DNA from: a bacterium | Lineage (GTDB): Bacteria > CLD3 | NCBI GenBank assembly: GCA_020850775.1 | Contig: JADZEA010000015.1 | Location: forward strand, 1 to 33,781 | DNA: 33,781 nt | Direction of reading: 5' to 3' | Part shown: piece by piece, positions 1 to 33,781 of the stretch | Layout: each line of letters opens with the position of its first letter | Numbering within the stretch: position 1 is the first letter of the stretch | Made by a program: the position numbers and the translations under genes | Notes under the pieces: model-generated | What the model saw: the letters and a program-made list of their open reading frames with translations, nothing else | Database searches by the model: none | Told to the model about the DNA's origin: nothing

Positions 1-107
1 TCAACCCGAATCAAACGTTCTTCGACGGTTTGTGTTGGTTTGGTTTGCGAAAAAACGTTCAGGCTAAAAAACATTAGAAAACAAAGGCTTAAGAGTTGTT
101 TTTTCAT
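1..107 (-). CDS. secreted protein, N-terminal fragment
   Basis: Only the first 35 codons lie in the window; the gene runs off the left edge. The ATG at 107 is preceded by AAGGA about 8 nt upstream. The visible protein begins with MKKQ, a hydrophobic stretch (residues 5-19) and a likely signal peptidase I site after residue 20 (VFS followed by Q). The mature part starts TKPTQTVEERLIRV. This supports an exported protein. Nothing in 35 residues identifies the family. It follows the radical SAM gene on the same strand across a ~100-nt AT-rich gap. Confidence 0.7.
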   Translation of the reverse strand, partial: MKKQLLSLCFLMFFSLNVFSQTKPTQTVEERLIRV

Positions 108-211
108 TGTAAAATTCCTTGTTTTTTAAAATTTAAGGTTAAAAAATACTTAAGTCAACAGCTAAAAGTAAAACTTCTAAAGTCTTTGTATTTTCAGCAG
201 TTAAGAAAATT

Positions 212-1378
212 TTAGTAGCGATAAAATTCTGTGCAGCCTTTAGCACAAACGGGAAATTTTTTATTTTTTTGAAGGTATCTTCTGTAGGCTTTGTATTCCT
301 CACAGTTCCAGATTTCCCCAAAAGTTTTTTGTTTGATGTTTCCTGCAACGAAATTCATTGAGTGGTAAGGTCTGACACTTCCGTCAGGAAAAATGTAAGT
401 CGTCATCCAAACACTCATACAACGGTTTGCGTAGCTTGTTGGTTCAAACTCAAAATTTTTATAGTATCGTCTGATTTCATCATCATCAAAATTTGGATAA
501 AAACTAACAAAAGGCTTTTTAGTCCTGCTTTGATACTTGTTTCGCATTTTTATTAAAAATTCAGGGTCAATTTTAGGTAAAGTATCACGAACAAATCCGC
601 TCCATTCAGGTGAAGTTTTACCGTAAAGTGAACGAAAAATATTGTCGTGAGCCTCGAACTGTTCTTTGCCTAAAAACAAAAGGTGATGAAAGTTTAGGTG
701 GTCAACTTCAAGTTCTTCAGCAATTTGGACAATTTCATCAATTTTTTCGTAGTTTTCCTCAAAAAGAGTTGTGTTTATGTGAAGAATTGGAGACTTTGTG
801 TTGAATTCTTTTTTTAGCTTGTTGATTTTTTCAAGCCCTTTTTTTGCTCTCCCAAAAGTTCCTTTGACAGCACGGATTTCATCGTGTTGTTCTTCCGGAC
901 CGTCAAGCGAAAAAATGATTTCGTCCATTTTGTTTTTGACAATTGCTTCAGCATTTTTTTCGATAAAAACACCGTTTGTAACGATGTTTACACGCATTCC
1001 GTTAGCTTTGATGTAAGCCATAATGTCAGTCCATTGTGGGTGAAGCATTGGTTCACCACCAAACATTGTCCAGGTCGGTTTGAAATGTTTTACTTCGTCA
1101 ATGAAACGTTTTGCTTCATCAAGTGAAAGCCTTTCTTTAAGTTCTTCTGTTGTAAGTTGAAATGAAGAACCATCTTCGCCCCACTGACCACACATTTTAC
1201 AACGCAAGTTACAGGCAGCGGTTAAAAAAAGAGAAATTGTTTCAGGAGGAGCAGAGTATCCGTCAGCAAATTTGTAAGTGATGTAGGATTTGAACCTTCT
1301 TGTAAAGGCAGAAAAAGCGTAATTTGGTTGGGCAATGGCTTTTTTAAGCATGCTTTTTATGTTTCTGCGAGGTATCAT
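212..1378 (-). CDS. radical SAM protein with SPASM-like C-terminus
   Basis: Predicted radical S-adenosylmethionine enzyme of 388 residues. The [4Fe-4S] motif CxxxCxxC is C56, C60 and C63 (ACNLRCKMCGQW), followed by GGEP at 107-110, the SAM-binding element. The C-terminal third (about 315-388) has the layout of a SPASM auxiliary-cluster domain: C320, a PDGSVRP segment, a GNI...FGEIW segment, then C359, C378 and C382. The position after PDGSVRP where SPASM proteins usually carry Cys is Tyr-His here, so the auxiliary cluster may be unusual or incomplete. The ATG at 1378 has AGGAAG upstream. The substrate cannot be inferred: no precursor-peptide gene is evident nearby. The gene lies downstream of the ino1 terminator and probably has its own promoter. 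Confidence 0.85.
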   Translation of the reverse strand: MIPRRNIKSMLKKAIAQPNYAFSAFTRRFKSYITYKFADGYSAPPETISLFLTAACNLRCKMCGQWGEDGSSFQLTTEELKERLSLDEAKRFIDEVKHFKPTWTMFGGEPMLHPQWTDIMAYIKANGMRVNIVTNGVFIEKNAEAIVKNKMDEIIFSLDGPEEQHDEIRAVKGTFGRAKKGLEKINKLKKEFNTKSPILHINTTLFEENYEKIDEIVQIAEELEVDHLNFHHLLFLGKEQFEAHDNIFRSLYGKTSPEWSGFVRDTLPKIDPEFLIKMRNKYQSRTKKPFVSFYPNFDDDEIRRYYKNFEFEPTSYANRCMSVWMTTYIFPDGSVRPYHSMNFVAGNIKQKTFGEIWNCEEYKAYRRYLQKNKKFPVCAKGCTEFYRY

Positions 1379-1422
1379 TTTTTATTCTTCCTGTTTGTTT
1401 TGTGTGAAAAATAGCACAATCA

Positions 1423-1451
1423 AACTTAAAAATAAAAGGTTGGTAAGTCAA
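1423..1451 (-). promoter_or_regulatory. candidate sigma-70-like promoter for the radical SAM gene
   Basis: On the minus strand TTGACT (1451-1446) is followed after 17 nt by TAAGTT (1428-1423). The first hexamer matches the -35 consensus at five of six positions; the second is a weak -10. The pair sits about 45 nt upstream of the ATG and just after the ino1 terminator, which is where a new promoter would be expected. In such AT-rich DNA chance matches are common. Confidence 0.3.
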
Positions 1452-1481
1452 TCTTTAACTTGATTGAAAGGCTCAAACAAA

Positions 1482-1513
1482 AAAAGCCTCTAAGTTTATT
1501 CTCAGAGGCTTTT
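1482..1513 (-). terminator. rho-independent terminator after ino1
   Basis: A 10-bp perfect inverted repeat (AAAAGCCTCT at 1482-1491, AGAGGCTTTT at 1504-1513) has a 12-nt loop. Read on the minus strand it lies 18 nt beyond the ino1 stop and runs straight into a T-rich tract (GGCTTTTTTTGTTTG), the classic form of an intrinsic terminator. It closes the purB-to-ino1 block. Confidence 0.85.
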
Positions 1514-1530
1514 GTTTTCAAAAATTAGCT

Positions 1531-2847
1531 TTAATCGTAGTAATCAAGCCCAAGGTGAGTAATCAGGTCTTCGCCTTTCATAAATCTTAGCGTGTTTTTT
1601 AGTTTCATAAGTTGAATAAAAAGGTCGTGTTCCGGATAAAGATTTGGAGCGGTCATTGGGCTTTTAAAGTAGAAAGAAAGCCATTCCTGAATTCCTTTCA
1701 TTCCTGCACGGCTCGCCAAATCCATAAATAAAACCAAATCAAGCACAATTGGAGCAGCTAAAATGCTGTCTCTGCAAAGAAAATCTACTTTGATTTGCAT
1801 TTTGTAACCAAGCCAGCCAAAAATATCAATGTTGTCCCAACCTTCTTTGTTATCTCCTCTTGGTGGATAGTAATTGATTGTTACTTTGTGATAAAGGTCT
1901 TTGTAAAGTTCAGGATAAAGTTCAGGTTGTAAAATTTGTTCTAAAACGCTAAGTTTTGATTCTTCCTTTGTTTTAAAAGAGCCTGGGTCGTTTAAAACTT
2001 CACCGTCACGATTTCCTAAAATGTTTGTTGAGTACCAACCGTGAACGCCAAGCATTCTCGCCTTGAATCCTGGTGCAAGAATTGTTTTCATTAAAGTTTG
2101 ACCCGTTTTAAAATCTTTTCCTGCTGTTGGAACTTTGTTTTTATTTGCTAAATCCATCAAAGCAGGGATGTCAAGCGCAAGATTTGGAGCACCGTTTGCG
2201 TAAGGTACTTTTTCCATCAAAGCTGCGTAAGCATAAATCATACTTGGAGCAATGTTTGGGTCGTTTTCTTTCAAACCTTTTTCAAAATTTTCAATTGTTG
2301 AATGAACTTCGCTTGCTTTAATGAAAGTTTCAGTGCTTCCACACCAAACAATCACAATTCTGTCACAATTATTTTTTTCTTTAAAATCACGAATGTCAGT
2401 TCTTAGTTGTTCCGCTAAATCAAACTTGTTTTTTCCTGTTTTGATGTTTGGTCCGTTGATTAACTTCACGTAGTTTTGGTCAAACACTGCTTTCATTGGT
2501 CTGATTTGCTCAAGTTCATCTTTTACGGAGTAAAGCAAGTCTTTCTCCAAAACTCCTGCGTTTAAAGCTGATTCGTAACAGTTTTCTTCAAAAATATCCC
2601 AACCACCAAAAACAAGGTCATCAAGTTCTGCAAGTTCAATAAACTCTTTAATTAAAGGTGTGCGGTTATCAGTTCTTTTTCCAAGCCTGATTGTGTTCAT
2701 TTGTGTAAGGCTTCCGATAGGTTTTGCAAGCCCTTTGCGAATTGATAAAACTCCTGCAATAAAAGTCGTACTAACTGCCCCTAAACCTGGTAACAAAACT
2801 CCTAACTTACCTTTTGGTTTGGAAATATTTAAACTTTCTTTAGTCAA
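1531..2847 (-). CDS. ino1: myo-inositol-1-phosphate synthase
   Basis: Converts D-glucose 6-phosphate to 1D-myo-inositol 3-phosphate, using NAD as an internal redox cofactor (EC 5.5.1.4). The protein has 438 residues. It shows an N-terminal Rossmann glycine motif (PGLGAVS around 20-26), the NGAPN segment at 218-222, the family hallmark GKDFKTGQT at 243-251, and NILGNRDG at 275-282. The start is TTG at 2847, preceded by AAGGAG 10 nt upstream. It follows pssA by 71 nt in the same direction and is closed by a strong terminator. Its neighbourhood with phosphatidylserine synthase and decarboxylase suggests that the inositol phosphate feeds lipid headgroup synthesis, but no dedicated phosphatidylinositol-phosphate synthase is present here. 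That link is inference. Confidence 0.92.
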   Translation of the reverse strand: MTKESLNISKPKGKLGVLLPGLGAVSTTFIAGVLSIRKGLAKPIGSLTQMNTIRLGKRTDNRTPLIKEFIELAELDDLVFGGWDIFEENCYESALNAGVLEKDLLYSVKDELEQIRPMKAVFDQNYVKLINGPNIKTGKNKFDLAEQLRTDIRDFKEKNNCDRIVIVWCGSTETFIKASEVHSTIENFEKGLKENDPNIAPSMIYAYAALMEKVPYANGAPNLALDIPALMDLANKNKVPTAGKDFKTGQTLMKTILAPGFKARMLGVHGWYSTNILGNRDGEVLNDPGSFKTKEESKLSVLEQILQPELYPELYKDLYHKVTINYYPPRGDNKEGWDNIDIFGWLGYKMQIKVDFLCRDSILAAPIVLDLVLFMDLASRAGMKGIQEWLSFYFKSPMTAPNLYPEHDLFIQLMKLKNTLRFMKGEDLITHLGLDYYD

Positions 2848-2918
2848 TTTATTTGTTCTCCTTAATTTTTACAAAAGCATTAAAACTCTTGTTCTTTAAT
2901 TTTGTTTAGAAAATTTTC

Positions 2919-3743
2919 CTAAGATTTTACTTGTGAAATCTCTTCCTCCTGAACATCATCGTTTGGTGAAATCAAGGCAGGAATTTTTTTAGCAAAATAA
3001 CTGATGATTGCCCAAATTATGTAAAGCAAAGCAAACGGAAAAGCAGCTCTGCTAAAGCTAAAAAATATCCAGGCGAGCAAGAAGCCTGAAACAATGCTTC
3101 CAACAAACAGACCACTCCGTAAATTTTTTGGCATTCTTGTGTTTGAGATTTTGTAGTAAGGAATGTTTGAAACCATCAAAAATGAAATCAAAACAATTAT
3201 TGCATAAATCAAATAATTTGGAACGTGAATCCCATCTTGAAAAAGCACTAAACTCGCAATCACAAAAGCAGAAGCCGGAGTCGGAAGCCCTGTAAAGTAA
3301 CCTTGAAGAATTGGAGCGTTTACCTGATTTGCCATTACGTTAAATCTTGCAAGACGAACCGCTCCAAGTAAAACAGGCAAAGAACTGACCGCAAGTGCTA
3401 AAAACGTGTTTTCTCCAAAAAAACGAAAGTAAATTAACAAACTTGGTGCAAGACAAAAAGAAGTCATGTCTGCAAGTGAGTCAAATTCAATTCCAAATTC
3501 GCTTTCAGTTCCAAGATGGCGGGCAAGTTTTCCGTCCAAAGCATCAAAAAACATCGCTGCTAAAATCAGCAACGAGGCTTTGTTAAAATCATCGTTAGAA
3601 GTTTCAGTATTTTGTAATTTGTGAAAATAACCATTTGCAGCAAAAATTATTGCCCAAAAACCACAAAAAAGGTTTCCAAGTGTAAAAGCATTTGGAACTA
3701 ATTTTCGCGGGTCCGTTTTTTTAAGCCTTTTGTGAATTTTCAC
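2919..3743 (-). CDS. pssA: CDP-diacylglycerol-serine O-phosphatidyltransferase
   Basis: Membrane enzyme that transfers phosphatidate from CDP-diacylglycerol to an alcohol, most likely serine. The CDP-alcohol phosphatidyltransferase signature DG-x2-AR-x8-G-x3-D-x3-D is complete: D70 G71, A74 R75, G84, D88, D92. Several hydrophobic segments follow. I place the start at the GTG at 3743, giving 274 residues. It overlaps the psd stop as GTGA and has AGGAG 8 nt upstream; an upstream ATG at 3791 would force a 52-nt overlap. Coupling to psd makes phosphatidylserine the likely product, which psd then turns into phosphatidylethanolamine. Because ino1 lies next door, an inositol-phosphate acceptor cannot be wholly excluded. 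Confidence 0.9.
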   Translation of the reverse strand: MKIHKRLKKTDPRKLVPNAFTLGNLFCGFWAIIFAANGYFHKLQNTETSNDDFNKASLLILAAMFFDALDGKLARHLGTESEFGIEFDSLADMTSFCLAPSLLIYFRFFGENTFLALAVSSLPVLLGAVRLARFNVMANQVNAPILQGYFTGLPTPASAFVIASLVLFQDGIHVPNYLIYAIIVLISFLMVSNIPYYKISNTRMPKNLRSGLFVGSIVSGFLLAWIFFSFSRAAFPFALLYIIWAIISYFAKKIPALISPNDDVQEEEISQVKS

Positions 3744-4381
3744 TTCAAAACTCCTAAAACTGTTTCTCCTGCAACAACTTTTTGTTTGCAAGCGACTTTA
3801 ATTTCTGCGTCAACCGGAAAATAAACGTCAACCCTTGAACCAAATTTTATCAACCCAAAACGTTCACTTTGAGAAACTTTGTCGCCTTCTTTCAATCTGC
3901 AAATTATTCTTCGTGCAATCAATCCTGCAATTTGTTTAAAGACAATCGTTGTTTTTTCGTTTCTAATCCCAATGATTGTTTGTTCATTTTTTTCTGATGC
4001 CTTGTCGTCCCACGCTGCTAAAAATTCACCTTCTAAGTACTTGAAAAATTTGACTTCACCTGAAATTGGAACACGGTTAACGTGGCAATTAAAAACATTC
4101 ATAAAAACACAAACAACTTTTGCCTTTCCTTTAAAAAGGTAAGGTTCTTCGGTTTCTTTGATTTCAAGAACAATTCCGTCGGCGGGTGAAATTACAGAAT
4201 TAGGAATGTTTGGGTTTTTTCTTTCCGGATCTCTGAAAAACCACAAAACCCAGGCAAAAATTATCCAACACAAGATTGAAAAACCAGCCAGCAGTTCCGA
4301 ACCAATAAAAGGATTCAGAAAAGTTACTGCAAACGAGAAAATCAAAACTGAAAAAATTATTGGATAGCCTTCTTTAGCCAA
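3740..4381 (-). CDS. psd: phosphatidylserine decarboxylase, short pyruvoyl type
   Basis: Decarboxylates phosphatidylserine to phosphatidylethanolamine. The 213-residue protein belongs to the short form. It has two N-terminal membrane segments (about 8-24 and 30-49), SPADG at 65-69, FNCHVNR at 97-103, and the self-cleavage site FGS at 180-182. In this family cleavage between Gly and Ser turns the Ser (S182) into the pyruvoyl group, splitting the chain into a large beta and a small alpha subunit. The gene starts 11 nt after purC and overlaps pssA by 4 nt, so the two lipid enzymes are probably translationally coupled. Confidence 0.93.
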   Translation of the reverse strand: MAKEGYPIIFSVLIFSFAVTFLNPFIGSELLAGFSILCWIIFAWVLWFFRDPERKNPNIPNSVISPADGIVLEIKETEEPYLFKGKAKVVCVFMNVFNCHVNRVPISGEVKFFKYLEGEFLAAWDDKASEKNEQTIIGIRNEKTTIVFKQIAGLIARRIICRLKEGDKVSQSERFGLIKFGSRVDVYFPVDAEIKVACKQKVVAGETVLGVLK

Positions 4382-4392
4382 AATATCTCCTT

Positions 4393-5097
4393 TTAACTTA
4401 TTCTTGACAAAATTTCTTCGTAAGCATTTTCTACTCCGCCAAGGTCCTGGCGAAACCTGTCTTTATCCAGTTTTTCATTGGTTGTTGCATCCCAAAAACG
4501 GCAGGTATCAGGTGAAATTTCATCACCAAGCCTGATGCTTTTATCTTTGCCAATTCCAAATTCAAGTTTAAAATCAACTAATTTCAAATTCCTCCTCAGG
4601 AAAAAATCTTTCAAAAGGGCATTGATTTTTAAAGTCATTTTTCTGATAATTTCAATTTCTTTAGCGTTTGCAAGTTTTTTCTCAAGGATTTCTTCAGTTG
4701 TAATAAAAGGGTCTCCCAAAGAATCGTCTTTGTAGCAAAATTCAAGAAGCGGCGAAGGGAAAACAGTTCCTTCAGCAATGTTTTCTCTTTTGCAAATGCT
4801 TCCTGCAGCGATGTTTCTGACAATTACTTCAAGTTTAAACATTTTCAGTTTGCGAATTTCCATTGCATTGTAAGAGACTTTTTTAAGAAAATGAGTTGAA
4901 ATAAAATGGCTTTCAAGATATTGGTAAAGTCTTGTAGAAATTTGGTTGTTGATTACACCTTTGTTTAAAATCTGACCTTTTTTTTGACCGTTAAAAGCGG
5001 TTGCATCGTCTTTAAATTCTTGAATCAAAATGTTTTCATCTTTTGTAGAGAAAAGTTTTTTAGCTTTCCCTTCGTAAATTAAAGTTTCAATACCCAA
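4393..5097 (-). CDS. purC: phosphoribosylaminoimidazole-succinocarboxamide synthase
   Basis: SAICAR synthetase, which joins CAIR and aspartate with ATP in de novo purine synthesis. The N-terminal signature LIYEGKAKKLF is followed by the KDDATAFNGQKKG region. IVRNIAAGSICKR and LVDFKLEFG lie in the middle and GDEISPDTCRFWD near the C-terminus, all typical. I choose the TTG at 5097 (234 residues): it has AAAGGA 8 nt upstream and gives the usual family length. An ATG at 5172 would add 25 residues with no similarity to the family. purB lies just upstream on the same strand, so two steps of one pathway that use or release the same succinyl group are adjacent. Confidence 0.93.
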   Translation of the reverse strand: MGIETLIYEGKAKKLFSTKDENILIQEFKDDATAFNGQKKGQILNKGVINNQISTRLYQYLESHFISTHFLKKVSYNAMEIRKLKMFKLEVIVRNIAAGSICKRENIAEGTVFPSPLLEFCYKDDSLGDPFITTEEILEKKLANAKEIEIIRKMTLKINALLKDFFLRRNLKLVDFKLEFGIGKDKSIRLGDEISPDTCRFWDATTNEKLDKDRFRQDLGGVENAYEEILSRIS

Positions 5098-5195
5098 TTT
5101 TTTTATCCTTTTAAAGTTTAATTTAGCCTGAAAATTAAAATGTAAATTTAGACAAAAACTTAGTGAAGTCAAACAACTAACTTAAAGCCAAATTT

Positions 5196-6491
5196 TTATT
5201 CAATTTTCGCAACTGTAAAAATGTAATCAACGTGTTTCAGGCTTTTTTTCAAGTCAAAACAGGATTCAAGTTCTTCAACCGAAAGGTAAACACGGATTTC
5301 AGAATCTTTTTTGAGAACTTCCTTAAAATTTTCTTTCGTTTTCCAGACTTCCATCGCATTCTTTTGGACAAGCCTGTAAGCAATTTCTCTCAGACAACCT
5401 TTTTTGGTCAGTGCTAAAAGAACAGTTTGCGAGAAAACTAAACCATTGGTTAAGTTAATATTTTTCAACATATTTTCAGGGTAAACAAGCAAGTTTGCAA
5501 CCAAAGAAATTGATTTGTTCAAAAGATAATTTGTCAAAATTGTGCTGTCCGGTAAAATTATTCTCTCCACTGAAGAATGTGAAATATCTCTTTCGTGCCA
5601 TAAAGCTACGTTTTCCATTCCTGCAAGTGCATTTGTCCGTAAAATTCTTGCAAGCCCTGAAATTTGTTCGCTAACAATCGGATTTCGTTTGTGAGGCATT
5701 GCAGAAGAGCCTTTTTGACCTTTTGAAAAGAATTCTTCGGCTTCTGAAACTTCCGTTCTTTGCAAGTGCCGGATTTCAACTGCAATTTTATCAAGCGTGG
5801 TCCCAATCAAAGCTAAAGCTACTAAAAACTCTGCGTGTCTGTCCCTTTGAACAACTTGAGTTGAGACTGTTTCCGCTTTCAAACCAAGTTTTTCACAAAC
5901 ATAATTTTGAACGTAAGGTTCAAGGTGTTCAAAAGTTCCGACTGCACCTGAAATTTGCCCGACGGAAGCATTTTCCAAAGCGTTCTCAAGTCGTTTTTTG
6001 TTTCTTCGCATTTCTTCACACCACAAAGCGAATTTTAAACCAAACGAAGTTGGTTCAGCGTGAATTCCGTGAGACCTTCCAATGCAGGGAGTATTTTTAA
6101 ATTCAATTGCTCTTTTTCGCAAGACTTCAATAAATTTTTCAATGTCTTGCAAAATTATTTCGCCTGATTGCTTCATTTGAACCGCTAAAGCTGTGTCTAA
6201 AACGTCTGAAGAAGTCATTCCGTAGTGAATGTGAACAGAATCTTCGCCAACAAATTCTGCAACATTGGTCAAAAAAGCGATAACGTCGTGTTTGACTTCT
6301 GCTTCAATTTCAAGAATTTTTTCAACGTTAAAGTTCGCTTTTTCACGAATATTTTTCACAACATTTTCAGGGATTTCACCTGCTTTAGCTCGTGCTTCGC
6401 AAGCTAAAATTTCAATTTCTAACCAAATTCTGAAACGATTTTCGTCAGACCAAATTTTTTCAAGTTCTTCGCGGGAGTAACGCTTAATCAT
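5196..6491 (-). CDS. purB: adenylosuccinate lyase
   Basis: Removes fumarate from SAICAR and from adenylosuccinate, acting twice in purine synthesis. The 431-residue length is normal. It carries the fumarase/aspartase superfamily signature GSSAMPHKRNP at 261-271, with the catalytic serine in the flexible loop, HYGMTSSDVLDT at 89-100, and GRSHGIHAEPTSFG at 138-151, which holds the conserved His141. The ATG at 6491 is followed by MIKRYSREEL, a usual N-terminus. It is the first gene of the leftward block; lgt diverges on the other strand 162 nt away. Confidence 0.95.
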   Translation of the reverse strand: MIKRYSREELEKIWSDENRFRIWLEIEILACEARAKAGEIPENVVKNIREKANFNVEKILEIEAEVKHDVIAFLTNVAEFVGEDSVHIHYGMTSSDVLDTALAVQMKQSGEIILQDIEKFIEVLRKRAIEFKNTPCIGRSHGIHAEPTSFGLKFALWCEEMRRNKKRLENALENASVGQISGAVGTFEHLEPYVQNYVCEKLGLKAETVSTQVVQRDRHAEFLVALALIGTTLDKIAVEIRHLQRTEVSEAEEFFSKGQKGSSAMPHKRNPIVSEQISGLARILRTNALAGMENVALWHERDISHSSVERIILPDSTILTNYLLNKSISLVANLLVYPENMLKNINLTNGLVFSQTVLLALTKKGCLREIAYRLVQKNAMEVWKTKENFKEVLKKDSEIRVYLSVEELESCFDLKKSLKHVDYIFTVAKIE

Positions 6492-6653
6492 TGTTTTTAC
6501 TTTGCCTTAATTTTGTTTTAAAAAATTTAAAAGTTTCTTTTGAAGTTTCAAACTTAAAAAATAAAAAGGTTTTTTATTCAATTCCAAAAAATATTAAAAT
6601 TGCTTTTGGGAGTTAGTTAAGTTAAGTTTGTCAAAATTTTAAAGAGGAAATTT
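6492..6653. promoter_or_regulatory. divergent intergenic region, purB/lgt
   Basis: This 162-nt, very AT-rich gap separates two divergently transcribed genes, so it must hold promoters for both. I could not single out convincing -35/-10 pairs among the many A/T runs. The lgt ribosome binding site (AGAGGAAA) lies directly before 6654. No purine riboswitch-like structure was recognised. Confidence 0.4.
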
Positions 6654-7436
6654 ATGCTTGTTTGGGATTTTGACCCAACTTTAATCAAAGTCGGTCCACT
6701 TGAAATTCGTTACTACGGAGTTTTGTTTGCAAGTGCAGTTTTGTTTGGTTTTCAGGTTTTGCGAAAGACTTTTAGGGAAAGCAACCTTAACGAAGAACTT
6801 GCTGAAACACTTTCAACTTACACAGTTGTTTCTTTGGTGATTGGAGCAAGGTTAGTTCACTGTTTGTTTTACAATCCTGAATTTTACCTGAGCAATCCCT
6901 TAGAAATTCTTTTCATTTGGAAAGGTGGAATTGCTTCTCACGGAGGAGCTTTGGGAATGCTCGTTGCTGTTTGGCTCTTTAACAAAAAAACTGGAATTGG
7001 TTTTGAAAAACTTGCGGATAAAATTGCGGTTTCAATTACTGCCGCACCGGTTTTGATTAGGCTTGGCAATTTTTTTAATTCTGAAATTGTTGGAAAAGCA
7101 ACAGACGTTCCCTGGTCAGTAATTTTTCTTCGTTACGACAACATTCCCCGGCATCCTTCGCAGCTTTACGAAGCATTTTTAGGCTTTTTAGTTTTTATTG
7201 CGATGTGGAAAATTTATTGGAAAACTCACAAAGAAAAACCTGACGGCTATTTTATGTATCTTTTTATTACGCTTTATTTTACGCAAAGATTTTTAATTGA
7301 GTTTGTAAAAGAAAGCCAGACAAACATTGAACAAACTTTGCCTTTAGACATCGGTCAACTTTTAAGTTTACCATTTTGGATTTTTGGTGTTCTTATGCTT
7401 TGGAAAAGAAGCAGACAAGCAAAAAAAATAGTGTAA
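6654..7436 (+). CDS. lgt: prolipoprotein diacylglyceryl transferase
   Basis: Inner-membrane enzyme that attaches diacylglycerol from phosphatidylglycerol to the lipobox cysteine of prolipoproteins, the first step of lipoprotein maturation. Its 260 residues are normal for the family. GGIASHGG at 91-98 contains the conserved His96. The Lgt signature RLGNFFNSEI at 136-145 contains R136, N139 and E144. RHPSQLYEA follows at 166-174. Multiple hydrophobic helices fit an integral membrane protein. The ATG follows AGAGGAAA. A lipoprotein with a clear lipobox is encoded in this same window (16858-17712), consistent with an active pathway. Confidence 0.95.
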   Translation: MLVWDFDPTLIKVGPLEIRYYGVLFASAVLFGFQVLRKTFRESNLNEELAETLSTYTVVSLVIGARLVHCLFYNPEFYLSNPLEILFIWKGGIASHGGALGMLVAVWLFNKKTGIGFEKLADKIAVSITAAPVLIRLGNFFNSEIVGKATDVPWSVIFLRYDNIPRHPSQLYEAFLGFLVFIAMWKIYWKTHKEKPDGYFMYLFITLYFTQRFLIEFVKESQTNIEQTLPLDIGQLLSLPFWIFGVLMLWKRSRQAKKIV

Positions 7437-7486
7437 TTTCTTGATTTGTTGCTTACTTTCACTCAAAAAACCGGGAGGAATTAAAA

Positions 7487-8572
7487 TTGTCAAAACTAAT
7501 TAAAATTTTAATTTGCTTGGCTTTTGCTTCATTGGGAAACGTATTCGCAAAGCCAAAAAATTCAATCTCTTACAATGTTGTTTTTGATTATGAAATGACT
7601 TACAATGACAATGTTTCGCTTTATTCTAAAAATAGCATTGATGATTTCAAAAGCAACCAAAACCCTTACCGCTACGGGATTTCTACTTACGATGATTTGA
7701 TTTTTAGTCCAACATTAAAAATTTATGCCACACAAAAATTTAGCAAAGACTTTGAAACAAAACTCAGGCTTAAAGGAACTTTCAACCAGTTCTTTAAAAA
7801 TGGCAACGAAAAAACTTACCAAAGCTATCAGCTACGTTTTTACAATTCAATTTTTAAAGAAAACAGCCTCGATTTTGGCTACAGTTTGATTCCAAAATTT
7901 TACGTCAGAGATGTTTTTGACACAGAAACACGCGAAGCCATCAACCAGTCAACAGGAAAACGTTACACAGTTGAAGAAGCGTACAGACCTTTTGAGTTTG
8001 AAAAAGAAAGCTACGACGTTTCTTTTAGCCGAAAACTTCCTTACAATCTTGAACCAACAATCACCTACAGTTTTACAAAATATTTTTACAACGAATTTTT
8101 TACGGAGTACGACACAAAAATTCACCAGGTTGGCGGAGATTTACGCTACAAAATCAATGAACTTGTGGTTGACCCTTTTTATTCTTACGAAACAAGCAAT
8201 GACAAAGGTGATTTTGATTCTGACGCTTCTTACGATTCCAATACTTTCGGAGTTAATTTTGATTACAGGTTCCCAAAAGTTCCTTACCTGAAAAGAATTT
8301 CAACTGGTTACGAGCTTGAAAAAATTTACTACCAAAGCAACTTTCCGGTTGAAACTGACCCTGTTCACGCAGGGAGAAATGATTCAGTCTGGAAACTAAA
8401 ATTTTCTGCCGGTTTTGAACTGAACAAACAAACAGGAATTTCTTTTGACTATCTTTTCAGGGAAAGAAGCTCAAGTTCAAAAGGCGGAGAAAACGAAAGC
8501 CAGGAACTTTCTGACGTGAAAAACTATAAAAATAATCAAATTACCTTGACTTTTAGTTACAGCTACAATTAA
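7487..8572 (+). CDS. predicted outer-membrane beta-barrel protein
   Basis: The family is not recognised. The 361-residue protein starts at TTG 7487 with GGGAGG about 9 nt upstream. A signal peptide is clear: positive N-terminus, hydrophobic core, cleavage site VFA after residue 21. The mature part is rich in Tyr, Phe, Asn and Asp, with alternating polar/aromatic segments separated by acidic or glycine turns (for example TITYSFTKYFY and QITLTFSYSY). That pattern fits transmembrane beta-strands of an outer-membrane barrel. The chain ends in an aromatic strand, FSYSYN, as expected for a barrel closing strand, although not with the usual terminal Phe. The gene follows lgt by 50 nt. It could be a porin or an assembly-related barrel; no ligand can be inferred. 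Confidence 0.7.
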   Translation: MSKLIKILICLAFASLGNVFAKPKNSISYNVVFDYEMTYNDNVSLYSKNSIDDFKSNQNPYRYGISTYDDLIFSPTLKIYATQKFSKDFETKLRLKGTFNQFFKNGNEKTYQSYQLRFYNSIFKENSLDFGYSLIPKFYVRDVFDTETREAINQSTGKRYTVEEAYRPFEFEKESYDVSFSRKLPYNLEPTITYSFTKYFYNEFFTEYDTKIHQVGGDLRYKINELVVDPFYSYETSNDKGDFDSDASYDSNTFGVNFDYRFPKVPYLKRISTGYELEKIYYQSNFPVETDPVHAGRNDSVWKLKFSAGFELNKQTGISFDYLFRERSSSSKGGENESQELSDVKNYKNNQITLTFSYSYN

Positions 8573-8605
8573 TTTCGCACTTCAAAAATCACTTGAGTTT
8601 ATTTT

Positions 8606-9001
8606 ATGGACAATCAAAAATTAATTTCTAAAGCAGTTGAAGCAAGGAAAAAGGCTTTTGCGCCTTACTCAAAATTTCAGGTCGGAGCGGCAATCCTGAC
8701 AGAAACGGGAGAAATTTTTACAGGTTCAAACGTTGAGTGTTCATCTTACGGTTTGACGGTTTGTGCTGAACGTGTGGCACTGACAAAAGCAGTTTCAGAA
8801 GGTTTTACAAAGTTTACAAAAATCGCAGTTGTTGCGGATACCAAAAAACCTTGTTCACCTTGCGGAGCTTGTCGCCAGTTTTTGAATGATTTTGGCGGAG
8901 ACCTTGAAGTGATAATGGTTAACCTGAAATCAGACGCAAAAGTTAAGAAAATTTCGGAACTTTTACCTGATGCTTTTGAGGATAAAGATTTATCAAGATG
9001 A
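8606..9001 (+). CDS. cdd: cytidine deaminase
   Basis: Deaminates cytidine and deoxycytidine to uridine and deoxyuridine in pyrimidine salvage. The 131-residue protein is a homotetramer-type Cdd. The zinc site is complete: C53 with catalytic E55 (TVCAERVAL), and C86 and C89 (PCGACRQF). GSNVECSSYGL at 40-50 carries nucleoside-binding residues. Its stop overlaps the udk start by 4 nt (ATGA). It heads a run of cdd, udk, tdk, a hypothetical gene and nupC, so imported cytidine can be deaminated and then phosphorylated by the next gene's product. Confidence 0.95.
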   Translation: MDNQKLISKAVEARKKAFAPYSKFQVGAAILTETGEIFTGSNVECSSYGLTVCAERVALTKAVSEGFTKFTKIAVVADTKKPCSPCGACRQFLNDFGGDLEVIMVNLKSDAKVKKISELLPDAFEDKDLSR

Positions 9002-9627
9002 AAAAATGTATTTTAATTGGAATTGCAGGAGGAACAGGTTCAGGAAAAACCTTGGTTGCAAGAAACATTGTCAAAAAACTTGGCAGGAAAGAAGTTGTTG
9101 TTGTTGAGCAGGATTGGTACTACAAAGACCTTTCAGAAATTCCTTTGGACACAAGAAACGGGAAGAATTTTGACCACCCAAACTCAATTGATTTTGAGCT
9201 TCTTTACGAACAGGTTCTAAAACTTGTCAACGGAGAAGAAGTTGAAGCTCCGGTTTATGATTTTAAAACTCACTCAAGAAGCACAAAAACACAAAGGATT
9301 TCGGGGCATCGGATTATTATTTTAGAGGGAATTTTAGCACTTCTTGACAAACGTTTCAGGGATTTGATGGACATAAAACTTTATGTTGACACTGATTTGG
9401 ATATTCGTTTTATTCGCAGGTTAAAAAGAGACATTGAAGAACGTGGCAGAAGTGCTTTTTCAGTGATTGAACAGTACGAAACTACAGTCAGACCAATGCA
9501 CGAGCAGTTTGTTGAGCCGACAAAACGTTTTGCAGACGTAATAATTCCTGAAGGTGGTGAAAATCACGTTGCAATTGATTTGATAAAAACGAAAATCCAG
9601 TCACTTTTAGAAGAAGGAAAAAATTAA
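8998..9627 (+). CDS. udk: uridine kinase
   Basis: Phosphorylates uridine and cytidine to UMP and CMP. The 209-residue protein begins with the P-loop GGTGSGKT (residues 10-17) of the uridine kinase/phosphoribulokinase family. [11 protein letters not shown] and [10 protein letters not shown] follow, which carry the nucleoside-binding acidic and aromatic residues. The [16 protein letters not shown] segment forms the lid arginines. The ATG overlaps the cdd stop and the stop codon shares one base with the tdk start, so translation of the three genes is likely coupled. Confidence 0.95.
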
Positions 9628-10181
9628 TGAACGTAATTCAAGCTCAGGGTGTTGGTTGGATTGAGGTCGTTTGTGGTTGTATGTTTAGTGGAAAAACTGA
9701 GGAACTAATCCGAAGAATCAGGCGTGCAGAAATTGCAAAACAAAAGACAATAATTTTCAAGCCACAAATTGACAATCGTTACTCTGAAAGTGAAGTTGTT
9801 TCCCACAGCCAACAAAAAATTCAATCAATCAACGTGAAAAATGCTCAGGAAGTACTTGAACAGGCAAAAAATGCTGAAGTGATTGGAATTGACGAAGCAC
9901 AGTTTTTGGGAACTGAAATCGTAGAAGTTTGCAACATTCTTGCGAATCAGGGAAAAAGAGTGATTGTTGCAGGACTTGACAAGGATTATTTAGGAGTTCC
10001 GTTTGAACCTGTTCCGCAGCTTTTGGCGATTGCCGAATACATTACAAAAACATTGGCAATTTGTACTGTTTGTGGAAATCCGGCAAGTTTTACTCAAAGG
10101 CTCATTGACTCACAGAAAAGAGTGCTTGTTGGCGCCGAAAATCTTTACGAAGCAAGATGTAGAAAATGTTTTAGACCTTAA
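9627..10181 (+). CDS. tdk: thymidine kinase (TK1 type)
   Basis: Phosphorylates thymidine and deoxyuridine. The 184 residues match the TK1-like family. The P-loop is GCMFSGKT at 17-24. The DEAQF motif at 89-93 holds the catalytic Glu90. A four-cysteine zinc site is formed by C146, C149, C178 and C181 (CTVCG and CRKC). The ATG at 9627 overlaps the last base of the udk stop. With cdd and udk upstream and a concentrative nucleoside transporter downstream, this is a compact pyrimidine-nucleoside salvage locus. Confidence 0.95.
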
Positions 10182-10209
10182 TTTAATTTTTTTAGGAGTT
10201 TAGGCTTGT

Positions 10210-10458
10210 ATGGAAGAATCATTTAATTTTGATTTAATTATTGAAAATTTTTGTGATACCTTAAAGGACGAGTTCCCTGAAATTATCATTGAACCAACTT
10301 TTGAAAACGAAAGTGGCGAAGATGTTGTGATTGATATTTATGCACCTTCAGATTTGATAGACACAGTGGAGTTCAGAGCAAGTGAATTAGTTGATGAAAT
10401 TGAGGCTTCTTACGACATTAGTTTATCTGTAGAATGCCACAACATTGACGAGTTTTAG
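10210..10458 (+). CDS. small, very acidic hypothetical protein
   Basis: I do not recognise this gene. It encodes 82 residues, of which 25 are Asp or Glu and only two are Lys or Arg (K19, R56), so it is strongly anionic. Predicted structure is mixed: helical acidic stretches at about 8-22 and 56-66, with beta-like segments IIIEPTF and VVIDIYA between them. There is no signal peptide or membrane segment, and the two Cys (C15, C76) form no motif. AGGAG lies 11 nt before the ATG. It sits between tdk and nupC, 28 nt after tdk, and is probably co-transcribed with the salvage genes. A regulatory or partner role there is possible but unproven. Confidence 0.75.
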   Translation: MEESFNFDLIIENFCDTLKDEFPEIIIEPTFENESGEDVVIDIYAPSDLIDTVEFRASELVDEIEASYDISLSVECHNIDEF

Positions 10459-10462
10459 TTAA

Positions 10463-10485
10463 TTTCAAAAAAAAATTTTTTGAAA
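10463..10485 (+). other. AT-only hairpin between the acidic gene and nupC
   Basis: A 10-bp perfect inverted repeat (TTTCAAAAAA, loop AAA, TTTTTTGAAA) lies 5 nt after a stop codon and is followed by a run of eight T at 10493-10500. The arrangement resembles an intrinsic terminator or attenuator, but the stem has a single G-C pair and would be weak. It may reduce read-through into nupC or simply reflect the base composition. Confidence 0.35.
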
Positions 10486-10516
10486 ATCTTAATTTTTTTT
10501 ATTTGGGAATTTTCTT

Positions 10517-11833
10517 ATGGAAAAATTTCAGGGACTTTTAGGAGTTTTAGCTTTTATTGGAATTGGCTACGCAATGTCCAACAATCGCAAAGCAATTCAT
10601 TGGCAAACAATTGGAGCAGGAATTTTAACGCAAATTATTTTTGCTTTGTTTGTCTTGAAAACACCTTACGGACAATCTGTTTTTGGAGCAATTGCAACTG
10701 GAGTTACAAAACTTTTAGATTTTTCAAAAGAAGGTGCAAACTTTGTTTTTGGCAGTCTTGCAACAGGAAGCCTTAGTGTCGGTGATTTATCTAAAAAGGC
10801 TGTTGAAGAGCAAAGCGTCGTAAACCTGATTAGCAGTAACTTAAATTTAGGGTTCATTTTTGCCTTTCAAATCTTACCAACAATTATTTTTGTCTCTGCT
10901 TTTATGTCTGTGCTTTACCACCTGAACATTATGCAAGTTTTAGTAAAATTAATGGCTTGGGTGATGCGAAAAATTATGAAACTTAGCGGACCGGAAAGTT
11001 TGTCTGTTGCTGCTAACACTTTCGTCGGACAAACCGAAGCTCCTTTAATCATTAAACCTTACGTTGGAAAAATGACGACTTCAGAATTAATGACACTGAT
11101 GGTTGGTGGTTTTGCAACGATTGCCGGTGGAGTTTTAGCTGCTTACATTGGTTTTCTTGGCGGCGACGACCCAATCAAACGAGTTGAATTTGCAAAACAC
11201 TTAATTGCCGCAAGTGTGATGTCTGCTCCTGCTGCAATTGTGATGGCAAAATTAATGATTCCTGAAACTGAAGATTACGACCCAAAAGAAAGACTTTACT
11301 TTGAAAAAAATACTACCAACGTGATTGACGCAGCAGCAAGCGGCGCCGCTGATGGATTGACTTTAGCCTTAAACGTTGCAGGAATGTTAATGGCTTTTAT
11401 TGCACTTGTGGCATTTGTGAACGCTCCTTTGGGCTGGATTGGTTCGTTTGTTGGTGTTCCTGACCTTAATCTTACAAAAGTTCTTGGAATTCCGTTTTCA
11501 GTTTTTGCCTGGTTGATGGGAATTCCTTTTGGAAAAGAGTGTATTGATTTTGGCTCGCTTCTCGGAACAAAAGTCGCCGTGAACGAATTTTTAGCCTACT
11601 TAAATCTTGGTGGAATGGCTAAAGATGGATTGCTTTCTTTCCGAAGCGAACTAATCGCAACTTACGCATTGTGTGGTTTTGCAAACTTCTCTTCAATTGC
11701 AATCCAAATCGGCGGAATTGGTGGAATTGCTCCGCACAGAAAACACGACCTCGCAAAAATCGGTTTGAAAGCAATGATTGGTGGAGCTTTTGCTTCCTGG
11801 ATGACTGCTTCAATCGCCGGGATAATCATTTAA
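10517..11833 (+). CDS. nupC: concentrative nucleoside transporter (CNT/NupC family)
   Basis: Cation-coupled nucleoside importer of the inner membrane. The protein has 438 residues and multiple hydrophobic helices. Family features are the N-terminal gate and core: AANTFVGQTEAPLIIKPYV around 167-185, the ELMTLMVGGFATIAGGVLAAY segment just after it, and FANFSSIAIQIGG near 392-404. The Gln-Thr-Glu and the Ser-containing segments correspond to nucleoside-binding positions in the family. It has a GGGA ribosome binding site 9 nt before the ATG. Being last in the cdd-udk-tdk run, it plausibly supplies the substrates for those kinases and the deaminase. Confidence 0.92.
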   Translation: MEKFQGLLGVLAFIGIGYAMSNNRKAIHWQTIGAGILTQIIFALFVLKTPYGQSVFGAIATGVTKLLDFSKEGANFVFGSLATGSLSVGDLSKKAVEEQSVVNLISSNLNLGFIFAFQILPTIIFVSAFMSVLYHLNIMQVLVKLMAWVMRKIMKLSGPESLSVAANTFVGQTEAPLIIKPYVGKMTTSELMTLMVGGFATIAGGVLAAYIGFLGGDDPIKRVEFAKHLIAASVMSAPAAIVMAKLMIPETEDYDPKERLYFEKNTTNVIDAAASGAADGLTLALNVAGMLMAFIALVAFVNAPLGWIGSFVGVPDLNLTKVLGIPFSVFAWLMGIPFGKECIDFGSLLGTKVAVNEFLAYLNLGGMAKDGLLSFRSELIATYALCGFANFSSIAIQIGGIGGIAPHRKHDLAKIGLKAMIGGAFASWMTASIAGIII

Positions 11834-11845
11834 TTTGGAAAAATT

Positions 11846-12685
11846 ATGGATTGGTTTAAAAGAAAACAAGAAGGAATTTTTACAACTACTAAGTCTGCAA
11901 TGCCTGACGGTTTGTGGCAAAAATGCGAAAATTGTGGCGAAGTGATTTTTGCTAAAGCAATAGAAAATAGTTTGGCTACTTGTGAAAAATGTAATTTTCA
12001 TTTTAGAACTGACGCAAAAGGCTACATTAATTTTTGGCTTGATGAAAATTCATTTGAAGAATTTAACCAAAACCTTAAATCAACAGACCATTTAGGTTTT
12101 GTCGATGCAAAAGGTTCTTACAAAACCAAACTTACCGAAACAATAAAAAAATCTGGTGTGAACGAAGCAGTACGAACCGGAAAAGGCAAAATTTCAAGTA
12201 GAGAAGTAATTTTTGTAGCAATGGATTTTAATTTTATGGCCGCAAGTATGGGTTCGGTTGTTGGAGAAAAAATATCAAGAGCAATTGACGAAGCAACAAA
12301 ACTAAAAATACCTTTAATCGTTGTTTGTGCTTCTGGTGGAGCAAGAATGCACGAAGGAGCTTTGTCTTTGATGCAAATGGCTAAAACAAGCGCAAAACTC
12401 GCAAGGTTTTCACAAAAAGGCGGATTTTACATCGCAATTCTCACAAACCCTACAACCGGCGGAGTTTCAGCAAGTTTTGCAATGCTTGGCGACATAATTT
12501 TAGCAGAACCAAAGGCTTTGATTGGCTTTGCCGGACCAAGAGTGATAAAACAAACAATTGGAAAAGATTTACCTGATGGTTTTCAAACTTCGGAATTTTT
12601 GCTTGAACACGGATTTGTGGATAGAATTGTTCACCGTAAAGAAATGAAAAATGAAATCAAAACTTTGATTGAACTTTTAACTTGA
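11846..12685 (+). CDS. accD: acetyl-CoA carboxylase carboxyltransferase subunit beta
   Basis: Beta subunit of the carboxyltransferase that makes malonyl-CoA for fatty-acid synthesis. The 279 residues are typical. The N-terminal zinc ribbon is C27, C30, C46 and C49 (KCENCG and TCEKCN). The crotonase-like core includes ASGGARMHEG, TNPTTGGVSASFA and AEPKALIGFAGPRV, all highly conserved AccD segments. It starts 12 nt after nupC. No accA, accB or accC is present in this window. Confidence 0.95.
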   Translation: MDWFKRKQEGIFTTTKSAMPDGLWQKCENCGEVIFAKAIENSLATCEKCNFHFRTDAKGYINFWLDENSFEEFNQNLKSTDHLGFVDAKGSYKTKLTETIKKSGVNEAVRTGKGKISSREVIFVAMDFNFMAASMGSVVGEKISRAIDEATKLKIPLIVVCASGGARMHEGALSLMQMAKTSAKLARFSQKGGFYIAILTNPTTGGVSASFAMLGDIILAEPKALIGFAGPRVIKQTIGKDLPDGFQTSEFLLEHGFVDRIVHRKEMKNEIKTLIELLT

Positions 12686-12757
12686 TTTTTTGTGGAAGCA
12701 AAATTAACTTCAAAACGTAATTACAAAAGTAAAACTAATTTTGAGGGAGGTGGTGTA

Positions 12758-12883
12758 GTGAAAAAAATTATTCTTTCTGCTATTTTATTTTTAGCAATTG
12801 GAATTGGAGTTTACGCAACATCGCTTGGAAACAAGACCGTTTGCGATTCTTCAAGTTGTCCAATTACGAAATGTCTAAAGTAA
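12758..12883 (+). CDS. 41-residue exported or membrane peptide with CX4CX4C
   Basis: I do not recognise a family. The GTG at 12758 has GGGAGG 7 nt upstream, a far better start than the GTG at 12692 of the same frame. The peptide starts VKKIIL, has one hydrophobic segment (about 4-20) that could be a signal peptide ending at VYA or a membrane anchor, and a short tail with three cysteines spaced CX4CX4C near the end. It follows accD by 72 nt and precedes a terminator. It might bind a metal, form a disulfide or be secreted; none of these can be shown from sequence. Confidence 0.6.
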   Translation: MKKIILSAILFLAIGIGVYATSLGNKTVCDSSSCPITKCLK

Positions 12884-12910
12884 AAAAAACAGAAAGCCAG
12901 ACTTGTAAAG

Positions 12911-12938
12911 AGCCTTTTAGCCTGAAAACTAAAAGGCT
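12911..12938 (+). terminator. intrinsic terminator between convergent genes
   Basis: A 10-bp perfect inverted repeat (AGCCTTTTAG at 12911-12920, CTAAAAGGCT at 12929-12938) with an 8-nt loop is followed on the plus strand by the T-rich TCTTTGTTTTT. It ends the lgt-to-peptide block. ybaB converges from the other side and stops 10 nt away; the minus-strand T-tract is poorer, so bidirectional use is possible but less certain. Confidence 0.8.
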
Positions 12939-12947
12939 TCTTTGTTT

Positions 12948-13283
12948 TTAGAAAGGAAGTTTGAAACCTGCTCCACCAAGCCCAAGATTTCCCGCAATTT
13001 TTGAAACATTGTCATTACTTTTTTCTGAAGCCTTTGAAATTGCTGAATTTACAGCTGTCAAAACAAGGTCTTCAAGCAATTCAACATCGCCTGCTTCAAG
13101 AACTTCCTGGTCAATTTTGATTGATAAAATTTCTTGCTTTCCGTTTGCCTTAACTTTTACCATTCCTCCACCTGAAATTCCTTCAACAATCACGTCTGCA
13201 AGTTTTTCCTGTGCTTTGAGCATTTCTTCCTGCATTTTTTGTGCTTGTTTCAAGATTTGATTAAAATTTGGTGGGTTTGTCAT
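12948..13283 (-). CDS. ybaB: YbaB/EbfC-family nucleoid-associated protein
   Basis: Small DNA-binding protein of 111 residues. It has the family pattern: a long N-terminal helix (QILKQAQKMQEEMLKAQEKL), a central VEGISGGGMVKVKANGKQEI beta-meander segment, and a C-terminal helix with VLTAVNSAISKASEKS. The family binds DNA as a dimer and is commonly encoded next to dnaX, as here: it lies 14 nt downstream of dnaX in the same direction. recR, often the third member of the group, is absent. The ATG has AAAGGAG upstream. Confidence 0.93.
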   Translation of the reverse strand: MTNPPNFNQILKQAQKMQEEMLKAQEKLADVIVEGISGGGMVKVKANGKQEILSIKIDQEVLEAGDVELLEDLVLTAVNSAISKASEKSNDNVSKIAGNLGLGGAGFKLPF

Positions 13284-13297
13284 TTTTTCTCCTTTTG

Positions 13298-14905
13298 TTA
13301 AAGTTTTTCAAGTTTTCCGCCAAAAAGGTTCAGCGCTTCTTCAATAATTGGGTCAGTTAGTTTTTTGGTATCATTTTCAGAAGTTTTTTGGGGTTCAGTA
13401 ACAGCTTCTTCAACGTAAGTAAGTTTTAACCGCAAATTTTTCCCTGAAAGTTCACACAAAAAGTCTTCAATATTTTTTTTGTTTGTTTCAAACTGTTTTT
13501 TAATAAAATCACTTCTCAGGAAAATGCGCAACGTAAAAATTTGTTCTTTAAAACTCTCAAGTTCTGATTTTTGAAATTCTTGTGCTAAAATTTGAATTTC
13601 CTCACTCACTTTTTTCTTTAGCTGTTCAAGTAAATTTTCATCTTCAAAAACAATCTCTTCAGGTTTTGAAGTTTCTTTTTCGCCAGCAGGTTCGTGGTTT
13701 TCTGTTTTTACTAAAAGATTTTCATTAGGTGCAAAGGAACTGATTGAAGATTTTGGCAAATTTTCAAAATTTTTTTTTAGGTCTTGAATTCGTGAAATTA
13801 AAGCTTCAATTTCAATTCCTTTATCCATTTTTACCATTTGAACGAGTGAATTTTCAACAAAAAATCTTTGTTGTTCTGCGTGCCGAACTCCGCTTTCAAG
13901 CAAAGTCGTTTTGTCAAAAAGCCTCACAAGGTCTTTAGTAGTGAATGCCTGAGCTTCTTCAAGGTATTTTTTTCTGTAAAATTCTGAAAGCGGAACTAAG
14001 TTCGCATTCCCTAAAGAGCTGCAAACAAGCAGGTTTCTGAAGTGTTCGGTCAAGCCTTTTGCAAACTCAACGAGGTCAAAACCGCCGTTAGAAATTTTTT
14101 CAAGTGTTTTAAAAACAACGCCAATTTCTTTGCTTTTGATTGCGTAAGTGATTTCAAAAAAAGTATCCTCACTGAAAGCACCAATCGCAAGCTGTGCTTC
14201 CTCAAGTTTTACATTGTTTCCGCAGAACGCAACAACCTGGTCAAAAGTCGTTTGTGCGTCCCGCATTCCGCCGTTTGCTGTTTTTGCAATCAGGTGGAGT
14301 GAGCCTTCGTCAATTTTAATTCCTTCTTCTGTTGAGATAAAACGCAGTCTTTCAATAATTTCCTCAATTGGAATTGATTTAAAATCATAACGTTGGCAAC
14401 GTGAGAGGACAGTTGGCAAAAGTTTGTGAGGCTCGGTTGTCGCAAAAATAAAAATCAGGTGCGAAGGAGGTTCTTCAAGTGTTTTTAGCAAAGCATTAAA
14501 AGCAGGTTTGCTAAGCATGTGAATTTCATCAATAATGTAAACTTTGTACTTTGAAGTAAGCGGCGGAAATTTTACACTTTCACGAAGCTCACGAACATCG
14601 TCAACGCTGTTGTTTGAAGCTCCGTCAATTTCAAAAATATCCATTCCACGTCCTGAAAATGAATTTTCACAACTTACGCACTTGTTACAAGGGTTTCCGT
14701 CGTTACGGTTTTCACAATTTACAGCTTTGGCTAAAATTCTTGCGGCAGTAGTTTTTCCAACTCCTCTCGGTCCTGAAAAAAGGTAAGCCTGAGCAATTCT
14801 GTTCGTTTCAAGTGCTTTTTTTAGTGTCGTTGTGATACTTTCCTGAGCTACAACGTCATCAAAAATTTGTGGTCGCCACTTTCGTGCAGTAACAAGGTAA
14901 GACAT
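13298..14905 (-). CDS. dnaX: DNA polymerase III subunit gamma/tau
   Basis: Clamp-loader ATPase of 535 residues. The Walker A is GPRGVGKT at 45-52, the zinc-binding cysteines are C64, C73, C76 and C79, and the Walker B is DEIH at 126-129 (IIDEIHMLSKPAFN). FATTEPHKLLPTVLSRCQ carries the sensor 1 and SRC motif. The AAA+ and collar domains occupy about residues 1-370; the rest is a charged, Pro-poor tail typical of tau. A run of nine A lies at codons 376-379 exactly at that boundary (separate entry). ybaB follows. The upstream gap to the divergent TPR gene is 145 nt. Confidence 0.95.
   Translation of the reverse strand: MSYLVTARKWRPQIFDDVVAQESITTTLKKALETNRIAQAYLFSGPRGVGKTTAARILAKAVNCENRNDGNPCNKCVSCENSFSGRGMDIFEIDGASNNSVDDVRELRESVKFPPLTSKYKVYIIDEIHMLSKPAFNALLKTLEEPPSHLIFIFATTEPHKLLPTVLSRCQRYDFKSIPIEEIIERLRFISTEEGIKIDEGSLHLIAKTANGGMRDAQTTFDQVVAFCGNNVKLEEAQLAIGAFSEDTFFEITYAIKSKEIGVVFKTLEKISNGGFDLVEFAKGLTEHFRNLLVCSSLGNANLVPLSEFYRKKYLEEAQAFTTKDLVRLFDKTTLLESGVRHAEQQRFFVENSLVQMVKMDKGIEIEALISRIQDLKKNFENLPKSSISSFAPNENLLVKTENHEPAGEKETSKPEEIVFEDENLLEQLKKKVSEEIQILAQEFQKSELESFKEQIFTLRIFLRSDFIKKQFETNKKNIEDFLCELSGKNLRLKLTYVEEAVTEPQKTSENDTKKLTDPIIEEALNLFGGKLEKL
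13770..13778 (-). other. A9 run in dnaX, candidate slippage site
   Basis: On the coding strand the sequence CTA AAA AAA AAT TTT GAA encodes L376 K K N F E and contains nine consecutive A. If one A is added by transcriptional slippage, or if the ribosome shifts to -1, the reading becomes AAA TTT TGA. That ends the protein at residue 380 and yields a gamma-like form without the tau tail. Thermus dnaX is known to use an A9 run this way. No upstream Shine-Dalgarno-like stimulator or strong downstream hairpin is evident, so transcriptional slippage would be the more likely route. Confidence 0.45.
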
Positions 14906-14985
14906 TTTTCCTCTAACAAAATTTACTTTTAAGGTAAGGAATTTTGCTTTAAAATTAAAATTGAAAAGTAATTAGTTTCACTCTA

Positions 14986-15012
14986 AAAAAATCTCCTTTC
15001 CTGAGGTTTTTT
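14986..15012 (+). other. terminator-like hairpin in the TPR gene leader
   Basis: AAAAAATCTC (14986-14995) pairs with GAGGTTTTTT (15003-15012) around a 7-nt loop, with one G-U pair, and ends in six T. No plus-strand gene ends upstream, so if real it would act in the leader of the TPR gene. A possible promoter (TTGAAA at 14961, 17 nt, TAAAAA at 14984) would overlap it, which weakens the case. The remainder of the 145-nt dnaX/TPR gap shows nothing else clear. Confidence 0.25.
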
Positions 15013-15050
15013 CTGCTTAACTTTAAACAAAAAAATGGAGAACTTTAGCA

Positions 15051-15800
15051 ATGAAAAAATTTAAACTTACTTTATTAATTTTGGTGTTTGCGGGCTTGTG
15101 TTTTGCAAGTGATGAAATGCTTACTACTGCACAAGATTTTTACTTAAAAGGTAATTACCCAAAAGCAATTGAAATTTACGAAACAATCCTTAAAACTGAA
15201 CCAAACAATTACACGGCACTTTGGAAACTTTCACAAGTTCAGGCGGATTTTGGCGAGTTTGCCACAAGCGAAACCGAAAAAGAAAAACTCTACGCAAAAT
15301 CCGTTTCCAACGCTAAAAAATCTACCGAAGTTAACCCGAAAGGCGACGAAGGTTTTACTTACCTTGCGATTGCAAACGGAAGGTTAGGGCTTTTCAAAGG
15401 TGGTGAAGAAAAAATCAAACTTTCAAAATACGTGAAAATTTACAGTGAAAAAGCACTTGAAATCAATCCTGACAACGATTTTGCTTTGCACGTTTTGGCT
15501 CGTTGGAACAGAGAAGTTGCCAACCTTAGTTGGGTAAAAAAAATGGCTGTAAAAGTGATTTACGGCGGACTTCCTGAGGCAAGCAATGAAAAGGCAATTG
15601 AACTTTTCCAAAAAGCCATCAAAATTAATCCAAACTACAACAATCATCACATTGAATTAGGTAAAACTTACGAAGAACTTGGCAGGAAAAAAGATGCGAT
15701 TAAAGAGTACGAAAAAGCCATTTCACTAACCTCACAAAGCGAAAAAGAAAAAAAATACCACAAACGTGCAGTAGAATTTCTGAAAGAAATTAAGAACTAA
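15051..15800 (+). CDS. periplasmic TPR-repeat protein
   Basis: The 249-residue protein has a signal peptide (MKKFK, hydrophobic core, CFA cleavage site after residue 19) and tetratricopeptide repeats in the mature part. The clearest are AQDFYLKGNYPKAIEIYETI at about 27-46 and AIELFQKAIKINPNYNNHHI near 181-200, the latter continuing into LGKTYEELGRKKDAIKEYEK at about 203-222. The repeats end in the typical helix-helix Pro-Asn linkers. Such proteins usually serve as protein-binding scaffolds; the partner here is unknown. The ATG has TGGAGAA upstream. It is followed after 11 nt by the M14-type peptidase gene, with which it is probably co-transcribed. Confidence 0.85.
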   Translation: MKKFKLTLLILVFAGLCFASDEMLTTAQDFYLKGNYPKAIEIYETILKTEPNNYTALWKLSQVQADFGEFATSETEKEKLYAKSVSNAKKSTEVNPKGDEGFTYLAIANGRLGLFKGGEEKIKLSKYVKIYSEKALEINPDNDFALHVLARWNREVANLSWVKKMAVKVIYGGLPEASNEKAIELFQKAIKINPNYNNHHIELGKTYEELGRKKDAIKEYEKAISLTSQSEKEKKYHKRAVEFLKEIKN

Positions 15801-15811
15801 GCAAAACTGAA

Positions 15812-16813
15812 ATGAGTATTTTCAAGTCCTTGGCAAATTTTTACTCACTTGTTTTTGGCGAAAAAAGAAAAGTTTACAAAGAACTTTTTTCAGAAGGAAA
15901 TTACAGAACTTTTGAAAAAATCCGTGAAGTTTGCCAGAAACTTAGAAACTCACAGTTCTTTGTTCCGGAAGGAAAATCAGTTTTTGGTAAAGAGATTTTT
16001 GGTGTAAAAACAGGAGATTTTGCTTCTGAAAACAAGTTTTTAGTTACAGGATTAATCCACGGAAACGAGTTTGTTTCGGGGGAAGTTTGCCTGAAACTCG
16101 CAGAAAAATTCGCCGAAAATTATCAAAATCAAAACTTTCAAGTTTATTTTTTACCAGTTCTAAACCCTGATTCTTTCGTGGAAAACTCGCAGAAAATCAT
16201 TTCAGGAAAGATTTTTGGCAGAAAAAAACGCTCAAATTCTAATGGAGTTGACCTGAACAGAAATTTTCCGCCAACACGTAAGGAGAGCAAAGCACGAACT
16301 TTTACGACAAAGATTAGTCCTGAATTTGCAGGAAAATTCCCACTTTCAGAGCCAGAAACGAAGATTTTAGCAGATTTTTGCGAAAAGGAAAATTTTAAAG
16401 CAGTTGTAAATTTGCACAGTTTTTCAAACGTTTTGCTTTTTCCAGGTTTTTATGAACCAAACAATTCAAAAATTAGTGAATTTGCAAACGAACTTACTAA
16501 AGCCTTTCCCAATGAGCCTTACAAAGCAGTTCAGGGAGCAATTTTTTGGCGGGAAACAAAGCTGAAGCGTTTGATTTTGCAGGTTTTAAGAGGCACGACA
16601 AAGATTTGCGGAACTTTTGACGATTGGCTTTACGAGAAAAAAATTCCTTCCCTGCTTTTTGAAATTTCTGCTCCTGAAAACGTTTACGAGCATATTTTTG
16701 AGTTTTTCTTTTGCGACGTTGCACTGTTCAATCCTGAACCTGAAAAATTGGATTTTCACACGGAAAATGTTTACAAACCAATTTTCACTTTTTTTGAGAA
16801 GTTTTCAGAGTAA
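15812..16813 (+). CDS. M14-type zinc carboxypeptidase/deacylase-like protein
   Basis: Predicted metallo-hydrolase of the M14 superfamily (333 residues). The zinc ligands are H83 and E86 in HGNE (LIHGNEF) and H202 in NLHSF. NGVDLNRNFP at 144-153 contains the substrate-carboxylate-binding N149-R150 pair. E284 in LLFEIS is at the position of the catalytic glutamate. No signal peptide is seen, which argues for a cytoplasmic role such as trimming peptides or acyl-amino acids. The set of residues also fits the succinylglutamate desuccinylase/aspartoacylase branch, so the exact substrate is open. The start has only a weak ribosome binding site, 11 nt after the TPR gene; coupling is likely. Confidence 0.8.
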   Translation: MSIFKSLANFYSLVFGEKRKVYKELFSEGNYRTFEKIREVCQKLRNSQFFVPEGKSVFGKEIFGVKTGDFASENKFLVTGLIHGNEFVSGEVCLKLAEKFAENYQNQNFQVYFLPVLNPDSFVENSQKIISGKIFGRKKRSNSNGVDLNRNFPPTRKESKARTFTTKISPEFAGKFPLSEPETKILADFCEKENFKAVVNLHSFSNVLLFPGFYEPNNSKISEFANELTKAFPNEPYKAVQGAIFWRETKLKRLILQVLRGTTKICGTFDDWLYEKKIPSLLFEISAPENVYEHIFEFFFCDVALFNPEPEKLDFHTENVYKPIFTFFEKFSE

Positions 16814-16841
16814 AAACGAAGCAATCATTAAAAAAAGTCAG

Positions 16842-16858
16842 ATTTTCACGATGAAAAT
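16842..16858. terminator. weak bidirectional hairpin between convergent genes
   Basis: ATTTTCA and TGAAAAT form a 7-bp stem with a 3-nt loop between the stops of the M14 gene (plus) and the lipoprotein gene (minus). T-rich tracts follow on both strands (TAGTTTTGTTTTC on plus, CTGACTTTTTTT on minus). The stem has one G-C pair only, so this is a modest terminator at best. Confidence 0.35.
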
Positions 16859-17712
16859 TAGTTTTGTTTTCTCTTAAAATCCACGAGCCATTCAGTTAGC
16901 AAAGGTCTGCTCATCTGGTCTTTAACAACTTCGCCAAAAGTTTGGTTTGGAGACAAAGTTACCGATTTTATGTTTGAAAAAATAAAAAATGGAAAGTCTT
17001 TGTGCCAGATTTGTCTGAAAAGTCTTGCAGTCGGGTCAATTTTGTCAAGCATTAAAACCTCAAAGTAACCACTTTCAGGGTAAACATTTTTTTGTTTCAG
17101 GGTTTGGTCTAAAAGGTTTTCAAAGTCTTTTTTCTCAATTGGACGAACTTGCTGGAAAATCATTGAAGCTGTAACGCTTGAATAACCATTTGAAATGTAG
17201 GGTAAATTGTAAACTAAAGTATCTGAAAAATCTGGAGTTACAGCAAGGCTAAACTGTGGTAAGTTTGGAATTTCATCAAGTTTCATCAGGAAAGGTGAAA
17301 GCGAAGAAATCCCGACGTTGTTGGTTTCAATTTTCATCTGTCCTGAGGAATCAGGTTCAAGACGGTTCATTTGAAGGCATTGCAAAGTTTTTGCATCAAG
17401 AAAAAAAGTGTAGTTAATTTTTTCGCTTTGATTTCGGAGTTGTGGTGAATTTGTAAATTTCAGATTAATCCCAACAAGGTTAGAATCAACCACTTCTACC
17501 TTGTAAACTCTAAATCTTGACCTTGATTTGTCGCGTGTTTCCCAACCGTTAACGACTTTTCCCGTAACCCACCAATCACCATTTTCAAATTTTGGTTTAA
17601 AAGATTTTTCTTCAGCGGGAGTTGTTTTTCCCGTAAATTTTTCTTTTTCACAAGCAGCCAAAAGCAAAAACGAACAACTCAAAACAAATATTTTATTAAA
17701 TAAATTTTTCAT
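16858..17712 (-). CDS. hypothetical lipoprotein
   Basis: A 284-residue protein with a type II signal peptide: positive N-terminus, hydrophobic core and lipobox LAAC with the lipidated cysteine at C21, followed by a charged linker (EKEKFTGK). The body contains WWVTGKVVNGWETR and several beta-rich segments, but I recognise no family. The ATG overlaps the end of fmt by 17 nt and has AGGA 8 nt upstream. Location is probably the outer membrane, since C21 is followed by Glu rather than an Asp retention signal; that rule is not universal. It is the last gene of the long leftward block. Confidence 0.75.
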   Translation of the reverse strand: MKNLFNKIFVLSCSFLLLAACEKEKFTGKTTPAEEKSFKPKFENGDWWVTGKVVNGWETRDKSRSRFRVYKVEVVDSNLVGINLKFTNSPQLRNQSEKINYTFFLDAKTLQCLQMNRLEPDSSGQMKIETNNVGISSLSPFLMKLDEIPNLPQFSLAVTPDFSDTLVYNLPYISNGYSSVTASMIFQQVRPIEKKDFENLLDQTLKQKNVYPESGYFEVLMLDKIDPTARLFRQIWHKDFPFFIFSNIKSVTLSPNQTFGEVVKDQMSRPLLTEWLVDFKRKQN

Positions 17713-18625
17713 TTTTTTCTATCCTGTTTCCATTTAAAAAATCGCTGATTTCCATTATTTTTTTACCTTCAACCTGTAATTTTTTTATTGAAAGGTAACC
17801 ATTTTTGCAGCAAACTAAAAGCCGTTTTTTTTCTGCCACGAGTTCGCCTGTTTCGTGAGTTCCCACAAAATTTTTTTCTTCTTTTGCAAAAAGAATTTTT
17901 AAGTTTTTACCTCTGAAATTTGTCCAGGCACAAGGTTCGGGAGAAAGCCCAAGCACAAAATTTTGTATTTCCAAAGCGTCTTTTTCCCAATTAATTTTTG
18001 TGTTTTCGCGGAAAAGTTTTGGTGCTAAACTAACTAAACTTTCGTCTTGTTTTTGCAGTTTGTAGCTTTTGTTTGCGATGAGTTTTACTGTTTGGTTTGT
18101 TAGCTCCGCTCCGATAATTTTTAGTCTTTCATAAAGTTCACCAAAAGTTTCGTATTCATAAATATTTGTTTTTTCTTGAGCAATGATGTTTCCGGTATCA
18201 ACGTTTTGCTCAATGAAAAAGGTCGTAACTCCTGTTTCTTTTTCACCTTTGATGATTGCCCAGTTTATCGGTGCTGCGCCGCGAAATTTTGGCAAAAGTG
18301 AGCCGTGAAGGTTAAAAGTGCCGATTTTGGGAAGTGTAAAAATTTCAGCAGGTAAAATTCTGTAAGCAACAACAACAAAAAGTTCTGCTTCAAAACTTTT
18401 CAGTTTTTCTGCAAGTTCAGCATTATTTTTAAGTTTTTCAGGCTGTAAAATTGTAAGATTTCTTGTTAAAGCAAATTCTTTAACAGGAGAAAAAACAAGT
18501 TTTAAGCCTCTTCCTTGTGGTTTATCGGGTTGAGTAACGACAGCAAGGATTTCGTTTTTGTTTTCAAGTAGCTTTTTAAGGCTTTCAACTGCAAAATCCG
18601 TTGTCCCAAAAAAAATAATTTTCAT
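17696..18625 (-). CDS. fmt: methionyl-tRNA formyltransferase
   Basis: Transfers a formyl group from 10-formyltetrahydrofolate to initiator Met-tRNA. The 309-residue length is standard, with both the catalytic Rossmann-like domain and the C-terminal OB-fold domain. The N-terminus is IIFFGTTDFAVESL, followed by the tRNA-contacting loop TQPDKPQGRG. The catalytic region NLHGSLLPKFRGAAPINWAI contains Asn, His and Ser, and is followed by the Asp in NVDTGNI. The ATG is only 2 nt after the stop of the ATP-grasp gene at 18628 and has no strong ribosome binding site, so translation probably depends on that gene. def, the usual partner, is not here. Confidence 0.93.
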   Translation of the reverse strand: MKIIFFGTTDFAVESLKKLLENKNEILAVVTQPDKPQGRGLKLVFSPVKEFALTRNLTILQPEKLKNNAELAEKLKSFEAELFVVVAYRILPAEIFTLPKIGTFNLHGSLLPKFRGAAPINWAIIKGEKETGVTTFFIEQNVDTGNIIAQEKTNIYEYETFGELYERLKIIGAELTNQTVKLIANKSYKLQKQDESLVSLAPKLFRENTKINWEKDALEIQNFVLGLSPEPCAWTNFRGKNLKILFAKEEKNFVGTHETGELVAEKKRLLVCCKNGYLSIKKLQVEGKKIMEISDFLNGNRIEKNEKFI

Positions 18626-18627
18626 TT

Positions 18628-19848
18628 CTAACAGTAAAATTTTATGGTTTCAGTGGCAAAAGTTAAAGCGTTAAAAACCTCGTTCCAATCATTTCCACGA
18701 CAGTAAATAAAACCTTCACCCATGTAAGAATCGGTTTTTTTCATTCCAATTTTTGGAAAATCAATTCCACAAATCAAGTGTCCGATTTCCCTTTTTACGA
18801 CATCAAACCCAACAACTTCTTTGAGTGTTTCACCAACATTCCCTTTGGCTCGCAAACAAGCTGAGCCAACATTCCATTTTCTTTGTGGTTTCAAATCAAA
18901 ACGTTTGTTAAGCATTACGTTGCTCCACTCGTCAAAAAGATTAAAATCGTGTGCAAAATTATGAACGTCAATTATTGTTCCGCCTGCAGGTCTTGCTGCA
19001 ATTTCTCCAACGTAAATTTTCCCGTCTTTTTGTCTTCTGAACCATTCAAGATGAATCATTGAAGTTCCAACTTTCATTGCGTCAACAACTTGTTTGCTTG
19101 TTTCACGAATGTCATCAAATTCAGGGTTATCAATGTTTTTATTAAACATACAAAGTGGTTGAATCCACGAATTTAGCATTGCGTCAAGTGGAGTTGGGTG
19201 GTAAGTTGTGATTGAGTGAAAGACTATTTTTCCATTAATCACAAAAGCATCAAAAGTTCCTTCAACTCCTTCAATAAATTCCTCAATAATTACAGGATTT
19301 TTCGGAGTAATTGCTACGGCTTTGAGAGAATTTTCAAATTGTTTGTTGTCGTAAATCAAAAAAGTATTGTTGCAACCAGCTCCAAGCAACGGCTTGAGAA
19401 TGAGTGGAAAACTATTCCCAAGATTAAAATCACGCACTTCTTTTTCGCTTTCTACTTTTTTGTAGTTCGCACAAAGAATGCCATTTTCCTTAAAAATCTT
19501 TTTCATCAATGCTTTATCGCGGAATCTTTGGGCTGTTTCTTCCCCAATGCCTGAAATTCCAAATTTATCTCTAAGCCTTCCAACCAAAAGTTGCCTGCTT
19601 TCGTGAATGTTCAGCAGTGCAAAAACTTCCCTGTTTCGCGAAATTTCTACAATTGCTTTTTCAAGCTGTTCCTGGTTTGAAGCATCTTCAACTGTGAAAA
19701 CTTCATTAAAAACACCAAGTTTTACGATGTAATCGTGAGAATCCTGGCACAAAGCAATTAAATTTATGTCTTTATCTTTTTTTAGTGGAGTTACAAAACG
19801 CAAAGTTGCTTCGCCAAAATGTGGAGAGTAAAAAATAACGTTTCTCAT
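18628..19848 (-). CDS. ATP-grasp ligase, paralogue C
   Basis: Predicted ATP-dependent carboxylate-amine (or thiol) ligase of 406 residues, one of three close paralogues in this locus. The N-terminal domain (VIFYSPHFGEATLRFV) resembles a pre-ATP-grasp Rossmann domain. The ATP-grasp core has LILKPLLGAGC with K152 and a Gly-rich loop, IIEEFIEGVEG, HLEWFRR and VGEIAARPAGG. The acidic residues of the last two match the metal-binding positions of the fold. The chain ends IKFYC, with a terminal Cys shared with both paralogues. AAAGGA precedes the ATG. fmt follows after 2 nt. The product is unknown. Confidence 0.85.
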   Translation of the reverse strand: MRNVIFYSPHFGEATLRFVTPLKKDKDINLIALCQDSHDYIVKLGVFNEVFTVEDASNQEQLEKAIVEISRNREVFALLNIHESRQLLVGRLRDKFGISGIGEETAQRFRDKALMKKIFKENGILCANYKKVESEKEVRDFNLGNSFPLILKPLLGAGCNNTFLIYDNKQFENSLKAVAITPKNPVIIEEFIEGVEGTFDAFVINGKIVFHSITTYHPTPLDAMLNSWIQPLCMFNKNIDNPEFDDIRETSKQVVDAMKVGTSMIHLEWFRRQKDGKIYVGEIAARPAGGTIIDVHNFAHDFNLFDEWSNVMLNKRFDLKPQRKWNVGSACLRAKGNVGETLKEVVGFDVVKREIGHLICGIDFPKIGMKKTDSYMGEGFIYCRGNDWNEVFNALTFATETIKFYC

Positions 19849-19879
19849 AAACTAAATCCTTTAAGTTTTTAAAAAGCCT

Positions 19880-21094
19880 TTAACAATAAAATTTAATATT
19901 TTCGGCAGCAAAAACAGCTGCTTCAAGAACTTGTTTGTAACTTTCGCAGCGAACAAAAAGCGAACCTTCACCAACGTAACCATCATTTTTTTCTGAACCG
20001 ATTTCAGGAAGTTCAATCCCGCAAATCAGGTTTCCAAGTTTTTTCTGAACAAAATCAATTCCCGAAATTCCTAAAACTTTGTTTCCTGAGCCCTGAGCAC
20101 GCAAACCGACAGAAGCAACGCTGAACTTTCGCTCGGTTTTCAGGTCAAAACGCTTGTTAACCATCACGTTTCCCCATTCTGCACGCAAATCAACATCGTG
20201 AGCGAAGTTGTGAAGGTCAAGAACCGGTCCGCCTGCAGGTCTTGCTGCGATTTCTCCAACGTAAATTTTTCCGTCTGTTTTGCGTCTGAACCACTCAAGG
20301 TGAGTAATTGAAGTGTCAAGTTTCAAGGCTTCAATCACTCGTTTTCCTGTTTGCCTGACGTCGTCAAGTTCTGTTCTGTCCATTGTTTTATCCAAAGCAC
20401 AGATTGATTGTATCCAGGGGTTTTGCAAAACGTGTAAAAGTGGTGGAACGTAGTGAGTAATTGAATGAAAAGCAATTTTTCCATCAATCGTGAAAGTATC
20501 CAAAGAACCTTCTTCGCCGTCAATAAATTCTTCCAGAATCACTGAATTTTCAGGTGAGATTGTGAAAGAATTTAAGACATTTTCAAATTCATTTTCATTG
20601 TGAACAAGGTAAGTACTTTTACAACTAACACCTTTAAGTGGCTTAATTATGAAAGGAAACAAGCTTTTAGAAAGGAAGTTTCTTGCTTCATCGTTGCTTT
20701 CTGCTTTTTGGTAGTTTGCACACAGAATCCCATTTTCCTTGAATATTTTTTTCATCAAAGCCTTGTCGCGAAATTTTATTGCAGTTTCTGGTTTTATTCC
20801 GTCAATTCCAAATTTTTCACGGAGCCTGCTAATTAAAAGTTGAAAAGTTTCCTGAATGTTCAGAAGCCTGTCAATTTTTCTGCCTTGAGAAATTTTTGTG
20901 ATTGCCTGTTCAAGCTGGTTTTGGTTTGTTGCTTCTTCAACGTTAAAAAACTCGTTAAAACAACGCAAATTTTTGATGTAATCGTGAGAATCCTGTCCTA
21001 AACCAATCACGTTAAAGCCTTGTGTTTGCAGAGGTCTGACAAAACGCAAGGTGTTTTCCCCAAAGTGCGGAGAGTAAAAAATAATGTTTTTCAT
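19880..21094 (-). CDS. ATP-grasp ligase, paralogue B
   Basis: Second of three paralogous ATP-grasp proteins (404 residues). Its first ~135 residues align without gaps to paralogue A and are identical at most positions. The Lys of FIIKPLKG (K151) is kept, but the Gly-rich loop reads GVSC (155-158) where A and C have GAGC. HLEWFRR and VGEIAARPAGG remain. Near the C-terminus it also departs from the CRG-x2-W pattern of the other two (FVRCESYKQ). It ends IKFYC. AAAAGGAA precedes the ATG; that stretch is part of a direct repeat that flanks mazEF, so this gene probably once followed the methyltransferase gene directly. Confidence 0.85.
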   Translation of the reverse strand: MKNIIFYSPHFGENTLRFVRPLQTQGFNVIGLGQDSHDYIKNLRCFNEFFNVEEATNQNQLEQAITKISQGRKIDRLLNIQETFQLLISRLREKFGIDGIKPETAIKFRDKALMKKIFKENGILCANYQKAESNDEARNFLSKSLFPFIIKPLKGVSCKSTYLVHNENEFENVLNSFTISPENSVILEEFIDGEEGSLDTFTIDGKIAFHSITHYVPPLLHVLQNPWIQSICALDKTMDRTELDDVRQTGKRVIEALKLDTSITHLEWFRRKTDGKIYVGEIAARPAGGPVLDLHNFAHDVDLRAEWGNVMVNKRFDLKTERKFSVASVGLRAQGSGNKVLGISGIDFVQKKLGNLICGIELPEIGSEKNDGYVGEGSLFVRCESYKQVLEAAVFAAENIKFYC

Positions 21095-21131
21095 TTTTTC
21101 CTTTTAATTTTTTTGTGAAGCAACCGCAAAA
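21090..21131 (-). repeat. direct repeat, copy 1, right behind mazF
   Basis: A 42-nt sequence, read on the minus strand as TTTTGCGGTTGCTTCAC, then AAAAAAATTAAAAGGAAAA and AATGAA, containing the start codon and ribosome binding site of ATP-grasp gene B. It matches copy 2 (21713-21755) except for one substitution (A versus C after CTTCAC) and a one-base length difference in an A-run. In copy 2 the first half encodes the C-terminus FAVASPKN of the methyltransferase; here the same reading would give FAVASQKN and a stop, but no methyltransferase body precedes it. It is therefore a remnant or duplicate of that gene's end. Confidence 0.9.
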
Positions 21132-21140
21132 TTCTTTTTT

Positions 21141-21458
21141 TTAAAAAGAGAAAATTTCCAGTAGTTTTTTAATCACTTCTTTTTGTGTTTGAAAACTTAT
21201 AAAACCAAGTTTTTGAGTTAATCTTACTTTGTCAACAGTTCGGATTTGGTCTAAAACTATTTGACCTTGTGTACCTTGAAAATTACAAGTTACTCTTGAA
21301 GGGTAATTTTTGACACGTGTTGTCATCGGTGCAATGATTACCGTTGAAATAAATTTATTCATTTCATCCGGAGAAATTATCAGACAAGGTCTCGTTTTTT
21401 GCATTTCTTTTCCAAGCGTTGGTTCAAGATTAACAAGAAAAACATCAAACCGTTTCAT
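21141..21458 (-). CDS. mazF: MazF/PemK-type endoribonuclease toxin
   Basis: Toxin of a type II toxin-antitoxin pair; family members cleave mRNA at short sequences and arrest growth. I start at the ATG at 21458 (105 residues), with GGAAG 8 nt upstream, rather than at 21488. MKRFDVFLVNLEPTLGKEMQ is the usual opening. KTRPCLIIS carries the conserved Arg, APMTT the conserved Thr, and VLDQIRTVDKVRL the QxR-x2-D region, all typical of the fold. It overlaps mazE by 14 nt, with antitoxin first. The stop lies only 9 nt from a direct repeat (21090-21131) that marks the edge of the inserted cassette. Confidence 0.9.
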   Translation of the reverse strand: MKRFDVFLVNLEPTLGKEMQKTRPCLIISPDEMNKFISTVIIAPMTTRVKNYPSRVTCNFQGTQGQIVLDQIRTVDKVRLTQKLGFISFQTQKEVIKKLLEIFSF

Positions 21459-21717
21459 TTTTTTCTTCCCAAACCCATTCTGTCTCATCCCAGGAACTTT
21501 GGTTCGTAAGTTCGTCTAACAAGTTGTCATCTTTATTTTCAGACATTTTTTTAAAGGCATTTTTCCAACCCTTTCTGTTAGTTTTTTGAGAGCGAATGAC
21601 AATTTTATCCTGTTCAATTTCTAACTCAAGTTCTTTTGTTGTACCGAGTTTTTTTAAGATAACTTTAGATAATTTAATACCTTGTGAGCTATCAATTTTA
21701 ATGATTTTTGTCTTCAT
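21445..21717 (-). CDS. mazE: MazE-like antitoxin
   Basis: Antitoxin of 90 residues; in this family it binds and neutralises MazF and represses its own operon. The ATG at 21717 has AAAAGGAA upstream; a further upstream start would run into the methyltransferase gene. The N-terminal half has the swapped-hairpin AbrB/MazE pattern (KIIKIDSSQGIKLSKVILKK, then LELEIEQDKIVIRS) and would bind DNA. The C-terminal half is acidic (DDNLLDELTNQSSWDETEW), as expected for the segment that wraps the toxin. It lies 10 nt after the methyltransferase stop. Its start codon and ribosome binding site are within direct repeat copy 2. Confidence 0.88.
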   Translation of the reverse strand: MKTKIIKIDSSQGIKLSKVILKKLGTTKELELEIEQDKIVIRSQKTNRKGWKNAFKKMSENKDDNLLDELTNQSSWDETEWVWEEKNETV

Positions 21718-21755
21718 TTTTTTCCTTTTAATTTTTTGGTGAAGCAACCGCAAAA
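21713..21755 (-). repeat. direct repeat, copy 2, end of the methyltransferase gene
   Basis: A 43-nt sequence covering the last eight codons and stop of the methyltransferase gene, the short spacer, and the ribosome binding site and first bases of mazE. It is the counterpart of copy 1 at 21090-21131, 623 nt away. The two copies bracket mazEF exactly. Because one copy is in coding sequence and both supply a ribosome binding site to the next gene, the insertion left both neighbours intact. Confidence 0.9.
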
Positions 21756-22633
21756 ATATCTGAACCAAAAATAAGTTTCAAACCTAAAAAAACAAACAGC
21801 TTAAAGCCAATTTTCCCAAAAAAATCCGTTCGCATTGCAAAAGGATTTCCTGAATTTTTTAGCCAAACCTTGCTTTGCAATCCACAAGAAATTAAAGCAA
21901 TTTTCATACTTGGAATGCTTTGCTCGTTAATGTGCAAAAAAAGTTTGTCAGTTTCCAAATCCGGGTCTTTTTTTAGAGCCTGAAACTGCTCAACAACGGG
22001 ATGAACGGGCATTTTTCCTGTTTTCAGGAGCGTAAAAATTCCGCCAAGCCAGTAACCGTAAGTTCTTGACCAAACATTTGGCGTTGAGTGAATTATTAAT
22101 TTTCCATCTTTTTTGAGGACTCTGCGGGCTTCCCTGAGAATTGTGTAAAGCTCATTTTTTGAAATGTGTTCAACAACGTCAAGCAAAAAAATTTTATCAA
22201 AAGTTTTATCCGTAAAGTCTAATTTTTCAGCATTCACACAAATAAAATTAGTTCTGCTTTTAATTTCGTTTTCGTGAAGTTCACGTGTTTTTTGTGCAAA
22301 ATTTATGGCACTTTCAGAGTAGTCAATTCCTGTTGAAATTGCTCCAAGGTTTGCAGTTTGGAAAACAACTTCACCTCTTCCGCAACCAATATCCAAGACT
22401 TTTTCGCCTTTTTTGATTTGTGCAAGTTCAATTGGTATTTTGGTGTAACGTGTTGTTTCCAAACCTTTTGACTTAAAATAGGAATCGGCTGTATTTTTAT
22501 TCCCAACGTGTTTTGCGTAGTAAGTTTCATCGTAAAGAGATTGCAAACTTTTCGCAGTGTGTCCTTTGATAAACTTACAATAATCGCTGTAAGAATTGAT
22601 TTCAATCTCGTTTCCAAATGGTTTTTCAGCCAT
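21728..22633 (-). CDS. class I SAM-dependent methyltransferase
   Basis: Predicted methyltransferase of 301 residues with a Rossmann-type SAM-binding core. Motif I is VLDIGCGRGEV (about 79-89), the acidic residue of motif II is in TGIDYSESAI, and motif IV/V includes FLLDVVEHISKNEL and HSTPNVWSRTYGYW. The C-terminal region is hydrophobic (LFVFLGLKLIFG), hinting at membrane contact. The ATG at 22633 is preceded by GAAAG; a GTG 9 nt further upstream is an alternative. It lies between ATP-grasp A and the mazEF insertion. The substrate is unknown; the context suggests the product of the ATP-grasp enzymes. Confidence 0.85.
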   Translation of the reverse strand: MAEKPFGNEIEINSYSDYCKFIKGHTAKSLQSLYDETYYAKHVGNKNTADSYFKSKGLETTRYTKIPIELAQIKKGEKVLDIGCGRGEVVFQTANLGAISTGIDYSESAINFAQKTRELHENEIKSRTNFICVNAEKLDFTDKTFDKIFLLDVVEHISKNELYTILREARRVLKKDGKLIIHSTPNVWSRTYGYWLGGIFTLLKTGKMPVHPVVEQFQALKKDPDLETDKLFLHINEQSIPSMKIALISCGLQSKVWLKNSGNPFAMRTDFFGKIGFKLFVFLGLKLIFGSDIFAVASPKN

Positions 22634-22666
22634 TTTTTGCACTTTCTTTTGGAAGTGTGGAGTAGA

Positions 22667-22696
22667 AGTGAAAGTTTTATTTTTAAAACTTTCACT
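22667..22696 (-). other. 12-bp perfect hairpin between ATP-grasp A and the methyltransferase
   Basis: AGTGAAAGTTTT (22667-22678) and AAAACTTTCACT (22685-22696) pair perfectly around a 6-nt loop, 7 nt after the stop of ATP-grasp A. On the minus strand it is followed by CTTCTACTCC rather than a T-run, so it is not a classic terminator for this operon. It may stabilise the upstream mRNA or separate expression of the two genes. On the plus strand a T7 run follows, but no gene ends there. Confidence 0.55.
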
Positions 22697-22703
22697 AATT
22701 TTT

Positions 22704-23915
22704 TTAGCAGTGGATTTTGATTGTTTCAGTTGCCCAAATCAAAGACTGGAAAACATCGTTCCAATTTTCTCCGCGGCAAAAAATCAAACCTTCACCAACG
22801 TAACTATCAACTTTTGGCGAACCAATTGTCGGAATGTGAATTCCACAAATCAAGTGTCCAAGTTCTTTTTGCACAACATCAACACCTGAAATTTCTTTGA
22901 TTTCTTTTCCATCTCCCTGAGCCCGCAAACAAGCAGAACCAACGTTGTGTTTTCTGTGCAGGTAAAGGTCAAATTTTTTATTAACCATTACATTTCCCCA
23001 TTCTGCGAAAAGGTCTGTGTCGTGTCCAAAATTATGAACATCAATTATTGGTCCTCCTGGCGGTCTTGCAGCAATTTCACCAACGTAAATTTTTCCATCT
23101 TTTTGCCTTCTGAACCATTCCATGTGAGTCATTGAAGTATCAAGCCCTAATGCTTTGATTGTATTTTTTCCTGTTTCAATCACGTCTTTGTGAAGTTCGT
23201 CAAGGTCTTTGTCAAACATGTAAATTGGTTGGATCCAGGCATTTTGCATCGCTTTTAAAAGCGGTGGATGATAAGTTGTCATTGAATAAAAACTTATGTT
23301 TCCATTGATTGTAAAAGTGTCAAACGAGCCTTCTTCACCCTGAATAAATTCTTCCAAAATCATTGGCGAATTCATCGTAATGTTTAGCGTGTTTAAAATA
23401 TCTTCAAATTGTTCGTTGTTCCAAACTAAAAAAGTATCTTCACAACCAGCACCTTTTAGTGGCTTGATGATGAAGGGAAAACTGTTTGACAAAACAAATT
23501 CTCTCGCTTGTTCTTTGCTTTCGGCTTTTTGGTAATTTGCACACAGGATTCCGTTTTCCTTTAAAACTTGTTTCATCAATGCTTTATCACGAAATTTTTG
23601 TGCTGTTTCCGTGAGGATTCCATCAATTCCAAACTTTTCACGAATTCTGCTAATCAAAAGTTGGAAATTTTCCTGAATGTTCAGGAGCTTGTCAATTTTT
23701 CTGTTTTTAGAAATTTCAGTAATTGCCGCTTCAAGTTGATTTTGGTCTGTTGCGTCTTCAACTCTGAAAAATTCATTAAAACAGTTAAGGCTTTTTGCAA
23801 ACTCGTAAGAATCTTGCCCCAAACCAATTACGTTAAAACCGTAATTTTTCAAATGCTTTACAAATTTTAAAGTATTTTCTCCAAAGTGCGGAGAGTAAAA
23901 AACAATATTTTTCAT
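22704..23915 (-). CDS. ATP-grasp ligase, paralogue A
   Basis: First of the three paralogues in transcription order (403 residues). It has an N-terminal Rossmann-like domain (IVFYSPHFGENTLKFV) and a central helical part with FRDKALMKQVLKENGI, common in ATP-grasp enzymes. The core has IIKPLKGAGC with K151 and a glycine loop, ILEEFIQGEEGS, HMEWFRR with E266, and VGEIAARPPGG with E280. Such enzymes activate a carboxylate as acyl phosphate and join it to an amine or similar nucleophile. It ends IKIHC, the terminal Cys again shared. AGGTG precedes the ATG. It follows the S51-like/esterase fusion by 83 nt and precedes the methyltransferase. Substrates are unknown. Confidence 0.87.
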   Translation of the reverse strand: MKNIVFYSPHFGENTLKFVKHLKNYGFNVIGLGQDSYEFAKSLNCFNEFFRVEDATDQNQLEAAITEISKNRKIDKLLNIQENFQLLISRIREKFGIDGILTETAQKFRDKALMKQVLKENGILCANYQKAESKEQAREFVLSNSFPFIIKPLKGAGCEDTFLVWNNEQFEDILNTLNITMNSPMILEEFIQGEEGSFDTFTINGNISFYSMTTYHPPLLKAMQNAWIQPIYMFDKDLDELHKDVIETGKNTIKALGLDTSMTHMEWFRRQKDGKIYVGEIAARPPGGPIIDVHNFGHDTDLFAEWGNVMVNKKFDLYLHRKHNVGSACLRAQGDGKEIKEISGVDVVQKELGHLICGIHIPTIGSPKVDSYVGEGLIFCRGENWNDVFQSLIWATETIKIHC

Positions 23916-23968
23916 TTTTCACCTGAATTAATTTTTTCAACTACACAATTTTAAAAAAGAGAATTTAG

Positions 23969-23989
23969 CTAAAAATCCTGAATTTTTAG
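23969..23989 (-). other. small AT-rich hairpin between the fusion gene and ATP-grasp A
   Basis: CTAAAAAT and ATTTTTAG form an 8-bp stem with a 5-nt loop, 9 nt after the fusion gene's stop. On the minus strand a TTCTCTTTTTT stretch follows about 5 nt later, so it could act as a weak terminator or a processing site. With two G-C pairs it may be incidental. Confidence 0.3.
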
Positions 23990-23998
23990 TTGGATTTT

Positions 23999-26407
23999 TT
24001 ACAGAGCTACTTTTCGTAAGAGTGTTTCTGTTTCCCAAAGATTAGCTTTACCTTTGCCAAAAAAGTTCAAAAATATTTTTGGCATTAAATCTCGCCAGCC
24101 AACCCAAGTATGCCCGTCATTGTTTTCAAAATACTTGTAAGGAATATTTTTTCTGTAAAGTGCTTCTGCCATAATTCTGTTCACATAAATCAGGCTTTCA
24201 AAACGTCCACAAGTTATGATAGCTTTTGAGTCAATATTTTTGCTTGAAGTTGTAAATTTTTTAATAAAACTATGGATTTCAGGAAAGTTTTGATTGTACC
24301 ACTCAAAGCCTTCAACATCCATAAAAAATGAACCGGATTGGCTGACAACTTTGCCAAAAACTTCGTTGTGATTTTCAAGAAGGTAAAGCGCCAAAAGTCC
24401 GCCAAAACTTGCTCCGATTGTACACACATTTTCGCGGGTGTCTAAAATTTTTGCGTGTTTTTTAGCTTCTTCAATGAGTTCGTAAGCAATGAACCTTGCG
24501 TAAACCGGATTTATTGCGTACTCAAACCGTCTGTCCTGAGGTTTCGTGAAAACTGCAATCACAGGTTCAACGCATTCTGCAGAAATCATGTTGTCAAGCA
24601 CGTTTTTCATTGAAGAATAATTTAAATAATCGTAACCATCGTGAAAAATCAAAATTGGTAAAGCTGTTTCTTCCATCCCGTAAGGAGTGTAAATTTTGAA
24701 TTGTCTCTCATCTTTCATTAATTTACTTTTGAAAACAACTGTTTTTAGAGAACCAACCTCTTTTTGTGAGGGAAGTTTTACAAACTCAGGTTCTTTGTAA
24801 TCAAGAGTTGTCATCACTGATTTTGGACCAAAAGGAGCCGTGCAAGTATGAGAATTGTAAGGGTCTAAAATCATTTTTTCTTGTTCGCCTTTTCCTAAAT
24901 CCAAAGCAAAACGATACTCAAGCCTTGATTCTGCCTGAAACTCAAAAGGATAGTAAAAAATACCTGTGTTTTTAAACTGGTAAAAAACATTATCTTCGCC
25001 GTTTGCTCCAAGCCCGCTTTCAAGGTAAACAGATTTTATTTTTCCTGTCGGGTCGTAGTAAAGAAAAGTTGTAACGTGTTTGTCTTTTAGTGGAAGTTGG
25101 TTTTCAGCAATGAAAGAGGCGATAATTTTCCCGATTTCTTCAGAACGAATTTCGCTTAGGTGGTCAACTCTTTGCAACAATTCAACAAGCAAAGGTGAAG
25201 TGTGTCTGATGATTAGATTTTGGAAATTTTTGTGTTGCCAGCTTGGGAAAAGTTCTTCACCTGCACGTTTTTTCGTTAAAGTTCCATCTTTTTGGAAAAT
25301 GTAAAGGTAGTCAGTTTCACCAAAAGCGACGTATTTTTGCTCGGAAGAATTTGCCTCTTCGTCAATTTTATTTTCAATGTAAAGGTAAGCATTTTTTTCA
25401 AGTGAGAGACAAGTATGAGTGCTGAAACGGTTGGAAATATTTACAAGAACATCAGGATTTTTGAGGTTCATTTTTTGGATTGTTTCAGGAAGCAGCTGAA
25501 TATTTTTAATAATTTCAAAGCCGTTGTCATAAAATTCAAGGTGTTCGGTGTTGAGCTTGGTAGCAAGATGTTCATTGTACAAAATCATTTTATCGCAAAG
25601 AATTTCTGCGCCTGCTCCGACTGTAAAAAAATTTGTTCCGCGGTTCAGTGCTTCAATGAAAGCATCCCGCAAATCAAAAAACCTCAAACGGTTCATCAAA
25701 ACAGAAATGTTGCCATCAAAAATAAAAATTGAATTCGCTGTAAGTATCCGTTCAATCAAAATTTTACGTTTATTTTTGTAAACTTCATTTTCTTTAACTT
25801 TTGAGTAGTCAAAAAAATGTTCATCAATTTCATTAACGGTTCTAACCATTTTTTCATCGTAGGCAATTATGTTTTCAAGTGTGTTTTGGACTTGAGAGCA
25901 GAAAAAACCTTTTTCCATTTCATCAGGAGTTGCGAGGTTTTCTTTTTTGTCAAGGTTAAAACTCAGGATTTCGGATAAAGTAATTTTTGGGTAAAACTTA
26001 CGAAGAAGCCTGATTTGTTTCCAGTAAGTTTCGTTCAAACCTTTATTTTTTGTTCTGTAAAAGATTTTAATTTTTTTAATGGTTTCTTGTTTTTCGTGAT
26101 AAAGTTTGTAGAGTTCAGGGCATTTTTTCTTGAAAGTTTCAAACATATTGTAGCTTGAAAGATTTTGAATGTTTACATCGTAGCCATTTTCGTCATAGAT
26201 TGAGGGAATGCCAATTTCATTAAAGACTTTTTTTATGTGTGATTCGCTAAACTCGGAAGTTCGCCACGCAGAAGTGATTAACAAAACTTTTTTATTTTTA
26301 CGAACTTTTGGGTCTGAATGGTTAGAAGAGTTGAGAAGAGTTTTAAAACTTCGGATGAATTTATCGTAGTCGTCTCCGCTTCCTTTACAAATTATTTTAC
26401 CTTTCAT
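23999..26407 (-). CDS. fusion of a degenerate S51-like domain with an esterase
   Basis: An 802-residue protein of two parts. Residues ~1-385 resemble the peptidase S51/cyanophycinase class: VLLITSAWRTSEFSES, then NSIFIFDGNISVLMNRLR, then FFTVGAGAEILCDKMI. In active members the last segment reads G-T-S-A-G-A with the nucleophilic Ser; here that Ser is Gly (G264), so peptidase activity is probably lost. Residues ~441-530 look like the N-terminal beta-sandwich of enterochelin-esterase-like proteins. Residues ~555-785 are an alpha/beta-hydrolase esterase, with ILIFHDGYDY, the GASFGG elbow (S667) and GHTW (H766). No signal peptide is seen, so it is probably cytoplasmic. It lies between the permuted ATP-grasp gene and paralogue A. 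Confidence 0.8.
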   Translation of the reverse strand: MKGKIICKGSGDDYDKFIRSFKTLLNSSNHSDPKVRKNKKVLLITSAWRTSEFSESHIKKVFNEIGIPSIYDENGYDVNIQNLSSYNMFETFKKKCPELYKLYHEKQETIKKIKIFYRTKNKGLNETYWKQIRLLRKFYPKITLSEILSFNLDKKENLATPDEMEKGFFCSQVQNTLENIIAYDEKMVRTVNEIDEHFFDYSKVKENEVYKNKRKILIERILTANSIFIFDGNISVLMNRLRFFDLRDAFIEALNRGTNFFTVGAGAEILCDKMILYNEHLATKLNTEHLEFYDNGFEIIKNIQLLPETIQKMNLKNPDVLVNISNRFSTHTCLSLEKNAYLYIENKIDEEANSSEQKYVAFGETDYLYIFQKDGTLTKKRAGEELFPSWQHKNFQNLIIRHTSPLLVELLQRVDHLSEIRSEEIGKIIASFIAENQLPLKDKHVTTFLYYDPTGKIKSVYLESGLGANGEDNVFYQFKNTGIFYYPFEFQAESRLEYRFALDLGKGEQEKMILDPYNSHTCTAPFGPKSVMTTLDYKEPEFVKLPSQKEVGSLKTVVFKSKLMKDERQFKIYTPYGMEETALPILIFHDGYDYLNYSSMKNVLDNMISAECVEPVIAVFTKPQDRRFEYAINPVYARFIAYELIEEAKKHAKILDTRENVCTIGASFGGLLALYLLENHNEVFGKVVSQSGSFFMDVEGFEWYNQNFPEIHSFIKKFTTSSKNIDSKAIITCGRFESLIYVNRIMAEALYRKNIPYKYFENNDGHTWVGWRDLMPKIFLNFFGKGKANLWETETLLRKVAL

Positions 26408-26450
26408 ACTTTTCCGCTAATTTTTTACCTGCTATTTTTTTAAAAAAACT

Positions 26451-26478
26451 CCTTCAAGGCTTTTGAAAACCTTGAAGG
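26451..26478 (-). terminator. intrinsic terminator after the permuted ATP-grasp gene
   Basis: CCTTCAAGG (26451-26459) and CCTTGAAGG (26470-26478) form a 9-bp perfect stem with a 10-nt loop. On the minus strand it is followed by AGTTTTTTT. It lies 18 nt after the stop of the permuted ATP-grasp gene and 43 nt before the start of the S51-like/esterase fusion, so it either ends a one-gene transcript or lowers read-through into the rest of the locus. Confidence 0.8.
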
Positions 26479-26496
26479 GTTGGTTATTTTTACGAA

Positions 26497-27840
26497 CTAT
26501 CTCAAGTAGTCATCATCAATATTTGTAAGGATTTCAGCTCCCTGGTGTGTGTTAATCACGTTTGTCAGCGAACCGCGAACAAGTGTTCCAGCGTACTCAC
26601 CTAAAATTATCAGGTTTCCTAAAACAATGTTTACAGTCTCAATGCTAACGTTTCCATCTTTGTAGTAAGGACATTTTATTGTTTCGTGAGGGTAGTAATC
26701 TTGAACAACCCAGGGAATTGCACGAATTTCTTCACGGGTTGGAAGTTGTTTTCCCATTGATTCCCGCCCGACAATCACTCCGTAACCGCCGTAACCTTCT
26801 GAACACTTGATGACTTTATCCATTAAATTTGCCATCACTTCGTCGTAGTTTTCATCTGTTAGAAGCATTGTGTTTGGAAAAACTTCTGAAAGTAAAGTCA
26901 GTTCTTTTTTGGTCAGCAGGTTTTTGTACTTTGTCGGGATTTCAGCGATTAATGCTTTTGAATTTCCCAAAGCGTCTGAAAAAGGCGGAACTACACACAA
27001 ATCCTGGTTTTCGTAGGCAGAAGCAAGGGCTTCAAGTTCTTTTGGGTCGTGTTTAGCGATTTCCGACATCAAAAATCCTCTGAAAATCACGTCAATTTGA
27101 GTTCCGTTTTCATCGTAAACTTTTCCATCTCTGTACTGAAGTTTTACAGGGTCAACTACAACAGCGTTGTAACCTTGTTTGCGGAAGTAGTTTGCTTGAA
27201 CAAAAGCGATAAAATCTTCGTGGTCTTCAGCAAAAACTCCAACTCCAATTGTTTTTGGTTTGCAGCCAAATTGTGTTTCGTAAGCGTCAACAATTGAATG
27301 AAGGCATTTTTGTTTTTGTTTGTGCCAGTTAATTTTTGACCAGTCGTCATTTTGGGTAAAGAGTTCTTTGTAAAGTTTTGTTTGGTTTCGTGCCATGCAG
27401 GAAACAGCAAAATCATTGTCCCAAATTCCGCCCGGATTTTCAGGGTTACACTCAAGAACACGTAAATTTTTGTAAGAAGGTGAGTAAATCACGTCCAAAC
27501 GAACGTGTCTGATTAAACGTCCGGATTTTGGAGTAACTTTGATAAGTCTGCGTTGAAATTCACTAAAATCAAAGGTGTCTTTTCCATCGTTAAGGTCTTT
27601 GTGCCTTTGAGCAACGACTTTTTCAAAGATTTTGAAAAGAGTTTCGCTTGTGCTTTTAAAGTAATCGTATTTTTCGCCGGTAACCTGATAAAAGCCGTGA
27701 ATGTGTTTTGTAAGTGGAAAAGGCGTAACCCCACTTTCCTGTAATTCTTGTTGAAGGTAATAATTGTAAGAATCAATTTCGTAACGCACTTGTGCAGGAT
27801 GGTTTTTGGCATTTATTAAAGCCTGTCTAAAATCAAACAT
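26497..27840 (-). CDS. circularly permuted ATP-grasp-like ligase
   Basis: A 447-residue protein that I place in the circularly permuted ATP-grasp/glutathionylspermidine-synthase-like group. RHVRLDVIY (111-119) with D116 and VLECNPENPGG (128-138) with E130 and N132 match the metal- and substrate-binding segment that comes early in these proteins. VIKCSEGYGGYGV (343-355), with K345 and a Gly-rich loop, fits the ATP-binding hairpin that comes late. VQDYYPHE (379-386) and GEYAGTLVRGS complete the core. Family members join glutathione or other peptides to amines or act in uncharacterised operons. It heads the locus and is followed by a terminator. The assignment to this group is confident; the reaction is not known. 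Confidence 0.72.
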   Translation of the reverse strand: MFDFRQALINAKNHPAQVRYEIDSYNYYLQQELQESGVTPFPLTKHIHGFYQVTGEKYDYFKSTSETLFKIFEKVVAQRHKDLNDGKDTFDFSEFQRRLIKVTPKSGRLIRHVRLDVIYSPSYKNLRVLECNPENPGGIWDNDFAVSCMARNQTKLYKELFTQNDDWSKINWHKQKQKCLHSIVDAYETQFGCKPKTIGVGVFAEDHEDFIAFVQANYFRKQGYNAVVVDPVKLQYRDGKVYDENGTQIDVIFRGFLMSEIAKHDPKELEALASAYENQDLCVVPPFSDALGNSKALIAEIPTKYKNLLTKKELTLLSEVFPNTMLLTDENYDEVMANLMDKVIKCSEGYGGYGVIVGRESMGKQLPTREEIRAIPWVVQDYYPHETIKCPYYKDGNVSIETVNIVLGNLIILGEYAGTLVRGSLTNVINTHQGAEILTNIDDDYLR

Positions 27841-28108
27841 TCCTTTTCTCCTAAAATTAAAAACAAAATTTTCAATGCTAAAAAGTTAATCAATAGCTTG
27901 ATAAAATCAAATTCTTTTTAAGTGTGGAACTTAATTTGTGTTTTCCAAATAATTTTACACCTTGGTTTAAGTCTGAAAATAAGCAAAATCGCTTTGAGAA
28001 GACCAAACTTCCTTTTTAAGGAAAATTTTAGTTTGAAGCTAAACAAGATTTCTCTAAAAATCCTTTATTTTTTTTCTTATTTTTAGTGAAATAATCTCAA
28101 GGGAAAAA
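27841..28108. promoter_or_regulatory. divergent intergenic region, permuted ATP-grasp gene/valS
   Basis: This 268-nt AT-rich gap must hold promoters for both directions. A nested inverted repeat lies at about 28004-28035 (CAAACT ... AGTTTG enclosing TTCCTT/AAGGAA), and might fold in the valS leader. There is no T-box-like TGGNACC element, so tRNA-dependent control of valS by that mechanism is not supported. No reading frame with a credible start was found. AAGGG precedes the valS ATG. Confidence 0.35.
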
Positions 28109-30715
28109 ATGGCACTTTCAAAAACTTACAATCCTTCAGAAGTTGAAGGCAAAATCTACGAGAAGTGGGAAAAATCTGGTTTTTTCAAAGGTAAAGTCAA
28201 TTTAAACAAAAAACCTTACTCAATTGTCATTCCGCCTCCAAACGTTACGGGAATGCTGACGATGGGACACATTTTAAACAACACAATTCAAGATATTTTG
28301 ATTCGTTTTCACAGAATGAAGGGCTACGAAACCTGTTGGGTTCCGGGAACAGACCACGCTTCAATCGCGACAGAAGCAAAAGTTACGCAAATGCTTTCAG
28401 AACAAGGAATTGATAAATTTCAAATCGGACGTGAAAAATTTCTTGAACACGCTTACGTCTGGAAAGAAAAATACGGTGGAATCATCATCAAACAGCTTCG
28501 TTCACTCGGAACTTCCTGCGATTGGGAACGCGAACGCTTCACGATGGATGAAAAATACTACCAGGCTGTGGTTGATGTTTTTGTTGACCTTTACGACGAA
28601 GGAAAAATCTACAAAGGCTTCAGAATGGTCAACTGGTGTCCTGTTTCAAAGTCTGCAATTTCTGATGAGGAAGTGATTTTTCAGGAAGTTCAGGGAAAAC
28701 TTTACTACTTAAAATATCCCGTCAAAGGCTCGGATGAATTTATCACTGTTGCCACAACAAGACCTGAAACAATGCTTGGAGATACAGGAATTGCCATAAA
28801 TCCTGACGATGAAAGACACAAACATTTGATTGGCAAAACTGTGGTTTTGCCGATTGTAAACAGAGAAATAAAAATTATTGCTGATTTTCACGTTCAGGCA
28901 GAATTTGGAACCGGTTTCGTTAAAGTTACTCCTGCTCACGACCCGAACGATTACGAAATTGGAAAACGGCACAATCTTGAGTTCATCAATATTTTTAACG
29001 AAGACGCAACTCTAAACTCCAACGTTCCCGAAGAATTTGTTGGATTAGAACGTTACAAAGCAAGAAAACTCGTTGTTAAAAAATTTGAAGAACTTGGTTT
29101 ACTTGCAAAAATTGAAGACTACACTCACAAAGTTGGCTACTCTGAACGCGGAAAAGTTCCGATTGAACCTTACATTTCCGAGCAGTGGTTTATGAAAATG
29201 GAAGAACTCGTAAAACCAGCGATTGAAGCTGTAAAAAATGAAGAAATTCATTTTTACCCGAAACATTGGGAAAAAACCTACTTTCATTGGATGGAAAACA
29301 TCAAAGACTGGTGCATTTCAAGGCAACTTTGGTGGGGACACAGAATTCCGGTTTGGACTTGCAAACAAACAAACGAAGTTAAGGCTTTCAAATTCAATCC
29401 AAACGAAAATCCGGAAACCAAAAAACAAGGAACCTGGGAACAGGATTCAGACGTTTTGGATACCTGGTCAAGTTCCTGGCTTTGGTCTTTTGCCGTTTGG
29501 GAAACGGAGGAAGAACTAAAATATTTTCACCCGACAAACGCACTTGTAACGGGACCGGACATCATTTTCTTTTGGGTTGCAAGAATGATTATCGCAGCGA
29601 AACACTTTCACAGTGAAATTCCTTTCAGAGACGTTTATTTTACGGGAATGATTTTGGATGAACAAGGGCGAAAAATGTCCAAATCGCTTGGAAATTCTCC
29701 AAATCCATTAGACGTAATCGCTGAGTACGGAGCAGACGCTTTGAGGTTTACAATCACAAGACTTTCACCACTTGGACAAAGTATTCTTTACTCAAACGAA
29801 AAATGTGAGCTTGGCAGAACTTTTGCGAACAAGATTTGGAACGCGGCACGCTTTCTTTTGATGCAGAGGGAAAAATTTGAGAACTTGCAAAGTTCTGATT
29901 TTCAACCGACAAAACTTGAGGACAGGTGGATTTTTTCAAGGCTTCACAAAACGATTAGTCAGGTTGAAAATTTTATTGGCGAGTTTAATTTTGTAGAAGC
30001 TGTAAAGTGTTGTTATGAATTCATTTGGAATGATTTTTGTGATTGGTACATTGAGATGATTAAGTCAAGGCTTTACGACGAAAATGCAGGAAAAGAAGCA
30101 CTTGCACTTGCAATTGAAGTTTTTGATTCTGCGATGAAACTGCTTCATCCTTTTATGCCTTTTGTAACCGAAGAAATTTGGCAAAACATCCGCAAACGAG
30201 AAGAAACAGAGGCAATTATGGTTTCAGAGTTTCCTGTTTTTGATAAAAATTTTGTTTCTGCTGAAGTTGAAAATTCAGTTGAAACGCTGAAATCAGTGAT
30301 TGCAACAATCCGAAACATTCGCGGGAATTACAAAATTCCACCTTCGCAAGCGATTGACGTGATTTTGAAAACGAATTTGCAAACACTCAGGAACAATGAA
30401 AATTACCTGAAATCGCTTGCAAAAATTAACAATCTTACTTTTGTTGAAAATGCAGCAAAAAATGAGCATTTTGCTTCGGCTTTTGCGGGAAACATTGAAG
30501 TTTTAGTTTCGCTTGAAGGTTTGATTGATTTTGAAAAGGAAAAAGAAAAAGCGAGGCAGGAGATTGAACGGCTTGAAAAACAGCTTGAAGGTGTAAAATT
30601 AAAGCTTTCAAATGAAAAATTTATAAGTTCTGCACCAGAAAATATTGTTGAAAACGAAAGGAAAAAACTTTTAGATTGGGCGGAAAAGATTGCAAAACTT
30701 AGAGTAAATTTATAA
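28109..30715 (+). CDS. valS: valyl-tRNA synthetase
   Basis: Class I aminoacyl-tRNA synthetase of 868 residues. The HIGH-type motif is GHIL in PPPNVTGMLTMGHI, followed by the WVPGTDHASIATEAKV segment typical of ValRS. The editing domain includes TVATTRPETMLGDTGIA and TPAHDPNDYEIG. DWCISRQLWWGHRIPVW and the KMSKS loop (GRKMSKSLGNSPNPLD) complete the catalytic core. The anticodon-binding region follows. The C-terminal ~65 residues form the usual coiled-coil arm (EKARQEIERLEKQLEGVK). The ATG is preceded by CAAGGG. Complete, with no sign of damage. Confidence 0.97.
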   Translation: MALSKTYNPSEVEGKIYEKWEKSGFFKGKVNLNKKPYSIVIPPPNVTGMLTMGHILNNTIQDILIRFHRMKGYETCWVPGTDHASIATEAKVTQMLSEQGIDKFQIGREKFLEHAYVWKEKYGGIIIKQLRSLGTSCDWERERFTMDEKYYQAVVDVFVDLYDEGKIYKGFRMVNWCPVSKSAISDEEVIFQEVQGKLYYLKYPVKGSDEFITVATTRPETMLGDTGIAINPDDERHKHLIGKTVVLPIVNREIKIIADFHVQAEFGTGFVKVTPAHDPNDYEIGKRHNLEFINIFNEDATLNSNVPEEFVGLERYKARKLVVKKFEELGLLAKIEDYTHKVGYSERGKVPIEPYISEQWFMKMEELVKPAIEAVKNEEIHFYPKHWEKTYFHWMENIKDWCISRQLWWGHRIPVWTCKQTNEVKAFKFNPNENPETKKQGTWEQDSDVLDTWSSSWLWSFAVWETEEELKYFHPTNALVTGPDIIFFWVARMIIAAKHFHSEIPFRDVYFTGMILDEQGRKMSKSLGNSPNPLDVIAEYGADALRFTITRLSPLGQSILYSNEKCELGRTFANKIWNAARFLLMQREKFENLQSSDFQPTKLEDRWIFSRLHKTISQVENFIGEFNFVEAVKCCYEFIWNDFCDWYIEMIKSRLYDENAGKEALALAIEVFDSAMKLLHPFMPFVTEEIWQNIRKREETEAIMVSEFPVFDKNFVSAEVENSVETLKSVIATIRNIRGNYKIPPSQAIDVILKTNLQTLRNNENYLKSLAKINNLTFVENAAKNEHFASAFAGNIEVLVSLEGLIDFEKEKEKARQEIERLEKQLEGVKLKLSNEKFISSAPENIVENERKKLLDWAEKIAKLRVNL

Positions 30716-30787
30716 ATTATTTTTTTTATGGAATTTAAAGGCAAAAAATTATCTTATTTTAAGGTATGACTTTTAAGGAGAAGTAAC

Positions 30788-32053
30788 TTGTTGAAAAAAC
30801 ACACACTTTTGGTTGTTGATGACGAAGCAGATATTTTAGAGCTTGTTAAAGATGTTTTTGAAGCAGAAGGATGCTACAACGTTATTACCGCACAAAATGG
30901 AAATGAGGCTTTAGAATTGGCTGACAAGCACAAAATTAGTTTGATTTTAACAGACCAAAGAATGCCGGGAATGTTAGGAATTGAGCTTCTTGAACAAATG
31001 AAAATCAAGTATCCAAACACAATCCGAATTTTAATGACAGGAGTTGTTGATGTAAACAGTGCAATTCAGGCGATTAACAGAGGTGAAGTTTACAAATACA
31101 TCATAAAACCTTGGGACATTGTTGTTTTACGAAACACAGTAAAAAGAGCGGTTGAGCATTTTGAATTGATTGAGGAAACGAAACAACTTCAGGAGGACGT
31201 TAAAAGAGCAAATCTTGAACTTGAAAAAAAAGTTAGAGAACGAACTCAAGAGCTTGAAGGTTACTTAGCAAAACTTACTGAAACAAACCATGAACTTGGT
31301 AAAGCAAACAAGAAAATCTCCGATTCTTACAGTGCTTTAGCTCAGGCTGAGAAACTTTCTTCACTTGGTTTGATGGCAGGAACAATTGCTCACGACATCA
31401 AAAATCCACTTTCAATAATTTCAGGGCAAACACAAATTCTAAAAATGACACTTCCCGAAGAAAGCCCGATGCAAAATGGTCTTAACTCAATAATGAACCA
31501 GGTTTCACGAATTACAACACTCGTTGAAAGCATCAAAAATTTTGCGAGAAAAAGCCCGGACACGCACTCACACGGAGTTAGCATTCAAGAAGTTTTGAGT
31601 GAATGTTTTATTTTGACAGGAAAACTGCTAAAAGTAAACAATGTTCAATTAACCGAAAGTTATTCTCCAAATTTACCTAAAATTTATGGTAATAAAACTA
31701 AGCTTGAACAAGTTTTTATGAACTTAATCCAAAACGCTGCTCAATCAATGGAAAGGCAAAGCGATAGTTCAATCTCAATTCGTTGCTTTGAAGAAAATGA
31801 AAACCTTGTAGTTGAAGTTACCGATTCCGGTCCCGGAATGCCGGAAGAAGTGCAAAAATCAATTTTCAATCCATTTTTTACCACAAAAGCAGAAGGGCAG
31901 GGAACAGGTTTGGGACTTGCGATTTGTGAAAAAATCATTGAAGAACACAGAGGTAAAATTAAAGTTGAAAGTAAGATAGGTTTTGGAACAAAGTTCGTAA
32001 TTACAATTCCGATAGACCATTCTAAAATTATAACAGAGCAAAATACAGATTGA
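30788..32053 (+). CDS. receiver-histidine kinase hybrid
   Basis: A 421-residue signalling protein without membrane segments. The N-terminal receiver domain (about 6-125) has D11 and D12, the phosphoacceptor D56 (LTDQRMPG), T84 and K107. A coiled-coil linker spans about 126-190. The HisKA domain has H202 in AHDIKNPLSI. The ATPase domain has NLIQNAAQSM, DSGPGMPEEV and GTGLGLAI. Input therefore comes through the receiver, from another kinase, and output passes to a further response regulator. The obvious candidate is the stand-alone receiver protein 73 nt downstream. The start is TTG at 30788 with AGGAG 7 nt upstream. The sensed signal is unknown. Confidence 0.9.
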   Translation: MLKKHTLLVVDDEADILELVKDVFEAEGCYNVITAQNGNEALELADKHKISLILTDQRMPGMLGIELLEQMKIKYPNTIRILMTGVVDVNSAIQAINRGEVYKYIIKPWDIVVLRNTVKRAVEHFELIEETKQLQEDVKRANLELEKKVRERTQELEGYLAKLTETNHELGKANKKISDSYSALAQAEKLSSLGLMAGTIAHDIKNPLSIISGQTQILKMTLPEESPMQNGLNSIMNQVSRITTLVESIKNFARKSPDTHSHGVSIQEVLSECFILTGKLLKVNNVQLTESYSPNLPKIYGNKTKLEQVFMNLIQNAAQSMERQSDSSISIRCFEENENLVVEVTDSGPGMPEEVQKSIFNPFFTTKAEGQGTGLGLAICEKIIEEHRGKIKVESKIGFGTKFVITIPIDHSKIITEQNTD

Positions 32054-32126
32054 TTTTGATTACAGATAAGATTATTTTGTTTAAAGTTTAAAAGCATTTT
32101 TATGTAAAAAAAGGTTAAAAAATTTT

Positions 32127-32519
32127 ATGGTAAAAAATATAAAAATTCTGGTAATAGACGATGATAAAGGCATCAGGCAAATTTTACAACAGTTTTTAGA
32201 AGAACAATGTGGTTATTTTGTTGATTTAGCAAACGATGGAGCCAGCGGACTTGAATTGTTTAAAAATGGAAAGTATGATTTGTCAATTGTAGATATTAGA
32301 ATGCCTGGAATGGATGGAATTGAATTTTTAGGAAAAGTTAAAATTTTTGACCCAAATGCTATCGTAATTATGATGACCGGAGTCCCAAACGGCGATTCAA
32401 TGCTTGAAACAATGTTTAATGACGGCTACACTTACATTGCAAAGCCACTTTCTTTCAAACGACTTAAAAATGTAATTGAAAAAGCAATTGAAACAAGAAA
32501 GCAAAATCTTGCAAAATAA
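32127..32519 (+). CDS. stand-alone response-regulator receiver protein
   Basis: A 130-residue protein made only of a receiver domain. It has the acidic pocket D11-D12-D13 (VIDDDKG), phosphoacceptor D56 in VDIRMPGMDG, a Thr in MMTGVPN and the Lys in YIAKPLS. With no output domain it would act by phosphotransfer or by protein contact, as CheY or Spo0F-like proteins do. It lies 73 nt after the hybrid histidine kinase and is probably its partner. The ribosome binding site is weak (AAGG about 10 nt before the ATG). The amidohydrolase ATG follows its stop codon directly. Confidence 0.9.
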   Translation: MVKNIKILVIDDDKGIRQILQQFLEEQCGYFVDLANDGASGLELFKNGKYDLSIVDIRMPGMDGIEFLGKVKIFDPNAIVIMMTGVPNGDSMLETMFNDGYTYIAKPLSFKRLKNVIEKAIETRKQNLAK

Positions 32520-33781
32520 ATGATTTTTTTCAACGGCAATTTTTACACGCAAAATCCTGAACTGACAAACTGTTCGGCAATCGGAACCGTTGGAAACAGA
32601 ATTGTAAGCCTCGGCGACTTGCAAAAAGTACGCAACGAAATCGGCTTCCCAACTCAGGAAATAAACTTAAAAGGCAAAACTGTAATCCCTGGAATCATTG
32701 ATTCGCACACGCATTTTACAGAATTTTGCCTTTCTTCGCAAAGAATAAACCTGAAAGGCATTACTTCAATTGACGAAGCACTGCAAAAAATCCAATCAAA
32801 ACTTCAAACTCACAATAAAAATTTTTGGCTGACCGGCGGAGGCTGGAACCCAAACATCGTTGGAATGCCAAACAAAAATCAACTCGATAATCTTTCAAAA
32901 AATGTCCCAATTGCTTTGGAAACAAACGATTACCACACTTTGTGGTGCAATTCCAAAGCCCTTGAACTCGGTAAAATTACTAAAGAACTTGCGTTAAAAA
33001 ATCCTGCCGAAATTCCACTTGATGAAAATGGCGAACTGCTCGGAATCCTTTACGAAAAAGCACGTAAACCTCTGATTGACCTTTTTTACAAACCAAAAAG
33101 CTACGACTACACAAAAATTTTCCCTGAAGGTTTTAAAACTGCACACAGTTTCGGGATTACGGGAATCCACGCTTGCGAAGGAGAACAAGAACTTGAAATT
33201 TATCAGGAACTGCTCGCCAAAAACGAACTTTTCTTGAGAATTTTTAAGATTAGCCAATTCGCAGAAATTGAAAAAAGCCCGAAATTCCTCTCCGGAAACG
33301 ATTTTCTGAAAAGCGGACACGTAAAGTTTTTTTACGATGGAGCTTTATCCTCACAGACTGCAAAAATGCTTGAACCTTACGAAAACACAAAAAACTGTGG
33401 AATTGGAAACTACACTCCCGAAGAAGCTGAAAAAATGGTAAACAAGATTTTGGATTTTGGTTTTGAGCCTTGTGTTCACGCAATCGGAGACAAAGCAAAC
33501 CACGAAATTACAGAGATTTATGAAAAAATTACTGCTCAAAGAAAAATCAAAAATTCACGTTTCAGGATTGAACACGCACAGCATTTAAACGAAAACCTTG
33601 TAAAACGGCTTGCAAAACTTGGAACCGTTCTTTCAATGCAACCGGTTCACATTTTGGAAGACGCAAAAACTTGCCAAAAACTGCTTGGGAAACGTTCACG
33701 CAATGCTTTTCCGTTTGGAAGTTTGTTAAAAAATGGTGCAAAAGTTTCGTTTGGTTCAGACGTTCCGATTGAGACAATCAA
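32520..33781 (+). CDS. YtcJ-like amidohydrolase, truncated at the window edge
   Basis: The ATG at 32520 follows the previous stop codon with no spacer, and the frame stays open to the end of the window (420 codons). The product is a metal-dependent amidohydrolase of the COG1574/YtcJ group. It has PGIIDSHTHF with the HxH metal ligands, VKFFYDGALSSQTAKML, CVHAIGDKANHEI with a ligand His, RIEHAQHLN with another, and FGSDVPIETI with the catalytic Asp. No signal peptide is seen. Substrates in this group are diverse (N-substituted amides and exoenzyme-type hydrolysis) and cannot be named. The C-terminal part, roughly 100 residues judging by relatives, lies outside the window. Confidence 0.88.
   Translation, partial: MIFFNGNFYTQNPELTNCSAIGTVGNRIVSLGDLQKVRNEIGFPTQEINLKGKTVIPGIIDSHTHFTEFCLSSQRINLKGITSIDEALQKIQSKLQTHNKNFWLTGGGWNPNIVGMPNKNQLDNLSKNVPIALETNDYHTLWCNSKALELGKITKELALKNPAEIPLDENGELLGILYEKARKPLIDLFYKPKSYDYTKIFPEGFKTAHSFGITGIHACEGEQELEIYQELLAKNELFLRIFKISQFAEIEKSPKFLSGNDFLKSGHVKFFYDGALSSQTAKMLEPYENTKNCGIGNYTPEEAEKMVNKILDFGFEPCVHAIGDKANHEITEIYEKITAQRKIKNSRFRIEHAQHLNENLVKRLAKLGTVLSMQPVHILEDAKTCQKLLGKRSRNAFPFGSLLKNGAKVSFGSDVPIETI

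Follow-up and report, generated by a model that had tools for sequence, protein, structure and literature searches.

A mazEF module between direct repeats of a host gene end, and similarly bounded toxin and nuclease modules in the same genome

Genes at the mazEF locus

The window analyzed here is a stretch of 33,781 nucleotides from a bacterium of the GTDB lineage CLD3 (assembly GCA_020850775.1, contig JADZEA010000015.1, positions 1 to 33,781). Read along the minus strand, one part of it holds ATP-grasp C, a methyltransferase, mazE, mazF, ATP-grasp B and ATP-grasp A, in that order, together with two copies of a direct repeat:

22704..23915, minus strand: ATP-grasp C, a paralogue upstream of the methyltransferase
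21728..22642, minus strand: class I SAM-dependent methyltransferase (Pfam Methyltransf_11, 5e-21), the upstream neighbour of mazEF
21713..21755, minus strand: direct repeat copy 1, comprising the last 8 codons and stop of the methyltransferase, a ribosome-binding site and the ATGAA of mazE
21445..21717, minus strand: mazE, antitoxin of 90 amino acids, aligning from residue 1 with the MazE proteins found beside MazF homologues; its own operator is absent
21141..21458, minus strand: mazF, PemK/MazF endoribonuclease toxin (PF02452, 1.3e-29; solved MazF structures, 2e-13)
21090..21131, minus strand: direct repeat copy 2, starting 9 nt past the mazF stop and giving ATP-grasp B its ribosome-binding site and start
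19880..21094, minus strand: ATP-grasp B (Pfam ATP-grasp_4), the downstream neighbour of mazEF
18628..19848, minus strand: ATP-grasp A, a paralogue downstream of B

A likely start of the methyltransferase is the ATG at 22633, and its C-terminus reads FAVASPKN before the stop. The start of mazF overlaps the end of mazE; a longer reading frame (21141-21488) exists, with homologues aligning from about M11. MazE gave no Pfam match above the cut-off. The toxin is preceded by a MazE-like antitoxin in one operon, which is the type II gene arrangement, and the pair is assigned to the mazEF type II toxin-antitoxin systems by family and gene order; its toxicity and neutralization are inferred, there being no expression data. 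The three tandem ATP-grasp paralogues span 18628-23915, and the paralogues of both this and a sister genome (G001) are 49-65% identical to B. An AT-rich hairpin (AGTGAAAGTTTT/AAAACTTTCACT) lies at 22667-22696, between ATP-grasp C and the methyltransferase; it could mark where the methyltransferase itself arrived, as a scar, or act as a terminator.

The direct repeat around mazEF

On the minus strand, the repeat copies are TTTTGCGGTTGCTTCACCAAAAAATTAAAAGGAAAAAAATGAA (21713-21755) and TTTTGCGGTTGCTTCACAAAAAAATTAAAAGGAAAAAATGAA (21090-21131), of 43 and 42 nt, which lie 623-624 nt apart and are distinguished by a single substitution and by one extra A in a homopolymer. In local alignment the copies score 74-75, whereas shuffled flanks reach 26-31 at most. 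A 32-nt core of the repeat occurs only twice in the 3.09-Mb genome, both times here, even with up to 3 mismatches allowed, and no other copy of the repeat was found in the rest of the genome or in the viral contigs searched. An earlier note, made from the sequence alone, had described mazEF as lying between direct repeats of about 42 bp that differ by one substitution and one base of length, and this description held in both the alignment and the genome-wide test of uniqueness. It had also stated that no transposase or integrase is present and that the route of entry is open; this likewise held, as none is found in the inserts and an enzymatic route has not been shown.

Copy 1 is the in-frame end of the methyltransferase gene (FAVASPKN and stop). 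Copy 2, which directly precedes ATP-grasp B, would read FAVASQKN and stop. The methyltransferase ends in LKLIFGSDIFAVASPKN here and in LKLFFADHIFAIAEPK in its nearest homologue (L122), a conserved C-terminus, which indicates that the duplicated stretch is the methyltransferase's own, native end. MazE relatives start with ATGAAGAC, and several of them begin with ATG AAG AC, as does the mazE of the window; the ATGAA common to both copies is therefore that of mazE on one side and that of ATP-grasp B on the other. Accordingly, the duplication proper is taken as about 37 nt, to which the starts of mazE and ATP-grasp B add a shared 5-nt junction microhomology, ATGAA. The insert is then a bare mazEF coding segment of 582 nt, with its right edge 9 nt after the mazF stop, and neither a transposase nor terminal inverted repeats were found within it. 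Base composition is uninformative, since mazEF is as A/T-rich as its surroundings, and foreign composition was dropped as evidence of insertion. Plasmid matches to the locus cover the toxin genes only, at about 70% identity.

The left edge is also marked by what is missing. An autoregulatory operator upstream of mazE is typical of mazEF, though not strictly defining. In 23 of 25 relatives scanned, a TGTAATTACA-like operator (up to 2 mismatches) was found within 100 nt upstream of mazE, mostly 13-50 nt upstream, whereas the same scan found none upstream of the window mazE. As the operator seen in relatives is missing here, it was concluded that the insert begins at the mazE start codon. Judging from the sequence, mazEF is translated from the duplicated host ribosome-binding site and has none of its own.

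Repeat-bounded modules elsewhere in the genome

Direct repeats 300-3500 nt apart were sought in 1,346,033 bases (43%) of the same 3.09-Mb genome, a draft of 265 contigs, and repeats inside one reading frame or with more than two copies were removed. Exactly five strong unique pairs remained, all of which bracket a toxin or nuclease module:

Pair 1: mazEF after the methyltransferase; repeat of 42/43 nt
Pair 2, L153 (contig C53), 2112-2954: a 101-aa protein and a 130-aa PIN toxin (PF01850) after fhs; 59 nt, of which 44 exact
Pair 3, L208 (C66), 6852-7932: a 208-aa protein and a 90-aa ParE-like toxin (PF24732) after a glycosyltransferase; 54 nt, exact
Pair 4, L177 (C34), 5284-7441: an NYN-domain nuclease (PF01936) after a 1186-aa ABC-2/M1-peptidase protein; 48 nt, one mismatch
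Pair 5, L238 (C97), 11679-12349: a 160-aa VapC-like protein and its 53-aa partner after purM; 38 nt, exact

All five modules lie directly after the host gene and in its orientation, and each repeat includes the host stop codon. Thus, in addition to mazEF, at least four more toxin, toxin-antitoxin or defence-nuclease modules in this genome are bounded by duplicates, 38-59 bp long, of a host gene 3' end. The repeat lengths differ by locus (42, 44-59, 54, 48 and 38), and no boundary motif across the five loci is apparent by eye. The copies are 93-100% identical and differ, by substitutions and indels, in three of the five loci. Since the second copy has largely no coding role and the identity has nevertheless persisted, the insertion events are considered recent.

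The 160-aa protein at purM has as its best plasmid homologue a protein 48% identical and annotated as a VapC family toxin. At its end the repeat overlaps the start codon of this protein, whose partner ends in the duplicated purM tail, the ten residues EKPFVVGKVR. The NYN-domain nuclease belongs to a candidate defence family (HEC-09, E 3e-43); it is a single candidate defence nuclease and not a proven addiction pair.

Several features of the surroundings were noted in passing. At fhs (formate-tetrahydrofolate ligase), the repeat starts at the stop codon, and a WD40-like gene fragment lies past the second copy. The 208-aa partner of the ParE-like toxin is unusual and without a family match, and a type II DNA methyltransferase gene follows this module. 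A gene for a Fic-domain protein stands directly after the NYN module. At purM, about 130 nt with an open stretch (FVKPEGSNLHVDFKSFMNLIYLKK) separate the second repeat from plsY and are unexplained.

Two other loci were not counted. L167, the sixth pair left after filtering, is a 29-nt repeat that links two HAD-like paralogues and falls outside the five strong pairs. At L148 (10416-11041), the C-terminal part of an Rpn/YhgA-like (PF04754) gene is duplicated in tandem, giving a separate reading frame of 97 aa; this is a longer, gapped repeat of another kind and was set aside.

Controls and loci without the scar

Three dinucleotide shuffles yielded no pair, and among inverted repeats of equal strength in the genome there was no unique pair, all being multi-copy. 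The scar is not found at every toxin locus, for two of the three Pfam PIN loci of this genome (L132 and L133) lack a gene-end repeat. None was seen around those mazEF relatives from elsewhere that were tested. The mazEF at L096 looked positive at first sight, and its repeats turned out to belong to a dispersed multi-copy intergenic family. A VapC pair on a Leptospira plasmid (L279, 26-nt repeat) was dropped because of a low-complexity repeat tract of the GGGACTTGT type.

The sister genome G001 provides one empty site. There purM runs directly into plsY, their stop and start codons overlapping (TAAATG), with a single gene end and no insert. Toxin genes are also absent after fhs and the glycosyltransferase in G001, but downstream synteny is not kept at these two loci.

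In the ATP-grasp array of G001, three consecutive ATP-grasp genes are separated by 45 and 14 nt, and no methyltransferase or mazEF lies between them; both are likewise missing from the vicinity of the other ATP-grasp loci retrieved. From these absences it follows that the methyltransferase joined the array secondarily and mazEF after it. No empty allele of the mazEF site itself, in which the methyltransferase would directly precede ATP-grasp B, was found; the only sister genome has no methyltransferase there. ATP-grasp B is the orthologue of the first G001 ATP-grasp gene (tree support 96/99), and the order of the ATP-grasp genes appears altered relative to G001, where the B orthologue stands first.

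Probable insertion with a long target duplication

Taken together, mazEF is likely a recent insertion with a long target duplication that left both neighbours intact, one of at least five like events in this genome; its retention by addiction and the route taken by the DNA are inferred. Entry by duplication of the site, as the earlier note had proposed, is the best-supported reading because the methyltransferase end is native, the operator is missing, four like modules exist and one empty site is known in a relative. The account in the same note needs a correction, in that the methyltransferase is itself not an ancestral member of the array (it is absent from G001 and the other loci). Of the checks that it suggested, the search for an empty site did not find the methyltransferase-ATP-grasp B junction, an empty site being known only at purM; the search for other toxin pairs bounded by the gene ends of their neighbours was positive, with the four further modules.

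In the proposed mechanism, about 37-42 bp covering the methyltransferase stop and the ATP-grasp B ribosome-binding site would have been duplicated, and the bare mazEF set between the copies. The DNA event would be independent of sequence, either the capture of a fragment in a staggered break whose ends are then filled in, or a microhomology-mediated template switch, for which ATGAA at the mazE junction may have served as a 5-nt microhomology. Insertion would be random; with selection keeping the host gene intact, the events that persist would be those whose duplication spans its stop codon, and inserts oriented like the host gene would be preferred because they are expressed. The empty site would be regained if the repeats recombined, yet loss of the antitoxin gene would expose the cell to poisoning by residual toxin, and addiction would in this way guard the insert. 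The predominance of toxin modules among the survivors may be explained on the same grounds, since repeats so long and close should recombine and antitoxin loss would be punished; toxicity of the modules and addiction remain inferred. The varied length of the duplications (38-59) and the lack of a boundary motif by eye argue against a transposase or a site-specific recombinase, though the enzymatic route has not been shown.

Alternative explanations

Replication template switching without a filled break, in which the copying strand switches to a toxin template and then back, 40-60 nt upstream, is a possible variant and, being compatible with insertion by long target duplication, is regarded as a sub-version of it. 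It is supported by short sequences common to the edges (ATGAA at mazE, AT at the purM-linked toxin) and by the fact that two inserts start at a start codon and one ends inside the antitoxin frame. Against it, the microhomology is short and A/T-rich, and the donor copy is not known, a search of the genome for a second MazF having found none. Site-specific integration of tiny non-autonomous islands, with the 3' end of the target gene as att core and a tyrosine recombinase acting in trans, would account for the target always being a gene 3' end, for the reconstituted gene, as in islands, and for repeat lengths within the att range. It is nevertheless very unlikely: the five targets are unrelated and share no common core, no integrase lies inside any insert, and every insert would need its own matching att copy.

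Campbell-type integration, in which circles carrying a toxin module and a copied host gene end enter by a single chromosomal crossover, is likewise very unlikely. One crossover at 40-60 bp of homology would give exactly the order repeat, module, repeat. However, each of the five different modules would first need to have acquired the right gene end, the repeat is in no viral contig searched, and the plasmid matches cover toxin genes alone. An assembly artefact, with toxin contigs joined through shared words of 38-59 bases, has in its favour the draft state of the genome (265 contigs) and the resemblance of the repeat lengths to assembly word sizes. It too is highly improbable, given that the copies differ in three of five loci and hence were read separately, that the flanking genes are intact, that the reading frame of the purM-linked antitoxin continues into the second copy, and that unique inverted pairs are absent, though chimeric joins should also yield them. 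For the two repeat pairs that are 100% identical, an assembly effect remains possible in principle.

A bolder version of the preferred reading, insertion with long target duplication, is that this lineage has an active process inserting small toxin or defence modules at gene 3' ends with 40-60-bp duplications. This is considered unlikely; if true, toxin-antitoxin pairs would themselves be mobile units that need neither transposase nor integrase.

Relation to known systems

Insertion with long target duplication is known from the restriction-modification genes of Helicobacter pylori (Nobusato et al. 2000, as cited in PMC1643837 and PMC3031569), and certain restriction-modification systems duplicate long target stretches of variable length, on the order of 100 bp, as they insert (PMC3874152). 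The latter source compares restriction-modification with toxin-antitoxin systems, and its relevant passages contain no case of toxin-antitoxin insertion. As in those insertions, a presumably addictive gene pair is found here within a long, variable direct duplication that would allow precise loss, and without a transposase. Unlike them, the cargo consists of MazEF, PIN, ParE-like and NYN modules, the duplications measure 38-59 bp rather than about 100 bp, and each of them lies at a gene 3' end and takes in the stop codon, with five cases in 43% of one genome.

The window copy resembles other mazEF systems (PemK/MazF, PF02452) in gene order, overlap and toxin family, but it lacks its own operator and ribosome-binding site and is embedded among co-directional ATP-grasp and methyltransferase genes. 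With the tyrosine-recombinase islands at gene 3' ends it shares the duplicated gene end and a target gene that stays functional; in contrast to these, there is no recombinase and no common att sequence, and the inserts are about 1 kb or less. A direct target repeat also flanks transposon insertions. Insertion sequences, with their transposase and terminal inverted repeats, produce duplications of a few to about ten bp; for IS5 and IS1 the duplications are 4-10 bp (PMC3031569). None of these transposon hallmarks (transposase, terminal inverted repeats, short fixed duplication) is seen here.

In the literature searched, which left out most subscription papers, no report of a toxin-antitoxin insertion with a long target duplication was found. 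What appears to be new is that a known insertion anatomy here carries toxin-antitoxin and nuclease genes, lies at gene 3' ends and recurs within one genome. It has long been an unanswered question how toxin-antitoxin pairs on chromosomes move without a carrier element, and recent insertions that still bear their scars offer readable junctions. They show that the incoming pair borrows ribosome-binding sites, and even stop codons, from the host genes. It is predicted that the duplicated gene ends should permit clean excision of the module, and that only addiction should prevent its loss.

A simple scan for unique short direct repeats around small genes could expose new toxin or defence modules in other genomes. 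Applied to 552 kb around ATP-grasp relatives in other genomes, the scan gave one pair, of 114 nt and not around a toxin module. In this unrelated genome (L088, 2664-5225), a repeat of the start of a glycogen-synthase-like gene brackets a 713-aa gene, which may represent a non-toxin insertion with a long target duplication.
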